NCBI RefSeq assembly: GCF_038005985.1 | Contig: NZ_JBBOUI010000001.1 | Span: forward strand, 2,686,001-2,750,000 | Origin: Solibacillus sp. FSL R7-0682 | GTDB taxonomy: Bacteria > Bacillota > Bacilli > Bacillales_A > Planococcaceae | DNA length: 64,000 nucleotides | Reading direction: 5' to 3' | In this document: piece by piece, positions 1-64,000 of the stretch | Layout of the letters: each line of letters opens with the position of its first letter | How positions within the stretch are numbered: position 1 is the first letter of the stretch | The notes under the pieces: generated by a model | What the model was told of the DNA's origin: nothing | Database searches by the model: none | What the model saw: only the letters and a program-made list of their open reading frames with translations | Translations under genes and position numbers: made by a program

Positions 1-2
1 TT

Positions 3-1337
3 TTAAGCATGAATCGCTTTACCAAAGACAGAACGAGCTGCGTCACCTACATGTTCACTTACTGTAGGATGTGGGAATATTAAGCGGGCTAAATCCTTTA
101 CCGAGCCACCTAGCACTTTTGCGGCAAGCATCGAGTTAATCATTTCTGTTGCACCATCTCCTACAACACACGCCCCATAAATATCGCCTTCTGGACTTGC
201 AACAAACTTCATAAAACCTTGTGTGTTGCCTTCTAGCAATGCTTTTGGATTTGTCGGCAAATACATTTTCGTGACAATCGAATCCGCTGGTGCTTCATGC
301 TCGAGCATACCGAACGTTGCAATTTCAGGATGTGTGTAAACACAGCGTGGAATCTCTTGTTGATTAATTACCTTCGGATGCTTTCCTAAAATATAATCAA
401 CCGTATGAACTCCTTCAGCACTTGCTGAGTGGGCAAGCTGGAATCCTCCTACTAAATCACCGATTGCAAAAATACCTGGTATGCTTGTTTCATAATGATT
501 TGTTACTTTAATTAAGCGCCCATCCATTTGCATTTCAAGGGCTTCCGCAATTTCTGTATTTGGGCGTCTCCCAGTGGCAAATAATAAATTTTCAAATGGA
601 AAATTGCCAATTGACGTTTGAATCTCGTTCGGGTGAATTTCTTCAAATGTGAAATTCGTCACAAGTTCAATTCCTAGATGCTTCATTTTTTCTTTTATAA
701 TTGGACGAGCATCTGGTTCTTCAGTTTGCAATATATCTTTACTATGATTTAATACCGTCACTTTTGTTCCCATTGGTGCCAACGCAAACGCCATCTCAAT
801 CGCAATTACACCACCACCGATGATTGTCAGCTGCTTCGGCAGCTCTTGTATGGAGAAAAAAGTATCTGTCGTATAGTAATTCGCCGTTTCAATACCTTTA
901 AATGGTGGCACGAATGGCCGACTACCTGTTGCTAAAATAACATGATGCGCTGTAAATGCCACGTCGCCAACGATTACTTTTTTTTCGGCTGTCACTGTAG
1001 CTTCTCCGCGAAACATTGTAATTTGGGCGCTTGAAATAAATTGTTCAATATTCATTAATAGCTCTTCTACCACTTGATCTTTTCGCTTCATTAATTTTGG
1101 GAAATCTATGTTAATTGTAGGGACGGTTACTCCCCAATCTGTACCACGACGAATCTCTTGAACAAGTTTGCTATGTTCCAACATGATTTTAGAAGGTATA
1201 CAGCCAACATTGTAGCAAGCTCCCCCAACTTTGTCTCTTTCAACTAACGCCACCTTTAATCCACTTTTTGCAGCATGTATCGCTGCAACATAACCACCAG
1301 GGCCAGCACCAATCACCGCTAAATCAAATTTTTCCAT
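3..1337 (-). CDS. lpdA: Dihydrolipoyl dehydrogenase (E3 component)
   Basis: FAD-dependent E3 subunit that reoxidises the lipoyl groups of 2-oxoacid dehydrogenase complexes with NAD+. Seen: N-terminal FAD loop GAGPGG (residues 10-15), redox disulfide Cys41/Cys46 in GGACYNVGCIPSK, a second Rossmann loop GGGVIAIE near residue 174, and the C-terminal acid-base pair His423/Glu428 in HPTVSE. The usual motif is GGTCLNVGC, so Ala40 and Tyr42 are slightly unusual. An upstream in-frame start at 1361 exists, but GAGGTGG sits 5 nt before the ATG at 1337, so that start is preferred (444 aa, normal for the family). Partner E1/E2 genes are not in the window, so which complex it serves is unknown. Confidence 0.9.
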   Translation of the reverse strand: MEKFDLAVIGAGPGGYVAAIHAAKSGLKVALVERDKVGGACYNVGCIPSKIMLEHSKLVQEIRRGTDWGVTVPTINIDFPKLMKRKDQVVEELLMNIEQFISSAQITMFRGEATVTAEKKVIVGDVAFTAHHVILATGSRPFVPPFKGIETANYYTTDTFFSIQELPKQLTIIGGGVIAIEMAFALAPMGTKVTVLNHSKDILQTEEPDARPIIKEKMKHLGIELVTNFTFEEIHPNEIQTSIGNFPFENLLFATGRRPNTEIAEALEMQMDGRLIKVTNHYETSIPGIFAIGDLVGGFQLAHSASAEGVHTVDYILGKHPKVINQQEIPRCVYTHPEIATFGMLEHEAPADSIVTKMYLPTNPKALLEGNTQGFMKFVASPEGDIYGACVVGDGATEMINSMLAAKVLGGSVKDLARLIFPHPTVSEHVGDAARSVFGKAIHA

Positions 1338-1409
1338 TTTTCCCACCTCGTTTTTCACCATATCACCACCCTATATGTAATGCAACTTAGAAATAATTTT
1401 TTAAAAAAA

Positions 1410-1775
1410 TTATAAAACGGCGATCAATACACACACCCAGCCTGCTATAAACAATAAGCCACCAAGGGGTGTAATAGCCCCAAACTTACGAATTCCCAAT
1501 ATTGACAACATGTATAAGCTACCTGAAAACAAAATTATGCCGCCAATAAATAAATAAGTTGCTACTATTAAAGTTTGTATTTCCCCAAGTTGCCCCATTA
1601 ATAAACCGACCAAAAATATAGCTAAGCTATGATACATTTGATAACGTACTCCCGTTTCAAAGGTTAGCTCATATTTTTCTTCGGCAAACTTCCCCTTTAA
1701 AGCATGTGCACCAAATGCGCCGATAATAACAGATAACATTCCTAAAATTGAGCCAATCGCAATAATTGTGTTCAT
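1410..1775 (-). CDS. DUF423 family small membrane protein
   Basis: 121-residue integral membrane protein, about four hydrophobic segments, resembling the DUF423 family (YwdK-like) with the typical opening IGAFGAHALKGKF and a central YHSLAIFLVG segment. No catalytic motif is visible and the function of the family is not established. The ATG at 1775 follows GGAGG (TATGGAGGATGGAAAATG). It lies 72 nt upstream of lpdA on the same strand without an obvious terminator between them, so co-transcription is possible but not shown. Confidence 0.8.
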   Translation of the reverse strand: MNTIIAIGSILGMLSVIIGAFGAHALKGKFAEEKYELTFETGVRYQMYHSLAIFLVGLLMGQLGEIQTLIVATYLFIGGIILFSGSLYMLSILGIRKFGAITPLGGLLFIAGWVCVLIAVL

Positions 1776-1876
1776 TTTCCATCCTCCATATACGATTTAA
1801 ATTCATACCGTTTCATTATACAAAAAAAGTATTAACAAAAATTACATTTCTTTCGGTTAATTTTGGAAACAAAAAA

Positions 1877-1908
1877 AAACAGCAATTGATTCGCATCAAT
1901 TACTGTTT
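1877..1908 (-). terminator. Intrinsic terminator after the 3D-domain gene
   Basis: 14-nt arms (1877-1890 and 1895-1908, one G-U pair) around a 4-nt loop, followed on the minus strand by a run of T residues. It lies just past the stop of the 3D-domain gene and separates it from the DUF423/lpdA genes. Confidence 0.85.
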
Positions 1909-1918
1909 CATAATTACA

Positions 1919-2326
1919 TTATTTTAAAATCTTAATCTTTACTTTTTTTCTTCCCCAATTATAGGCTATTTTTTTCGTTTTAACAAAAATATCAATTTTA
2001 TGTCCTTTAATCGATCCACCTGTATCACCAGCAATCGCTATACCATATCCTTCCACCCAAACTTTTGTCCCAAGTGGAATTATCTTAGGGTCGACTGCAA
2101 TTAACTTTATGTCGGGATTCTGTTTTAAATTTATACCATATGCGGTTTTACCAGTACAACCTTTACATTCAGCAGTAAAGGCACTTGCCTCGACAGTAAC
2201 TGTTTTTAATACTTCATAATTATTTAAATCTTGATCAACATTATTCGTTGCTTTTGCATTAATTTCGAAAAACATGGCACTAACTAATACAAAAAATAGG
2301 CTTAATAGTAATTTATTTTTCAACAC
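1919..2326 (-). CDS. Secreted 3D-domain protein (YuiC/YocH-like)
   Basis: Short exported protein: signal peptide (LLLSLFFVLVSAMFFEI, cleavage probably after AKA), then a C-terminal 3D domain with its three aspartates in IAVDPKIIPLG, AGDTGG and KIDIFV. The 3D fold is related to MltA-type lytic transglycosylases and in Bacillus occurs in cell-wall hydrolases of the YocH/YuiC type, so a role in peptidoglycan remodelling is inferred. No LysM or other wall-binding domain is present. An ATG at 2350 overlaps the ribosome site: AGGAGGAA lies inside codons 3-5. The GTG at 2326, 11 nt past AGGAGG, gives a classic signal peptide and is preferred. The TTG at 2323 is an alternative. Confidence 0.8.
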   Translation of the reverse strand: MLKNKLLLSLFFVLVSAMFFEINAKATNNVDQDLNNYEVLKTVTVEASAFTAECKGCTGKTAYGINLKQNPDIKLIAVDPKIIPLGTKVWVEGYGIAIAGDTGGSIKGHKIDIFVKTKKIAYNWGRKKVKIKILK

Positions 2327-2510
2327 TTTAGCTATTTCCTCCTGAATCATTTGTAATATTTAGTAGTGTTTCATTGTTTCTAGTTTACACACGAAATATT
2401 TCAAACAGATTACAGTAATATTTTTTAACAATTACAAAATTTATATAAATTAATATGATTTGTAATAATTAAATTTTGCATACTAAAGTGTTTATACATT
2501 CTAAATAAAA

Positions 2511-2542
2511 TGCCCTGAAAAATCTTCAAGAATTTTGGGGCA
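2511..2542 (-). terminator. Intrinsic terminator after panD
   Basis: Imperfect hairpin with TGCCC/GGGGCA at the base and A/T pairs above, followed on the minus strand by a T-rich tail (TTTTATTT). It ends the panBCD unit. Confidence 0.7.
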
Positions 2543-2554
2543 AATAATCGTGAT

Positions 2555-2938
2555 TTACATAACCGTTGCTTCTGGTTCGTAATGAATCATTTCTTTAATC
2601 GAATTCCCTTCACCCATGATAGCTACTGTAGGTTTATGATTCGCAACTTCATGATTCTCAACGTAAACGTACGAAATAATAATAACAATATCGCCTTTTT
2701 GAACTAGACGGGCAGCTGCACCATTCACACATATAACACCTGATCCGCGCTCACCTGCAATTATATAAGTTTCAAAGCGAGCACCGTTATTATTGTTAAC
2801 GATGTGTACCTTTTCGTTTGGCAACATTCCAACGGCATCTAAAAGATCTTCATCAATTGTAATCGATCCGACATAATTTAAGTCTGCCTGTGTAACTTGT
2901 GCACGGTGGATTTTACTGTTCATCATCATTCTAAACAT
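2555..2938 (-). CDS. panD: Aspartate 1-decarboxylase (pyruvoyl enzyme)
   Basis: Makes beta-alanine from L-aspartate for pantothenate/CoA synthesis. The proenzyme self-cleaves between Gly24 and Ser25 to create the pyruvoyl group. Both residues are present in NYVGSITID, with the N-terminal MMNSKIHRA signature. 127 residues is the normal length. The gene is the last of panB-panC-panD: its ATG lies inside the end of panC (8-nt overlap), preceded by AGGGGAAG, which suggests translational coupling. Confidence 0.97.
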
Positions 2939-3794
2939 GAGCTACTTCCCCTTTTAATGAAAAAATTAAATTATCAATCAATCGAGTTTTTCCTATATAT
3001 ACTGCCGCAGCAAACACAACTTGCTTCGTTTCTTCAGTTACCTCATTTAAATCTGGGTATGAAAGGATTGTTAAGTAATCGATTTTCCCATTTGAATTTG
3101 CATGAATCACGTTTGTTGCTAATGCGACGGCTTTTTCTGGTTTCCCTGTTTGTAATATTTCAAGCTTAGCTAATTGTAGCGCCTGTTGAATGACAGGTGC
3201 CTGTGCACGTTCATCTTGTGACAAATAGACATTACGACTTGATTTTGCAAGTCCGTCCTGCTCGCGAACGACAGGAACCGTACGTATCGTAACAGGGAAG
3301 TTATAATCCCGCACCATTGTTTCAATAATAGCTACTTGCTGCGCATCCTTTTGACCAAAATAAGCACGGTCAGGTTGCACTAAGTTAAATAACTTAGCCA
3401 CCACCTGTAACACACCATCAAAGTGACCTGGGCGACTTGAGCCACATAATAAGGATGCTTGACGACCTGCTTGAATTTTTATTCCGCCGTTATGTGGGTA
3501 CATTTCTTCAACTGATGGTGCAAAAATAAAATCTACCCCAACAGATTCAGCCATTTTTGTATCCCGTACTAAATCTCGTGGATAAGATTCAAAATCTTCA
3601 TTCGGTCCAAATTGAGTTGGGTTTACAAAAATACTCATGACAACAATGTCATTTTCTTTTCGAGCATTAGTCGCCAACGTTAAATGCCCTTCATGCAAAA
3701 ATCCCATAGTTGGCACTAAGCCAATTGTTTTTGCAGACTGTTTTAATTGGCTAATAATTTCCCGTAATTGTACAATTGTCTCAATGACTTTCAT
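2931..3794 (-). CDS. panC: Pantothenate synthetase
   Basis: ATP-dependent ligase joining D-pantoate and beta-alanine to give pantothenate in the cytosol. Nucleotidyltransferase-superfamily motifs are clear: [10 protein letters not shown] near residue 28 (HIGH-type), [16 protein letters not shown] and KSSRNVYLS. At 287 residues it is full length. It starts at the TAATG junction with panB, so the stop and start codons share bases, and it overlaps panD at its end. The three genes therefore form a tightly coupled operon. Confidence 0.97.
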
Positions 3795-4630
3795 TATTTG
3801 ACGCCTCCATAAAGCTGCGTTAATTCCTCTTCATTCATCGTAAAGCTATGTGCAAGTGTTGGGAATGTGTTTCCCTTTACTGCTTTTGTATAGCCCTGAA
3901 TTCCACGTTCAATTTCTTCACCAACTTGTGCAAAGTTTTCCACAAACTTTGGTATGTGATGATTACCACATTTTAGTAAATCGTGGAATACTAGAACCTG
4001 GCCATCGGCTTCTTGTCCCGCACCAATTCCAATCGTAGGTATCGTTAATCGTTTTGATACTGCCTCTGTTAATTGATGAGGGATGCATTCTAATACAACT
4101 GCACATGCTCCCGCTTGCTCAACTAATAATGCATCTTGAATTAGCTTTTCAGCCTGCTCAGCCGTTTTCCCTTGTACTTTATATCCGCCAATTACTCCAG
4201 CTGATTGTGGAAGTAAGCCTAAATGTGCAACTACAGGAATACCTGCATTCGTTAACTTTTCAATTACTTGAATTACCTCGCCTGCACCTTCAACCTTTAA
4301 TGCGTTCGCATTTGTTTCTTGCATCATTTTTACAGCGGTTTTTAATGTTTCATTTAAATCACCATGATACGACCCGAATGGCATATCAACTACAATAAAT
4401 GTATCTTGTGCCCCTCGTCGAACAGCTTTGCTATGGTGAATCATATCTTCAACCGTTACTGGCATTGTTGATTCATACCCTAATACAACCATACCTAATG
4501 AATCGCCAACTAAAATCATATCGACCCCTGCAGCTTCTGAAAATTTAGCCGCTGGATAGTCATAGGCTGTAATCATGACAATTTTCTCGCCATTTTCCTT
4601 CATTTTTACAAACTGAGTTGTAGTTTTCAT
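3794..4630 (-). CDS. panB: 3-methyl-2-oxobutanoate hydroxymethyltransferase
   Basis: First committed step of pantothenate synthesis: transfers a hydroxymethyl group from 5,10-methylene-THF to ketoisovalerate. Seen: [13 protein letters not shown], the metal-site stretch [11 protein letters not shown], and GHLGLLPQS-type sequence ([11 protein letters not shown]). A longer reading frame reaches 4675, but GGAGG lies 7 nt before the ATG at 4630, which gives the family-typical start MKTTTQF. It is the first gene of panBCD and is preceded by a leader with an attenuator-like hairpin. Confidence 0.96.
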
Positions 4631-4664
4631 GTTCGTCCTCCTTATTAAAGGAAGAAAACAAAAA

Positions 4665-4696
4665 TACCCTTCCATCTAAAAATAGACAGAAGGGTA
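4665..4696 (-). promoter_or_regulatory. Attenuator-like hairpin in the panB leader
   Basis: Perfect 8-bp stem (TACCCTTC 4665-4672 with GAAGGGTA 4689-4696), a 16-nt loop and, on the minus strand, TTTTTG directly after the stem. It sits about 35 nt before the panB ATG and inside the transcript leader, so as written it would stop transcription before panB. An upstream segment (about 4738-4747, minus-strand AGACAG..GGG) can pair with the 5' arm and loop (CCC..CTGTCT), giving a possible competing antiterminator. The signal sensed is unknown. Confidence 0.6.
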
Positions 4697-4785
4697 GCGT
4701 CATACGTAAAAAAAGTTTAAACGCGTGTTTTCTTCCGTCCCTGTCTGTATAGATCAAGGCAGATTGTGTAATGTTTTTTTGAAAA

Positions 4786-4822
4786 TTTTTAGGTACAGTT
4801 CGATTCGATACTGTCCTAAAAA
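4786..4822 (-). terminator. A-tract/T-tract hairpin between birA and panB
   Basis: Long hairpin: TTTTTAGG and CAGT arms around a 10-nt loop with one unpaired base, arms at 4786-4799 and 4810-4822. It can serve as the birA terminator, since T-rich sequence follows. Because a candidate promoter lies immediately upstream, it could instead be the first stem of the panB leader. The two roles cannot be separated by inspection. Confidence 0.5.
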
Positions 4823-4823
4823 C

Positions 4824-4832
4824 ACTATAACA
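4824..4832 (-). promoter_or_regulatory. Extended -10 promoter for panBCD
   Basis: On the minus strand TGTTATAGT matches an extended -10 (TGnTATAAT) with no good -35. It would start transcription near 4817 and give a leader of roughly 185 nt before panB. Confidence 0.4.
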
Positions 4833-4906
4833 AGTTTGAAAGAAAACGTACAGTATTTCATTTTTTTACATGAAGGCTCAAGTTGAATCATTTAGGTTTT
4901 TTATTT

Positions 4907-5890
4907 TCAAAATACTTCAATATCTGCTGAATAGACCCCTTTAATATCTCCATTCGCTTGACGAATTTCAAGAACACCATTTTCAGTAATGCTTATTGCT
5001 TCACCTTCAATAACTTCCCTTAAGGTAGTTGCTCGAACTTGCTTGCCTATCGTTCCAGAAGACTCTTCCCAAAGCTCTTTAATAAGCGGGAAGCCATGCT
5101 GCACGTAATGGTCACTATAATGTTCCAAGGATTCTAGTAATCTTGCTACAAGTTGTACACGATCTACAAATTGCTGTTCTTCAATACTAACTGACGTCGC
5201 GATTCCTTGTAGTTCTTCCGGAAAATCTTCTATTGATTGATTTACATTAATCCCTATACCAACTAACAAAGCTTGAACACGGTCTGATTCAGAAATCATT
5301 TCTGTCAAAATACCCGTCGTTTTTTTACCATTAATTAAAATATCGTTTGGCCATTTAATTACGGGTGTGAAGTTTTTGAACATTGCCTTCATTGCTTTAA
5401 CAACTGCAACTGCTGTCACTAATGTAAATTGTGGTGCCTGATGTGGTGCAATGTTAGGTCGAATAATAATTGTTAGCCAAATCCCTTTTCCTTTAGAGGA
5501 ATCCCATTCACGCATCATACGACCTCGACCCGCAGTTTGATGCTCTGCAATGACAATTGTACCATCGGGAACGCCCGAACGAACAAGCTCATGGGCGATT
5601 ATTTGTGTCGATTCTACGGTATCGTAATAATGTACTTGCTGACCATAGCGCTTTGTATGAAGTACTTGCTTTAACTGTGCAATATCTACCTTATCTGGTG
5701 TAGCTACTAAAACATAGCCACGTTTTTTTATCGTTTCAAATTGATAGCCTTCCTCTTGCAACACTTGGATATGTTTCCAAATAGCCGTTCTTGAAACGTT
5801 AAAATTGTCAGCTAATTGTTGACCAGAAAGTGGTTCACCTTTTGCGTTCAAAAATTGTTGTAAAATTTCATCCTTCATCGTTAAATGCAT
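4907..5890 (-). CDS. birA: Biotin-protein ligase / biotin operon repressor
   Basis: Bifunctional BirA: attaches biotin to acyl-CoA carboxylase and, via biotinyl-AMP, represses biotin genes. Seen: N-terminal winged helix (LSGQQLADNFNVSRTAIWKH, about residues 20-40), the ligase biotinyl-AMP loop GRGRMMREW, WPNDILINGKK with the catalytic lysine, and LLVGIGINVN, followed by the C-terminal SH3-like domain. 327 residues is normal for the two-domain type. The ATG at 5890 is 7 nt past AAAGGA. A second in-frame ATG four codons later lacks a ribosome site. Its start overlaps the end of cca by 23 nt, as in the cca-birA pair of B. subtilis. Confidence 0.95.
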   Translation of the reverse strand: MHLTMKDEILQQFLNAKGEPLSGQQLADNFNVSRTAIWKHIQVLQEEGYQFETIKKRGYVLVATPDKVDIAQLKQVLHTKRYGQQVHYYDTVESTQIIAHELVRSGVPDGTIVIAEHQTAGRGRMMREWDSSKGKGIWLTIIIRPNIAPHQAPQFTLVTAVAVVKAMKAMFKNFTPVIKWPNDILINGKKTTGILTEMISESDRVQALLVGIGINVNQSIEDFPEELQGIATSVSIEEQQFVDRVQLVARLLESLEHYSDHYVQHGFPLIKELWEESSGTIGKQVRATTLREVIEGEAISITENGVLEIRQANGDIKGVYSADIEVF

Positions 5891-7037
5891 GAAACCATTC
5901 CTTTAATTGTTGTTTATCATTTGCCACTTGTCCAGTTACAACAGCGTCTAATGCTGCATCTAATACTGGTTTAATCCATGGACCTCCCTTTTTGTCTAAC
6001 CAGACAATAACATCATTGCCGGTAATAGCTAATTGCTGACGTGTTTGAATAGGAAGTTCATTCTTTTTTATCGCAATATCATCGAATGTGATTGTCAATT
6101 GTTTGCTTTGCCACTGTGCAAAATGTAGCGCAGTCTTTAAAATGTCTAAATCAAAAGTAAAATAGTCCATCGATTGCCATCCATCTAGTAGACGGTCATA
6201 GGCATCAAAAACTAATTTTGCAAATAGCTTATCTTTATTCGAACACTTATATTGTGTGAGTAGTGATATCTCCCGATCATTGACGAAGCAAAAATATGCC
6301 CATCCAACTTGTCGATTGCCTCCATTAAAATATTGCCAATCGGAAATTGCAAACTTGCCTGGTAAAAATCGTTCTAACCCTGTTTGCTGAATATAATCGA
6401 TTGCAATTCGTGCATTATTAGATATCCAAATTTTCGAAAATTCCACTTGAATTCGCTCCATCGCAATAAACGAAATTGATGAAGATTGTTGGAGCACTGC
6501 TTGGAATGTCACAGGTTCAATGGAAAAGCCAAGTTGCGCTGCAAAACGAATTGCGCGAATCATCCGAAGTGCGTCCTCTCGGAAACGTTCGTCTGGATTA
6601 CCTACTGCGCGAATAATCCTGTTATCAATATCTTTACGACCGCTATAATAATCGATAAAATCCCCATCTTTATTTAAAGCCATCGCATTCATCGTAAAAT
6701 CCCGACGTTTTAAATCCTCTGTTAAACTCCGGACAAAATGAACCGCATCTGGTCTTCGATGATCACTATAGGTGGATTCCGTTCGAAACGTGGTAACTTC
6801 AATTGGTTCACCGCAATCTAAAACAATTACTGTTCCATGTTCAATCCCAACATCAATTGTATGATTAAAAATCTCTTGAATTTCATTTGGCAAAGCGCTC
6901 GTAGCAATATCTACGTCATTATTTTCTTTTTTCAAATAATAATCGCGGACAGCTCCACCAACTATAAATGCTTCAAAACCGGCTTGTTCAATAATGTTAA
7001 TAACCTCGGTTGCTGCCTGCCACTGTTTTGGAATCAT
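5868..7037 (-). CDS. cca: CCA tRNA nucleotidyltransferase
   Basis: Adds or repairs the 3' CCA end of tRNAs. Class II nucleotidyltransferase motifs in order: GGAVRDYYL, metal-binding DVDIATSALP, RRPD in SDHRRPDAVHF, RRDFTMNAMAL, and ERFREDALRMIRAIRFA. No HD domain follows, as expected for Gram-positive Cca. The open frame runs back to 7097, but homology starts at MIPKQWQ (7037, 390 aa). The ribosome site there (GAGTGGCGGA) is only moderate, so starts at 7061 or 7097 remain possible. Whichever is used, cca begins inside the 3' end of bshA (41 nt or more of overlap), which suggests coupled translation. Confidence 0.95.
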   Translation of the reverse strand: MIPKQWQAATEVINIIEQAGFEAFIVGGAVRDYYLKKENNDVDIATSALPNEIQEIFNHTIDVGIEHGTVIVLDCGEPIEVTTFRTESTYSDHRRPDAVHFVRSLTEDLKRRDFTMNAMALNKDGDFIDYYSGRKDIDNRIIRAVGNPDERFREDALRMIRAIRFAAQLGFSIEPVTFQAVLQQSSSISFIAMERIQVEFSKIWISNNARIAIDYIQQTGLERFLPGKFAISDWQYFNGGNRQVGWAYFCFVNDREISLLTQYKCSNKDKLFAKLVFDAYDRLLDGWQSMDYFTFDLDILKTALHFAQWQSKQLTITFDDIAIKKNELPIQTRQQLAITGNDVIVWLDKKGGPWIKPVLDAALDAVVTGQVANDKQQLKEWFHAFNDEG

Positions 7038-8169
7038 TTTTCTTTTCCGCCACTCTTTCATAAATTCTTTCGTATTGTTCGATGATTTTGGTTTCATGGA
7101 ATTGTTCTCTTACCGCATTTAAAGCTGCTTGACGGAATGATGCTAATTTTTCCTCATCTTGTAACAACTCTACTGCATATTTGGCAACAGACTCAGTATC
7201 ACCTAATTCTACTAAATAACCATTTACTCCGTGCTCAATTACTTCAGGAATACCTCCAATGGATGTTCCAATACCAGGTACACCACATGCCATTGCTTCC
7301 AATAAAACTAGTCCGAATGATTCCTTCTCAGAAAGTAGTAACTTTAAATCACTAATAGCAAACAGTTCCGTAATATTTTCTTGCTTCCCTAAAAATAAAA
7401 CATCATCTTTATACGGAGAAACTTTCACCATATTCATAATACGATGCTTTTCAGGCCCATCTCCGACTAAAAGTAATTTTGCTGGCATTCTTTCTCGAAT
7501 GCGCATAAATGATGCAATAACATCAGGTAAATTTTTTATTTTACGGAAGTTTGAAATATGAATTAGTACTTTTTCATGTTCTTCTATACCAAATTGTTGC
7601 TTTAGATTACCTGGATCTACTACTTTGAATACATTTTCATCTACAAAATTATAAATCGTATCAATTGGCACATTCGTATCAATTAAATCATAAGTTTGCT
7701 GTCTCAAAGAATTAGATACCGCAGTAACGGCGTCTGACCGATCAATTCCATACTTGATTGCTTGTGCTAACGTGGAGTCTTCACCTAATACTGAAATATC
7801 TGTTCCATGAAGTGTCGTTACGATGCCAAAGTCTCTTCCACTCATATCTCTGGCTAAAACAGCACAAACCGCATGAGGAATTGCATAATGTACATGTAAA
7901 ACATCCAACTGCTCATCTTTCACAACATCTGCCATCTTACTCGCTAAAGCAATATCATAGGGAGGATACTGAAAAACAGAGTAATTATTCACTTCAACTT
8001 CATGGAAAAAGACGTTTGGGTAAATTTTATTAAGTCGAAAAGGTACACTCGATGTAATGAAGTGAATTTCATGTCCTCGTTCTGCTAACATTTTTCCAAG
8101 CTCTGTTGCAATGACGCCAGAACCTCCTACTGTCGGATAGCATGTAATACCAATTTTTAATTTTTTCAT
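6997..8169 (-). CDS. bshA: N-acetyl-alpha-D-glucosaminyl L-malate synthase
   Basis: GT4-family glycosyltransferase that starts bacillithiol synthesis by joining UDP-GlcNAc to L-malate. Seen: N-terminal GITCYPTVGGSGVIATELG, HVHYAIPHA, THLHGT-type VTTLHGTDISVLG, and the GT4 nucleotide-binding EKESFGLVLLEAMACGVP. GGAGAG lies 6 nt before the ATG at 8169. An earlier ATG at 8181 has its AAGG directly abutting the codon and is rejected. In B. subtilis the deacetylase gene bshB1 sits between bshA and mgsA. Here there is no room for it, so the second step must be encoded elsewhere. ypdA in this window also belongs to bacillithiol metabolism. Confidence 0.94.
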   Translation of the reverse strand: MKKLKIGITCYPTVGGSGVIATELGKMLAERGHEIHFITSSVPFRLNKIYPNVFFHEVEVNNYSVFQYPPYDIALASKMADVVKDEQLDVLHVHYAIPHAVCAVLARDMSGRDFGIVTTLHGTDISVLGEDSTLAQAIKYGIDRSDAVTAVSNSLRQQTYDLIDTNVPIDTIYNFVDENVFKVVDPGNLKQQFGIEEHEKVLIHISNFRKIKNLPDVIASFMRIRERMPAKLLLVGDGPEKHRIMNMVKVSPYKDDVLFLGKQENITELFAISDLKLLLSEKESFGLVLLEAMACGVPGIGTSIGGIPEVIEHGVNGYLVELGDTESVAKYAVELLQDEEKLASFRQAALNAVREQFHETKIIEQYERIYERVAEKKNDSKTVAGSNRGY

Positions 8170-8231
8170 TCGTCTCTCCATCCTTTCTAAAGTTCAATAA
8201 AGTGAAACGTCAAATCATTTGGCACATAGAT

Positions 8232-8642
8232 TTATTGTCTACGCTCCGAAAGCGTTCGCCAATCGACAAAGCCTTCTTGTAAACCTTTTAATAAAATTTC
8301 CGCAGTTCCCATATTCGTTGCTAATGGAATATGATACAAATCACACAAACGCACAAGTGCCATTACATCTGGCTCATGCGGCTGTGCTGTTAATGGATCG
8401 CGGAAGAAAAATACCATATCTAAATCATTATCGGCGATTTTCGCCCCAATTTGTTGATCTCCTCCAAGTGGGCCAGAACGAAATTTGGTAATAGACAAAC
8501 CTGTTTCAGCTTCAATCATCGTTCCTGTTGTACCTGTTGCAAATAGATCATGTTCCCCTAAAATATCACGATATGCAATCGCAAATTGAATTAAATTATC
8601 TTTTTTACGATCGTGTGCGATTAATGCTATTTTCATATTCAT
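8232..8642 (-). CDS. mgsA: Methylglyoxal synthase
   Basis: Converts dihydroxyacetone phosphate to methylglyoxal and phosphate, a bypass of lower glycolysis. Family landmarks: [11 protein letters not shown], the phosphate-binding [17 protein letters not shown], and [14 protein letters not shown] containing catalytic-region aspartates. 136 residues is normal. Start: ATG 8642 (5 nt past AAGGA) is used here. The ATG two codons later gives the usual N-terminus MKIALIAHD and is equally acceptable. It is 12 nt downstream of dapB and clearly co-transcribed with it. Confidence 0.95.
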
Positions 8643-8654
8643 TCATTCCATTCC

Positions 8655-9452
8655 TTAAATGATGTTCTCTAATCCATAAATTAGGTTGTCTATTTTCATG
8701 ACTTCTTCAATACAAAATGCGACGCCTCCCATAAAGCTGCCTCGATTTAACGAGTCATGGCGAATCGTCAATAATTCCCCTGTACCACCAAACAATACTT
8801 GCTGATGCGCAACTAAACCTGGTAATCGAACTGAATGAATACGCATCCCCTCATAATCGGCTCCACGTGCTCCCTCATGCGTTTCTTTTTCATTTGGATG
8901 ACCTTGAGTTTTCTCTTTTCGTATTTCACTAATCATTTGTGCAGTCTTTATACCCGTTCCTGACGGTGCATCCAACTTTTGATCATGGTGCATTTCGATA
9001 ATTTCTACATCTGGAAAATATTTTGCTGCTTCTTTCGCAAATTTCATCATTAAAATTGCACCAATTGCAAAGTTTGGTGCAATAATGCAACCTAAATTCT
9101 TTTGCTGAGAAAGACCTTTTAACTCCTGTAATTGCTCATCTGTAAATCCAGTTGTCCCAACTACAGGGCGTACATTTAATTGCAAAGCTTGCTTTGTATG
9201 TTCATAAACAAAATGTGGATTTGTTAAATCAACAAGTACATCTGGCATTGTCTCCGCAACCAGTTGTTCGAAATCAGTATAAATCGGAACTTTATAATGA
9301 TTTGGAAATGTTTCAAGCTCAGCTAAAGTAGTGCCGAGTACTTTATAATCCAAGGCAGCAACTAACTCCATTCCCTCATTATTCATAACAGTATGTACAG
9401 CTTCTAGGCCCATTTTTCCTCGAGCACCAGCAATTGCTACTTTAATTGACAT
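8655..9452 (-). CDS. dapB: 4-hydroxy-tetrahydrodipicolinate reductase
   Basis: NAD(P)H-dependent step of the diaminopimelate/lysine pathway. Dipicolinate for spores is drawn from the same intermediate pool. Seen: Rossmann loop GARGKMG at the N-terminus, VGTTGFT, and the substrate-binding EIIEMHHDQKLDAPSGTG. GGGAG lies upstream of the ATG at 9452, which gives the standard MSIKVAIAGA start. A longer frame to 9473 lacks support. It is first in a likely dapB-mgsA-bshA-cca-birA unit. The mazG-like gene found next to dapB in B. subtilis is absent. Confidence 0.96.
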   Translation of the reverse strand: MSIKVAIAGARGKMGLEAVHTVMNNEGMELVAALDYKVLGTTLAELETFPNHYKVPIYTDFEQLVAETMPDVLVDLTNPHFVYEHTKQALQLNVRPVVGTTGFTDEQLQELKGLSQQKNLGCIIAPNFAIGAILMMKFAKEAAKYFPDVEIIEMHHDQKLDAPSGTGIKTAQMISEIRKEKTQGHPNEKETHEGARGADYEGMRIHSVRLPGLVAHQQVLFGGTGELLTIRHDSLNRGSFMGGVAFCIEEVMKIDNLIYGLENII

Positions 9453-9514
9453 TGTTAAAACTCCCTTTTGCATTAAATTTTAAAATTTTTAACTCTACAA
9501 TATGTATAAAAGCA

Positions 9515-9543
9515 CTAATAGTAAGATACTAAACATATGACAA
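9515..9543 (-). promoter_or_regulatory. Sigma-A promoter for dapB operon
   Basis: On the minus strand TTGTCA, a 17-nt spacer, then TATTAG (4/6), about 63 nt before the dapB start. It is divergent from the YitT promoter at 9580-9608. Confidence 0.55.
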
Positions 9544-9579
9544 TTCAATGCGTTATTTCTACATTTCCCCTAATAATTA

Positions 9580-9608
9580 TTGTCAAAACGAGAAAAATAC
9601 AACATAAT
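9580..9608 (+). promoter_or_regulatory. Sigma-A promoter for the YitT-family gene
   Basis: TTGTCA, 17-nt spacer, CATAAT (5/6 at each box), 64 nt upstream of the ATG at 9673. Confidence 0.65.
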
Positions 9609-9672
9609 TAACGATGGAACAACAGTAATTCTATGAACGAACCGCAATTTTGACATCCTAGGGGGGCTTACA

Positions 9673-10539
9673 ATGCAAGGAATAAAAATTCAAAACATTA
9701 TCGGAATACTACTAGGAACTGCACTGTTTAGTTTTGGTTTTGTCCATTTTAATATGCAAAACCAACTTGGTGAAGGTGGATTTAGTGGTATTACACTTAT
9801 CTTATATTTTACACTAAATTGGGACCCAGCATTAATGAATTTACTACTAAATATCCCTATGTTTATTCTCGGTTGGCGTTTGCTAGGTAAAAAGTCATTT
9901 ATTTATACAATTATCGGAACAATTGGTGTATCATTTTTCTTGAAAATTTTCCAAATATACGAATTTGAAATGAGCCTACAGGATGATTTATTTCTTGTCT
10001 CATTATTTGCTGGTGTATTCGTCGGTGTCGGATTAGGAATTGTTTTTCGATTCGGTGGTACTACTGGTGGTGTAGATATTTTAGCACGATTAGCACATAA
10101 ATATCTCGGTTGGAGTATGGGCAAGACAATGTTTGGCTTTGATTTTATTGTCATTATTATTTCTTGGATGACATTTTTAGATGCTCGTTCAATGATGTAT
10201 ACACTCGTTGCAGTTTATGTTGGTGGGCGCGTTATTGATCTTGTTCAAGATGGGGCTTATTCAGCAAAAGGTGCATTTATCATATCCAATAAATCAGATG
10301 ATATTGCGGCATTAATTACGAAAAATATGGAACGTGGTGTTACAATATTTGATGGTCATGGGTATTTTACGAAGGAGCATCGTGATGTGCTTTATTGTGT
10401 TGTCGCTCGTAATGAATTAGTCCGTTTAAAATCGATTATTCACGCAGTAGATCCTCATGCCTTTGTTTCCATTATGGAAGTTCGAGATGTCGCTGGTGAA
10501 GGCTTTACACTAGATGAAAAGAAACAGCCAATTCATTAA
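9673..10539 (+). CDS. YitT/YpjC-family membrane protein (DUF161 + DUF2179)
   Basis: 288-residue protein with about five to six N-terminal transmembrane segments containing the glycine-rich GGTTGGVDILARL signature, then a cytosolic C-terminal DUF2179 domain of about 80 residues (KSIIHAVDPHAFVSIMEV). The family is widespread in Firmicutes and its function is not firmly known. The ribosome site GGGGGG is strong. Position (beside dapB, before ypjA) matches B. subtilis ypjC, but here it is divergently transcribed. A second family member lies at 61911-62768. Confidence 0.85.
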   Translation: MQGIKIQNIIGILLGTALFSFGFVHFNMQNQLGEGGFSGITLILYFTLNWDPALMNLLLNIPMFILGWRLLGKKSFIYTIIGTIGVSFFLKIFQIYEFEMSLQDDLFLVSLFAGVFVGVGLGIVFRFGGTTGGVDILARLAHKYLGWSMGKTMFGFDFIVIIISWMTFLDARSMMYTLVAVYVGGRVIDLVQDGAYSAKGAFIISNKSDDIAALITKNMERGVTIFDGHGYFTKEHRDVLYCVVARNELVRLKSIIHAVDPHAFVSIMEVRDVAGEGFTLDEKKQPIH

Positions 10540-10540
10540 A

Positions 10541-10574
10541 AAAATGGTGTTGGGTTTAAACCCAACACCATTTT
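10541..10574. terminator. Bidirectional terminator
   Basis: Perfect 34-bp palindrome (17-nt arms meeting at 10557/10558) with A and T tracts at both ends, placed between converging genes. It can terminate both the YitT gene and the YugP-like gene. Confidence 0.9.
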
Positions 10575-10585
10575 TATGTGAACAA

Positions 10586-11269
10586 TTAGTCTTCAGATGA
10601 GTTCATTCCTGTATAGATTAAAATTAGACGAACTAACTCTAGAACTGCAACTGATGCTGCAGCAACATACGTCATTGCCGCTGCATTTAATACTTTACGT
10701 GCCGCACGCTCTTCGCCATTATTAATAATACCTAACGAAACAACTTCATTCATCGCTCGATTCGAAGCATCAAACTCAACAGGTAATGTAATTAATTGGA
10801 ATACTACTCCAGCAGCTAATAACACGATACCTAGTAATAATAATCCAGACATTGAAGCAAGCATACCAATAATAACGAAAATCCAAGAGAAATTAGAAGA
10901 AATACTTGCAATTGGGGCTAATTTCGAACGGAATGTTAAGAATGAATATGCTTCCGCATGTTGAATCGCATGTCCTACTTCGTGTGCAGCAACTGCTGTA
11001 CCTGCAATAGAGGAATTATAATAGTTGTCTTCCGATAAAGCTACCGTTTTTGTAGCTGGATTGTAGTGATCCGCTAAATATCCTTGTGTCGGTACAACTC
11101 GGACATCTGATAAACCATGTTGATCTAAAATATAACGTGCTACTTGTGCACCTGTCATCCCTTTTTCTGCTGGTACCTTTGCAAACTTTTTATATGTGCT
11201 TTTTACTTTCATTTGCGCATATAAAGGTAGCAACATAATAATTAAGAAATAAACAATATACATTCCCAT
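10586..11269 (-). CDS. Membrane zinc metallopeptidase (YugP-like)
   Basis: 227-residue integral membrane protein of the neutral zinc metallopeptidase family (YugP). Seen: N-terminal transmembrane anchor, zinc motif HEVGH at residues 96-100 followed by AIQHAE, then two adjacent hydrophobic spans around 120-165, the typical FDASNRAM segment, and a last C-terminal span. The substrate is unknown. AGAAGGGAAG upstream supports the ATG at 11269. The third codon is also ATG but is further from the ribosome site. B. subtilis carries yugP elsewhere, so its place here is a local difference. Confidence 0.88.
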   Translation of the reverse strand: MGMYIVYFLIIMLLPLYAQMKVKSTYKKFAKVPAEKGMTGAQVARYILDQHGLSDVRVVPTQGYLADHYNPATKTVALSEDNYYNSSIAGTAVAAHEVGHAIQHAEAYSFLTFRSKLAPIASISSNFSWIFVIIGMLASMSGLLLLGIVLLAAGVVFQLITLPVEFDASNRAMNEVVSLGIINNGEERAARKVLNAAAMTYVAAASVAVLELVRLILIYTGMNSSED

Positions 11270-11322
11270 TTTATTAAACTTCCCTTCTATATCTACAATT
11301 CATAATTAATTTTATATAGTTT

Positions 11323-11922
11323 TTACATCTGTTGCAAATATTCGCGCTTGCGACTTTCTAAAAAAGCGAGCAAAATGCAAGCAATAGATAGCCAAAATGT
11401 GAAATAACCAATTTCACTTGGATACTGAGTAATAACACGGTAAATTGGCATTTGTCCAAATAAATAATCGATCACATCATTATGCAACGTCCAAACTGCT
11501 GCCACAGCAACATGCCACATTTCAAAACGATAATTAGGTAAATACAATATAGCTTGTACAGCCATTAAAAAGTGTGATGCAACGAGCATCCAACCCATCC
11601 ATCCTAATTCACCTGTCTCGACAAACGTTAATAAATTCATTACGACTGCCCATAATCCATATTTGATAAGGGTTATAAGCGCTAAAACTTCCATTAATTT
11701 AAAGTTTTTCCCTAAAAGCCAGCCAACGATTGCAATGCAAAAAAAGAGACTAGCTGTCGGTGAATCCGGAACAAAAATATAAAATATTGGCTCAGTTATC
11801 GCAAGTTGTCCTTTGTACCAATAATACCCATAGGCTGTTCCAAATATATTGATGACAAGTAACAATAGTAAAAAAGCGCGATGATTGAGCAAATACCTCC
11901 ATTGTATTAAGAGTGCTTTCAT
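11323..11922 (-). CDS. ypjA: YpjA family membrane protein (DUF1405)
   Basis: 199-residue polytopic membrane protein with about six hydrophobic segments and the family stretch YIFVPDSPTASLFF. The function is unknown. It stands immediately beyond the qcr operon, as ypjA does in B. subtilis. A good ribosome site (AGGGGAG) precedes the ATG. The neighbouring ypjB gene of B. subtilis is missing. Confidence 0.85.
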   Translation of the reverse strand: MKALLIQWRYLLNHRAFLLLLLVINIFGTAYGYYWYKGQLAITEPIFYIFVPDSPTASLFFCIAIVGWLLGKNFKLMEVLALITLIKYGLWAVVMNLLTFVETGELGWMGWMLVASHFLMAVQAILYLPNYRFEMWHVAVAAVWTLHNDVIDYLFGQMPIYRVITQYPSEIGYFTFWLSIACILLAFLESRKREYLQQM

Positions 11923-12088
11923 TTGTTTCTCCCCTGCTCTATAAGTAACACTTTCGCATCACTACAATTTCTTATGTATTTTGTGCAACTTTTAACGAAC
12001 TATTACGTCTTTAATTATATACGGAACGTATCGATAAGCAAGTTTCATATGCCATTTTAATAATTAATTGTTCATAATTATTAGAAAA

Positions 12089-12116
12089 AAAGAGAGCCAA
12101 CAAACCGGCTCTCTTT
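12089..12116 (-). terminator. Intrinsic terminator after qcrC
   Basis: Perfect 10-bp stem AAAGAGAGCC/GGCTCTCTTT with an 8-nt loop and an A tract on the plus strand (T tract in the transcript). It closes the qcrABC unit. Confidence 0.9.
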
Positions 12117-12122
12117 AAAAAA

Positions 12123-12917
12123 TTATTTTTCTTCTTTTAAACTAGAAATGAAATCAGCTAACACTTGTAGCTCTTCTTCAGTACCCGTGAATGTACCTGC
12201 TGGCATACCACCACGACCATTCGCAATTACTTCTGCTACTTCTTCAGCTGTTAATTCATTGCCTAATAACATCGGGCCAGACACACCCGCTAAATCTCCA
12301 CCGTGACATCCAATACAAGAAGCTTGTGCTTGGTAAATTTCATAACCTTCGGAAGTTTCATCAACTTCAACATTTGGTAATAAACCTAAATGTTTGTCAG
12401 TAATTTCACCTTGTATATCTACTGCTTCCCAGTCTGTAGCTGCAACAGATTCCCAAGTAGTATAAATGAGTGCAGCAATTGCTAATAACATGAATGCTGT
12501 TGGTAATGGACGTTTAGATGGACGACGCTCTGGCGTTGTATCTAAGAACGGTGCTAATGCTAATGCACCAAATGCGATCCCTGGAATAATCGCTGCTCCG
12601 ATAAGGTTATATGGACCTGATGCATAAGTATATTTTAATAATTGGTACATTGATAAGAAGTACCAGTCCGGTAAAGGAATATAAGATGAGTTTGTTGGAT
12701 CTGCCGGACCTTCAAGTGGTGAAGGATGTGCGACAGTTAATAGTAAATACCCAATTAAGAATACAGCACCAACCATCCATTCTTTTAATAAGAAGTCAGG
12801 CCAGAAAGCTTCTGTTTTCCCTGGATATTCGGTATAGTCTTTCGGCACGTTCGCCATACGATTAGTAGCTTTTACACGAGAATCGCCTACGAACTTCATA
12901 CCTTTTCCGCGTTGCAT
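12123..12917 (-). CDS. qcrC: Menaquinol:cytochrome c reductase, cytochrome c subunit
   Basis: Fusion typical of Bacillales: the N-terminal part is subunit-IV-like (three membrane spans, with PLPDWYFL in place of the PEWY motif of mitochondrial cytochrome b) and the C-terminal part is a class I cytochrome c with haem motif CIGCH and a methionine ligand in GGMPAG. The haem domain faces outside. The N-terminus MQRGKGMKFVGDSRV matches the B. subtilis protein, which fixes the ATG at 12917 (ribosome site AAAGGAGG). It is the last gene of qcrA-qcrB-qcrC and receives electrons from the Rieske centre. Confidence 0.95.
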   Translation of the reverse strand: MQRGKGMKFVGDSRVKATNRMANVPKDYTEYPGKTEAFWPDFLLKEWMVGAVFLIGYLLLTVAHPSPLEGPADPTNSSYIPLPDWYFLSMYQLLKYTYASGPYNLIGAAIIPGIAFGALALAPFLDTTPERRPSKRPLPTAFMLLAIAALIYTTWESVAATDWEAVDIQGEITDKHLGLLPNVEVDETSEGYEIYQAQASCIGCHGGDLAGVSGPMLLGNELTAEEVAEVIANGRGGMPAGTFTGTEEELQVLADFISSLKEEK

Positions 12918-12956
12918 AATGTCCCCTCCTTTAGTAAATCATACAATTCATTCAGA

Positions 12957-13631
12957 TCATAGAGGACCTGAAATACCTTGACGGCGGATCATAATAAAGT
13001 GAACTGCCAATAATGCAAATAAAGCTGCTGGTAAGAAGAATACGTGAATTGCAAAGAAACGAGTTAATGTTTGTGCTCCAATTATTGTTGAATCCCCAGC
13101 TAATAACACTTTAATCATTTCACCAATAAATGGCATTGAAGCGGCAATTTCTAAACCTACTTTTGTTGCAAATAATGCCTTCATGTCCCAAGGTAACAAA
13201 TAACCTGTGAAACCTAAACCTAGCATAACTGCAAAAATACCTACACCAACTAACCAGTTTAATTCACGAGGCTTTTTAAATGAACCTGTGAAAAATACAC
13301 GAAGAGTATGTAAGAACATCATTACGATTACCAATGAAGCTCCCCAGTGGTGCATACCACGTACGATTTCACCGAACGCTACTTCGTTTTGTAAGTAATA
13401 AACTGATTTCCATGCATTCTCAACGTCTGGAACATAGTACATTGTTAAGAACATACCAGATAAGATTTGAATTACTGTAATGAAGAATGTTAGTCCACCA
13501 AAACAGTATACGAATGCTGAAAAATGATGTGCAGGGTTAACGTGCTCTGGCACTTCATGGTCGGCAATATCACGCCAAATAGGAGTAATATCTAAACGTT
13601 CATCGACCCAATCATAAATTTTATTTAGCAC
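12957..13631 (-). CDS. qcrB: Menaquinol:cytochrome c reductase, cytochrome b subunit
   Basis: Short b6-type cytochrome b (224 aa, four membrane helices) of the bc complex. Haem-ligand histidines sit in RGMHHWGAS, MMFLHTLRVF, FAIHVFFLP and LLAVHFIMI. Cys43 (FVYCFGG) is at the position where B. subtilis QcrB binds a haem covalently, so a c-type extra haem is expected. The start codon is GTG with AGGGGG upstream. It works together with qcrA (Rieske) and qcrC (subunit IV + cytochrome c) in the same operon. Confidence 0.95.
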   Translation of the reverse strand: MLNKIYDWVDERLDITPIWRDIADHEVPEHVNPAHHFSAFVYCFGGLTFFITVIQILSGMFLTMYYVPDVENAWKSVYYLQNEVAFGEIVRGMHHWGASLVIVMMFLHTLRVFFTGSFKKPRELNWLVGVGIFAVMLGLGFTGYLLPWDMKALFATKVGLEIAASMPFIGEMIKVLLAGDSTIIGAQTLTRFFAIHVFFLPAALFALLAVHFIMIRRQGISGPL

Positions 13632-13652
13632 TGTGTCGTACCCCCTAACTTA

Positions 13653-14153
13653 TTAACTAAAAGTATTTGCGATTTTTTTCCCAAGCATTAAGAAGCCGTC
13701 GTTGTCTGCCACTTCATATTGATCAAGTGGACCTAACGGAGGTGTACCTTTAACGTTTACACCGTTCTTTTCATAACGTCCCGCGTGACATGCACAGAAG
13801 AACTGATTCGCATGCGCTGGATCACCAGCCCAGTTTACTGTACAACCTAAGTGTTTACATACAGGTGAAAGCGCTATAATTTGATCGCCATCTTTGTATA
13901 CCCAAGCTGCATCTGATACATTTGATTTGTACCAACCATCTGTTTGTTCGTACGAAAAGTCAACTTTTACAGGCGCTTCTGTAATATCAGAAATTTTAGT
14001 ACTTGTTTGTACGAAATCCCCTTCCTCCTTCGTTTGAAGAACTGGATCAATCGCAAAACGAACCATCGGCATTAACATACCAGCTGCCATAAATCCGCCC
14101 ACACCAGTAATAGTGTAAGTTAAAAATTGACGTCGTGTAACTCGATTACTCAT
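13653..14153 (-). CDS. qcrA: Menaquinol:cytochrome c reductase, Rieske subunit
   Basis: 166-residue Rieske iron-sulfur protein. N-terminal twin-arginine-like signal anchor (RRQFLTYTITG then a hydrophobic stretch), and [2Fe-2S] ligands in CKHLGC and CACHAGRY (Cys/His in each box). It moves one electron from menaquinol to the cytochrome c part of QcrC. A strong GAGGGGGG ribosome site precedes the ATG. It is the first gene of qcrABC. Confidence 0.96.
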   Translation of the reverse strand: MSNRVTRRQFLTYTITGVGGFMAAGMLMPMVRFAIDPVLQTKEEGDFVQTSTKISDITEAPVKVDFSYEQTDGWYKSNVSDAAWVYKDGDQIIALSPVCKHLGCTVNWAGDPAHANQFFCACHAGRYEKNGVNVKGTPPLGPLDQYEVADNDGFLMLGKKIANTFS

Positions 14154-14230
14154 CCTTTTCCCCCCTCTTACTAAAAGGTCAGTCCAACGGACATATACTT
14201 TTACAAATAGTAAATAACTAGGACATATCT

Positions 14231-14259
14231 ATGATACTTCAAGTGAATAAGTTGGTCAA
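14231..14259 (-). promoter_or_regulatory. Sigma-A promoter for qcrABC
   Basis: On the minus strand TTGACC, a 17-nt spacer, TATCAT (5/6 in each box), about 78 nt before the qcrA start. Confidence 0.7.
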
Positions 14260-14318
14260 TATTGCATTCATTTCCATTTGTATACTTTGTGAACATTTGA
14301 TGAAACTAATGACTCACT

Positions 14319-14762
14319 TTACAACCATACTTTTGTTAATATCGGAAGTATTTGTTTTAATTGTTCTTCCAAAATACGCTGTTTAACAGTATTATCCATT
14401 GATTCTAGCGGTATAGCAGGTAACCACAAGACATTTAGTGATTCTTTATACCTATCCCAGTGGTGATCGCATGTTATGAATATGACAGACTTAAAACCAG
14501 CATTATGTAATTTACTTTCTAGTATAGTAAGTAATTCCTCATTTTTTGTTTCATTTATATAAGTAAATGGAGGTAGCAACATTATTCTCCCTCTAAATTG
14601 TTGCTCTATAAATGTTGTTAAAGTCATTAAATATTCTGAAGCTGAGCTACTTTGCTTCATTGATTCATCTAATAAATCCAACTGCAATAATGGGACAACT
14701 GCTGTATCGATAAATTGCTTTTGCGCTTGAAATTGTTCTACATCACTTACTTTAAAAATCAT
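14319..14762 (-). CDS. ypiF: YpiF family protein (DUF2487)
   Basis: 147-residue cytosolic protein resembling B. subtilis YpiF (DUF2487), starting with the family-like F.VSDVEQFQAQKQFIDTAVVPL. No catalytic motif is visible and the function is unknown. TAGGAGG precedes the ATG. It follows ypiA and ypiB on the same strand and lies upstream of qcrA, the same order as in B. subtilis. A long inverted repeat sits just before its ribosome site. Confidence 0.82.
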   Translation of the reverse strand: MIFKVSDVEQFQAQKQFIDTAVVPLLQLDLLDESMKQSSSASEYLMTLTTFIEQQFRGRIMLLPPFTYINETKNEELLTILESKLHNAGFKSVIFITCDHHWDRYKESLNVLWLPAIPLESMDNTVKQRILEEQLKQILPILTKVWL

Positions 14763-14781
14763 GAATATGCCTCCTATTTAA

Positions 14782-14815
14782 TAGGCTATTTAATATATTC
14801 ATATTAAATAGCCTA
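14782..14815 (-). repeat. 15-bp perfect inverted repeat before ypiF
   Basis: Arms 14782-14796 and 14801-14815 are exact complements with a 4-nt loop. The stem includes TAGGCT and is otherwise A/T. In the ypiB-ypiF transcript it would fold between the genes, directly 5' of the ypiF ribosome site. No T tract follows on the minus strand, so it is not a classic terminator there. An mRNA-processing or translation-control element is possible. Confidence 0.7.
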
Positions 14816-14843
14816 AAAATTTATAAATTATACTTATTATATC

Positions 14844-15395
14844 TTATTTTTGGAATTTTAACGCTTGTAATAAATTTGATAATTCAAAGAAACGCTCTTT
14901 ATCTCCTGCATCAAGGGCAGCGTCAATTTCTTTTAATAATTGCTGCTCTTGAAACTCTAACACACTATTTTCAAGTAAACGCGCTGCAGTCAGACGATCT
15001 TTCTCACTTATAAAGACATCATCTGGAACATATGGATTTTCCTCTAATACTGCCAAATAAATTGGGTATGGGGGGATATTAGGGAAATTCAATTGCATAT
15101 ACATCGAATCTTTCGTATTTAATCTTAAATCATGAAACGATTTTTCTGCGTCCGATGTCATTATATTATTTTTATAAAATCGAAATGGGATACTAGTAGT
15201 GTCTACTGTTGACATAACGATTGCCCTTGGACAATAATGGGCTTCGTCAACAAAGTGAACATTTTCCAATAACTCATCATTACTAAGTAAATAATTTAAA
15301 ATCCATACCCCTTCGCGACGTTTCAATTGAAAATTCTTTAAGAACCATCTAATGAAGATTTTTTTATCATTTAGTGGTACGGAATAAGTCAACAT
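14844..15395 (-). CDS. ypiB: YpiB family protein (UPF0302)
   Basis: 183-residue soluble protein of the UPF0302 family (N-terminal KKIFIRWFLKNFQLKRREGVWILNY-like segment, shortened here to its key residues Arg/Lys-rich and GVWILNYLL). Function unknown. GGGAGG lies 5 nt before the ATG. The stop of ypiA is 12 nt upstream, so the two are co-transcribed, as in B. subtilis. Confidence 0.85.
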   Translation of the reverse strand: MLTYSVPLNDKKIFIRWFLKNFQLKRREGVWILNYLLSNDELLENVHFVDEAHYCPRAIVMSTVDTTSIPFRFYKNNIMTSDAEKSFHDLRLNTKDSMYMQLNFPNIPPYPIYLAVLEENPYVPDDVFISEKDRLTAARLLENSVLEFQEQQLLKEIDAALDAGDKERFFELSNLLQALKFQK

Positions 15396-15407
15396 GGAAT
15401 CCTCCCT

Positions 15408-16652
15408 TTACTCAAAGCGCTCTAATAAGTCCAGCCATTGCTGCTCTGTAGGCTGTAATTGTACTAATCTTTGTGCAATTTCCTTTGCCTCTTCCCGTTT
15501 CCCATCTTCCACTAAGAATAAGCAATAGTTTTCTAAAAATTGGACGTCTTCATTGAATTCATTATATGCTTGCTTATAAATTTCATATGCTTTATCAAAC
15601 TGTTCTTCTTCATTGTAAGCATTGGCAACAAATGGATATAAAGATACCCACTCAAATTCATTTTGTTGGAGCTGTTCATATAATTCAATGATGGCTTCAT
15701 ACTGCTCTTGTGTACTATATACGGACATTAACACTAAAATCGCTTCCATATACTCAGGATCAAGTGCAATTGCCTCTTGTAAATAACCGATTGCCTCATC
15801 AGGCTTATTATTTTTCAAAGCCATTTTTCCAGCAAATAAGAATAATGATTTATCATATTCATCACGTGCTAAACCTTCTTTAATTACTTTTAATGCAGAT
15901 TCGTTTTCCTCTTGCATTGCATAGCTTTCAGCTAATAATAAATACGCCGAAAAATAGTCTGGATCGAGTTCTTTTAAATCTTCTAATTGCTTCGTAGCTA
16001 GCTCATATTTTTCAATTTGGAATGCTGCATATCCTGACCCGAATAATAAATCCGGTGTCACTTCTTCTTCTAGTGCTTCCATATAGTAATCAAGTGCTGT
16101 TTCATAGCCAGCCCCCGCTCGATAAACTTCAGCTAATCGTTCAGCTAGTAAAGTACCTGCAAATTTTTTATCAATCGCATATAATTCCTCATAAATTCGA
16201 GCAGCCTCTGAAAATCTACCCGTTTCAAATAAAAGTTCGGCTTTCGCAAATTGTAATAATGGTTCGTTCGGTAAAATTTGTAACGCCTCATTAATACGTA
16301 ACTCAGCCACTTCAAACAATCCTTGCATCTGATAATAATCCGCCAACACGAGTAATGCCTGTGGATATTCTGGTGCTTCATCACTTATCCCCATTAATAA
16401 GTTTAGTGCCTCATCTTCTTCGCCAAGTTCAATTAAAACTCCTGCCCGATCAATTGCAATTTGTGCTTCTTCTGGGAATAAAAATTGTAAATGTTCAAAA
16501 ACTCGGTCCGCTTCATTCAAATAACCGTAGTGTAATAATGCCTCAGCCATTTCATATTGTGTTGCTGGTTCTGCATCCATTAAAAACGATTCTAATAGCT
16601 GGTTAATTAATTGCAAATCGCCTTCTTGGATGGCTTGTAGTAATTGTTCCAT
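15408..16652 (-). CDS. ypiA: TPR-repeat protein YpiA
   Basis: About 414 residues made almost entirely of tetratricopeptide-type helical repeats (for example AIGYLQEAIALDPEYMEAILVL and FDKAYEIYKQAYNEFN), acidic and without signal peptide or membrane span. TPR arrays usually bind other proteins, but the partner here is unknown. The start at 16652 has AAAGGTGAT 8 nt upstream. The reading frame extends to 16682 without support. It heads the ypiA-ypiB-ypiF unit. Confidence 0.88.
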   Translation of the reverse strand: MEQLLQAIQEGDLQLINQLLESFLMDAEPATQYEMAEALLHYGYLNEADRVFEHLQFLFPEEAQIAIDRAGVLIELGEEDEALNLLMGISDEAPEYPQALLVLADYYQMQGLFEVAELRINEALQILPNEPLLQFAKAELLFETGRFSEAARIYEELYAIDKKFAGTLLAERLAEVYRAGAGYETALDYYMEALEEEVTPDLLFGSGYAAFQIEKYELATKQLEDLKELDPDYFSAYLLLAESYAMQEENESALKVIKEGLARDEYDKSLFLFAGKMALKNNKPDEAIGYLQEAIALDPEYMEAILVLMSVYSTQEQYEAIIELYEQLQQNEFEWVSLYPFVANAYNEEEQFDKAYEIYKQAYNEFNEDVQFLENYCLFLVEDGKREEAKEIAQRLVQLQPTEQQWLDLLERFE

Positions 16653-16685
16653 ATGTCTATCACCTTTTTCTTCTTTATCCATCTT

Positions 16686-16714
16686 ATGCTACATGACAAC
16701 ATGAAGCATCTCAA
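16686..16714 (-). promoter_or_regulatory. Sigma-A-like promoter for ypiA
   Basis: Minus strand TTGAGA (5/6), 17-nt spacer, TAGCAT (4/6), about 30 nt before the ypiA start. Confidence 0.45.
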
Positions 16715-16788
16715 GAAAAAGCGCATAATTGTTAAAAATTTATACTTGTAACGATTGCGTTATTTATTATTTTCTTATTAATTACAAA

Positions 16789-16814
16789 AAGCGACGAAAA
16801 AATATTCGTCGCTT
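16789..16814 (-). terminator. Intrinsic terminator after aroA
   Basis: 10-bp stem AAGCGACGAA/TTCGTCGCTT with a short loop and a T tract on the minus strand, beginning a few bases after the aroA stop. Confidence 0.9.
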
Positions 16815-16820
16815 CTTTAT

Positions 16821-18110
16821 TTATCGTATCAATTGTTCTACATGTTCGAAGAATGTTGGGTACGATACAGCAATACATGCTGAGTCATCAAGCTCGACTT
16901 GACCATTTGCAATTAAAGCTGCGACCGCGCCCATCATGCCAATACGGTGATCACCGTATGTATTTAAAGAGGCGCTTTTTAATGGTGTCGGTCCTTCAAT
17001 AATCATACCGTCATTTGTCGCTTCGATGTTTGCACCTAATTTTTTTAATTCATTCACAACGGCATCTATACGATTTGTTTCTTTTACTTTTAATTCTTCT
17101 GCATCTTTAATAATCGTTTTCCCTTGAGCTTGCGTCGCTAATAAAGCAATAATGGGTATTTCATCAATTAACCTTGGGATAATTGCACCTGAAATTGTCG
17201 TTGCTTTTAACGGAGACGATTCGATTGATATCGTTGCTGTTGGCTCTGCTGCATTTTCCTCATCGATTTGTACAGTCATTTTCGCTCCCATTTTACGTAA
17301 TACTTCGATGATTCCATCTCGCGTTTCGTTCACACCGACATTGTTTAAAATAATTCGGCTGCCCTTTGAAATGGCACCCGCTACTAAAAAGAACGCCGCG
17401 GAAGAAACATCACCTGGCACATTGACATGGGTTCCTGTAAGCTGTTGGCCCCCTTCGAATGTAATAACACCATCCTGTACTGAAATTTGAGCACCAAATT
17501 GACGCAACATACGCTCGGTATGATCCCGCGACACTTCATTTTCACGGACGATTGTTGTCCCTTGCGCACGTAATCCTGCAAGTAAAATAGCTGACTTGAC
17601 TTGGGCACTTGCAACAGGCATTGTGTAATCAATTGCTTTTAACTCAGAGCCTTGGATAGCAAGAGGGGTAAATTGGCCATTTTCTCGCCCAGCAATTTTA
17701 GCACCCATTAAACGTAAAGGATCTGCTACACGACGCATCGGGCGTTTCCCAATCGATGCATCTCCCGTCATTACTGTATGTAATTTTGTTCCTGACAAAA
17801 TTCCAAGCATTAAACGAGTTGTAGTACCAGAATTGCCTGTATATAATACTTCACTTGGCTCAGACCATCCATCCATTCCAGGACTATCAATTGTAACATT
17901 TGTCCCATCAACATCAATTTTCACACCTAGTTTTTTAAAGCAATCTATTGTACTTAAACAGTCTTCCCCTAATAAAAAGCCAGTAACTGTCGTTTGTCCT
18001 TTAGCAATCGAACCAAACATTACTGAGCGGTGTGAGATTGATTTATCTCCAGGCACAGTAATTTCTCCTTCTAATCTCGGTTGATTATAGCGCAATGTTT
18101 TCGTACTCAT
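16821..18110 (-). CDS. aroA: 3-phosphoshikimate 1-carboxyvinyltransferase (EPSP synthase)
   Basis: Sixth step of the shikimate pathway, joining shikimate-3-phosphate and PEP. Motifs: [13 protein letters not shown] at the N-terminus, [13 protein letters not shown], the arginine loop [11 protein letters not shown], and the C-terminal GDHRIGMM. Full length at 429 aa, with AAGGAGG before the ATG. It corresponds to B. subtilis aroE. It lies after tyrA on the same strand, but a terminator hairpin stands between, so it may have its own promoter or depend on readthrough. Confidence 0.97.
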
Positions 18111-18133
18111 ACTAACCCCTCCTTAGAAAAATA

Positions 18134-18156
18134 CATCTCGCTTTTAAGGCGAGATG
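18134..18156 (-). terminator. Intrinsic terminator after tyrA
   Basis: 8-bp GC-rich stem CATCTCGC/GCGAGATG with a 7-nt loop, then TATTTTTC on the minus strand. It sits between tyrA and aroA, so it should reduce aroA expression from the aro operon promoter. Confidence 0.8.
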
Positions 18157-18179
18157 CTAATTTTGTTCATTCTTTTATT

Positions 18180-19277
18180 TCACGAAATATGCGTATCATA
18201 ATTTGCCTTATTAGCAATACATTTTGCCGCACGTTCCCGATCTTCATTTGATTGGAAGCTAATTACTAATATACCATACACATCAACACGTGTTTCAACG
18301 ATACGGATATTCGTAATACTAATATTTTCTTCTGCTAAAAATCCTGTTATTTCAGAAATAACCCCTGGATAGTCGGGAATATCTACATATAAATCGTACG
18401 GCATGTACAATGCGCCATTCGCGATTGGTAAATTATCTCGAACATCTCTTGCCTCTGAGAAATACGTTTCAATCGCTATCTCATTGCCTTCATCCAATAA
18501 TTGTCGAACACGTGCCATTTCGTCTAACCAAGTATCTAATTGACCGACAAGTTCTTTACGATTTTGCATCGTAATATCCCGCCATAGCGCAGGATTTGAA
18601 GAAGCAATTCGTGTAATGTCTCTAAAACCGCCTGCCGCAAGAGAAGATGTCATCGGAAAAGTCTTTTTTTCTCCATTTAATTGATGCACAAGTGATGCAG
18701 CGATAATATGCGGGAAATGGCTAACAACGGCTGTCATATGATCATGTACTCTCGCATCAACGACAACCATTTTTCCTAATGTAAATTTTAACAAATCATC
18801 AAGAGCCGCAAGCTTTTCCATTTCCTCTCCCTCATTCGGAGTCAGCATATAATAAGCATTTTCAAGTAAATATGGCTTGGCAGCGGTAACGCCACTTTTG
18901 TGAGAGCCTGCCATTGGATGGCCTCCAATAAAAGTGATACCGAGCTCTCTTAATTCTAATGCTTTTTCCATTATTTGAGCTTTTGTACTCCCTGTGTCCG
19001 TAACAATAACACTCTTTTTTAATTTCCAAGATTTTAATTGTTCCATAAAATTAAGCGTAATGTTTACAGGTGTACCAAAAATAATAATATCGGCCTCCTT
19101 AGCAAATTCAGCCGGATCTTCCACCACTTCTTGCACAACGCCTAATGTGCTAGCTAATTGTCTTGTTTGTTCATGATAGTCATAGCCAAACACTTTCGTA
19201 CGCGGAGCTTTTTGAAGTGCTAATGCGACAGATCCACCTATTAGCCCAAGTCCGATTACGAAAACATTACGTGTCAT
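18180..19277 (-). CDS. tyrA: Prephenate dehydrogenase with ACT domain
   Basis: NAD+-dependent oxidative decarboxylation of prephenate to 4-hydroxyphenylpyruvate for tyrosine. Seen: N-terminal Rossmann loop GLGLIGGSVALAL, substrate-binding GGHPMAGSHKSG, catalytic-region VSHFPHIIA, and a C-terminal ACT domain (about residues 295-365, IPDYPGVISEITGFL) that suggests allosteric control by an amino acid. AAGGAG precedes the ATG. Its start overlaps the hisC stop by 4 nt (ATGA). Confidence 0.96.
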   Translation of the reverse strand: MTRNVFVIGLGLIGGSVALALQKAPRTKVFGYDYHEQTRQLASTLGVVQEVVEDPAEFAKEADIIIFGTPVNITLNFMEQLKSWKLKKSVIVTDTGSTKAQIMEKALELRELGITFIGGHPMAGSHKSGVTAAKPYLLENAYYMLTPNEGEEMEKLAALDDLLKFTLGKMVVVDARVHDHMTAVVSHFPHIIAASLVHQLNGEKKTFPMTSSLAAGGFRDITRIASSNPALWRDITMQNRKELVGQLDTWLDEMARVRQLLDEGNEIAIETYFSEARDVRDNLPIANGALYMPYDLYVDIPDYPGVISEITGFLAEENISITNIRIVETRVDVYGILVISFQSNEDRERAAKCIANKANYDTHIS

Positions 19278-20374
19278 GCCAAAACTCCTTGCTCCATTAA
19301 TACTTCCTCAAGCAATTGTAAAAACTTCGCATTTTGAGCTTCTGTACCAATTGTTACACGAATATAGCCTTCTAAACCTAATGCAGCACCACTTCGAATA
19401 ATAAAGCCACGCTTCATCATTTCTTCAAACACAACATTGCTGCTTGCCTTCACTTCAAACATGACAAAGTTCGTTTGAGATGGGAAATAGTTTAAGCCAT
19501 GCTTCTCACAAAAGGCTACATATTGCTTTTTGCCTGCCTCATTGGCTTCACGACAGCTAACAATATAGTCTTGGTCCGCTAATGCAATTTGCGCTACCTT
19601 TTGACTTAAAATCGTATTATTAAATGGTGCTCGAACAGGGTCAAGCTTTGCGATGACTTCTGCTTGTGCGATACCATATCCAACACGGAATGATGCTAAC
19701 CCATATGCTTTTGAGAATGTACGTAGTAAAATTAAGTTTTTGTAGTCACGGTAATAATGCAATGTATCGTTATAAGCAGAATCATTGACGTATTCAATGT
19801 ACGCTTCATCTAACACAACAAAGACATCCTCTGGCACCTTATCTAAAAATGCGGCTAATGCTTCATCTGAAACGATTGTACCTGTTGGATTGTTTGGATT
19901 ACATACCCATACAACAGATGTATTTTCATCTATAGCTTGTAACATCGCTTCTAGGTCATGTACGCCATCCTTCATTGGTACTTTACGTACTTCCGCTCCT
20001 TCAATCTCTGCATTATGCCAATATTGTGAGAAGGATAGATCCGCCATTACTGTATTTACACCTGGATATAATAAGGCACGTGTAATAATAGCGATTAAGT
20101 CATCTGATCCATTCCCTAAAATAATTTCATTTTCAGCAATCTCATAAAAGTTTGCTAATGAAGTACGTAAATTTTGTGCATAGCCATCTGGATAAATGGC
20201 ATGATTTGATGCATCCGTTTGTAAAAACTCTTTTACTTTAGGTGAACTACCAAATGGATTTTCATTTGAAGCAAGCTTGATTACTTCATCTAGTCCGAAC
20301 TGTTTTTTTACCTCATCAATTGGCTTTCCAGGTTGGTAAGCTTTCATTCCGAATAACTGTTGTTTCCACTTCAT
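19274..20374 (-). CDS. hisC: Histidinol-phosphate / aromatic aminotransferase
   Basis: PLP-dependent class I/II aminotransferase. The PLP lysine lies in RTFSKAYGLA, with the usual NPNNPTG loop and ASFRVGYG. In B. subtilis the aro-operon HisC serves both histidine synthesis and the last step to tyrosine and phenylalanine. The same dual use is inferred here from its position between aroH and tyrA. GAGGAG precedes the ATG. In B. subtilis six trp genes separate aroH and hisC. Here they are adjacent. Confidence 0.95.
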   Translation of the reverse strand: MKWKQQLFGMKAYQPGKPIDEVKKQFGLDEVIKLASNENPFGSSPKVKEFLQTDASNHAIYPDGYAQNLRTSLANFYEIAENEIILGNGSDDLIAIITRALLYPGVNTVMADLSFSQYWHNAEIEGAEVRKVPMKDGVHDLEAMLQAIDENTSVVWVCNPNNPTGTIVSDEALAAFLDKVPEDVFVVLDEAYIEYVNDSAYNDTLHYYRDYKNLILLRTFSKAYGLASFRVGYGIAQAEVIAKLDPVRAPFNNTILSQKVAQIALADQDYIVSCREANEAGKKQYVAFCEKHGLNYFPSQTNFVMFEVKASSNVVFEEMMKRGFIIRSGAALGLEGYIRVTIGTEAQNAKFLQLLEEVLMEQGVLA

Positions 20375-20399
20375 CTCAAATGTCTCCTCTATCTTGCAC

Positions 20400-20762
20400 T
20401 TATTTCACTAAGTCTGGTCGTAATTTTACAGCTTCGTTTAAGTAAATATGATGGATCTCGTGCTGTGGTGTACTCGTATTAACATGAAGTAACACACGTA
20501 TACATAACGGTAAAGCTCCCGGTACGTCCATTTCATGCATGCACATGATGGGCACATATTGCCAACCTTTTAATGAACGTACGGACTTTGCAGGAAATGC
20601 TGAACGAATATCTGGAGTTGTTGAAATTGTTACAGAAGCAATATCTTCAGGCTTGATATTGTTGGCTTTCACTACTTCTTGTACAAGTTTGGCAGTCTCT
20701 TCCCAAACATACTGTGCTTTATCTTCTTTGATTGTTATCGCGCCACGAATGCCTCGAATCAT
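20400..20762 (-). CDS. aroH: Chorismate mutase, AroH type
   Basis: Monofunctional pseudo-alpha/beta-barrel chorismate mutase (120 aa) of the Bacillus AroH family, converting chorismate to prephenate. N-terminal MIRGIRGAIT carries the active-site arginine, and ICMHEMDVPGALPLCIRVL-like residues (CMHEMDV, CIRVL) carry the Glu and Arg of the site. The GGGGGAGG ribosome site, 7 nt before the ATG at 20762, rules out the longer frame to 20813. Start overlaps the aroB stop by 4 nt. Confidence 0.96.
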   Translation of the reverse strand: MIRGIRGAITIKEDKAQYVWEETAKLVQEVVKANNIKPEDIASVTISTTPDIRSAFPAKSVRSLKGWQYVPIMCMHEMDVPGALPLCIRVLLHVNTSTPQHEIHHIYLNEAVKLRPDLVK

Positions 20763-21850
20763 GCTTGCACCTCCCCCAATAAAGTTCTTAGTTGTTGATC
20801 GATTTGGGCACATTCTTGTAGTTCAATTATTTGAATGAATGGTTTTCCGATTGTATCTAATAACACAAATTGTAACTGTCCATAATCTGCTTTTTTGTCT
20901 TTCATTAAATACTCTGTTAATTGCTCAAATGTAAATTCATGTACAGCGCCAAATGGATAGCCATTTTCAAGAGCAAATTGTAAAAATCGTTTTGTAAATA
21001 CGTGATTGATTTTTCCGTAACGTTCGCTTAAAAGTAAGCAGTAAACTAAGCCAATCATGACTGCTTCCCCGTGCGCAACACGACCATAACCCGCTGCAGC
21101 CTCAATTGCATGCCCATACGTATGCCCTAAATTTAAGAATTTACGTACAGATTGCTCCGTCTCGTCTTGTTCTACAATCGATGCTTTGACCTGAACACCA
21201 TGCGCGACATAATTCGCTAATAATTGTTCTGGCAATTTTGTAACAAGTTCACCTTCAAGTAATTCTTCAACCCACTGTGCATCAGAAATTAACGCATGCT
21301 TGATTACCTCAGCCATGCCTGAGCGAACTTCCTTCTCATTTAAGCTATGTAGCAACTCTGTATCGTAAAATACTGCTTCTGGCTGATAAAATGCTCCAAT
21401 CATATTTTTCCCTAATGCATGATTAATCGCAGTCTTACCACCTACTGCCGAGTCGTGAGCTAAAATCGTTGTCGGAATTTGTATAAACGGAACGCCACGC
21501 ATATAGGTTGCTGCGACAAAACCCGCTAAATCTCCAACTGCCCCACCACCAAAGGCAAGTATGAGTGATTTTCGTGTACAGTTTTGCTCCAATAAAAAGG
21601 TTTGTGTGGCTAAGTAATTATCAAAGCTTTTGCACTGCTCACCTGCTGGCATAACAAATACTTCATAAGGATATGAAAACTGCTCATCAAAGTAATGTTG
21701 TTGTGCAGCCCACACATGTTGATCGGTTAAGACGATAATTTTATCTGCTTTATTAAAAATTACATCATTTGCTTTAACAGCTTCTTTTAAAATGCCTTTC
21801 CCAATCGTCACTACATATGAGTGGGATGCAGCACGAACTGGAATCTGCAT
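20759..21850 (-). CDS. aroB: 3-dehydroquinate synthase
   Basis: Second step of the shikimate pathway, NAD+- and metal-dependent. Motifs: GGGAVGDLAGFVAATYMRG, PTTILAHDSAVGGKTAINH, KHALISD and metal-site HTYGHAIE. AAGGGG precedes the ATG at 21850, one base after the aroC stop. An earlier in-frame start at 21883 would overlap aroC and has no ribosome site. Part of aroC-aroB-aroH-hisC-tyrA. Confidence 0.97.
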   Translation of the reverse strand: MQIPVRAASHSYVVTIGKGILKEAVKANDVIFNKADKIIVLTDQHVWAAQQHYFDEQFSYPYEVFVMPAGEQCKSFDNYLATQTFLLEQNCTRKSLILAFGGGAVGDLAGFVAATYMRGVPFIQIPTTILAHDSAVGGKTAINHALGKNMIGAFYQPEAVFYDTELLHSLNEKEVRSGMAEVIKHALISDAQWVEELLEGELVTKLPEQLLANYVAHGVQVKASIVEQDETEQSVRKFLNLGHTYGHAIEAAAGYGRVAHGEAVMIGLVYCLLLSERYGKINHVFTKRFLQFALENGYPFGAVHEFTFEQLTEYLMKDKKADYGQLQFVLLDTIGKPFIQIIELQECAQIDQQLRTLLGEVQA

Positions 21851-21851
21851 A

Positions 21852-23033
21852 TTAATACCCCTTCGTATATTGACGTAATTCATCTAATTGTTCTTTTAAT
21901 TGTGGCAATTGATCACTATGGAATTGGTCTACAATAGCACTTGCAATTTCCCAGGCAATGACATGTTCTGCCACAATCGATGCAGCTGGTACAGCACAGC
22001 TGTCAGAACGCTCAACACTTGCTTTAAACGGTTCTTTCGTTTCGATATCTACACTTTGTAACGGTTTATATAATGTTGGGATAGGCTTCATGACACCGCG
22101 AACAACAATTGGCATGCCAGTTGTCATACCACCTTCCAATCCACCTAAGCGGTTCGTAGCTCGTGTGTAGCCATTTTCCTTATCCCAAATAATTTCATCA
22201 TGTACTTCAGAGCCTTTTTTACGAGCCATTTCAAAGCCAATCCCAAATTCTACACCTTTAAAGGCATTAATACTTAACATCGCTGCTGCTAATTTTGCAT
22301 CTAGCTTACGATCGTAATGTACATAAGAGCCAATTCCAGCAGGCATACCTTCTACCACGACTTCCACTACACCACCGATAGAGTCCCCTGCTTGTTTTGC
22401 ATCATCAATGGCTTGCACCATTTTTGCAGATGCTTCAGGGTCTATACAATAACATGGGTCATTTTCAACAATAGTACGAATTTCATCAACTGATTTTCCT
22501 TCTAACAATGCTGTGTCGGCTTTAATCCCTACGATTTCTGTTACATGAGCAACAATTGAAATACCTAGTTCATTTAATAAAGCCTTTGCTACCGAACCAA
22601 CTGCTACACGGACCGTTGTTTCACGAGCACTTGAGCGCTCTAACACATTACGCAAATCCCGATGACCATATTTCATGCCACCTACTAAATCTGCATGGCC
22701 TGGACGTGGTCGGGAAATTTGTCGTTTTATTTCAGTTGGATCGATATCTTCAGGTAGCTCTTCTGCTCCCATAATTTTTGTCCAGTGCTTCCAGTCATCA
22801 TTTGTTACAACAAGAGCTACTGGAGATCCAAGAGTTTTTCCATGACGTACACCTGAAACGATTTCTACTGTATCTGTTTCAATTTGCATGCGGCGTCCGC
22901 GTCCATGACCACCTTGACGACGTTTTAAATCATAATTTATCTTTTCTGCTGTCACTGGTAATAGTGACGGCAATCCCTCAATAATTGTAGTTAATTGTGG
23001 TCCATGTGACTCACCTGCTGTTAAATAACGCAT
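21852..23033 (-). CDS. aroC: Chorismate synthase
   Basis: Last step of the shikimate pathway, FMN-dependent trans-elimination giving chorismate. Family motifs: N-terminal [28 protein letters not shown], and the C-terminal [10 protein letters not shown]. 393 residues is full length (B. subtilis aroF). It is the first gene of the aromatic operon, preceded by a candidate promoter at 23076-23084 and separated from cheR by a terminator. Confidence 0.97.
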
Positions 23034-23075
23034 AAAACACTTTCTCCCTTCAACTCGCTAAAGTATGTATTTTTC

Positions 23076-23084
23076 ACTATAACA
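23076..23084 (-). promoter_or_regulatory. Extended -10 promoter for the aro operon
   Basis: Minus strand TGTTATAGT fits TGnTATAAT with one change. Transcription would start near 23069, about 35 nt before aroC. The -35 (CTGTTA at 17-nt spacing) is weak. Confidence 0.5.
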
Positions 23085-23239
23085 TATTTTATTTTAAATA
23101 ACAGTATGCTTTAAACTTATTTATTACCTATTTTAGAATATTCTGAACGTTTTACTTAAAAAACAACGCATGGATGAGCGAAAACTTTGAAAGATTATTT
23201 TCAATAAATCGTAACTTGAAGACTCCTGATTAAACAAAA

Positions 23240-23274
23240 AATACACTTTTCGCTTATTGTACGAAAAGCGTATT
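23240..23274 (-). terminator. Intrinsic terminator after cheR
   Basis: 13-nt arms with one mismatch (base AATAC.CTTTTCG), a 9-nt loop, then a TTTTTT tract on the minus strand. Confidence 0.85.
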
Positions 23275-23380
23275 TAATCTCGCCAATTTTGGCTGTAATC
23301 ATCTAATGAAATAGTCCTCACCGTAACTTTAGGTAACCTTTCACTACACACATACATACATAGCATTTATAATCGTACCA

Positions 23381-24154
<774 letters not shown>

Positions 24155-24231
24155 TCATCTATCCCCTCAACTATCGTAAGCCTATTATAGCCGAAAATTC
24201 CATATACTGAAATAGATTTTGTACACAACGA

Positions 24232-24462
24232 CTAGTCCTTGCGTGTTTCGAGCAAAAGTTGCTTAGATTGTTCTAGCTCAAGCTTCATTTTTTCTGTTTC
24301 AAATTTATAGCTCTCTAACCGGATTTGCTCAAGCTCTGCCTCTTTTTCAAGCATTTTAATTTGTAGTTTTAAATCCGATCGTTTATGTGCTGTCAGGATA
24401 GCTGTTAAAGCAATTAAAGCTCCTGAACCAAAGATGATCGACAAAATTATAATATCTTCCAT
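24232..24462 (-). CDS. Small membrane/coiled-coil protein, copy 2
   Basis: 76 residues: one N-terminal transmembrane segment (about 4-24), then a charged helix of about 50 residues with coiled-coil character ending in ETEKMKLELEQSKQLLLE. The second half is nearly the same as in the adjacent gene at 24481-24717, so the two are tandem paralogues. No match to a known family is recognised. GGGAG lies 13 nt before the ATG, rather far. The genes are 18 nt apart and should be co-transcribed, with cheR next on the same strand. Confidence 0.7.
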   Translation of the reverse strand: MEDIIILSIIFGSGALIALTAILTAHKRSDLKLQIKMLEKEAELEQIRLESYKFETEKMKLELEQSKQLLLETRKD

Positions 24463-24480
24463 ACGCCAATTTACGCTCCC

Positions 24481-24717
24481 TTAATCGTTTTTCTTTTCCA
24501 AAAAGCTTACTGATTGTTTATTTTCCAAAAGCAGCTGTTTTGAATGTTCTAGTTCAAGTTTCATTTTTTCCGTTTCTTTTTCATAATTATCTAGGCGCAA
24601 TTTTTCCAGTTCAATTTCCTTATCAAGTCGTTTCAATTCAATCTTTTTATTCTTTGTATACGTATCTGTTAAAATTCCTACTACCGCAATTACCATAATT
24701 GCTCCCCAAAAAAACAT
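24481..24717 (-). CDS. Small membrane/coiled-coil protein, copy 1
   Basis: 78 residues: N-terminal membrane segment (FFWGAIMVIAVVGILTD) followed by a strongly heptad-like charged helix (KRLDKEIELEKLRLDNYEK, then ETEKMKLELEHSKQLLLE). The membrane part differs from its neighbour while the last 35-40 residues are almost identical. A good AAAGGAG ribosome site is present. Topology suggests an inner-membrane anchor with a cytosolic coiled coil that could pair with the second copy. Function unknown. Confidence 0.7.
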   Translation of the reverse strand: MFFWGAIMVIAVVGILTDTYTKNKKIELKRLDKEIELEKLRLDNYEKETEKMKLELEHSKQLLLENKQSVSFLEKKND

Positions 24718-25081
24718 ATTACTACTCCTTTACTTAGTTGTTCGATATGTAAATATGTTAATAATTAATTTTATTATTTTTCTTAATATTGTATTAATGT
24801 TTGTTTTTATGTTTTAATTCTAATCGCATTTTTCAGTCCCCCTGTTTTTTTCAATGATTACTTTATATACGCAATAGGTTTCTATATAGTTTCATTATTC
24901 AGATACATTATAACATTGTTAAAGGTAACTTATTAGTAGAATTAATAAATTTTTCCAATAAGGTGTGATATTAGCCGCACTGTGGAAAACGCTAGTCATT
25001 CTAACAAACATCACTAAGCAAAATACAATTATAAAAATAAAAAAAGCTACCACTTAAAGTGATAGCTTTTGTTAAGTCAAA
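24718..25081. other. Intergenic region between small-protein genes and ndk
   Basis: 364 nt. It holds the ndk terminator (25042-25070) and, upstream of the small-protein genes, a possible 11-codon reading frame (24794-24829) with a strong ribosome-site-like GGGGG. The rest is A/T-rich with no recognised element. Confidence 0.6.
25042..25070 (-). terminator. Intrinsic terminator after ndk
   Basis: Stem AAAAGCTA.CACTT/AAGTG.TAGCTTTT with one mismatch and A/T tracts outside, immediately 3' of ndk. Confidence 0.85.
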
Positions 25082-25501
25082 TTATTCAGCTAAACCTTCT
25101 GGGAACCATAAACCGATTTCACGCTCAGCAGAAGCTAAAGAGTCAGAACCGTGGATTACGTTGTGTGATAAAGTTACAGCGTAGTCACCGCGGATTGTAC
25201 CTGGGTTTGATTCTTCAGGCTTTGTAGCACCCATCATGATACGAGATAATTGGATAACATTTTCGCCTTCCCATACCATACCGAATACTGGGCCAGAAGT
25301 GATGAAGTCTACTAATTCACCAAAGAATGGACGCTCTGAATGCTCTGCATAGTGTTTTTCAGCTAATTCACGAGAAGCTGTCATTAATTTTGCTCCACGC
25401 ATAACGAAACCGCGACGCTCAAAGCGGTCTACGATGTCACCGATTACTTGACGTTCTACGCCATCTGGTTTAACCATTAAAAAAGTTTTTTCGATTGCCA
25501 T
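25082..25501 (-). CDS. ndk: Nucleoside diphosphate kinase
   Basis: Transfers the gamma phosphate from ATP to NDPs via a phosphohistidine. Catalytic His is in NVIHGSDS near residue 114, with KPDGVER at the N-terminus and ERPFFGELV. Residue [12 protein letters not shown] matches the family. 139 aa is the expected size. TTAAGGAG precedes the ATG. It has its own terminator. A leader of about 50 nt rich in A/T precedes it. Confidence 0.97.
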
Positions 25502-25657
25502 TGTTATAACACTCCTTAAATTTGAGTTAAGGTTTTTTTCACCTACCGATAAATATTACCAAAGTAGAGCATAATCTGCAACAAATATTAGAATAACACG
25601 CATCTTTGCTATTTTAATTAATTACATTTCGCTATCTTAACAGGCTCTTGGGACAAG

Positions 25658-26632
25658 TTAAAATTTACGTTTACCCATATAAATTGCTAAATCACGTAAT
25701 TTCTTTTTCATCGGATGATTTGGTAAACCTTCTACTTCCTTTAATGCTTTTTGTAAATACAAATTGCTAATTTTTGTTGCTTCTTTTATTGCATTCGATT
25801 TTCTAACTAATGTTAGCATTTCTTGACGTTCAGCTTCCGTTAATCCGTTCGTAGATACTTTTCGTAAATACGGTGTCAGTTGTGGATCATCTTTCATCAA
25901 TAAAATTGGCAACGTCACATTCCCTTGCATTAAATCGCTTCCTGCAGGTTTTCCTAATTGTTTATCTGTGGCTGTAAAATCTAAAATATCATCGACAATT
26001 TGAAAGCTCATGCCAACAAAATAACCATAGCGCTTAATGTGGCCTATCGTTTTTTCATCCGCACCACTTACTACCGCCCCTAATTCACAGCTTGATTCAA
26101 TTAGTAAAGCTGTTTTACGCTTAATACGACGGAAATAATCCTTTAATGTTACATCTAAACGAAACTTATCTTCAATTTGAATGATCTCACCATCACAAAG
26201 CTCCACCATTGTACGTGCTAATATTTGATGGGCCCGTGGGTCTTCAATAATTGTGACATATTCTAAAGCTCTTGCAAAAATAAAATCCCCTGTATACATT
26301 GCGACACGGTTATTCCATTGTGACTTTACCGTATGTCTCCCACGTCGCAAATCTGAATTATCAATGACATCATCATGTACTAACGAAGCCATATGAATCA
26401 ACTCTAATGGAACAGCGATATTTTTCATTCGCTCAATATTATAATCACCAAATTTAGCACTTAGTAATGCAAATACGGGTCGAATGCGTTTTCCACCTGC
26501 TTGAAGCAAATGTAATGATGCCTCATTCATTAAGTGTGAAGATGAATTTAACGCTTTTTCTAATTCTTTTTCGATGATTTCTATATCTGATTTAATATCC
26601 GTATATAGTATTTTTAACTTCATCTTATCCAC
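25658..26632 (-). CDS. hepT: Heptaprenyl diphosphate synthase, component 2
   Basis: Catalytic trans-prenyltransferase subunit making the C35 side chain of menaquinone-7. Both aspartate-rich motifs are present: LVHDDVIDNSDLRRG and QIVDDILDFTATDKQLGKP, with GGKRIRP near residue 47. It works as a heterodimer with HepS, encoded two genes upstream. Start: GTG at 26632 is 9 nt past AGTAGG. The ATG three codons later is further away, so GTG is preferred. hepS-menG-hepT form one compact cluster. Confidence 0.95.
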   Translation of the reverse strand: MDKMKLKILYTDIKSDIEIIEKELEKALNSSSHLMNEASLHLLQAGGKRIRPVFALLSAKFGDYNIERMKNIAVPLELIHMASLVHDDVIDNSDLRRGRHTVKSQWNNRVAMYTGDFIFARALEYVTIIEDPRAHQILARTMVELCDGEIIQIEDKFRLDVTLKDYFRRIKRKTALLIESSCELGAVVSGADEKTIGHIKRYGYFVGMSFQIVDDILDFTATDKQLGKPAGSDLMQGNVTLPILLMKDDPQLTPYLRKVSTNGLTEAERQEMLTLVRKSNAIKEATKISNLYLQKALKEVEGLPNHPMKKKLRDLAIYMGKRKF

Positions 26633-26654
26633 GCGTCAAAACCTACTCCCACTT

Positions 26655-27356
26655 TTATTTCTGTTTATACCCCATATGCACTGCAGCTGCACCACCACTA
26701 AATGGTTTATATGATACATTTACTAATCCGGCTTCTTTAAACATTTGCGCTAATTTTTTCATACCTGGGAAATCATTTGCGGACTCTTGAAGCCACGAAT
26801 ATTCTTTATAGCTCTTCGCGAAAATTTTACCAAATATCGGCATAATATATTTAAAGTAAAAACGGAACAATTGACGATAACCTGGAATTTCAGATTGTGA
26901 AGTTTCTAAGCATACTACCATTCCACCCGGTTTAACAACACGGTGCATTTCTCGTAACACCTGCATATAATCCGGTACATTTCGCAAGCCAAACCCAATT
27001 GTTACATAGTCAAAAGTATTATCTTCAAATGGTAATTCCATTGCATTCCCATGAATTAGTTCCACTTGCGGCATAGCAGCCGTTTTTTGCTTCCCGACCT
27101 TTAGCATGTTTTCACTAAAGTCTAAGCCTTTTACGACACCCTCTTTACCTGTCGCATTGGCTAAAGCAATTGTCCAGTCAGCTGTACCACAGCAAACATC
27201 TAAGCATTTTGAGCCTTTTTCGACAGCCATACGCTTCATCGTACTCTTTCGCCAAAGAATATGTTGCTGGAAGCTAATAACAGAGTTCATTTTGTCATAA
27301 TTTTCCGAGATACTTTCGAAAACTTCATGTACATGTTGTTCTTTCGATTTTGTCAT
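26655..27356 (-). CDS. menG: Demethylmenaquinone methyltransferase
   Basis: SAM-dependent C-methylation, the final step of menaquinone synthesis (UbiE/MenG family). Motifs: [19 protein letters not shown] loop [23 protein letters not shown], and [17 protein letters not shown] stands 10 nt before the ATG at 27356. A GTG at 27380 just after the hepS stop is possible but has no ribosome site. Lies between hepS and hepT, linking ring methylation and side-chain synthesis. Confidence 0.95.
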
Positions 27357-27380
27357 TTTTTCAAAACCTTTCTTCTTCAC

Positions 27381-28121
27381 CTATGAAGTGATGTATTGCT
27401 TAATAAATTGTTTTAAGTCAACCTGTAATTCAGCTTGCTCCACAATTTCTAGCAATTCACGTTTTCGCTTCATTAGTTCTTCTTGCAGTTCCGTATCAAT
27501 GGAAACAATTGCATTTTCGCCATTATGTAGCGCTTTACTTAAATAGCTTTCTTGACCTCTTAAAATGTTAGAATGCTCTTCTAATAAGCGCAAATACGTT
27601 AATGTTTTTGTCATGATTGTTTTGTAACGTGTAAATTGATAAACATCATAAAACTGTGCAATTAGCTCACACTCAATAACCGTAAGGCTTTCAATCCATT
27701 CTTGAAGTGATTGCTCCAATGGCTCATATAATTTTATTTGATGCTCACATCGTGTGACAATTCCTTTTGATAACTTTTGAATGAGCAAAATATTTTCAGT
27801 CTGCGCTAATAATTGATAATAGCGACCACTATAATAATCCCCTGATAAAACAGTCAATTGTTGAGATTTACTTGTTGCATTGTATTCTTTAATTTTTTCA
27901 TGTTCAAGAAGTGACGCATGTACAATTCCAACAGTAGTAGCGCTCATAATACGATCTTCATTTACTTGTTCCCCATTTAAAAAAGGTAACTGTATAAAAA
28001 ACAGTTGTTCCTGTTTTAAAGATGGTTCCCCTACATTTTGTAGTAATGCTCTATGACGAACATGCATGAAAATATTTGATTGTAACGCTTGAATCGATTG
28101 TATAATAGATGTTGCACTCAT
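27381..28121 (-). CDS. hepS: Heptaprenyl diphosphate synthase, component 1
   Basis: Non-catalytic, length-determining subunit of the two-component heptaprenyl diphosphate synthase. 246 aa with the family landmark QLTVLSGDYYSGRYYQLLA. It has no DDxxD motifs, as expected. GGAGTAATTTCTATG gives a clear start. 34 nt after mtrB, so it may share a transcript with folE-mtrB. Confidence 0.9.
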   Translation of the reverse strand: MSATSIIQSIQALQSNIFMHVRHRALLQNVGEPSLKQEQLFFIQLPFLNGEQVNEDRIMSATTVGIVHASLLEHEKIKEYNATSKSQQLTVLSGDYYSGRYYQLLAQTENILLIQKLSKGIVTRCEHQIKLYEPLEQSLQEWIESLTVIECELIAQFYDVYQFTRYKTIMTKTLTYLRLLEEHSNILRGQESYLSKALHNGENAIVSIDTELQEELMKRKRELLEIVEQAELQVDLKQFIKQYITS

Positions 28122-28155
28122 AGAAATTACTCCATTTCAGTGTTTTAAAAATTGA

Positions 28156-28371
28156 TTATTTTTTACTTTGAACCATACCATGTACTGAATGAATTTTAGC
28201 TTTTCCACGAATTTTCATAGCCGACGTATGTTCGGTAAATTGTGCAATCATCACTTCACCAGCATCTAATTTTTCAGAATGGTGAAATTTTGTATCAGAA
28301 CCTCTTGTTAATCCAATTACATGTACGCCATCTTCTTCAGCTTCAATGATAATATATTCTGATTGTGCCAT
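28156..28371 (-). CDS. mtrB: Tryptophan RNA-binding attenuation protein (TRAP)
   Basis: 71-residue subunit of the 11-mer ring that, with tryptophan, binds (G/U)AG repeats in trp leaders. The core [17 protein letters not shown] and [16 protein letters not shown] match B. subtilis TRAP, and the three RNA-contacting residues (Lys37, Lys56 and Arg58 in B. subtilis numbering) are all kept. A GGGAG ribosome site is present. It sits in the usual folE-mtrB order, but the trp genes normally found nearby are absent from this window. Confidence 0.95.
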
Positions 28372-28428
28372 CGTAACAGTCTCCCTACCATCTTTTTTCT
28401 TTGTTCATCATACCATATTTTTTATACT

Positions 28429-28998
28429 TTAAGACATTTGTACAAATGTAATAACTTCATTTCTTTTAATGTCGTCATGTTCATAAATTCCTCGTGCTAC
28501 AGATGTAACCGTTTTTGAACCAGGCTTTTTTAAACCGCGCATTGTCATACACATATGCTCTGCTTCAATAATCACATATACCCCTTTAGGCTCAAGCATT
28601 TCCATAATTGTATCCGCAACTGTTGAAGTAATACGTTCTTGTAGTTGTGGACGTCGTGCAACAGACTCTACACAGCGGCCTAATTTACTTAAACCTGCTA
28701 CCTTACCATCTTTCGGAATATAGGCAACATGTGCTTTCCCGTAAAAAGGTACTAAATGATGCTCACACATTGAGTAAAAAGGAATATCTTTTACAAGTAC
28801 TAGCTCCTCATGGTCTTCGTGGAATACAGTACTAAAATAATCTCGTGGATCTTCATTTAAACCGCTAAACATCTCTGCATACATTTTTGAAACACGTTTT
28901 GGTGTATCGAGTAAACCTTCACGTTCAACATCTTCCCCTACGGCCTCTAAAATCATCTTTACTGCTTCTTCAATTTTTTTTAAATCGACATTTGTCAT
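28429..28998 (-). CDS. folE: GTP cyclohydrolase I
   Basis: First step of tetrahydrofolate synthesis, GTP to 7,8-dihydroneopterin triphosphate (B. subtilis mtrA). Zinc-site Cys and His in [10 protein letters not shown] and [10 protein letters not shown], plus GLSKLGR and RPQLQERIT. 189 aa, typical. TAGGAGG precedes the ATG. A 17-bp palindrome lies 260-280 nt upstream. Confidence 0.96.
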
Positions 28999-29261
28999 GA
29001 AAAAACTTCCTCCTACAATACCAAAACGACATTTTATATTTTATGTATCCAATTACTAACTGTTAAATATATTTTAACAACAATAAAAATATTGATTCAC
29101 TCATATTTGTTAATTTTACATCTCTTGAATCGTAGCATATATGAAGCATAAGTTCAAAACTGTTCTACTATTTTAAGCATAGTTGTTCATAATCTATAGA
29201 AAAGCGCAAAACTGTCCTTTTATATAAGACAAGCACTGAAAACTCCACTAAATATCAAGCG

Positions 29262-29278
29262 AATTAAACCGTTTAATT
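29262..29278. repeat. 17-bp palindrome upstream of folE
   Basis: AATTAAAC, one central base, GTTTAATT: exact 8-nt arms. It overlaps the end of a TTGACT hexamer (minus strand) that could be a -35 box. Length and symmetry suit a dimeric repressor operator, but no known regulator is recognised. Confidence 0.4.
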
Positions 29279-29325
29279 TAGTCAACTTTTTTGTATATAC
29301 CATTATAGTAAAAATAAAAGTAAAA

Positions 29326-29358
29326 AGAGCAGTCCTCAGCATAACTGAAGACTGCTCT
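29326..29358 (-). terminator. Intrinsic terminator after hbs
   Basis: Arms AGAGCAGTC/GACTGCTCT with further TCAG/CTGA pairing inside, followed by TTTTTA on the minus strand. Confidence 0.9.
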
Positions 29359-29380
29359 ATGTAACACTAAGATCACTGTA

Positions 29381-29653
29381 TTATTTTACAGCGTCTTTAA
29401 GCGCTTTACCTGGCTTGAAAGCCGGTACTTTGCTAGCAGCGATTTCGATTTCTTTACCAGTTTGTGGGTTACGACCTTTACGAGCCGCACGTTCACGCAC
29501 TTCAAAGTTACCAAAACCGATTAATTGTACTTTGTCACCCTTTGCAAGAGCATCTTGAATTGTATCAAATACAGCTTCAACTGCTTTAGAAGCGTCCTTT
29601 TTAGAAAGACCTGCAGCTTCAGCAACAGAGTTTACTAATTCTGTTTTATTCAC
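29381..29653 (-). CDS. hbs: DNA-binding protein HU
   Basis: 90-residue histone-like protein that bends and compacts DNA as a dimer. Nearly identical to HBsu: [45 protein letters not shown], and [16 protein letters not shown]. Start: a GTG at 29662 overlaps the perfect ribosome site AGGAGGTGA (29659-29667). The GTG at 29653, 5-6 nt past it, gives the canonical N-terminus and size. Followed by its own terminator. Confidence 0.97.
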
Positions 29654-29785
29654 ACCATTCACCTCCTCTCAAAGGGTCATGAATCTAAATCCTGTAAAAA
29701 GAGTAACACACTGAAAACCGCTACGCAACTGAATTCAACTATGTTTTCATGTTTATTTTTCTTTTTTCTTCAAAAAAACATAAAT

Positions 29786-29823
29786 TACAGGACAAATCAC
29801 CTATAAAAGTGATCTATCCTGTA
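29786..29823 (-). terminator. Intrinsic terminator after spoIVA
   Basis: Hairpin with TACAGGA/TCCTGTA and ATCAC/GTGAT stems separated by a 3-nt internal loop, then a T-rich tail on the minus strand. Confidence 0.8.
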
Positions 29824-29856
29824 CGCTCATCATCATATTTATTTAACTTTGTTTTT

Positions 29857-31335
29857 TTAAATAATAAATGTGATTAATCCTCTTTCGCCCTCATTAATCA
29901 TTCTTTCCAACATGAGTCGCATACGATTTTTTGCACTTGAAGGAACGTTACGCATTTTGTAACGAATGCTTTCAGTCATTACTTCATGTAACGGCGTCCC
30001 AAATAATTGTGTTTCCCATAAAGCTCGGCGGTCATTATCATATGCATTTTGTAAATCCTTCAATAAATGCTGACTATGGAACTCAGATCCGATTAATGGT
30101 GAAAATTCTGCGTCCATATCTATTCTAATAATGTGGTACGAAGGAGCCGTTGCCTTCATCCTTACACCATAAAAGTTATTTTGTTGAATTAATTCCGGCT
30201 CACTTGGTGAAAATTCATCCATTGCCGGCAATGTTACACCATAACCATCTTCTTTTGCCTGTTGAATTGCTTCTCGGAATCTACTTTGTGCAGCCTTTGC
30301 TTCAGCAGCTTCCTTTATGAATAGTAACCAATCTTTTTTAGAATCAACTGGCTTTTCCAACCATTGTCTACACACATTTTTATACGTATCACCATCGACA
30401 GATACACGCAATGTTGCAATTCCCTGACCAGCGTCAATACTTTCTACATGACACTTCTCTACAAAATCGATATCTTGTAAAATCAAACTTGCCGTTTCAA
30501 CATCACGAAGTTTCATCTGACCATCTTCAAGTTGGTTAACAGCAAATGCTAACGTTTCATTTAACTCATGTCGATCATCTAGTACGTCTAACCAATCTGG
30601 TTTTTCAACTACGATTTGATTGACATTAAATTCATATAAAGCTTCCTGTAAAATTGCTGCAACGTCCATCGGTTGCAATTTATCAATCGACGTTGCGATA
30701 ACAGGAACTTCATATTGCTCCACTAAAGATTGACGAAGCAATAATGTATCATGGGCATTTGGTGTCGTGCTATTTAGTACGATAACAAATGGCTTTCCAA
30801 TTTCCGTTAACTGTTCGATAATTTGTTGCTCAGCCTTTTGCGCAGCTGATCGATTAATGCCGTTGACTGTACCATCCGTCGTTACAAGAACACCTATATT
30901 AGCATGATCTCGAATAACTTTGTCGGTTCCAATTTTTGCTGCCTCTTGAAACGCTATTGGCTCATTATGCCATGGTGTATGCACATATTTTGGACCAGAC
31001 TCATCTTCATACCCTTTTGCACCATCAATAACATACCCTACACAGTCTACAAGCCTAACTCGAAATGGAATTGAGTTTTCACCGATTTCGATTGTCGTTC
31101 CTTGTGCGGGCACGAATTTCGGCTCTGAGGTCATAATAACGGGTCCAGGTGAACTTTGGGGTAACTCGTCCATTGCGCGCATACGGTCTTCTGCATTTGA
31201 AATATTCGGTAAAATAACACCTTCCATAACCTTTTTGACAAATGTCGACTTCCCTACTCGAACGGGTCCTACAACGCCAATATAAATATCGCCATTTGTA
31301 CGTTCGGCTAGTTGTTGAAAAATTTGTTCGCTAAT
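29857..31335 (-). CDS. spoIVA: Spore coat morphogenetic ATPase SpoIVA (ATT start)
   Basis: Polymerising ATPase that forms the basement layer of the spore coat on the forespore surface. The first in-frame ATG (31227) lies after the Walker A loop, so it cannot be the start. Reading upstream gives a conserved N-terminus with AERTNGDIYIGVVG and Walker A GPVRVGKST (residues 23-31, Lys29), matching B. subtilis Lys30. The only plausible start is ATT at 31335, 7 nt past AAAGGAGG (31343-31350). An in-frame TAG lies 30 nt upstream, with no ATG, GTG or TTG between. Total 492 residues, the usual length. A sigma-E-like promoter precedes it. Confidence 0.93.
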   Translation of the reverse strand: MSEQIFQQLAERTNGDIYIGVVGPVRVGKSTFVKKVMEGVILPNISNAEDRMRAMDELPQSSPGPVIMTSEPKFVPAQGTTIEIGENSIPFRVRLVDCVGYVIDGAKGYEDESGPKYVHTPWHNEPIAFQEAAKIGTDKVIRDHANIGVLVTTDGTVNGINRSAAQKAEQQIIEQLTEIGKPFVIVLNSTTPNAHDTLLLRQSLVEQYEVPVIATSIDKLQPMDVAAILQEALYEFNVNQIVVEKPDWLDVLDDRHELNETLAFAVNQLEDGQMKLRDVETASLILQDIDFVEKCHVESIDAGQGIATLRVSVDGDTYKNVCRQWLEKPVDSKKDWLLFIKEAAEAKAAQSRFREAIQQAKEDGYGVTLPAMDEFSPSEPELIQQNNFYGVRMKATAPSYHIIRIDMDAEFSPLIGSEFHSQHLLKDLQNAYDNDRRALWETQLFGTPLHEVMTESIRYKMRNVPSSAKNRMRLMLERMINEGERGLITFII

Positions 31336-31342
31336 CGCAGTT

Positions 31343-31350
31343 CCTCCTTT
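31343..31350 (-). promoter_or_regulatory. Ribosome binding site that sets the ATT start of spoIVA
   Basis: AAAGGAGG on the minus strand, near-perfect complement to the 16S tail, with 7 nt to the ATT at 31335. No other initiation codon is at a usable distance in this frame. Confidence 0.85.
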
Positions 31351-31409
31351 AAAAGCATATAACTACGCGAATTTCCCCATTAGGAATACTTCATTGCACT
31401 GTCAAAACC

Positions 31410-31438
31410 ACTATATGTATCGACTTATCCAAATATGA
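31410..31438 (-). promoter_or_regulatory. Sigma-E-like promoter for spoIVA
   Basis: Minus strand TCATATT, then 14 nt, then CATATAGT (7/8 to CATACAnT). Spacing ATA-N16-CATA suits mother-cell sigma-E. The -35 overlaps the T tract of the yphF terminator. B. subtilis spoIVA is sigma-E-dependent. Confidence 0.65.
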
Positions 31439-31443
31439 AAAAA

Positions 31444-31465
31444 CTCGCACAGCAAGTTGTGCGAG
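31444..31465 (-). terminator. Intrinsic terminator after yphF
   Basis: Perfect 8-bp stem CTCGCACA/TGTGCGAG, 6-nt loop, TTTTTT on the minus strand. Confidence 0.92.
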
Positions 31466-31477
31466 AATGACAAATTT

Positions 31478-32197
31478 TTATTTTTTATTTATTGGATCGT
31501 AGACAATGACTGGCTCATTATTTTCATCTACTGTGTAAGGTAATGAATAGGATGGGACAACAGGGAAGGCATCCACTAAAATTTCTCGGATATCATCGCC
31601 CGGTGTTGCTTTAATCTCATTTTCTTTCATATAGGTATATAAATCAATTGAATAGTCTACATACAAATCCCCCTCAGAGGAGACTACAATTGGAAGCTGA
31701 TTATTTGAATAGGGACTTTGAATTGTCACTTCTTTATCATAACCAATATTTTTAAAATTAACTGTATATACATGTTCTACTACTTTATCCTTAAACTGTG
31801 GATATTTTGTAGACGCGAATCGGATATTAACCTCACGCATACGTTCTGGCACCCGCAAATCTACTAGTTTTACAGTTGGATTTTCCTCTGCATCCCAAAT
31901 CATATATTGGAATATGCCGCCCTTTTCATAGGAGTTTGCTGGTGGTGCACCGATATATTTTGGGACAAGTCTATCAAAATCAATTAAATATTTAATAAAA
32001 ATATCTGTATCCTGATCTCTATTTTTAATTGGTAATACACCTGTATCTTTTTGGTATTCTTCTACAGCACGTTGGACACCCGCAAGCATGTCCAAATCAG
32101 GCCGTAAGCTGGATTGATCAAAATTTGTTGTTGATCCACAACCCGCAAGGATGATTACACTCATCGATAAGAATATAAACAATTTAGACCATTTCAT
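31478..32197 (-). CDS. yphF: YphF-like lipoprotein
   Basis: 239-residue predicted lipoprotein: signal peptide with lipobox LAGC (Cys about residue 20), then an extracytoplasmic domain without recognised catalytic motif. Position next to spoIVA and size match B. subtilis YphF. The function is unknown. Clear GGGGGAATTGATATG start. 16 nt after the DUF2768 gene, so these two are co-transcribed. Confidence 0.75.
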   Translation of the reverse strand: MKWSKLFIFLSMSVIILAGCGSTTNFDQSSLRPDLDMLAGVQRAVEEYQKDTGVLPIKNRDQDTDIFIKYLIDFDRLVPKYIGAPPANSYEKGGIFQYMIWDAEENPTVKLVDLRVPERMREVNIRFASTKYPQFKDKVVEHVYTVNFKNIGYDKEVTIQSPYSNNQLPIVVSSEGDLYVDYSIDLYTYMKENEIKATPGDDIREILVDAFPVVPSYSLPYTVDENNEPVIVYDPINKK

Positions 32198-32213
32198 ATC
32201 AATTCCCCCATTA

Positions 32214-32483
32214 CTAGTTTGGCCACGTAAAGACTACGAGTACCATTAATACGGTTCCTACTAAAAACATTCCAAAAGCAATTAAACGAAGAAGGAATGA
32301 TAAAAATGCGTTATGTATCCATTTACGGACAGCCGATATAAGTAAAATTGAAATAAGTAATAAGCCAATCGAATAAAAGGAAACCCACATTACATCAAGT
32401 GCGTGCATACTTGCTAAAGGACCACGAGCAGACGCTAATACATAATGAGATGTGAGATTAATAGATTGCAGTAGATGATGCAA
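32214..32483 (-). CDS. DUF2768 family small membrane protein
   Basis: 89 residues with two transmembrane segments (WVSFYSIGLLLISILLIS and a C-terminal LIAFGMFLVGTVLMVLVV), resembling the DUF2768 family, to which B. subtilis YphE belongs. The start codon is TTG with AAAGGCGG 8 nt upstream. An internal ATG near residue 26 (MHALDVMW) would give the more usual short form but has no ribosome site. Function unknown. Confidence 0.7.
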   Translation of the reverse strand: MHHLLQSINLTSHYVLASARGPLASMHALDVMWVSFYSIGLLLISILLISAVRKWIHNAFLSFLLRLIAFGMFLVGTVLMVLVVFTWPN

Positions 32484-32646
32484 AGTTAAAACCGCCTTTC
32501 ATAAAATTTTACAACTATTCCGCTAATTATTATAGCTGTTTCAAAACAAAAAGAATAGGAGGCATGCATGCATACCTCCTTAATTGTGACAATTTATTAA
32601 ATTTTTTACTTTAATTTTTATTAATTAAACAGTCGAACTTGCAAAT

Positions 32647-33663
32647 TTACTCGCCTAGTTCATCAATTTCGCGTTTTTTCATACGCAACATTAATTGATC
32701 TACTGCATCTTTTGTGTCTTTTTCATTAAATAAAACCTCATATAAGGCCGAAGTAAGTGGCATTGCTACATCATATTTTTGGGATAATTGGTGTGCAGCC
32801 TTTGTTGTACGAACACCTTCTACTACCATGCCCATTTCCTCAAGAACTTGATTAAGCTTCATACCTTTGCCAAGCATATTACCGGCGCGCCAGTTACGGG
32901 AATGGACGCTTGTACAAGTCACAATTAAATCACCCATTCCTGAGAGACCTGCAAAAGTAAACGGATTCCCTCCCATTTTCACACCTAGCCGTGTAATTTC
33001 CGCTAAACCACGTGTAATTAAAGCAGCCTTTGCATTGTCCCCGTAATTTAAACCATCTGTAATTCCTGCTGCTAAGGCAATGACATTTTTTAATGCTCCG
33101 CCAATTTCAACACCAATTACATCATCACTTGTATAAATGCGGAAATATTGGTTCATAAATAAATCCTGTACTTTTTCAGCTGCTTTTAGATTCTCACATG
33201 CTGCCGTTACTGTAGTAGGATGCTGTAGAACTACTTCTTCAGCATGGGATGGACCAGATAATACAACAATGTCACTTACTACATCATCACTCAAGCTTTC
33301 GTTCATTAGCTCAGAAATACGTAACAATGAATCTGGTTCAATGCCTTTAGAAACATGGACAAACAATACTTTTTCAGTTAGAAACTGCGATAGGTTTGCA
33401 CATACTTCTCGAATTCCTTTTGTAGGTACAGCCATTACTATCGTCGTAGCATGCTTTGCGGCTTCTTCCAACTGATGTGTTGCCTTTAAATTATTTGGTA
33501 ACTCCGTATTCGGTAAATATTTTTTGTTTGTATGTTGATGATTAATCTCGTTTGCCTGGTCTTCTCTATGTGACCAAATTAGTGTGTCATGACCATTTTC
33601 AGCTAACACGACAGCTAATGCCGTCCCCCAAGAGCCAGCTCCTAATACAACTACTTTTTCCAT
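32647..33663 (-). CDS. gpsA: Glycerol-3-phosphate dehydrogenase [NAD(P)+]
   Basis: Reduces dihydroxyacetone phosphate to sn-glycerol-3-phosphate for phospholipid synthesis. N-terminal loop [26 protein letters not shown], and catalytic lysine in [18 protein letters not shown] precedes the ATG at 33663. The frame continuing to 33684 is unsupported. About 110 nt after der, with a terminator in between. Confidence 0.96.
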
Positions 33664-33739
33664 AAAAATTACCCCCAACTTCACTCAAATTCCAATTACG
33701 TTATTCGACTTGAGCTAATTTCTCCCTAGTGAACAAAAA

Positions 33740-33765
33740 CGCTAGTTCATTTTCATAAACTAGCG
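33740..33765 (-). terminator. Intrinsic terminator after der
   Basis: Perfect 8-bp stem CGCTAGTT/AACTAGCG, 10-nt loop, TTTTTG on the minus strand. Confidence 0.88.
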
Positions 33766-33776
33766 CATTTTTATAA

Positions 33777-35087
33777 TTAGTCACGAGCACGTGTAATTAA
33801 TCGAATTGGTGTCCCTTCGAAATCAAATGTTTCACGAATACGGTTTTCTAAGAAACGCTCGTACGAGAAGTGCATTAACTCTGGTTCATTTACGAATACG
33901 ACAAATGTTGGCGGTTTAATTGCCACCTGTGTTGCGTAATAAATACGTAGACGACGACCTTTATCTGTCGGTGCTGGATTACGTGCTATTGAATCTTCAA
34001 TTACTTCATTTAAAATAGAAGATTGGATACGCATTGCATGGTTTTCACTTACGCGTTTAATAATCGGTAGAATGTTATGCACACGTTGTTTCGTTTTTGC
34101 CGAAACGAAAATGATTGGTGCATAATCTAAAAATAAGAAATGTTCACGAATTTGCTCGGTATAGAAGTTCATCGTTTTTTCGTCTTTTTCAATTGCATCC
34201 CATTTATTTACGACGATTATAACTGCTTTCCCCGCTTCATGGGCATAGCCTGCAATTTTTTTATCTTGTTCTTGAATGCCTTCATCCGCATTTAGAACGA
34301 CTAAAACAACGTCAGAACGTTCAATTGCACGTAATGCACGTAAAACCGAATATTTTTCAGTCGATTCGTATACTTTCCCTTTTTTACGCATACCTGCTGT
34401 ATCAATAATGACATAATCTTGATCATCATATGTGTAAGGTGAGTCAATGGCATCACGAGTTGTCCCTTGAATATCACTTACAATAACTCGATCATGTCCT
34501 AAAAATGCATTAACTAAAGAAGATTTACCTACGTTCGGGCGTCCAATTAATGAAAACTTAATTGTATCTTCATCGTACTGCTCTTCATCAGGTTGTGGGA
34601 AGTGTTTTGCACACTCATCAAGCAAGTCACCTAGTCCTAATCCGTGGGAACCAGAGATCGGCCAAGGCTCACCAAAACCTAACGAATAGAAATCATAAAT
34701 CATATGGCGCATATCTGGGTTATCAATTTTGTTAACCCCTAATACGACCGGTTTCTTCGTTCTATATAAAATTTTCGCTACTTGTTCGTCAGCAGCTGTA
34801 ACACCTTCACGACCATTTGTCATAAAAATAATAACGTCCGCTTCATCAATCGCGATTTCTGCTTGTTGGCGAATTTGCTCTAAAAATGGCTCGTCACCAA
34901 TGTCAATACCGCCTGTATCAATAATATTAAATTCATGTGCTAGCCAATCAGCCGAACTATAAATACGGTCACGTGTTACACCTGGAATATCTTCCACTAT
35001 TGAAACACGCTCACCAACGATTCGATTAAAGATCGTTGATTTACCTACGTTCGGACGTCCTACGATGGCGATTACTGGTTTTGTCAT
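33777..35087 (-). CDS. der: Ribosome assembly GTPase Der (EngA)
   Basis: Essential GTPase with two tandem G domains and a C-terminal KH-like domain that assists 50S assembly. Both P-loops read GRPNVGKS (about residues 9-16 and 182-189), with DTGG and DTAGMRKKG switch motifs, and NKID/NKWD. 436 aa is full length. AAGGATG precedes the ATG. Confidence 0.97.
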
Positions 35088-35390
35088 CTGTACTTCATCC
35101 TTCCAAACTCTATCTCATTGTATTATACACGAATTTGTCTATTATATCATTTTTTCACAACATTCAAAATGCATCGTCCACTTATGTAAATGTATTCATC
35201 CATAACATTAAACGGGAAAATAAAAAGTTGTTAGCTTGAGGGTACTCAAACTAACAACTTTATGACAAACATAATTTAAAACGGGTATATAAAACTCATT
35301 TCTCATGCTTGTCCTATTCACTTTGCAATAGCTGACTATTTCAGCGTAGTAAAAGGCATATGAAAAGGTTAAATTTCTATTCGAAAACAA
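35088..35390. other. Intergenic region der-rpsA
   Basis: 303 nt. It holds the rpsA terminator (35224-35261) and the der promoter region, with two TATAAT matches on the minus strand (35122-35127, 35141-35146) but no clean -35. Nothing was recognised between the terminator and the rpsA stop. Confidence 0.6.
35224..35261 (-). terminator. Intrinsic terminator after the S1-repeat gene
   Basis: 11-bp AAAGTTGTTAG/CTAACAACTTT stem extended by TTGA/TCAA, with a T tract on the minus strand. It lies 130 nt past the stop, so the 3' untranslated region is long. Confidence 0.8.
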
Positions 35391-36536
35391 TTATTCTTTC
35401 GTAAATTCCTTTAATTTGTCACCAATTACATCGCTAAATGAGAACCCTGTATTTTCTTCAGGTAGTTCATATTCGAAGTTTTCTTCGTCTTCTTGCGCTT
35501 CTTGTAATGCTTTAATGCTTAAAGCGAGACGTTTTTCAGCTTCATTCACTTCTAATATTTTCACTTCTACTTCTTGGCCTTCTTTTAATACCTCATGTGG
35601 TGTATTAATATGTTTGTGTGCAATTTGAGAAATATGCACAAGCCCCTCTACACCCGGAAATACTTCAACAAAAGCACCAAAAGTTACAAGACGCTTCACA
35701 ACACCTGGTAATACTGTACCTTTAGAAGCTTTTTCCTCAATATTTGACCAAGGTCCAGGTAAGGTATCTTTAATAGATAAAGATACACGCTCATTTTGTG
35801 GATCTACAGATAAAACTTTTACTTTTACTGTTTGTCCTTCTTGTAGAACAGTTGAAACATCATCTACATGCTCATGTGCTACTTGCGAAATATGGACTAG
35901 ACCATCAATTCCACCAAGGTCGATGAAAGCACCAAAGTTTGCTAAACGCTGTACTTTACCTTCTAAAACGTCGCCTTCTTGGATTGTTTGAATAACTTTT
36001 TGCTTTTTAGACGCTTTTTCTTCTTCTAAAACTGCACGGTGAGACAAAATAAGGCGTCCTTTATCTTTATCTAATTCTGTAATTTTAAAGCTTAATACTT
36101 TTCCTTTATAGTCATCGAATTTTTCTACAAAATAATCTTCAACTAGTGAAGCTGGAACGAAGCCACGTACTCCTAGATCAACTACAAGTCCGCCCTTCAC
36201 TACATCTTTTACCTCTGCTTCGAATACTTCGCCTGATGCAAATTTTGCTTCTAATTTATCCCAAGCATGTAGTGCATCTACTTTACGTTTAGATAAAACA
36301 AAATTTTCTTCTTCTACTTTTGTAATCATTAGCTCTAGTTGATCTCCTACAGATACAACATCAGAAGCTTTTTCAATGTGTAAGCTTGAAAGTTCGCTAA
36401 TCGGTATAATTCCATCAAAAGGTGCTCCCTCGATTGAAACTGTTACTGACTTTTCTTCTACTTGCTCAGCAACACCTTTCACAATATCTCCTTCTTGAAA
36501 TTGTTGGTTTGACCCTAAATTCATTTCCTCAGACAT
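35391..36536 (-). CDS. rpsA: S1-domain RNA-binding protein (YpfD/RpsA homologue)
   Basis: 381 residues with four S1 (OB-fold) domains, at roughly 15-85, 100-165, 185-255 and 270-340. The third and fourth carry the most regular copies ([24 protein letters not shown], cut here to its core [12 protein letters not shown]). Firmicute forms have fewer S1 domains than the six of E. coli S1 and may not be a stable ribosomal subunit. A role in mRNA binding is inferred. GGAGGG precedes the ATG. It lies beside cmk, as in many bacteria. Confidence 0.92.
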
Positions 36537-36650
36537 ATGTAACCCTCCTTCGCATATTCCACTTTTTATTTTATTCGAAAAGTTCTACAAAGACAAAAAA
36601 TATCCCTTTTATTTCAGAAATTTCATATTACGCATACAATAACCATCGAT

Positions 36651-37325
36651 TTAAGCCATTTTTTCTTTTGCAAGCTTTAAAATTTCTTCCGCTGCCTCAT
36701 CAATTGATAGGTTTGTTGTATCTAAAAATAATGCATCCTTTGCTTGGATTAGTGGTGATGCTTCTCGCTCACTATCTAGTTTATCGCGTAAGGCAATTTC
36801 CTGTTGCAGTAATTCAATCGTTGACGGAATACCACGACGCTCATTGTCGATAAAACGGCGACGTGCACGCTCCTCGACAGTTGCTGACATAAAAATTTTC
36901 AACTCAGCATCTTTTAATACATGTGTTGCAATATCACGTCCGTCCATCACAACACCACCATTAGCAGCAAGTTGTTGTTGCATCGCGACTAAAATTTCAC
37001 GAATATTTGCATGAGCTGCCACTTGTGAAACATTTGCTGTCACTTCATTGGAACGGATAGCTTGAGATACATCTTCACCATCTAAAAATACTAATTGGCC
37101 TTGCTCAGATGGCTCTAAAGCGATTGTTGTATCATGTAGCATTGCTTCGATCGCCACTGCGTCATGTAATTGTATGTTTTGTTTCATAGATTTATACGTT
37201 ACTGCACGGTACATAGCACCTGTATCAATATAAGTAAATTGCAATGCCTCCGCTACAATTTTAGCAATTGTACTTTTCCCAGCTCCTGCTGGGCCATCAA
37301 TTGCAATTTGAATTTTTTTTGCCAT
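36651..37325 (-). CDS. cmk: Cytidylate kinase
   Basis: Phosphorylates CMP and dCMP with ATP. P-loop GPAGAGKST near residue 10, DTGAMYRAVTY, MDGRDIATHVL, and SATVEERARRRF. 224 aa, normal. The gene is followed by the S1-repeat gene, a common pairing. The small ypfB gene of B. subtilis between cmk and ypfA is not found. Confidence 0.96.
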   Translation of the reverse strand: MAKKIQIAIDGPAGAGKSTIAKIVAEALQFTYIDTGAMYRAVTYKSMKQNIQLHDAVAIEAMLHDTTIALEPSEQGQLVFLDGEDVSQAIRSNEVTANVSQVAAHANIREILVAMQQQLAANGGVVMDGRDIATHVLKDAELKIFMSATVEERARRRFIDNERRGIPSTIELLQQEIALRDKLDSEREASPLIQAKDALFLDTTNLSIDEAAEEILKLAKEKMA

Positions 37326-37431
37326 AAAATATCCCTACTTTCAGTTGATATTGTATCATATCCTAAAATAGATATCGCTTTAATCAGCACTTTTTCAAGT
37401 AAAAAACGATGAATTATTTTAAACGAAAAAA

Positions 37432-37462
37432 GAGATCTAAAAAGTATTCACCCTTAGATCTC
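37432..37462 (-). terminator. Intrinsic terminator after ypfA
   Basis: Perfect 9-bp stem GAGATCTAA/TTAGATCTC, 13-nt loop, TTTTTT on the minus strand. Confidence 0.85.
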
Positions 37463-37473
37463 CCTCATTTCCA

Positions 37474-38127
37474 TTAAATTTCATTTAACTCTTTTTTTCG
37501 AATCATTAATTGTCGCTCGAAGCAAAAGCGAACGATATGTTGTTGATCAATGTCATCTGTATTCGTAAATTGAATGGATGCAATGTTAACATCATCCCTT
37601 TCAAAAATACGCACGACATTTGCTTCTGTTTCAACATAACGCATATCACCATTAGCAAATGGAAGAACAATAACAAGCTTTACAATTTCTCCTTCAGTAA
37701 ATCCAACTGGTGATTTTAAATGAATGGCTATACCACCAGCACTAATATCTTCTGCAACCAATTGATAGTAACGATTATTATGCTCGATTGCAACATCAAC
37801 AGGTGTTTCTACGCGAACATATTCTCTTCGTTGGATTTTTATAAATTCATCCTCTGGAGGACATGACAACAAAATCATCTGAATATCGCCACCTCTACGG
37901 CCTAGAACTTCCGTATTAAAGCAAAAATTCTCTCGTTTATCTGTTGTAAATGTTACTCGAAATTGTGCTCCATCTACTAAAAATGCCGTTTTATTCGTCA
38001 TAACATTGATTGGATAATCAATAAAAATTATATTATTTTGTCGCTCCACAATTCTACAACGAAACTTTTCGATGCGATCCGTATAAGTTGGTTCTAAAGT
38101 TAAAAGCGTACCAATTTTAAGTTCCAT
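37474..38127 (-). CDS. ypfA: PilZ-domain c-di-GMP receptor (YpfA/DgrA-like)
   Basis: 217 residues: N-terminal YcgR-like domain, then a C-terminal PilZ domain with the c-di-GMP motifs RREYVR (RxxxR) near residue 105 and DISAGGI (D/NxSxxG) near 135, both complete. In B. subtilis the orthologue YpfA slows flagellar motility when c-di-GMP is high. The same role is inferred. A clear AGGGAG start is present. Next to ypeB as in B. subtilis. Confidence 0.9.
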   Translation of the reverse strand: MELKIGTLLTLEPTYTDRIEKFRCRIVERQNNIIFIDYPINVMTNKTAFLVDGAQFRVTFTTDKRENFCFNTEVLGRRGGDIQMILLSCPPEDEFIKIQRREYVRVETPVDVAIEHNNRYYQLVAEDISAGGIAIHLKSPVGFTEGEIVKLVIVLPFANGDMRYVETEANVVRIFERDDVNIASIQFTNTDDIDQQHIVRFCFERQLMIRKKELNEI

Positions 38128-38220
38128 TTGCTTCTCCCTGTGCTATAAAAGATTGATAATACCATTATCTCACGGGATAGAAAAATTAGCTATATGTTAC
38201 TATGGAAAAATTGGTAATTG

Positions 38221-39504
38221 TTAATGTAATTTTTCTGTTTTTATTACTTCATGTGTTTCTACATCGATGACGATACGGAATGTATCCTGCAACTTATTGT
38301 CTAATCGTACAATCGTTTCATAGCATTTACGTAGCTGTAGAGATTGGTTCGCTGTATATATTTTTTTCACTTCTTCTACTGTCGCATTTTCCGCAAAAAA
38401 CGTATCCCAATCAATTGGAATTTCACCCTGCTGTGGAATTACCTCTTCTTGTATATACTCCATTGCGTTTACACCAAGTACTTCCCCATTATCCTTCGCT
38501 ACTTTCACTTGAATACTATCCGGATAGACAAGCGCTTGATCGTCACCATGAACACGTGTAAACACATAGTGCCATGCTTCATGATTTTCACGAGATTCAG
38601 TAAGCACTACATCCGTATACCCTACTTTTTTCATAAATTGTTGGGCAGCATTTGCAATGTTTTCATGAGACTGCGGATTTTTTAACACTGGTCGCTCTAA
38701 TAAGAATGATAGTAAATGGCCACCTTTTTCAGTAATATCTGCATAGCCTATCCTTGAGCCTCTAATAAATTGAATATGATAAAACGGATAGGGTGCATCG
38801 TCACTGCTTTTCGTAACCGTTACGACCGCATCATTAATTTCAGGGAAGAAGGTCTTTAATTTTTCAATCGCTTGCTTTTTCGTTATTTTTTCATCTTTTA
38901 AATGCTGTAAATCTCGTTTCTTTTCATAATCTGATTCACTAGCCGTTAACGGGAAATCCGTTTCATTATATGACTTCAATTGTTTCGATGCTTGAAGAAA
39001 TGGTGAATCTTTTAAGTCTGTTGTACTATTATTTGTCCATTTAGAAAAATCACCATCGTTCTCATAAAATTGAATTGTGGCAACTTTCCATTCTTCCGCA
39101 AAGGATTGTAAGTTGGTTGAGACAGTTGTCATTTTACTTTTCCAGTTTTCTATATCACCGGTAGTAGCGGCTTGCTTTGCACTATCTCCTACTTTACCTA
39201 AATAGCGTAACCACTCATTTTGAACTTCTTGATGTAATGGTAAATTTGCTACTGATTTTCTTAATTCGCTACTCATTCGCCAAATTGAGTCTAATTCTGT
39301 TTTTAACGCCCGTTCATCTTGGAATAATAATGATTGAGAAATTGTTTGATGCAGTAAAGATAGTTTTTCAGTAGCTGTTGATAAATCTCTCGATTGAGTC
39401 GCATATACCGCGCGCTCTAATTGCTTATTTTTATCATAAAAATCATAGGCAACAAAGGCTAAAATCACAACTAATAAACCTAATAAATACGATAAATTTT
39501 TCAT
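38221..39504 (-). CDS. ypeB: Spore germination protein YpeB
   Basis: 427 residues: N-terminal transmembrane anchor (LLGLLVVILAFVAYDFY), a long helical region, and a C-terminal part with PepSY-type repeats (KITKKQAIEKLKTFFPEI, QFMKKVGYTDVVL). Needed for assembly and stability of the cortex hydrolase SleB in spores, and encoded in the same operon 12 nt downstream of it. GAAGGTGG precedes the ATG. Confidence 0.95.
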   Translation of the reverse strand: MKNLSYLLGLLVVILAFVAYDFYDKNKQLERAVYATQSRDLSTATEKLSLLHQTISQSLLFQDERALKTELDSIWRMSSELRKSVANLPLHQEVQNEWLRYLGKVGDSAKQAATTGDIENWKSKMTTVSTNLQSFAEEWKVATIQFYENDGDFSKWTNNSTTDLKDSPFLQASKQLKSYNETDFPLTASESDYEKKRDLQHLKDEKITKKQAIEKLKTFFPEINDAVVTVTKSSDDAPYPFYHIQFIRGSRIGYADITEKGGHLLSFLLERPVLKNPQSHENIANAAQQFMKKVGYTDVVLTESRENHEAWHYVFTRVHGDDQALVYPDSIQVKVAKDNGEVLGVNAMEYIQEEVIPQQGEIPIDWDTFFAENATVEEVKKIYTANQSLQLRKCYETIVRLDNKLQDTFRIVIDVETHEVIKTEKLH

Positions 39505-39516
39505 TAAACCACCTTC

Positions 39517-40308
39517 TTACAAGCAAAAAATATGCTCGCCAATTTGTTTGATTTGTGGTCTTGACCAAATCCATTTACTTGTTGCTGTTACTGGATTAAA
39601 GTAATAGAGTGCATTTTCAGAAGGATCCCATCCGTTAATTGCATCTAAAACAGCTTGTTTTGCACGTTCATTTGGTTTCAACCAAATTTGACCATCTGCT
39701 ACTGCAGTGAATGCAAGTGGTTGGAATATGATTTCTGAAATACTATCAGGAAATTCTGGGGATTCTAATCGATTCAAAATTACCGCTGCTACAGCGACTT
39801 GTCCTTCATATGGCTCACCACGCGCTTCCCCATAAACTGCATTAGCCATTAACTGTAAATCCTGCTCCGTATAGTTTGGTGGAAGTTGTATTGAAGTCGT
39901 TGAATTAGAACCAGTTCCACCTCCACCTCCACCGCCTCCTTTTTTCACTTGCTGCTCAAGCGGCATTCCACCATAGTACGTAAATCGGTTGCCAGACTCA
40001 ATTTGCTTGTGCACATATGCTTTATCAAAATCGGAATTATTAACGAGTTTCTGCTTTGTAGTTTTTCCTGCAATTCCGTCAACTGGTAGACCGTATTGCT
40101 CTTGAAAATTGCGTAATGCCCAATAGGTACCATAGCCAAATTTTCCATCAATTGTCCCATGATAAAAGCCTAAGTATTGTAATCGTGCCTGTAATTCAAT
40201 AACATCATCACCAAATGCACCACGTTGCACTTCTTGATTCGAAAATGCTGATGCGTTTATTGAAAAACTTAATGACAGTATTAAAACGGAAAGCACTATT
40301 TTTTTCAA
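39517..40308 (-). CDS. sleB: Spore cortex-lytic enzyme SleB
   Basis: Germination-specific lytic transglycosylase acting on spore cortex peptidoglycan. Seen: signal peptide (IVLSVLILSLSFSINASA), N-terminal peptidoglycan-binding domain (GDDVIELQARLQYLGFY), a linker with eight consecutive glycines, then the catalytic Hydrolase_2 domain with AVYGEARGEPYEGQVAV (Glu). AAGGAG lies inside the open frame from 40338, so the TTG at 40308 is the start and gives a classic signal peptide. A sigma-G-like promoter lies upstream. Confidence 0.93.
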   Translation of the reverse strand: MKKIVLSVLILSLSFSINASAFSNQEVQRGAFGDDVIELQARLQYLGFYHGTIDGKFGYGTYWALRNFQEQYGLPVDGIAGKTTKQKLVNNSDFDKAYVHKQIESGNRFTYYGGMPLEQQVKKGGGGGGGGTGSNSTTSIQLPPNYTEQDLQLMANAVYGEARGEPYEGQVAVAAVILNRLESPEFPDSISEIIFQPLAFTAVADGQIWLKPNERAKQAVLDAINGWDPSENALYYFNPVTATSKWIWSRPQIKQIGEHIFCL

Positions 40309-40332
40309 AGTTTTTTCACTCCTTTTTTTCAG

Positions 40333-40362
40333 TAGCATGTAAAAAATAGAGATTTTTATACA
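40333..40362 (-). promoter_or_regulatory. Sigma-G-like promoter for sleB-ypeB
   Basis: Minus strand TGTATA, 17-nt spacer, CATGCTA (fits CATnnTA), just upstream of sleB. Forespore sigma-G control is known for sleB in B. subtilis. Confidence 0.65.
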
Positions 40363-40366
40363 TAAG

Positions 40367-40405
40367 AAAAGCTATTTAGATGAAATAAATATCTAAATAG
40401 CTTTT
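40367..40405 (-). terminator. Intrinsic terminator after prsW
   Basis: 14-nt arms AAAGCTATTTAGAT/ATCTAAATAGCTTT with a 9-nt loop and flanking A/T tracts. Confidence 0.88.
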
Positions 40406-40415
40406 TATCAATTAT

Positions 40416-41087
40416 TTAATTTTGTTGACGAGATAAATGTTCTACTAAATGTTCATGTGCTAACTTCACTTTTCTTAGCGCAAACCACCATAAGAAAAAC
40501 ATAAACGGTAACATGACATACAAAAAATATTCTTCCAGCATTAAAATTGAATTATACATAAAATGTAAGCCCATTGGCGCAAAAAGGGCTAATGCAATAT
40601 ATTTTTTTTGAATACTCTCTGTAGAAAATTTACCTTTTCCATAATAAAAGCCCATTACAACACCAAATAAAGCATGACTTGAAACAGGTAATAAAGCACG
40701 CATAAATGCTTGATCAATTCCAAATGACAATAAATAAATGACATTTTCAACTGTCGCAAAGCCTAACGAAACTGCTGCTCCATACAAAACGCCATCATAT
40801 GGATCATCAAATTCTACATGATTTAAAATAATCGCCAATATAATTAGCCACTTTACAAATTCCTCTAGTATGCTTGTAAAGGTAACATTTATTAAAAATG
40901 GATTCGTAAAGGTTTGCTCTTCTTCTAAAATAAATTGGATGAATAACACCGGAAATGTAACAATGCCACCATAAAGAAAGGAATGTAACAATGTTCTTCT
41001 AGGCTCTGTATCCATTTGATTGCGTAAATAAAAATAGCTTAAAAGGGCTAAACCCGGCGCAATGGCTGCTGATAATAGTATGAACAT
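40416..41087 (-). CDS. prsW: PrsW-type intramembrane protease
   Basis: 223-residue polytopic protease that in B. subtilis makes the site-1 cut of anti-sigma factor RsiW. Family motifs are present: EE (Glu75/Glu76) in ILEEFVKW, FATVENVIY, and HALFGVVMGF with a candidate metal-binding His. About seven membrane spans. AAAGGAG precedes the ATG. The target anti-sigma factor is not in the window. Confidence 0.93.
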   Translation of the reverse strand: MFILLSAAIAPGLALLSYFYLRNQMDTEPRRTLLHSFLYGGIVTFPVLFIQFILEEEQTFTNPFLINVTFTSILEEFVKWLIILAIILNHVEFDDPYDGVLYGAAVSLGFATVENVIYLLSFGIDQAFMRALLPVSSHALFGVVMGFYYGKGKFSTESIQKKYIALALFAPMGLHFMYNSILMLEEYFLYVMLPFMFFLWWFALRKVKLAHEHLVEHLSRQQN

Positions 41088-41213
41088 AGTGCCGGCTCCT
41101 TTCGTTTATAACGTACTATAAGTATAACACTTTTTAGTGCATTACAGTGATGCGCATATTACTATTTAACATTTCCAATTATGTAAAAATGAGGGCATAG
41201 ATTAAAAAATAAA

Positions 41214-41242
41214 AACGCTCGACGTATTATATGCCGAGCGTT
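41214..41242 (-). terminator. Intrinsic terminator after ansA
   Basis: Stem AACGCTCG/CGAGCGTT with a 13-nt loop and TTTTTATTTTTT on the minus strand. Confidence 0.88.
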
Positions 41243-41257
41243 CAAGATTTAAATTTA

Positions 41258-42223
41258 TTAATGCATAAAGGAATCAAAGTCTGTGTTTGCATTTGCAAGC
41301 ATTAACAATAATTTTAATCGCGCCTTTTTCGGTTCAAAGTCGCCACCCATAATAACGCCCTGATCTTTTAAGTTATTCGCACTACTATAATAATCATAAG
41401 TTGGGAATACCCGTCCCTCTTCAGTAGAAGTAGTTAAAACGACCTTCGTCCCATTCTGGCATAGCTTTTCAATTGTGTTTGTCATCCTTGGTGTTATTTG
41501 ACCACGTCCAGCACCAACTAGAATAAGACCTTCAATTTTTGCATCATATAATGCATCCAAAATAATTGAACTTGCACCTAAATAAGCAAGTACAATTTCA
41601 ACGTTAGGATAAGTTTCTTGAATTTCATATACTTCTTTATTGGTTGGCTTTTGATAAATGACAACCTCATCATTATCTATAAAGCCCAACATTCCATATC
41701 CAATTGCGCCAAACCCATTAATGCTTGAAGAATGGACCTTTTTTACATATTTTGAGTGAATAATTTTCTCATTGAATACAACACATGTTCCGATATTTTT
41801 GGCTTGATCACTAGAAGCAACCAATAACGAATTACGTAAATTCGAATACACATCTGTTCCTATATCTTCAGGTGATTTTTGTGAACCCGTTATAATAATT
41901 GGTCGTTCATCATTTACAGTTAGCTCTAAAAAGTAAGCCGTTTCTTCTAAACTATCTGTGCCATGTGTAACAACGACACCACTTACAGAAGGATCTTCGA
42001 ATACTCGATGAATTGTTCGATTTAAGAGATTTAAATTTTCAAATGTCATATGCATCGAAGGGATTTGATATAGATCAATTAATTCAATATTCATCTCATT
42101 TTCAAGTTGGCACATCGACAAAATCGCATTCCCATCAAGCTTACCCGATTCTAATTTGTTTTTATCGTTTCGCTTACTAGCGATTGTACCCCCAGTCGTA
42201 ATTAAAGCCACTTTTTTCTTCAA
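41258..42223 (-). CDS. ansA: L-asparaginase
   Basis: Hydrolyses asparagine to aspartate and ammonia. Two active-site threonine motifs: TTGGTIASK at the N-terminus and VVTHGTDSLEETAYFL near residue 85. Soluble, no signal peptide, hence a cytosolic type. The GTG at 42232 is part of the ribosome site AGAGGTG. The TTG at 42223 six nt after it is the likely start (321 aa). Lies 12 nt after ypdA, co-transcribed. Confidence 0.92.
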   Translation of the reverse strand: MKKKVALITTGGTIASKRNDKNKLESGKLDGNAILSMCQLENEMNIELIDLYQIPSMHMTFENLNLLNRTIHRVFEDPSVSGVVVTHGTDSLEETAYFLELTVNDERPIIITGSQKSPEDIGTDVYSNLRNSLLVASSDQAKNIGTCVVFNEKIIHSKYVKKVHSSSINGFGAIGYGMLGFIDNDEVVIYQKPTNKEVYEIQETYPNVEIVLAYLGASSIILDALYDAKIEGLILVGAGRGQITPRMTNTIEKLCQNGTKVVLTTSTEEGRVFPTYDYYSSANNLKDQGVIMGGDFEPKKARLKLLLMLANANTDFDSFMH

Positions 42224-42235
42224 AACATTCACCTC

Positions 42236-43201
42236 TTATTTAATGTCAATAGCAATTTTATTTGCAATTAAGCCTCCGTGGAAACGGCCATTTTCTATAA
42301 AAATCTCGTTTGCATTATTACCTGCTGCCAGTACCCCGGCAATAAATAAGTTTTCAACATTTGTTTCCATTGTTTCAACATGATAAAACGGACGCCCAGT
42401 CTCATCATCCATTTCAACCCCCATTGCACGAATAAAACTGTGATCTGGGTGATAGCCGGTCATCGCAAATACAACTTCATTATCAATTTTTTGTTTGACT
42501 CCATCGATTGTCACAACGACCTCCTGCTCACGGATTTCATTGACACTCGCATTAAAATGCATCGTAATTTCACCATCTCGAACTAACCCTAAAAACTCTG
42601 GTAACACCCACGGCTTAATGCTCGGTGAATAATCGGCACCACGGTAAATAACGGTTACATGTGCGCCAGCTTTATTTAGCTCTAACGCCGCATCAATTGC
42701 TGAATTTTTCCCACCAATAACTAATACATCCATATCAAAAAATGGATGTGCCTCTTTAAAGTAGTGGTGAACCTTTGGTAAATCTTCACCTGGTATATTT
42801 AAATAATTCGGATGATCGTAGTAGCCTGTTGCAATCACTACATAAGGTGTTTCATACGTTTCTTTATCAGTTTGTACGACGAAGGTATGTTGATTTTTTT
42901 CAACACTTTTTACCATTTCGAAACGATTCACCTTAATTTTTTTCGCCTTTACAACTTCTCGATAATAAACAAGCGCTTGGTTTCGCTTTGGTTTGCGTTC
43001 TTCAATTATAAATGGTACATCCCCAATCGCTAACTTTTCACTCGTACTAAAAAAGGTTTGGTGTGTTGGATAATTATAAATTGCATTAACAACATTTCCT
43101 TTTTCTATTACAACTGGTGATAAACCAATATTTTGTAGTTCAATCGCTGCTGATAACCCACATGGGCCACCTCCAACAATGATTGCGTCTACTTTTTGCA
43201 T
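42236..43201 (-). CDS. ypdA: Bacillithiol disulfide reductase YpdA (Bdr)
   Basis: FAD- and NADPH-dependent reductase that regenerates bacillithiol from its disulfide. FAD loop GGGPCGLSAA with Cys14, the residue shown to be essential in other YpdA proteins, a NADPH loop VIGGKNSAIDAALE near residue 155, and FAD-contact IAGVLAAG near the C-terminus. 321 aa, normal. AAGGAG precedes the ATG. With bshA in the same window it supports a functional bacillithiol system. Confidence 0.94.
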   Translation of the reverse strand: MQKVDAIIVGGGPCGLSAAIELQNIGLSPVVIEKGNVVNAIYNYPTHQTFFSTSEKLAIGDVPFIIEERKPKRNQALVYYREVVKAKKIKVNRFEMVKSVEKNQHTFVVQTDKETYETPYVVIATGYYDHPNYLNIPGEDLPKVHHYFKEAHPFFDMDVLVIGGKNSAIDAALELNKAGAHVTVIYRGADYSPSIKPWVLPEFLGLVRDGEITMHFNASVNEIREQEVVVTIDGVKQKIDNEVVFAMTGYHPDHSFIRAMGVEMDDETGRPFYHVETMETNVENLFIAGVLAAGNNANEIFIENGRFHGGLIANKIAIDIK

Positions 43202-43333
43202 AGTAACATCTCCTTAATACTTCCACACTTTCATTGCAGTACCTTTAATTGCCCGTACTACACGGTTCAACTAACAATCAGAAAAACGCAGATTGAGTTT
43301 CACTTTATTATACTGCTATTTTATTTTTGTAGT

Positions 43334-44083
43334 TTAATTTTGCTTGAAATTTATTTCAATTATATGGCATTCTGGCTTTGCTCCAAGTCGTATCGGGAGT
43401 AGCGTCGTCCCATATCCATTACTGACTAATTTATATAAGCCATCTACTTGGTTAAAATAACCATGTGGCTGAATTCCATATTGTCCGAGGCGAATTTGCC
43501 CACCATGTAAATGACCAGCTAAGCTTAATAGCGGCTTAAAATGACGATACACGACTGGGAACTGCTCAGGATTATGGGCAACAAAAACTGTAGATGCTTC
43601 CTTACATTGATTTAATGCCTCTTTAATATTCTGCTCACTTGGACTATATATAACACCGCTAAGCGCAAGTTTATTTTCACTTGCTAGTTCAATTGAGTCA
43701 TTTTCAATAATTGTAATTTGATGCTGCTGAAATAATTGACGTAATTTTTTTTCGCCAATTTCTTTATCATTATTCCCCCATACAAAATAAACAGGCCCTA
43801 ATTTTTTTAGCAATTGTATGTTTTCATCTATCGTTCTTTCAGAGGTACGGCGGTCTACAAAATCTCCACCAATTACGACTGCATTGATTGGTTCTGTAAT
43901 TGAGGCAATCATCTTTTCATTTATCTTTCGTGCATGCGTATCCGAAATAAAAAATAAACGGACCTTTTCTTCGATGCCTTCTGCGTGTATGACGTGTTTA
44001 CGGATATTATTTTCATTTGCTTGCTTCCACATGAACAACAGTAAAAGAATACCAGCAACAACGACGATTATAATAACCGTCAT
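43334..44083 (-). CDS. Membrane-anchored metallophosphoesterase (YpbG-like)
   Basis: 249 residues: N-terminal transmembrane segment (IIIVVVAGILLLLF), then a calcineurin-type phosphoesterase with SDTH, GGDFVDRR, WGNNDKE (usually GNHD; here Asn replaces His), VAHNPEQ and AGHLHGGQ. Substrate unknown. Orientation of the catalytic domain is uncertain. GGAGG start. Resembles B. subtilis YpbG by position. Confidence 0.88.
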   Translation of the reverse strand: MTVIIIVVVAGILLLLFMWKQANENNIRKHVIHAEGIEEKVRLFFISDTHARKINEKMIASITEPINAVVIGGDFVDRRTSERTIDENIQLLKKLGPVYFVWGNNDKEIGEKKLRQLFQQHQITIIENDSIELASENKLALSGVIYSPSEQNIKEALNQCKEASTVFVAHNPEQFPVVYRHFKPLLSLAGHLHGGQIRLGQYGIQPHGYFNQVDGLYKLVSNGYGTTLLPIRLGAKPECHIIEINFKQN

Positions 44084-44163
44084 ATATTTTCCTCCAATTC
44101 AAAAGAAAAAGACGAGATCCAAAAACGGTTCGTCTTTTTCATATTCGGTGTACAAAGGGCAAG

Positions 44164-44844
44164 CTACGGAAGAATAACTAATACTTGACCTGCCGAAATG
44201 CTATCTGATGATAAATTGTTCGCAGCTTTAATTTTCTCAATATTAGCAGGACTTCCGTTACCATAATATTTTAAAGCAATACGATATAAATTGTCTGTTG
44301 ATTGTACAGTATGTGTTTTTTGCTTAGCTTGTGCCTCAGCTTTTTTCTTTTCCTCTTGCTCTTTCGCCTTTTGAGCAGCTATTTTTTGGGACTCTTCTAT
44401 TTCTTTCGCTTTCTTTTCATCAACTAACTTTTTTTCTTCCGCTTTTTTCGCTTCTTCTGCTGCTAAACGTTCTTTTTCCTTCTCATCATTTAAAGCAGCT
44501 TCTGAATCTTTTTCTTCTTCTTTATCGTCGTCATTTTCTGTAATAGCCGTCGCCGTTTCTTTTGGGTCTTGCTTATGAATTTCAACTAATTGATCCTTTT
44601 CTTCATTCTCTACTTTTTCTGCAGTCGATGCACTTGGATCAAATATAAATGTGACATAGCCTAAAATGCCCAGTGGTATAAAAATAAAGACAACAACCAA
44701 TATGGTCATGATTGGGTTTTTTTGTTTTTTTTCATTTTGTTTACGATGCCGGCTAACTCGAGACGTTTTGGAAACTGATTCATTATGTAATTCAATCTCT
44801 TGACGATGCTTTTCTACCTTCTCGCGGTAATTTTCTTTTGTCAT
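44164..44844 (-). CDS. ypbE: LysM-domain membrane protein (YpbE-like)
   Basis: About 226 residues: basic N-terminal cytosolic part, one transmembrane helix (about 46-66), a long Lys/Glu/Ala-rich charged region (coiled-coil like), and a C-terminal LysM domain ([19 protein letters not shown]) for peptidoglycan binding outside the cell. GGAGG 7 nt before the ATG at 44844. The TTG at 44859 overlaps this site and is rejected. Position matches ypbE of B. subtilis. Confidence 0.88.
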
Positions 44845-44923
44845 GGTAGCTACCTCCAACTCCTATAACATATAAATATATTATGACGAATTTCTACAAA
44901 AAAGTAAACGGTATAACACCAGT

Positions 44924-46369
44924 TTACAAGTTTCGTAGTAGGATTTGGTGCAATCTTTGTTGCCAATTTGTCATTTCATTTTTCAGGCTATTCTCTTGGC
45001 GTTCATGGATTAGCTTTGAAAGCTCCACACCACAGTCGGAACAGCAATTTTCTTGTTCAGTTAAAAGTTTTTGACCAAAATATGCAACTAACTGTTTACG
45101 CATACAATTTGACGTTTCTATTAATCTTTGCATTTCTAACACTTCTTCGTACTTTTTCATTTGTAAGTTTTGCATGCGTTGCTTCACACTTTCTACTGAT
45201 TCTTTTTCCAACCAATAATTCAATACACGAAATGCAACTTCAGATATTTCTCCGTTTCTTAGCATAGCACTTGGTTGTTCACCTCGGATAACATATTCCA
45301 TATAACGAGTTATTTGCGACTCCTTTGGTAAATCCTCCGTCACGATAAACTTGGCGTACTGTTCATCTCCTTCGCAATACAATAAAATTGCTACCGCAGA
45401 TTTTCCATCACGCCCTGCACGCCCAATTTCTTGCATATAATTAGAAATGGTAGAAGGCATCATTTCATGAATAACCTGTCGAACATCATCTTTATGTACC
45501 CCCATGCCAAATGCATTCGTCGCGACGATCCATTCCAATTTTCCCGATAAAAATTGTTGCTGAATAAATTGACGATCTTGCATATCTTTACCTGCGTGAT
45601 AAGCTGCTACCGCAATATTTTGTTGCATTAGAAGTAAACTGATTGTTTCCGCTTTCGAACGTGATTGGGTATAAATTATGCCAGGACCTGCTGAGTGTTT
45701 AACATGCTCTACAATCCACATTAATTTCTCTTCCTTTTGGGTAAAATGCTTTTTGACTAAATGAATATTTGGTCGGTTCACCGAATGAATATAGGTGAAA
45801 TATTCTTTCATCTGTAAATACACGGTAATATCCTTTAGTACATCGTCAGTTGCTGTGGCAGATAACGCCAAAATTGGTGGACGATTTTTTTTAGAAATAG
45901 CCTCCCCAATACGTAAATAATCAGGACGAAAATCAAAGCCCCACTGTGAAATACAGTGCGCTTCATCCGCCACAATTAATGAGAGTTCCATAGTTGATAG
46001 CCTCTCCTTCACTTGTGGTTGAATAAGCATTTCAGGTGAAATAAAAATAAAACGATATTCGTGAAGAAAGTGAAGCGCATAGTTTTTTTGTTGCGTAGAT
46101 AAAAAGGAATTAAGTGCTACTACTCGCTTTTCACCCATTTGTTTTAATTGATCTACTTGATCTTGCATTAACGATAATAGCGGGGAAACGATTAAAACTG
46201 GCTTATTAAATACATAACCCGGCAATTGGTAGCAAAGTGATTTCCCCATTCCAGTAGGTAATATTGCCACAACGTCTTGTCCAGCGATTAATTTTTCGAT
46301 AATCTCTTTTTGGCCTGGTCGAAAGGTTTCATAACCAAAATAATGTTGTAGCATTTGCTCTAATTGCAT
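44924..46369 (-). CDS. recQ: ATP-dependent DNA helicase RecQ
   Basis: 3'-5' DNA helicase of recombination and repair. Walker A GMGKS (Lys43), DEAHC (about 135-139), SATATDDV, and QEIGRAGRDGKSA. The C-terminal zinc cysteines are seen in SNCMRK and NCCSDCG. At 481 aa it is the short Firmicute form without HRDC domain. AAAGGAG precedes the ATG, which overlaps the ypbB stop by one base. Confidence 0.94.
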   Translation of the reverse strand: MQLEQMLQHYFGYETFRPGQKEIIEKLIAGQDVVAILPTGMGKSLCYQLPGYVFNKPVLIVSPLLSLMQDQVDQLKQMGEKRVVALNSFLSTQQKNYALHFLHEYRFIFISPEMLIQPQVKERLSTMELSLIVADEAHCISQWGFDFRPDYLRIGEAISKKNRPPILALSATATDDVLKDITVYLQMKEYFTYIHSVNRPNIHLVKKHFTQKEEKLMWIVEHVKHSAGPGIIYTQSRSKAETISLLLMQQNIAVAAYHAGKDMQDRQFIQQQFLSGKLEWIVATNAFGMGVHKDDVRQVIHEMMPSTISNYMQEIGRAGRDGKSAVAILLYCEGDEQYAKFIVTEDLPKESQITRYMEYVIRGEQPSAMLRNGEISEVAFRVLNYWLEKESVESVKQRMQNLQMKKYEEVLEMQRLIETSNCMRKQLVAYFGQKLLTEQENCCSDCGVELSKLIHERQENSLKNEMTNWQQRLHQILLRNL

Positions 46370-47406
46370 TAAACTTTTGCTCCTTTCGCTAATGTTAATC
46401 GAAGTTGAAAATAGCTAACATGTGGTAGTATTTCTCGCAACGTTTTAAGTCTTTTCGTTTCATAGTCTTCAGCTGCAGCTAATATTAATTGTTGATCTTC
46501 AACCGATACAAAAGGTTCAATCGAAAAGCTGTCATCATTCATTGCCATTTCTACAAGATGATCCTCAATCGTACTTCCCTTTAGACGACGAATATGTACA
46601 ATTTCATCCATTGAATACCCTTTTTTATAAAGCTTTGCTGTTTCATTTGCGGAAGAAGTCAATAAAGTCTCTACGCGAATATTTGTAGCCACATGTTGTA
46701 ACAACGGATAATGTGAAGACTTTTGATTAATTTCGTTTAACCACATATGTAAACCACTAATATATAAAAGCTGTACATCCATCTCCTGTAGATGGAAACT
46801 GAACGCAAGTTGCTGCCACGTTGAACCAACTTCCTCATAGCCTGATAAACGATAGATTAAAATATCTTTTACTTGATCATCGATTAGTAAGCTAGTAAGA
46901 CTTTTTTCGATTTCCTCATAAAATGGCTTTTGTAATAGTTTTGTTTGATAATGATGTTGAATTAAAAATTGACGTACCCAATGCTGAACAGTTTCATTTC
47001 GTTCAATTGGAATAAATACCTTTACGTGACTTACTTGATAGGACAAGCTTTGTACTATGAGTGACAAACGACTAAAAAAGAGATGCTCATTTCCGCGATA
47101 ATGCCAGCCATCAAATGATACAGTAAGTGGTGTTTTGGCAAGCTCTATACCTATCTCAGTCATCGTATAATAACCTGTTTCTTCTATAATAATCATATTT
47201 TTTGCAAACAATAAATCGATTTGCTCATCGAATTTTTTCCGAGATAATTTAGGTAATAACCCAAAATAAGGGTACAATTTAAAGAGACCAACATCTTGAA
47301 TCGTTTGACCAGAACGTTTCCCTTTTAATAGATGATAGGCAGCAGAAATCGTTCTTTCCTGTGAGAACGCCAGTAATATTTTTAAAAGAATTTGTTGAAT
47401 TAGCAA
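46369..47406 (-). CDS. ypbB: YpbB, helix-turn-helix partner of RecQ
   Basis: 345-residue protein of the YpbB family, with a C-terminal HTH_40-type domain (MDEIVHIRRLKGSTIEDHL) like that found at the end of longer RecQ helicases. It is always encoded just before the short recQ in Bacillales, so it may supply the missing C-terminal region in trans (inference). Start codon TTG with GAGGGAT upstream. Stop overlaps the recQ ATG. Confidence 0.85.
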   Translation of the reverse strand: MLIQQILLKILLAFSQERTISAAYHLLKGKRSGQTIQDVGLFKLYPYFGLLPKLSRKKFDEQIDLLFAKNMIIIEETGYYTMTEIGIELAKTPLTVSFDGWHYRGNEHLFFSRLSLIVQSLSYQVSHVKVFIPIERNETVQHWVRQFLIQHHYQTKLLQKPFYEEIEKSLTSLLIDDQVKDILIYRLSGYEEVGSTWQQLAFSFHLQEMDVQLLYISGLHMWLNEINQKSSHYPLLQHVATNIRVETLLTSSANETAKLYKKGYSMDEIVHIRRLKGSTIEDHLVEMAMNDDSFSIEPFVSVEDQQLILAAAEDYETKRLKTLREILPHVSYFQLRLTLAKGAKV

Positions 47407-47435
47407 ATCAAATCCCTCATTTTCGTAGTATTAGG

Positions 47436-47464
47436 TTGAAATGTATTTAAAACACATTTAGAAT
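47436..47464 (+). promoter_or_regulatory. Sigma-A promoter for fer
   Basis: TTGAAA, 17-nt spacer, TAGAAT (5/6), 45 nt before the ferredoxin start. Confidence 0.7.
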
Positions 47465-47478
47465 AAATAAGAGCTTAA

Positions 47479-47757
<279 letters not shown>

Positions 47758-47771
47758 TATGTATGTTAGCA

Positions 47772-47813
47772 AAACGATTCTTTAATTTATTGATTAAGGA
47801 ATCGTTTTTTTTT
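47772..47813 (+). terminator. Intrinsic terminator after fer
   Basis: Arms AAACGATTC/GAATCGTTT extended by TTAAT/ATTAA, then nine T residues on the plus strand. Confidence 0.92.
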
Positions 47814-47877
47814 GCGGAGTTTTATAGTTCATGATGCACTTCAACCATTTTAATCATATCCCTTTACAAAAAACTTA

Positions 47878-47906
47878 TTGCACATCAATTTCACGAATGT
47901 TATAGT
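47878..47906 (+). promoter_or_regulatory. Sigma-A promoter for fabI
   Basis: TTGCAC, 17-nt spacer, TATAGT. The predicted start (about 47913) falls at the edge of the FapR-like operator. Confidence 0.7.
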
Positions 47907-47911
47907 TATTT

Positions 47912-47928
47912 CTAGTAGCAGGTACTAA
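47912..47928 (+). promoter_or_regulatory. FapR-type operator upstream of fabI
   Basis: CTAGTA-GCAGG-TACTAA: right arm identical and left arm one base off the FapR palindrome TTAGTA-N5-TACTAA. It lies directly after the -10, where FapR binding blocks transcription until malonyl-CoA rises. fabI is a FapR target in B. subtilis. Confidence 0.75.
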
Positions 47929-47957
47929 TAACAACTAACTATTCTAGGGGTGTAGGG

Positions 47958-48734
47958 ATGGATTTATTACAATTACAGGGAAAGAATATTGTCGTAATGG
48001 GTGTTGCCAATGAACGTAGTATTGCATGGGGGATTGCAAAACGATTATTTGATGTTGGGGCAAATGTTATCTTCACTTATCGTAAAGAGCGTTCAAAAGG
48101 AAAAATTGAAAAATTATTAGCTAATTATTCAGAGCATACAACGGCAATTGTTGAATGTGACGTCAATAGCGATGAAAGCATCAAAAAAGCGTTCCAAGAA
48201 ATCGGGGAAACGTTTCAAGTAATTCATGGAATCGTGCATTCAGTTGCTTTTGCAAATGCAGAAGATTTACACAACCGATTTTTTGAAACAACCCGTGATG
48301 GATATGCATTCGCTCAAGATACAAGTGCCTATTCTTTAATTGCAGTCGCAAAAGCAGCAAAACCATATCTGGCAGAAGGTAGCTCAATCGTAACGATGTC
48401 TTATTTAGGAGCAGAACGTGTGCTTGAGGGATACAACGTAATGGGCGTAGCTAAAGCAGCATTAGAAGCTTCAATGCGTTATTTAGCAGCAGATATCGGC
48501 GCGGATAATATTCGTGTGAATGCTATTTCTGCTGGAGCTATCCGCACATTGGCTGCAAAAGGGGTGCCAAGTTTCAATCAAATTTTGCATAAAATTGAAG
48601 AAACTGCACCACTAAAACGTAATACAAATCAAGAAGAAGTCGCAGATATGACGATCGTGATGCTTAGTCATCTTTCTCGTGGAGTCACAGGTGAAACGAT
48701 CTATATTGATAGTGGCTATCATATTATGGGTTAA
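47958..48734 (+). CDS. fabI: Enoyl-[acyl-carrier-protein] reductase FabI
   Basis: NAD(P)H-dependent reduction of trans-2-enoyl-ACP in fatty acid elongation. Short-chain dehydrogenase fold with VMGVANERSIAWGIAK, SVAFAN, catalytic Tyr and Lys in the Y-x6-K pattern (GYNVMGVAK), and GAIRTLA. 258 aa, full length. AGGGGTGTAGGG lies upstream of the ATG. Own promoter with FapR operator, own terminator. Confidence 0.95.
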   Translation: MDLLQLQGKNIVVMGVANERSIAWGIAKRLFDVGANVIFTYRKERSKGKIEKLLANYSEHTTAIVECDVNSDESIKKAFQEIGETFQVIHGIVHSVAFANAEDLHNRFFETTRDGYAFAQDTSAYSLIAVAKAAKPYLAEGSSIVTMSYLGAERVLEGYNVMGVAKAALEASMRYLAADIGADNIRVNAISAGAIRTLAAKGVPSFNQILHKIEETAPLKRNTNQEEVADMTIVMLSHLSRGVTGETIYIDSGYHIMG

Positions 48735-48740
48735 TCGTTG

Positions 48741-48773
48741 GCGATTTCACTTCCTCTGTGAAATCGCTTATTT
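48741..48773 (+). terminator. Intrinsic terminator after fabI
   Basis: Perfect 10-bp stem GCGATTTCAC/GTGAAATCGC, 7-nt loop, then TTATTTTTT. Confidence 0.92.
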
Positions 48774-48818
48774 TTTATAATTTATATAATGCATTTTTGC
48801 AAATAAAACCAAATATTG

Positions 48819-48847
48819 TTTACATTACATTATCAAAAGTGTAAAAT
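48819..48847 (+). promoter_or_regulatory. Sigma-A promoter for the DUF2339 gene
   Basis: TTTACA, 17-nt spacer, TAAAAT (5/6 in each box), 46 nt before the ATG. Confidence 0.65.
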
Positions 48848-48892
48848 TACACAAAACGAGTAAAATTACTTCTATTTAGAGAGGAGAGCAAC

Positions 48893-50992
48893 ATGGAAAA
48901 AGAAGCAAAAATACTCGAACGAGTTATAGAGCTTGAAAAGGAAGTTCTGCATTTACGTTCGGAGGTGAACCACTTAAAGCAACACATAAAGATTGACGTC
49001 TTTGAACCAAAAAAGGTGAATCCCACTCCACAAAATTCAAATGTAACACCACTTAAACTGGAACAAGATGAGGTATCCGATAAAATTCCTGCACAACCAG
49101 TTGAACCGGTACTTCAAAAGGAAAAACGATCACTTGAGGAAATTTTTACGCGTGCGTTACCAAGAATTTTTACGGTCATTTTAGTACTAGGGGTACTTTG
49201 GGGGTTAAAGCTAGTAAGTGATTACGGATTTTTATCTGACAGCATTAAAATTATTTCAGGCTTTATATTATCACTTGGGCTAATTACTTGTGCATTTGTT
49301 ATGGAAAAAAAGCAAAAAGGTTCGCATATTGTGGCGCTTTCAATTTATGGTGGAGCTTTTATTGTAGGAATATTAACAACCGCTGCTGGAGCGATCATAT
49401 ATGATGTGCTCGGTCTTTATACCGCCCTCATCATTGCGCTCATTTATATCGTTTACGGTGTCGCAATAAGCTATTTGAAGAGCAATGAAGCATTAACAGT
49501 GCTCGTCATCTTCACTTCACTCTTGCTACCGTATTTATTAGAATACATGAATTTTGACACGAAGATTATTGGCATTTTTATTGTCCTGCTATTTACTGGA
49601 GTGCAAGTCGTTATTGTAAAACACGCACAGCGTAAAGCACTTTATATCGGCATGGCTTTTTCAGTTTTAGCACTTACTATCGTTTCAGGATTTCATATGG
49701 AACAAAGCGTCTTTTTTGCTGTAGCTCTCGTTGTACTATATAGCGTATTTTTAGTAAGCTATTTGCATTTGTATCGCAAAGAAAGCAAGCGCAATGCAGC
49801 TATGCTATTTAGCTTTACGATCTTTATATTAACAACGATGAACAGTCTACTATTTACTAAAGAAACAACACTTACGATAGTGTTATTGATAATGTTTGGC
49901 ATTTTAAGCTTTGCAACGTATGTCGTATTTAAGCGTAAGTATAAACTGCTCATTGATATATTCGGGACGTTAACTTTGCTGACGTTACTAAATGTAATTG
50001 CACAGCTAAATATTTCTCGAGACTTTATTTTATTATTACTTGTCATTGTGGCGTTTGCAGGTCTAATGCTTGCCATTAAGCATGCAATTACATTTATGAA
50101 GTGGGTTTATAGCCTAATCTTTACTCTCCTTGGGCTAATAGTTTTAGTTTTCTGTAACGTACAACCCTTTTTATCAATCGAGCATGTGACATTACTTGTT
50201 TTAATCGTGCTGCTCGTAATACTTTATCTAGCACTTCGTCACTTTATTGTATTGACTGTTGAGAAAACGAATTTTATGCTTTCGAGTGAAGATGTGTTTC
50301 CAATAATCATTTATTTTACCGTGCTCGTTTACATTTGGAAAATCGACCTGGCATATATGCCCACTTACTTTACGACGTATATGTTGTATGGAGCGATTGC
50401 GATTTTCTTTGTGACTACACTCATTATGAAACACCATATAGTTGGTCGACTACTACCATTAATCGCCGCTACTGTATACGGTGTAGCTGGACTTAAGCTA
50501 TTCTCGAGCATCTGGATAGATGATCAAACTGTCATCATAGCTCTTGTTATGCGCCTCATTTATATCGGTCTTCTATGGGCAATCCTTGTTGATGCCTGGA
50601 AACAGGGGGCTATTTATAAAAATTACGCAACCATTTTCGAGCGTTACACGGAGCAGTTAACAATTGCAGGAATGATTGTTTCAGTCATTGTGATGTTTAA
50701 CTTAACAAGTTATATGGATTGGCATGATCTAATTAACTGGAACTCAGCGGTTATTATTAATACGGTATCAATTTTTATTGCCGCTTGCTTATCGCTTTAT
50801 TTGGCTGCTATACGTAGTAGCTATCGCAACTTAAAGCTAACAGGCATTGGATTATTATTTTTCGGCATTATAAAAATGATTTTCTTCGACCTTTCGGCAC
50901 TCGACTTACTAATCCGCTCAATTTCTTTCATCATCATTGGGGCAATCGGGTTAATAATTTCGAATAAGTTATTAGTTAAGGAAAAGAAATAA
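48893..50992 (+). CDS. DUF2339 giant polytopic membrane protein
   Basis: 699 residues: an N-terminal heptad-like segment (residues 1-36, LEKEVLHLRSEVNHLKQH), a proline-rich cytosolic linker, then roughly 19-20 hydrophobic segments through to the C-terminus, the layout of DUF2339 proteins. No transporter motif or catalytic residue can be named and the function of the family is unknown. GAGAGGAG precedes the ATG. It has its own promoter. The next gene on the strand, a glycerophosphodiesterase, follows after 122 nt. Confidence 0.8.
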   Translation: MEKEAKILERVIELEKEVLHLRSEVNHLKQHIKIDVFEPKKVNPTPQNSNVTPLKLEQDEVSDKIPAQPVEPVLQKEKRSLEEIFTRALPRIFTVILVLGVLWGLKLVSDYGFLSDSIKIISGFILSLGLITCAFVMEKKQKGSHIVALSIYGGAFIVGILTTAAGAIIYDVLGLYTALIIALIYIVYGVAISYLKSNEALTVLVIFTSLLLPYLLEYMNFDTKIIGIFIVLLFTGVQVVIVKHAQRKALYIGMAFSVLALTIVSGFHMEQSVFFAVALVVLYSVFLVSYLHLYRKESKRNAAMLFSFTIFILTTMNSLLFTKETTLTIVLLIMFGILSFATYVVFKRKYKLLIDIFGTLTLLTLLNVIAQLNISRDFILLLLVIVAFAGLMLAIKHAITFMKWVYSLIFTLLGLIVLVFCNVQPFLSIEHVTLLVLIVLLVILYLALRHFIVLTVEKTNFMLSSEDVFPIIIYFTVLVYIWKIDLAYMPTYFTTYMLYGAIAIFFVTTLIMKHHIVGRLLPLIAATVYGVAGLKLFSSIWIDDQTVIIALVMRLIYIGLLWAILVDAWKQGAIYKNYATIFERYTEQLTIAGMIVSVIVMFNLTSYMDWHDLINWNSAVIINTVSIFIAACLSLYLAAIRSSYRNLKLTGIGLLFFGIIKMIFFDLSALDLLIRSISFIIIGAIGLIISNKLLVKEKK

Positions 50993-51114
50993 CGTATAGC
51001 GAAGGAAACTTTAAAAGTGCCACGCAAATAAAATCACATATAATTAATTTAAGAGTACACGTATTAAATGAAGGTATAGGTGTGAACGTACTATTTTATA
51101 AGGTAGGTAATGAC

Positions 51115-51819
51115 ATGAATATTATCGCACATCGTGGAGTAAGTGAAAAATATCCTGAAAATACACGTATCGCTTTTGAAGAGGCTGCAAAATTAAATAT
51201 TTGGGGTGTTGAATTTGATGTTCATGTAACGAAGGATCAAGAGCTTGTTGTCATTCATGATGAATCTCTTAATCGTACATCTAATGGCAAAGGTTTCGTA
51301 AAAGACTTTACGCTTGCGGAATTAAAACATTTGGATATTGGAAGTTGGTTTGCCCCTCAATTTGCAGGGCAACAAATATTAACATTACGTGAAGTGCTAA
51401 CAATCTTCCGACCAACTTCACTTCAAATAAATATAGAATTAAAAACCGATATTTTTGAATATGAAGGAATAGAGCAGCTCGTTGCAGATGAGATTCAAGC
51501 ACTTCAATTAGAAAATCGAGTATGGATCTCTTCCTTTAATCATGAAACAATTGCACGCTTTAAAAAAGTAAATCCGAACGTCAAAACTGCTTTATTGTTT
51601 TCATCGCTCATTACCGACTTAGAGGAATATGTTCGTATTTCTAATTGTGACGCTATTCATATTCACTACTATCACTGCCTTCGTCACATTATTCAACAGG
51701 CAATTGCCAATGGACTGATCGTACGTGCTTATACAGTGAACGACAAAACGATTGCATGCCAATTGGCAGCTGCCGGTATGAAAGCGATTTTTACGGACCG
51801 ACCTAGTGCATTTTTATAA
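51115..51819 (+). CDS. Glycerophosphodiester phosphodiesterase
   Basis: 234-residue cytosolic GDPD (UgpQ/GlpQ-like) that hydrolyses glycerophosphodiesters to glycerol-3-phosphate and an alcohol. HRG near the start (IIAHRGVSEKYPENT), metal ligands in EFDVHVTKD and VVIHDESLNRTS, and a C-terminal VNDK..CQLAAAGMKAIFTDRP. No signal peptide. AAGGTAGGT precedes the ATG at 51115. A GTG at 51082 is less likely. Confidence 0.92.
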   Translation: MNIIAHRGVSEKYPENTRIAFEEAAKLNIWGVEFDVHVTKDQELVVIHDESLNRTSNGKGFVKDFTLAELKHLDIGSWFAPQFAGQQILTLREVLTIFRPTSLQINIELKTDIFEYEGIEQLVADEIQALQLENRVWISSFNHETIARFKKVNPNVKTALLFSSLITDLEEYVRISNCDAIHIHYYHCLRHIIQQAIANGLIVRAYTVNDKTIACQLAAAGMKAIFTDRPSAFL

Positions 51820-51848
51820 TCTACTCTACTAAGAATTGCGCTTTTAAA

Positions 51849-51880
51849 AAAGAGAACTTCTGTTCAATGAAGTTCTCTTT
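51849..51880. terminator. Bidirectional terminator
   Basis: Perfect 12-nt arms AAAGAGAACTTC/GAAGTTCTCTTT with 8-nt loop and A/T tracts on both sides, between converging genes. Confidence 0.92.
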
Positions 51881-51881
51881 T

Positions 51882-52427
51882 TTATTGCAGTTTGGCAAAA
51901 TGATTTAATTTTTGAAAATGTTTAGTAGCTAACGTGAAGTATGGGAATGTATTTGTTTGTATCTGATTTAAAACTTGATGAAAGGTATTAAAAGCTAGCT
52001 CATATTGCTCACGTGTTATTATATTATTTTCAAGCGCAACTTGTAACTCATCCTGGTCTTTTTCTATGATTTCCCCTGTTGGTAAAACAATAATATCTAA
52101 AAATAGGTCATCCATGAAGGCTTCCCCATTTTTGATGCCATTTTTATAAGTGATGTCTATATACCATTGAATGATATTATTATGGCTATCGAACATAGTT
52201 GTTATTGCAAAATGCTCATTTAACGGTAATTGATAAAGCCAAGAATATTGATGATCAGCAATACATATCTCTTTTTCTAAATACTTTACAACAAGTGGCT
52301 GAGAAACTTCCTTCATCTTCAGCAAAGAAATATATCCATAAAACCCCTCTTCATCTATTTGTAATTCCTTGTATTCTCTACTTACAATTCGTTTCCAATC
52401 ATTTCGATGTAAATAACGTCTTTTCAT
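51882..52427 (-). CDS. DUF402 family protein
   Basis: 181 residues with the DUF402 core: WYIDITYKNGIKNG followed by DDLFLDIIVLPTGEI and the acidic EKDQDEL, residues that bind divalent metal in characterised members. Some DUF402 proteins are nucleoside di-/triphosphatases, so a nucleotide phosphatase activity is possible. GGGGG 5-6 nt before the ATG at 52427 decides the start. A single gene with its terminator shared with the glycerophosphodiesterase. Confidence 0.8.
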   Translation of the reverse strand: MKRRYLHRNDWKRIVSREYKELQIDEEGFYGYISLLKMKEVSQPLVVKYLEKEICIADHQYSWLYQLPLNEHFAITTMFDSHNNIIQWYIDITYKNGIKNGEAFMDDLFLDIIVLPTGEIIEKDQDELQVALENNIITREQYELAFNTFHQVLNQIQTNTFPYFTLATKHFQKLNHFAKLQ

Positions 52428-52496
52428 AGCTTCCCCCTGTTCTTTTTTATTTAGCAAACATTTGTACAATGCTTACTATTAGCGAATTTACATTAA

Positions 52497-52542
52497 AAGA
52501 GGCATTGAATTTCCCACATAGTTGAAATTCCAATACCTCTTC
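52497..52542 (-). terminator. Intrinsic terminator after the ABC ATPase gene
   Basis: Long imperfect stem from AAGAGG/CCTCTT through ATTG/CAAT to ATTTC/GAAAT with a 10-nt loop. A short T-rich tail follows on the minus strand. Confidence 0.75.
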
Positions 52543-52559
52543 TTTATTCGTTATCCTTG

Positions 52560-53471
52560 CTAGACAATTTCATGATAATACATCGCGTATAAATCATTTA
52601 ATGTTACTTTCCCAAACGCAAAATCATTCATCTGTTTGTCCACTAAAAATGCAGTAAGATCACTTAAATGTGTGGCTTCCGAGCTAGGTAAATGAATAAG
52701 TGTCATATCATTTACAAGCGTTTCAAACTTAAGCTCAGGATAGACCTGTTTCATTTGTTCTCTTGTATCTTCCGGCATTTTTTTCACTCGAATCGTTTTA
52801 ATACTTGCCTCACTAAAGCCGTTTACGATTAAATTCGCATCTACTAGCTTCCCTTCACTAAATAGGAAAATTCGATCTGCATACTTTTCTAAGTTATCAA
52901 GCAAGTGGGATGCGATAATGATCATCTTACCTTCTGCTTTTTTCTTCATTAAAATTTTTGATATAACCTCTACATTATTTGGGTCTAGACCATTCATTAC
53001 CTCATCCATCATCATTATTTCTGTATTTGCCACGATTTGCATCGCAAAACATAAGCGCTGGCGCATTCCTAATGAATACGTACCTGTTTTTTTGTTCACA
53101 TAATGCCCCATATTAAGGGCTTCAATCGTTTCATCAATCAGCTTCATATCTGACTTCCACATTGTTGCAAACATTTTTAAATGTTCTCGACCACTAAGGT
53201 GATTGTATAGATCACTTTGATCTGGCATCATTGACACAAACTGATGAATTTTCACTTCATTTGATTTACTTGAATAGCTTAATCCTTTATCAAAAATAAC
53301 TTTTCCGCTCGTTGGCTGTAAATAGTTCATTAAGACATTCATTAAGGTTGATTTGCCAGTCCCGTTTGGTGCAACAAGACCAATTAACTCCCCTTGTTCA
53401 AATGTAATTGAAATATCATTTAATACTTTCTTTCCACCAAATTGAACCGTAATATTTTGGATATTTATCAT
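52560..53471 (-). CDS. ABC-2 transporter ATP-binding protein
   Basis: 303-residue ATPase of an ABC-2 exporter. Walker A APNGTGKST near residue 36, Q-loop MMPDQSD, signature YSLGMRQRL, Walker B IMMMDEVMNGLDP, and H-loop ASHLLDN, plus a C-terminal extension of about 80 residues. The Walker B segment lacks a separate aspartate at the usual position but keeps the catalytic Glu. It lies 12 nt after permease A1 in the unit B1-A1-ATPase and is the only ATPase for four permeases. Substrate unknown. Confidence 0.9.
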   Translation of the reverse strand: MINIQNITVQFGGKKVLNDISITFEQGELIGLVAPNGTGKSTLMNVLMNYLQPTSGKVIFDKGLSYSSKSNEVKIHQFVSMMPDQSDLYNHLSGREHLKMFATMWKSDMKLIDETIEALNMGHYVNKKTGTYSLGMRQRLCFAMQIVANTEIMMMDEVMNGLDPNNVEVISKILMKKKAEGKMIIIASHLLDNLEKYADRIFLFSEGKLVDANLIVNGFSEASIKTIRVKKMPEDTREQMKQVYPELKFETLVNDMTLIHLPSSEATHLSDLTAFLVDKQMNDFAFGKVTLNDLYAMYYHEIV

Positions 53472-53483
53472 TTATCTTCCCCC

Positions 53484-54701
53484 TTATTTCACTAGCTTAA
53501 ATCGTTTATTAAATGAAATTAGCAGCGTAATAATTAGTACAACTATTGCGAAAATTAATAACAGCTGTAACCCTAAACGGTAATCAAGCCCCTCGCTAGC
53601 AAAGTAAAAATTTTGGTATTTTGAGATAATCTTACCGACCTGTATATAAGTCGTTGGATAAATTTCAACATCCCAAAAATAGCCGACACCGCGACTTGTG
53701 TAAAAACGCTCTCCAAAAATTAAAAGTACTCCTACAGCTAAATTCAACATCTCAAGGCGGAATAGTACACTGCATAGCAATACAACACTTATTATTACGA
53801 CAAACCATAAAATCAGTAATACGAGTGACTGTGTTAAAAATGTACCAAGCGTCATCATTTCAAATAATCCATCCTCGCTCCATGTCATCTGTAGCAGTGG
53901 TGAATATACCGGAGACGGTAGCTGAAAGTGCCCAAAGCCTGATTGAATACCGATAATAATAAAACCGATAAGTAGCGGGAGAAATAATGCCAAGCTCCCA
54001 ATTACAGCAACGCTCATTTTCACAAGCAGCTTCTTCCAATCCGCAATTGGGAAGCCCTTTAAAACGGAAGGATGAAGACGATCCTTCGTGACAATGTCAA
54101 TTGCTAAAAGTAGTGCACAAATAACTAAAATTATAGGTAAAAACCCTTTCAATAATCTTTCAAGAGTTTGTAGGGCTGTACGCTGTTCAAAAACTTCAAA
54201 TGACAATTCATAATCGGCTTTTTCAAATGCTTCATAGCGCACATATTGATCTAACGCATTGAAAAGACCATCTACATTTGCAAATTCTCGATCCTTCACA
54301 TAATAGCGCTCATTGTAAGAAAGATGCTCATTATAATACGTCATATAATTCATTTTGAAGTACCAATCACTTGTAATTTCAGCATATTTTTGCAAATCAT
54401 TGGCATCAAGTGCATTGAGTCTTTCTTTATCCATTGGATTGATTTCACTAAACATAAAATAAGCATCTACTGTAACAGGGTGTACTTCCCAAAGATCTCG
54501 TCCTTGTATTCCATCAATAAATTCCTGACGTGTTAAATAACGTGCCTCAATCTCCTCATAATCTACCTTTTCAATTGGATCATAGGCAGGAGCTACTTTG
54601 AAGGCATAAAAAATTGCAGCAAATGCGAGTAAAAAGTAGATAGCTAAATTTTTCTTGTTCGTAAAAAATTGCTTAAATTCAAATTTCAAATAGCCCCACA
54701 T
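53484..54701 (-). CDS. ABC-2 permease A1
   Basis: 405 residues: membrane span at 18-36, an extracytoplasmic domain of about 150 residues, then about five more spans from 188. Starts with MWGYLKFEFKQFFTNKKN and has the cytosolic motif HPSVLKGFPIADWKKLL (209-224). Closely related along its whole length to A2 (55965-57176), including the same opening. A weaker likeness to the B permeases is seen in the (H)xSxxKG(F/Y)P motif. Transcribed with B1 and the ATPase. Confidence 0.85.
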   Translation of the reverse strand: MWGYLKFEFKQFFTNKKNLAIYFLLAFAAIFYAFKVAPAYDPIEKVDYEEIEARYLTRQEFIDGIQGRDLWEVHPVTVDAYFMFSEINPMDKERLNALDANDLQKYAEITSDWYFKMNYMTYYNEHLSYNERYYVKDREFANVDGLFNALDQYVRYEAFEKADYELSFEVFEQRTALQTLERLLKGFLPIILVICALLLAIDIVTKDRLHPSVLKGFPIADWKKLLVKMSVAVIGSLALFLPLLIGFIIIGIQSGFGHFQLPSPVYSPLLQMTWSEDGLFEMMTLGTFLTQSLVLLILWFVVIISVVLLCSVLFRLEMLNLAVGVLLIFGERFYTSRGVGYFWDVEIYPTTYIQVGKIISKYQNFYFASEGLDYRLGLQLLLIFAIVVLIITLLISFNKRFKLVK

Positions 54702-54713
54702 GTCGTTCCCCTC

Positions 54714-55829
54714 CTATGCTCTTTTAATTTTCCCTGTTGAGAAAAATGTTTTAATGATAAATAGCATAATTAGGATACAAACGCCCATAATTAGCATGCC
54801 TAAATTCATCGTAATATCAACCGGCTTCACTAAATCAATTGGCATACCCTTTAATATTTCATTAAAGTTCATGAAATGGAATGGATTGTATGGAAATAAG
54901 CTAATAAGCGATGGGAAGATTGTAGGTAAAAAGAACATGATAAAATGAACAAATAACGTTAAATACATGTTTTTCAGGAGCACGTTTAATATGATTGAGA
55001 GTAACATTACAAATAATGAAATAACAATCATATAGCCAATGCAACGTGCAATATACCCTGCACTTGTGATGAGTGCTGCTTCATCTAAATATACTTTTAC
55101 AGGTTCAAATGGGTCACCTAGCCCATTAAATAATAGCGGTGTAGCACAAACAAAAATGAGTGCGGTAAAGGCCACTACATATAAAAAAGCAATTACACAT
55201 TTTGATAAGATATAATGGTCAAATCGCACCGGATAACCTTTAATAATGCTGGAATGTTCAAAGTCATCTAGTAATATTGAGCTCGTATAAAAACTAATAA
55301 ATATGTACCAACCTGCTCCAACTAAACTAAAGAAAAACAATAAAAATGGAATGTAGTAAGATAAATTACTTACACTAGCCTTTCCTTCGTCAAGCATCGT
55401 TTTAAAATAAAGCAAGTTCATTGCGTTTTGAAGTTTTGAAGGAAGGAGATTGGATACTTTTTCATATTCCTCCAAATCAAATGCTTGTTGACGTAGCTCC
55501 GCTATTCGTAAAGACGCTTCATAATACATTGGATAGTCTTCTACGGTTAATGCTGCAATTTGTAAGGCAATTGCACTTTTTTGTTGTGTTAAGTTTTTAA
55601 ATAAGTTACTTCCATCACCATTTACCGAAGCATCCTGTACTTGGAACTTTGAGAGTACAGCACGTGAATTATAGTAATCGCCCTTTTTCTCATTAAGTTG
55701 ATCCCCTACAGACTGCGCTTTAATAAAGAACATGCACCCAAATACAATTAAAGCGACAACAAGTAGTGCTACAATATTCTTTCGATTTGTGCGTTCAATT
55801 AATAATCCGACCTTTAAAGCTTGAAACAC
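54714..55829 (-). CDS. ABC-2 permease B1
   Basis: 371 residues: N-terminal span (18-37), extracytoplasmic region to about 155, then about five spans. The motif LLDDFEHSSIIKGYPVRFD (187-205) is shared with B2. The start is GTG at 55829, aligned with the ATG of B2, but the GAGGAGT is very close, so the ribosome site may be the AAAGG further upstream. First gene of B1-A1-ATPase, behind a clear promoter. Confidence 0.85.
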   Translation of the reverse strand: MFQALKVGLLIERTNRKNIVALLVVALIVFGCMFFIKAQSVGDQLNEKKGDYYNSRAVLSKFQVQDASVNGDGSNLFKNLTQQKSAIALQIAALTVEDYPMYYEASLRIAELRQQAFDLEEYEKVSNLLPSKLQNAMNLLYFKTMLDEGKASVSNLSYYIPFLLFFFSLVGAGWYIFISFYTSSILLDDFEHSSIIKGYPVRFDHYILSKCVIAFLYVVAFTALIFVCATPLLFNGLGDPFEPVKVYLDEAALITSAGYIARCIGYMIVISLFVMLLSIILNVLLKNMYLTLFVHFIMFFLPTIFPSLISLFPYNPFHFMNFNEILKGMPIDLVKPVDITMNLGMLIMGVCILIMLFIIKTFFSTGKIKRA

Positions 55830-55878
55830 TCCTCATCTACCTTTCTATATTTAATTTCGATTATTCTAATACTTTAAT

Positions 55879-55907
55879 AGTATAATGTTCTTTTCCATTT
55901 TTTTCAA
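55879..55907 (-). promoter_or_regulatory. Sigma-A promoter for the B1-A1-ATPase unit
   Basis: Minus strand TTGAAA, exactly 17 nt, TATACT (5/6), about 50 nt before B1. It lies between the A2 terminator and B1, so the two permease pairs are separate transcripts. Confidence 0.75.
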
Positions 55908-55927
55908 TATTTTAAAAATACTAAAAA

Positions 55928-55949
55928 CCGTTAGAGATTTATCTAACGC
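55928..55949 (-). terminator. Intrinsic terminator after permease A2
   Basis: 7-bp stem CGTTAGA/TCTAACG, 6-nt loop, TTTTTAG on the minus strand. Confidence 0.75.
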
Positions 55950-55964
55950 CTTTAATAGCAATCC

Positions 55965-57176
55965 CTATTTAATTAATCTAAAGCGATTCGATAATGAAAT
56001 AAGTAGTTTAAAAACAAATAGGATGACTGCACTTATTAACAGTAATTTCAAACCGAGCACGTCATGCAACCCTTTACTTGTAAAATAGAAATTTTGATAT
56101 TTCGATACTATATTTCCTACCTGTACATAGGAAGTTGGGTAATATTCGACATTCCAGAAATATCCGACTCCGCGACTTGTGTAAAAGCGTTCTCCAAAAA
56201 TAAGTAATGCACCTACCACCATGTTGAGCAACTCTTGGCGCAATAAAATACTACATAATAGTACTGCTGAAACGACGACTACCATCCAAGCCGCTAATAA
56301 TAAGAAGCAACGGAATAAAAACATCCCCATTGACATATAGACAAATTTGCCTTCTTCATTTGCAATCATGTCATAGCCATATACAGGAACTGGTAAGTCA
56401 AAATTTCCAAAACCAAATTGGAAGCCAACAATCAGCAACCCAACAATAATTGGGATCCACAGAAGCATACTACCAATTAATCCTATACATGCCTTTACGA
56501 ATAACCGCTTCCAGTCTGCAATTGGAAAACCTTTTAAAATTGATGGATGACGACGATCTTTCGTCACGATATCAATTGTCAGTAGTAACGTGGCAATTAA
56601 AATAATGTATGGTAAAGGTCCTTTCAATAAGCGTTCTAATGTTTGAAGTGCCGTTCGTTGCTCCAAAATTTCAATCGTTAAATCGTACCATACACGTTTA
56701 TACGCATCATAGCGCTGAAATTGTTCAAGATAAGCATAATAAGCTTCATCTTCAGCAAATCGTCGGTCGTCCATATAATAGCGTGGATTGTATGCTAACA
56801 AATCGTTACGATAAGTATAGACATTTGTGTAAAAGTACCAATCCCTTGTTGCTACTACATATTTGCGTAAATTACCGTCATCAAGAGCTTGTAGACGTTG
56901 CTCATCATATGGGTTCAAGAAGTCAAATATACTGACAGCGTACTGAACAGAATCATGATATTCACTTAAATTTTTACCAAACATCGAGTCTAAAAACTCC
57001 TCACGAGTTAAATACCTCGCCTCAATTTCATCATAATCTACCTTTTCTATCGGGTCATAGGCTGGCGCAAGTTTAAACACATAAAAGATCGTCACAAATG
57101 TTAGTAAAGCGAACACTGCAATATTTTTTTTGTTTGTAAAAAATTGCTTAAATTCAAAGTTAAAATATCCCCACAT
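55965..57176 (-). CDS. ABC-2 permease A2
   Basis: 403-residue close paralogue of A1: the same N-terminus (MWGYFNFEFKQFFTNKKN), shared APAYDPIEKVDY.EIEARYLTR, QRTALQTLERLLKG before the second span, HPSILKGFPIADWKRL, and GERFYTSRGVGYFW near the C-terminus. The extracytoplasmic domain between spans 1 and 2 has diverged most. Paired with B2 only. No ATPase follows it, and a terminator does. Confidence 0.85.
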   Translation of the reverse strand: MWGYFNFEFKQFFTNKKNIAVFALLTFVTIFYVFKLAPAYDPIEKVDYDEIEARYLTREEFLDSMFGKNLSEYHDSVQYAVSIFDFLNPYDEQRLQALDDGNLRKYVVATRDWYFYTNVYTYRNDLLAYNPRYYMDDRRFAEDEAYYAYLEQFQRYDAYKRVWYDLTIEILEQRTALQTLERLLKGPLPYIILIATLLLTIDIVTKDRRHPSILKGFPIADWKRLFVKACIGLIGSMLLWIPIIVGLLIVGFQFGFGNFDLPVPVYGYDMIANEEGKFVYMSMGMFLFRCFLLLAAWMVVVVSAVLLCSILLRQELLNMVVGALLIFGERFYTSRGVGYFWNVEYYPTSYVQVGNIVSKYQNFYFTSKGLHDVLGLKLLLISAVILFVFKLLISLSNRFRLIK

Positions 57177-57188
57177 AACTGTCCCTCC

Positions 57189-58304
57189 TTACACCCGTTT
57201 AATTTTTCCTGTTGATAAGAAACGCTGAATGATTACTAACATCAACACAATACAAATGACAATGACCATAAGTCCCTGATTCATCGTAATTGATGTCGAT
57301 TTCTCTAAATCAACTGGAAGCCCAGATAAAATGTCATTAAAGCTCATAAAATTAAAAGGATTGTAAGGGAATATACTAATTAGCCTTGAAAATACAATTG
57401 GTAAAAAGAATAAAATAAAGTGGATAAACAGCGTTAAATACATATTTTTTACTAAGACGTTCAAAATAATCGACAGTAGCATAACAAAGACAGAAATTAC
57501 GATCATGTATAGAATTGCACGTCCAATGTACGAAATACTTGAAATAAGTGCCGGATCACCTAAAAACACACGTACAGGTTCAGTCATATCACCAAAGCCA
57601 CTTTTTAAAAGTGGCAATGCACATATAAAGATGAGGGCAATAAACACGACCACATAGCCCAACGCAATGATACATTTCGAGATAATGTATTGGTCAAAGC
57701 GCACTGGATAACCCTTCATCAAACTCGTATGTTCAAAATCATCCAATAAGATGGAGCTAGTATAAAAGCTAATAAAAATATACCAACCAAAGCCTGCAAT
57801 ACTAAAGAAATAAAGTAAAAACGGTAAGTAATGTGATAAATCACTAATTCCTTGTTTTTCGGAGTCCACTAGCCATTTAAAGTACATATAGTTCAACGTA
57901 TTTTCCAGCTTTGTTGGCAATAAATCTGCCACTTTATCATAGTCCTCAAGATCAAATGCCTCATTTCGAAGCTCTGTTGTACGCATCGAAGCCTCATAAT
58001 AGAGCGGATAATTCTTCATTGTTAACCCAGCAATTTGTAACGCAATCGACCTATTTTGCTCGGTCAAATTTTTATAGAGATGACTGCCATCTCCATCTTC
58101 GGATGCATCCTTCACCTGAAACTTTGATAACGCAGCACGCCCATTGTAAAAATCACTCTTCTTATCATCAAGCTGCTGTCCTACCTCTTGTGCCTTAATG
58201 AAAAACATCATTCCAAATACGAAAACAGCAACAGCCAACAGTGCTACTAAGTTTTTACGATTTTTACGTTCAATCAGTAGCCCAATCTTCAACGATCGAA
58301 TCAT
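57189..58304 (-). CDS. ABC-2 permease B2
   Basis: 371-residue paralogue of B1, of identical length, with the same span layout and LLDDFEHTSLMKGYPVRFD. AAAGGTGG precedes the ATG. First gene of the B2-A2 pair, which has a promoter-like sequence upstream and a terminator after A2, so it must borrow an ATPase encoded elsewhere (the neighbouring one is the obvious candidate). Confidence 0.85.
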   Translation of the reverse strand: MIRSLKIGLLIERKNRKNLVALLAVAVFVFGMMFFIKAQEVGQQLDDKKSDFYNGRAALSKFQVKDASEDGDGSHLYKNLTEQNRSIALQIAGLTMKNYPLYYEASMRTTELRNEAFDLEDYDKVADLLPTKLENTLNYMYFKWLVDSEKQGISDLSHYLPFLLYFFSIAGFGWYIFISFYTSSILLDDFEHTSLMKGYPVRFDQYIISKCIIALGYVVVFIALIFICALPLLKSGFGDMTEPVRVFLGDPALISSISYIGRAILYMIVISVFVMLLSIILNVLVKNMYLTLFIHFILFFLPIVFSRLISIFPYNPFNFMSFNDILSGLPVDLEKSTSITMNQGLMVIVICIVLMLVIIQRFLSTGKIKRV

Positions 58305-58359
58305 AAATAACCACCTTTATTTTAAATTTTTGGAATATTATGTATCTAGTTTCAGAGTA

Positions 58360-58388
58360 ATCTAATTATTCACCATTTACAATGTCAA
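58360..58388 (-). promoter_or_regulatory. Possible promoter for the B2-A2 pair
   Basis: Minus strand perfect TTGACA, 17-nt spacer, weak TTAGAT (3/6). Lies after the glnA terminator and about 55 nt before B2. Confidence 0.4.
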
Positions 58389-58395
58389 TACTGAA

Positions 58396-58426
58396 AAACC
58401 ACCAGAGCACGCTACCCTGGTGGTTT
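58396..58426 (-). terminator. Intrinsic terminator after glnA
   Basis: Perfect 10-bp stem AAACCACCAG/CTGGTGGTTT, 11-nt loop, T tract on the minus strand. Confidence 0.9.
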
Positions 58427-58457
58427 CCATTTCTCACATGAAAATGTTATTAAACTC

Positions 58458-59816
58458 TTAATACATCTTCAAATATTGGTCACGTTCCCACTGTGTTACA
58501 GTTGTGCGGAACATATCAAATTCTACTTCTTTCGCTTCTTTGAAGTTTGCATAAATATGTTCGCCTAATGCATCTATAATTACTTGGTCACGTGCTAGTG
58601 TAGCTAATGCTGCATCTAAAGAACCTGGTAAACTATCGATTCCGCTTGCAGCGCGCTCTTCTGCGTTCATTACGTAAATATTACGGTCAACTGGTGCTGG
58701 TGGCTCAATTTCGTTTTTCACACCATCTAAACCAGCTGCTAAAATTACCGCCATTGCTAAATAAGGATTAGCAGATGGGTCAACTGAACGTAATTCAATA
58801 CGAGTTGATAGTCCACGAGACTCAGGAATACGTACTAGTGGAGAACGGTTTTTTGGTGACCATGCAACGTAGCAAGGTGCTTCATAGCCCGGTACTAAAC
58901 GTTTATAAGAATTTACCGTAGGATTCGTTACAGCTGTAAAGCCTTGTACGTGCTTTAATACACCCGCAAGGAAGTTTTTAGCAGTTTTTGATAATTGTAA
59001 ATCTGCTCCTTCATCCCAGAATGCATTTTTATTTCCTTGGAATAATGATAAGTTAAAGTGCATCCCAGAACCGTTTACACCGAATAATGGTTTTGGCATA
59101 AATGTAGCATGTAAACCGTGTTTACGTGCTATTGTTTTAACTACTAATTTAAAAGTTTGGATGTTATCGCAAGCTTCAATTGCATTCGAATATTTAAAGT
59201 CAATTTCGTGCTGACCAGGTGCTACTTCGTGGTGAGAAGCTTCGACTTCAAAGCCCATTTCCTCTAACTCTAATACGATATCACGACGGCAGTTCTCACC
59301 TAGATCTGTTGGAGCTAAGTCAAAGTATCCACCATCATCATTTAACTCAAGTGTTGGAGCACCTTTTTCATCTAATTTGAATAAGAAGAATTCAGGCTCT
59401 GGTCCTAAGTTAAAGTCTGTAAATCCAAGTTCCTCCATTTCCTTTAGCATACGCTTTAAGTTTGAACGAGGATCACCTTCAAATGGAGTGCCATCCGGAC
59501 GAGCGATATCACAAATTAATCGAGCAACTTTACCCTTTTCAGCAGTCCATGGGAAAATCATAAATGTATCTAAATCTGGGCGTAAATACATGTCTGATTC
59601 TTCAATACGAACAAACCCTTCAATCGATGAGCCATCAAACATCATTTTGTTATCTAATGCTTTCTCTAATTGACTAACTGGAATTTCAACATTTTTGATA
59701 GTACCTAAAATATCTGTAAATTGTAGACGAATAAACTTAACGTTTTTGTCTTGAACGATTTTTTTAATATCCTCTTTAGTTAATTTGCTTGTTCCACTTA
59801 CCACTGTATTTGTCAT
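58458..59816 (-). CDS. glnA: Glutamine synthetase, GSI-alpha type
   Basis: Makes glutamine from glutamate, ammonia and ATP. Seen: N-terminal beta-grasp, [19 protein letters not shown], catalytic-domain [29 protein letters not shown], and the ATP-site [21 protein letters not shown] (key residues Arg..Ser..Arg). There is no adenylylation tyrosine loop, as expected for GSI-alpha. The feedback-inhibited enzyme controls GlnR in Bacillus. AAAGGAGA precedes the ATG. Downstream of glnR in one operon. Confidence 0.96.
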
Positions 59817-59842
59817 TACTCAACACTCTCCTTTATTGGTCA

Positions 59843-60238
59843 CTACTCATTTTTATACTGAAAGAAACGCGATAAATCGCCTTGACGTAGCGAAGTTTTT
59901 TGCAAACGTTGCGCCTGCTGCATTTCTTCACGTAATATTGCTCGTAATTCTGCATCCGACATTTGATACGTGTCAGAACTTCTAACATAATCATCATTCC
60001 GCATTGCAAACACTTTTTTAATGCCTGCCATATTAATGCCCTGGTCTAGTAATTCTCTTATTTCTAGCAAAGCATCAATATCATCTAAAGAAAACATCCT
60101 CCTGTTCCCTTCCGATCTTGCGGGGACGATTAATTCATGTTCTTCGTAGTAGCGAATTTGTCTTGCCGTTAATTCTGTTAATTGCATGACCATGCTTATT
60201 GGCAATAACGGCATTGCTCTTCGAAACTCTCGACTCAT
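59843..60238 (-). CDS. glnR: Nitrogen repressor GlnR
   Basis: MerR-family repressor of glnRA and other nitrogen genes. N-terminal winged helix-turn-helix with TARQIRYYEEHELI, then RSEGNRRMFSLDDID, helical dimer region, and a C-terminal tail SLRQGDLSRFF that in GlnR responds to feedback-inhibited glutamine synthetase. 131 aa. Two ATGs are adjacent. The second (60238, 7 nt past GGGAGG) gives MSREFRRAMP, matching B. subtilis. Autoregulated by boxes upstream. Confidence 0.94.
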   Translation of the reverse strand: MSREFRRAMPLLPISMVMQLTELTARQIRYYEEHELIVPARSEGNRRMFSLDDIDALLEIRELLDQGINMAGIKKVFAMRNDDYVRSSDTYQMSDAELRAILREEMQQAQRLQKTSLRQGDLSRFFQYKNE

Positions 60239-60264
60239 CATCTCGCCTCCCTTTCTTAATACTT

Positions 60265-60294
60265 ACTTTAATCTAATGTTAGTTACTTTGTCAA
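60265..60294 (-). promoter_or_regulatory. Sigma-A promoter for glnRA
   Basis: Minus strand TTGACA (perfect), 18-nt spacer, TAAAGT (4/6), about 30 nt before glnR. Confidence 0.6.
60277..60293 (+). promoter_or_regulatory. Second, degenerate GlnR box
   Basis: TGTTAGTTACTTTGTCA has one mismatch to TGTNA-N7-TNACA and covers the -35. It lies 23 nt from the first box, a layout like the paired operators of B. subtilis glnRA. Confidence 0.5.
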
Positions 60295-60299
60295 TTCAA

Positions 60300-60316
60300 T
60301 GTTATAAAAACTAACA
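60300..60316 (+). promoter_or_regulatory. GlnR operator
   Basis: TGTTATAAAAACTAACA fits TGTNA-N7-TNACA at every conserved position. It lies just upstream of the -35 of glnRA. Confidence 0.85.
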
Positions 60317-60404
60317 TACAGATATTAGATAGCTTTTATCTAATATTTCGAACATTTATTTCCATAAAATAAGCAATCCATGTTACCTTTAAAGACAAAA
60401 AAAA

Positions 60405-60434
60405 GCTGTACGAATGCATTTTCATTCGTACAGC
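60405..60434 (-). terminator. Intrinsic terminator after the MFS gene
   Basis: Perfect 11-nt arms GCTGTACGAAT/ATTCGTACAGC, 8-nt loop, TTTTTTTT on the minus strand. Confidence 0.93.
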
Positions 60435-60447
60435 CATCCCTAACCTG

Positions 60448-61692
60448 TTATTCTTTTAGCGAAACCGTTTCTCCCGCTCGAACGAGAGATGGGCTTAATT
60501 TTATACAAAGTGTGACAACAAGCATTAATAAACCTGTTCCAATTAATATGTGTTCTACTGCTACAATATCCGCTATAGGACCAAATATCAACATTCCGAG
60601 AGGCATCATCGACGTAGAAATCATACCAAACACACCAAAAATACGCCCTAAATAGTTAGGGTCTACCTTTTCTTGTATAATCGTCATCGTAGGAGTATTA
60701 AATATTGGCATCGCAAGTCCAAATAAGCCCATTGCGCTTAAATATAACCAAAAGACTGGGATCAATCCTAACAACACTGTACATACACTCATAACAACAC
60801 CCGCAAACATCATTGTATATACTCGATTTTTAAATCCACCCCACGTGGCAATAATTCCACCACCTATTACCATCCCAATCGAAAAAGCAATTTCTATTGC
60901 AGTTAACCGCCAAATATCATCCCCAAAACTCCGTGTAACCTGGAGTGGCGTAAGGAAAGCGGCAGGTGCCATCATGATAAATAATAACGCGAAGAAAATA
61001 AAGAAACTCTTCAGGAAATCTTTTTCACGGATATAAGCAATACCTAATTTGAAATCTTCTAAATAACTTATACGTTGATTTTCTGTTGCTTTTTCATGTA
61101 AAGGAATTTTCAATAATGTAACTAACACTAAAATGGCAATCGTTGCTGTGACAACATCTATGAAAAAAATCAATTCCATCGTCGTAAACGATAACAATGC
61201 TGCACTTACCATTGGTGATATAAACATGATAACCGCTTGAATCGTCCCATTAATACCATTAACTCGCAATAAATGCTTCTCAGGTACGATTTGAGGTAAT
61301 ACCGCACCTACAGCTGGTGTTTGAATTCCTGTTCCTATAGCACGAATCGAAGCCATTATAAATAACAACCAAATCGATTCATACCCCAATAAATATAATA
61401 TTGCTAAAATCAAAGTGGAAATAGCAATCAATCCGTCCGCATAAACAATCAGTTTCTTTCGATTAAATCGATCCGCCCAAACACCTGCGACAGGTGATAA
61501 TAAAAACGTTGGGATAAAGCCGCAAATAATATAAATCGTCATCATAATACCCGATTGCGTCGAAAGTGTAATATACCACATCATTGCATATTGAACGAGC
61601 GATGAACCAAATAATGAAATCGTTTGACTACTTAAAAATAGTGTTACATCTCTTTTCCATCTTTCCTTTTGTAAACTTGTTGATACGGTCAC
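60448..61692 (-). CDS. MFS exporter
   Basis: 414-residue major facilitator with about 12 membrane spans. The loop between spans 2 and 3 carries GVWADRFNRKK (a GxxxDRxGRR-type motif). The sequence resembles the MFS_3/macrolide-efflux type exporters (for example opening SLFGSSLVQYAMMWYI). Substrate cannot be told. Start codon GTG with GAGGTGAATGT upstream. Stands alone with its own terminator. Confidence 0.85.
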   Translation of the reverse strand: MTVSTSLQKERWKRDVTLFLSSQTISLFGSSLVQYAMMWYITLSTQSGIMMTIYIICGFIPTFLLSPVAGVWADRFNRKKLIVYADGLIAISTLILAILYLLGYESIWLLFIMASIRAIGTGIQTPAVGAVLPQIVPEKHLLRVNGINGTIQAVIMFISPMVSAALLSFTTMELIFFIDVVTATIAILVLVTLLKIPLHEKATENQRISYLEDFKLGIAYIREKDFLKSFFIFFALLFIMMAPAAFLTPLQVTRSFGDDIWRLTAIEIAFSIGMVIGGGIIATWGGFKNRVYTMMFAGVVMSVCTVLLGLIPVFWLYLSAMGLFGLAMPIFNTPTMTIIQEKVDPNYLGRIFGVFGMISTSMMPLGMLIFGPIADIVAVEHILIGTGLLMLVVTLCIKLSPSLVRAGETVSLKE

Positions 61693-61910
61693 ACATTCAC
61701 CTCATTTCTTTTAATAATAAATCCTTACTCTTTAATGTTCACTACTAGATTATACATCAATACATTTCCTTCTAAATACTTATCGAATTAATACTTATAT
61801 ACAAAAATCTTATTTAATATCACTTTTTTCAACTATTTTATTTGCGAAAAAAAGAATTTCAATAATTATTCGTGTATACTTATAAACAATCGAATAGTAG
61901 GAGGAGTATT

Positions 61911-62768
61911 ATGGCAAGTCAAGGGGTAGCTAAGTCAATTGGACAAAAAATCATCATTATTATTGGCGGTCTAATCGCCGCTTACGGATTAGAAGCTGTT
62001 TTAATCCCAAATAACGTATCAGATGGAGGGGTTACAGGAATTAGTATCGTGATATCACAAGTCACACCGATATCTTTAGGAATATTAATTGCTGTACTTA
62101 ACATTCCATTTATTTATTTAGGCTATAAGCAAATCGGAAAAAGCTTTGCCATTAATTCGGTAATCGGTATTGCATCATTATCGATTGGTACATCATTAAT
62201 GCACCACGTACCTACAATTATCGAAGGAGATGCGTTATTAATTACTGTAGTCGGAGGGATCATCCTTGGGCTAGGAATGGGGTTAGCGCTTCGTAACGGT
62301 GGAGCATTAGATGGAATCGATATGCTCGCTGTTTTACTATCTAGAAAGCTACCATTTGGAACAAGTGATTTAATCTTATTTTTAAATTTCTTCGTATTCA
62401 TTGTTGTATCTTTAGTATTCGGCTTTAAAGGGGCCTTACTTTCTGCAATTGCTTACTTTATCGCTTCAAAAGTAATACACATTGTGGAAGAAGGTTTAAG
62501 TGGCTCTAAAACATTTAAAATTATCACAGTTGAGCCAGTAGAAATGGTCGAAACAATTCGCGATCGTTTAGGTCGTAGCGCAACGTTCAATACGGTACAA
62601 GGTGCTTATTCAAACCAAGAATTTAAAGAAATTACATGCGTCATCAACCGAATGGAAGAAAGTAAAATGAAGGCAATCATCCGCGAAATCGATCCGAACG
62701 CTTTCGTAACGATTTATGAAGTTGTCGAAGTTAAAGGTGGTAACTTCCAAAAGAGAGACGTCCATTAA
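61911..62768 (+). CDS. YitT-family membrane protein (DUF161 + DUF2179), second copy
   Basis: 285 residues: about five to six membrane spans, a glycine-rich RNGGALDGIDMLA signature, and a C-terminal DUF2179 domain (AIIREIDPNAFVTIYEV). Same architecture as the gene at 9673-10539. Function unknown. GGAGGAG 5 nt before the ATG at 61911 decides the start over an upstream ATG at 61872. Confidence 0.85.
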   Translation: MASQGVAKSIGQKIIIIIGGLIAAYGLEAVLIPNNVSDGGVTGISIVISQVTPISLGILIAVLNIPFIYLGYKQIGKSFAINSVIGIASLSIGTSLMHHVPTIIEGDALLITVVGGIILGLGMGLALRNGGALDGIDMLAVLLSRKLPFGTSDLILFLNFFVFIVVSLVFGFKGALLSAIAYFIASKVIHIVEEGLSGSKTFKIITVEPVEMVETIRDRLGRSATFNTVQGAYSNQEFKEITCVINRMEESKMKAIIREIDPNAFVTIYEVVEVKGGNFQKRDVH

Positions 62769-62778
62769 GTTCAAACAT

Positions 62779-62820
62779 AAATGCGGTAGCAGCACAATAT
62801 TTTGTGCCGCTACCGCATTT
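62779..62820. terminator. Bidirectional terminator
   Basis: Arms AAATGCGGTAGC/GCTACCGCATTT with inner GCACA/TGTGC pairing, between converging YitT and brnQ genes. Confidence 0.92.
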
Positions 62821-62821
62821 A

Positions 62822-64000
62822 TTACTTTTTCGATGGAATAATTATCCCAATAATAGCTCCTACGAGAGCAGGAACAATCCAACCTAACCCAATCGAATAT
62901 AAAGGTAAAAATTCTTTATAAAATTCAGCAATTGATGATAAAAAACCTATTTCGAAGGCAGGTACACTGTCAATTAATGCATTATATCCATCAATAATAC
63001 TAATAAAGAACGTAAATAAAATCGCCGTTGCAAAGACTAACTGTTTGTTTCTAAACAGCGGTCCAGCTAATGCAAGTAAAATTAATACAATTGCTAATGG
63101 ATATAAGAACATTAAAACAGGAATAGCAAATGTTATAATATTCGTTAAGCCAAAGTTAGCAATAGTAAACGATACAATACAAAGTACTACAACGAAAGTT
63201 TTATAGCTGATTTTCGGATACACTTCATTAAAAAATTCACTACAAGCAGTAATTAAACCAATACTCGTTTTCAAACAAGCTAATACAATAATAATCGCTA
63301 ATAAAATCGCACCGTATGACCCGAAATAATGATCAGCTACGGCAGCAAAGATTTGACCCCCATTATCATATGTACCTATTGCTGTTACACTTGATGCGCC
63401 CATATAGGCAATAAGCCCGTATATTAACATCATTAAGGCCATCGCAAAAATACCTGATTTCCAAGTTGCTTTAGCAATTTCCTTTTTATCTGTGATTCCT
63501 GTTCTTTTTATTGCATTAATGACGATAATACCGAACGCAAGGGAAGCAAGGGCATCCATTGTGTTATAGCCTTCTTTAAAGCCCGTCATAAACGCTTCAT
63601 TTATATAACTGCCTACAGGCTCAACGAAATTACCCATCGGTGAAAACAAACTAACAGCAATTAATATAAATAAAAAAATTAAAAATGCTGGGGTTAAATA
63701 TTTTCCGATATAATCCATAATTTTCGCTGGATTTAGCGAAAAATAAAAGACAATAGCAAAGAATATAAAGCTAAATACGGCGAGCCATATTTTCGCCTGC
63801 GATGGGTCAATAAACGGTTCAAATCCTACAACAAACGGCACCGTTGCCGTACGTGGAATTGCAAAAAACGGACCAATTGTTAAATAGAGTGCTAAGGCAA
63901 AGATGACACCAAATACTGGGTGCACTCGACTCGCTAAATCTCGTAAACCATTGCTCCCTGATAAGCCTATTGCTAAAATTCCTAAAAACGGCAATCCAAT
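62822..64000 (-). CDS. brnQ: Branched-chain amino acid carrier BrnQ (5' end outside the window)
   Basis: Sodium- or proton-coupled importer of leucine, isoleucine and valine (LIVCS family). The visible 390 or so residues carry about ten membrane spans and family stretches AIPRTATVPFVVGFEPF, LASLAFGIIVINAIKR and LKTSIGLITACSEFF. The N-terminal part and start lie beyond 64000, so this is a window-edge fragment and not a broken gene. The usual full length is about 440 aa. Confidence 0.92.
   Translation of the reverse strand: MGLPFLGILAIGLSGSNGLRDLASRVHPVFGVIFALALYLTIGPFFAIPRTATVPFVVGFEPFIDPSQAKIWLAVFSFIFFAIVFYFSLNPAKIMDYIGKYLTPAFLIFLFILIAVSLFSPMGNFVEPVGSYINEAFMTGFKEGYNTMDALASLAFGIIVINAIKRTGITDKKEIAKATWKSGIFAMALMMLIYGLIAYMGASSVTAIGTYDNGGQIFAAVADHYFGSYGAILLAIIIVLACLKTSIGLITACSEFFNEVYPKISYKTFVVVLCIVSFTIANFGLTNIITFAIPVLMFLYPLAIVLILLALAGPLFRNKQLVFATAILFTFFISIIDGYNALIDSVPAFEIGFLSSIAEFYKEFLPLYSIGLGWIVPALVGAIIGIIIPSKK

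Follow-up and report, generated by a model that had tools for sequence, protein, structure and literature searches.

The spoIVA gene of Solibacillus very probably starts at a rare AUU codon, and AUU or AUA is conserved at this position in related genera

The gene spoIVA, which bacteria require for spore-coat assembly, is present in one copy in the genome of Solibacillus sp. FSL R7-0682, and lies on the minus strand of the stretch of 64,000 nucleotides that was analysed (hereafter the window). When read from an ATT codon, its 492-residue product matches the TIGR02836 profile (spore_IV_A) with 531.4 bits, for a curated cut-off of 459.9, over profile positions 5–492 of 492, and the Pfam ATPase, middle and C-terminal domains (PF09547, PF20438, PF20439) are matched as well. 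The neighbours gpsA, a HU gene (window 29381–29662, behind spoIVA) and folE were all found. GpsA and FolE score above cut-off, and the HU-type match has an E-value of 1.4e-32, yet lies under the curated cut-offs of the HU models. The order of these neighbours is presumably the one known from B. subtilis. The features of the start region are collected in Table 1.

Table 1 Features of spoIVA and of its start region, in window coordinates (SD, Shine-Dalgarno sequence; g18, a genus of the same family)
Feature	Positions	Strand	Basis
spoIVA coding sequence, ATT to stop, 492 residues	29857..31335	minus	TIGR02836 and PF09547, PF20438, PF20439
ATT start codon of spoIVA	31333..31335	minus	ATT/ATA at the aligned codon in 48/116 family genomes; triplet invariance in g18
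Extended SD AAAGGAGG, 7 nt before ATT	31343..31350	minus	read directly; duplex -10.9 kcal/mol
In-frame TAG, upstream bound of the spoIVA frame	31363..31365	minus	read directly
Walker A stretch GPVRVGKST	31243..31269	minus	read directly; lost with first-ATG start
First in-frame ATG (456-residue reading), within the ATPase domain	31225..31227	minus	ORF reading

On the minus strand, nine codons (TTA TAT GCT TTT AAA GGA GGA ACT GCG) separate the in-frame TAG (31365) from the ATT (31335), after which AGC GAA CAA ATT TTT is read and the SpoIVA N-terminus ISEQIFQQLAERTNGDIYIGVVGPVRVGKST follows. No ATG, GTG or TTG occurs in this frame between the TAG and the Walker A loop, and for no standard codon within the frame's first 70 codons is the computed SD energy better than -1.5 kcal/mol, while the duplex of AAAGGAGG is placed with a spacing of 7 to ATT. 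The initial annotation, whose interval (31228–31350) comprises the SD, the start and the Walker A stretch of a gene that as a whole spans 29857–31335, had taken this ATT to be the start. It had further claimed that the protein read from it has 492 residues and includes GPVRVGKST, against 456 residues without the loop from the ATG at 31227. Both claims are borne out, the first by the lack of a standard start in frame, by the SD 7 nt away and by the retention of the codon in relatives, and the second by the Walker A motif of the N-terminal ATPase domain, which is present in the ATT reading and missing from the ATG one. The position of the start and its SD are established, and spoIVA of Solibacillus very probably starts at the rare AUU and not at AUG. 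Short ORFs are also found upstream (window 31308–31394, minus strand): one begins at ATG 31394 (MKYS), another at ATG 31380 (MGKFA, in frame and stopping at the TAG), and the ATG at 31358 opens a 16-codon ORF in another frame, which overlaps the spoIVA start.

General laxity of this genome about start codons is not seen in the 56 conserved ORFs of the 64-kb window (those with counterparts in G008, G250 or G049). The single ORF among these whose SD was flagged as directed at a non-standard codon is spoIVA, in which 41 conserved codons contain no standard start. The ORF at 62922–63203 is borderline: the SD energy for its ATT is -6.9, where -7 was needed for a flag. G008 is the sole relative that matches it (67%), in an alignment beginning 19 codons before the first standard codon, and the ORF is perhaps not a gene. 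Outside the window, infC has ATT AGC as its first two codons, preceded by GGAGGTGG, in all 30 family loci read, the host genome's among them, and because of this the host cells very probably use AUU as a start, as judged from the aligned loci. An ATG lies four codons later in 28 of these loci and is absent in the two from genus g2. An altered IF3 in the lineages with AUU or AUA was considered as well and provisionally set aside, as their IF3 sequences look alike by eye (25 of the 30 loci). A further frame of the host genome, near position 2841581, which from its N-terminus we take to be CcpN-like, has an in-frame ATA directly before ELNKRQ; a GTG lies 3 and an ATG 13 codons upstream of it.

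A SpoIVA match was found in 197 of the 261 genomes of the host family and in none of the other 64, and the start was tallied in 116 genomes, in which the aligned codon is ATT in 22 and ATA in 26 (48 together). Directly upstream of it there is no GTG in 46 of these 48 genomes; the two others, G009 (ATA) and G013 (ATT), both of the host genus, do have one, and translation may begin there. In the host genus (g1, 16 genomes) the codon is ATT in 14 cases, ATA in one and ATG in one (G015), so that the comparison with relatives suggested by the initial annotation does not return ATG throughout. The named Solibacillus species with ATT are S. merdavium, S. faecavium and S. palustris. Elsewhere in the family, ATT is found in 5/5 genomes of g11 (Metasolibacillus) and 3/3 of g19, and ATA in all 24 rows read of g18 (out of 25, the partial match of G244 being left out) and in the single row of g6. 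The rows read of g8 (6 of 32) and g2 (8/8) all have TTG. ATG is found in g9 (3/3), g14 (19/19), g15 (4/4) and g17 (18 of the 19 rows tallied out of 68, the remaining row having TTG), as well as in 6 of the 7 rows of g12, the seventh of which has an ATG one codon on (two of nine loci, L130 and L131, were left out as they do not contain the search motif). The 28 named loci comprise 6 with ATT, 19 with TTG, all from Lysinibacillus, and 3 with ATG that are also named Lysinibacillus (L021, L022 and L038). Genus g4 contributes one row, from G030, where AGT, flanked by an ATG on either side, is the aligned codon; this spoIVA (L152) is strongly diverged, and that of G028 (L153), which is partial with an internal stop, was left out of the tally. 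Conservation of AUU/AUA between species is established by these counts, and the start codon is, to judge from the alignment, kept across genera beyond chance. A weak start looks to be kept by selection. It is not obligatory for spoIVA, because ATG is found in G015, in g9, g14 and g15, in 18/19 of g17 and in 6/7 of g12.

The picture is broader than the one drawn by the initial annotation, which had missed that non-AUG starts of spoIVA are, going by the loci read, common far beyond the genus, AUU/AUA being an extreme form found in one branch. Seventy loci from 29 other families of the class were read (70 of 191 matching genomes, which are 211 less 20 family rows; 30 were the best-scoring and 40 were picked for genus spread), and their starts comprise 38 GTG, 25 TTG, 4 GTG that directly follow an ATG, 2 ATG and one unclear case. 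GTG or TTG without an ATG directly before it thus accounts for 63 of the 70, 9 of which have an in-frame ATG 2–11 codons farther upstream. These families have the same gene, a strong SD and a non-AUG start in common with the host, but TTG and GTG are ordinary alternative starts, unlike ATT and ATA. On this sampling, spoIVA looks to be mostly a weak-start gene. For two other sporulation proteins (loci L312–L341 and L282–L311), read in 15 family and 15 outside genomes, the start is GTG in 30/30 for SpoIIID (15 of the 30 SpoIIID matches, all in the family, are under the model cut-off) and ATG in 30/30 for SpoVT. Since the start patterns of spoIVA, SpoVT and SpoIIID differ by gene, the identity of the start looks gene-specific and old, that is, deeply kept. 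The HU gene was readable in 81 of 186 loci (ATG 41, GTG 39, TTG 1), and has GTG in 16/16 genomes of the host genus (L001–L016); outside the family it has ATG in 23/25, whereas inside the family GTG is found in 38/56. Because of these 38 family loci, a weak start is, as far as the loci indicate, not peculiar to spoIVA in the family, and the HU gene provides no clean contrast to it there.

The strength of the SD was compared among the start codons. In the 48 rows with ATT or ATA its energy ranges from -10.0 to -11.1 kcal/mol with a spacing of 6–7, in the 53 ATG rows from -7.7 to -11.3 (median -10.0) with a spacing of 5–11, and the medians for TTG and GTG rows are -10.9 and -11.2. As the TTG and GTG rows are equally strong, strong SDs accompany weak starts in general and do not single out AUU/AUA, in a comparison that ignores kinship.

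The genus g18 was used to compare the start triplet with ordinary isoleucine codons. In the 21 of its 24 rows that entered this comparison the start is ATA in 21/21, while of 29 other positions that are always isoleucine the codon varies at 28 and is invariant at 1, ATA making up 59 of the 609 isoleucine codons. Invariance of the exact triplet is established in this genus, and would not be expected for a codon read as ordinary isoleucine. In g1, 4 of 23 conserved isoleucine positions are codon-invariant; g11 says little by itself, because 23 of its 39 are invariant in a small set. Since ATA is fixed in g18 while 28 of the 29 positions vary, the start triplet itself seems to be under selection. 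A tree was built by a quick method from 117 SpoIVA proteins (109 of the 116 family rows and 8 of 30 longer outside loci; the fetched stretches of the 7 remaining family rows end before the stop). In this tree g1, g6, g9, g11 and g18 form one clade of 46 rows with a support of 98 (ATA 23, ATT 19, ATG 4), and g19 (ATT) adjoins g15 (ATG), apart from the main ATT/ATA clade. The start labels require at least 13 changes, two of which are one-row labels of unsure place (L149 and L152). On this tree, start identity tracks descent yet has changed repeatedly.

We consider it likely that spoIVA is translated from AUU and that a strong SD combined with a weak, IF3-discriminated start leads to a low dose of SpoIVA. 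The 16S rRNA tail would pair with the unusually strong SD, bringing AUU into the P site, to be read by initiator tRNA with a third-position mismatch. IF3 would be expected to destabilise these complexes so that only a fraction of the attempts proceeds, and each mRNA would yield SpoIVA slowly, the SD making its synthesis reliable. As SpoIVA is an ATPase that polymerises at the base of the spore coat, a limiting role of its dose is plausible. We further infer that initiation uses fMet, that its efficiency is low (about 10–30% of AUG in comparable S. aureus reporter sites), that IF3 discriminates against the start and that a low dose is of benefit; IF3 control of this start is plausible from precedent in other genes. 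The low-efficiency start proposed by the initial annotation, which would tune the amount of SpoIVA, is supported in kind. The strong SD could also largely offset the weak start, in which case SpoIVA output need not be low. A rather unlikely variant is that the AUU/AUA start makes translation of spoIVA respond to the condition of the mother cell's initiation machinery, where a shift in ribosome or IF3 levels, or in 16S rRNA modification, during sporulation would switch spoIVA on at the right time. If this were true, the start codon would be a developmental timing device tuned per gene (AUU/AUA/UUG/GUG for spoIVA, GUG for spoIIID and AUG for spoVT).

A different explanation for the weak start is tolerated drift: if little SpoIVA is needed, selection for AUG could have relaxed, and AUU and AUA would be accidents kept by descent. 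Descent does explain part of the pattern, as AUU/AUA is mainly confined to the well-supported clade of 46 rows, which includes the 4 ATG rows, with g19 apart from it. The triplet should however wander under drift, yet it is fixed in g18 while nearly all synonymous isoleucine codons vary, and GTG or TTG is kept in the 63 of 70 loci of 29 other families, against the general purifying selection for AUG described in PMC5622118. We therefore regard drift as improbable. It is very unlikely that the triplet belongs to some other overlapping element (an operator, a small-RNA target or an RNA fold), the weakness of the start being a side effect. The second codon, AGC, is likewise the same in all 22 genomes from g1, g6 and g11, which would fit such an element; the flanking bases however vary among g1, g11, g18 and g19 while ATT/ATA persists, and RNA structure at the start was rejected, as the predicted fold of the host sequence, the single one folded, is no stronger than its shuffles (z 0.65).

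Even less probable is a start elsewhere, at a TTG or GTG of some relatives or through a frameshift from the overlapping 16-codon ORF. In 17 of the 46 genomes without adjacent GTG, some TTG or GTG does occur in the 30 codons that precede the Walker A region, although it is sited upstream of the SD or within the conserved domain; the other 29 have no in-frame ATG, GTG or TTG there, and neither has the spoIVA frame in the window. The strong SD lies 6–7 nt before ATT/ATA in 48/48 rows, and the frameshift is unsupported, as the 30-nt leaders of 18 g18 loci contain no ATG. A base error or a single-strain mutation hiding a true ATG, for which the ATG of G015 in the same genus could be quoted, can practically be dismissed, since separate genomes carry ATT (14/16 in the genus, 5/5 in g11, 3/3 in g19) or ATA (24/24 in g18).

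For a low-dose AUU start, the closest comparison inside the same cells is infC, the gene for IF3, which has a non-standard start and is autoregulated. It resembles spoIVA in its third-position near-cognate start, and the context ATT AGC is common to spoIVA (window 31330–31335) and infC (L169) of the host genome. The two differ in that infC forms a feedback loop on IF3 itself, while spoIVA codes for a sporulation ATPase for which we know of no feedback. In S. aureus, cvfC1 (AUU) and ccpN (AUA) are described in PMC13009471 as non-canonical starts with an extended SD, identified by ribosome profiling and reporters. Reporters with such AUU/AUA sites reached about 10% of AUG expression when the cells grew in poor medium; in rich medium ccpN attained up to 30%. 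The AUA start of ccpN is also reported to be conserved in B. subtilis. The cvfC1 and ccpN starts share with spoIVA the AUU/AUA codon, the extended SD and conservation between species; they are however other genes, demonstrated by experiment, and the spoIVA start varies by lineage (AUU/AUA/UUG/GUG/AUG). The Streptomyces gene sigR has a conserved GTC start that is repressed by IF3, and the system is disturbed when a standard codon takes its place (PMC5472188). This start, too, is non-standard and conserved; it follows a strong SD (AGGAGGTG) and limits an important protein, but it is GTC, belongs to a sigma factor and was proven by start-codon and IF3 mutants, while spoIVA is known here from sequence. 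Because of the S. aureus and sigR precedents, spoIVA synthesis is most likely kept low by the start codon and reliable by the SD. The AUU start of E. coli pcnB is said, in the reference list of PMC13009471, to limit its amount; the start is that of spoIVA, but the E. coli gene has another function. In E. coli, mis-initiation at AUU reportedly becomes more frequent when the 16S methylase MraW is lost, and in B. subtilis a deletion of mraW suppresses spoIVA mutants through lower CmpA (PMC13317604). The AUU/AUA start of spoIVA was not named in the literature found by a search limited to open-licence papers.

A conserved AUU, and an AUA present in one genus in 24/24 rows read, add a key sporulation gene to the few third-position starts known in nature. 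Through its AUG, UUG, GUG, AUU and AUA versions, spoIVA forms a natural series with which one can ask whether selection acts on start strength to adjust dose. A gene finder that accepts just ATG, GTG and TTG would be expected to drop the ATPase loop of SpoIVA in the AUU/AUA species. The start of the other families is one codon farther from Walker A (codon -19 as opposed to -18), and it is this position that the GTG of G009 and G013 (L002 and L014) occupies; the GTG could be old or new, possibly a return to a stronger start.
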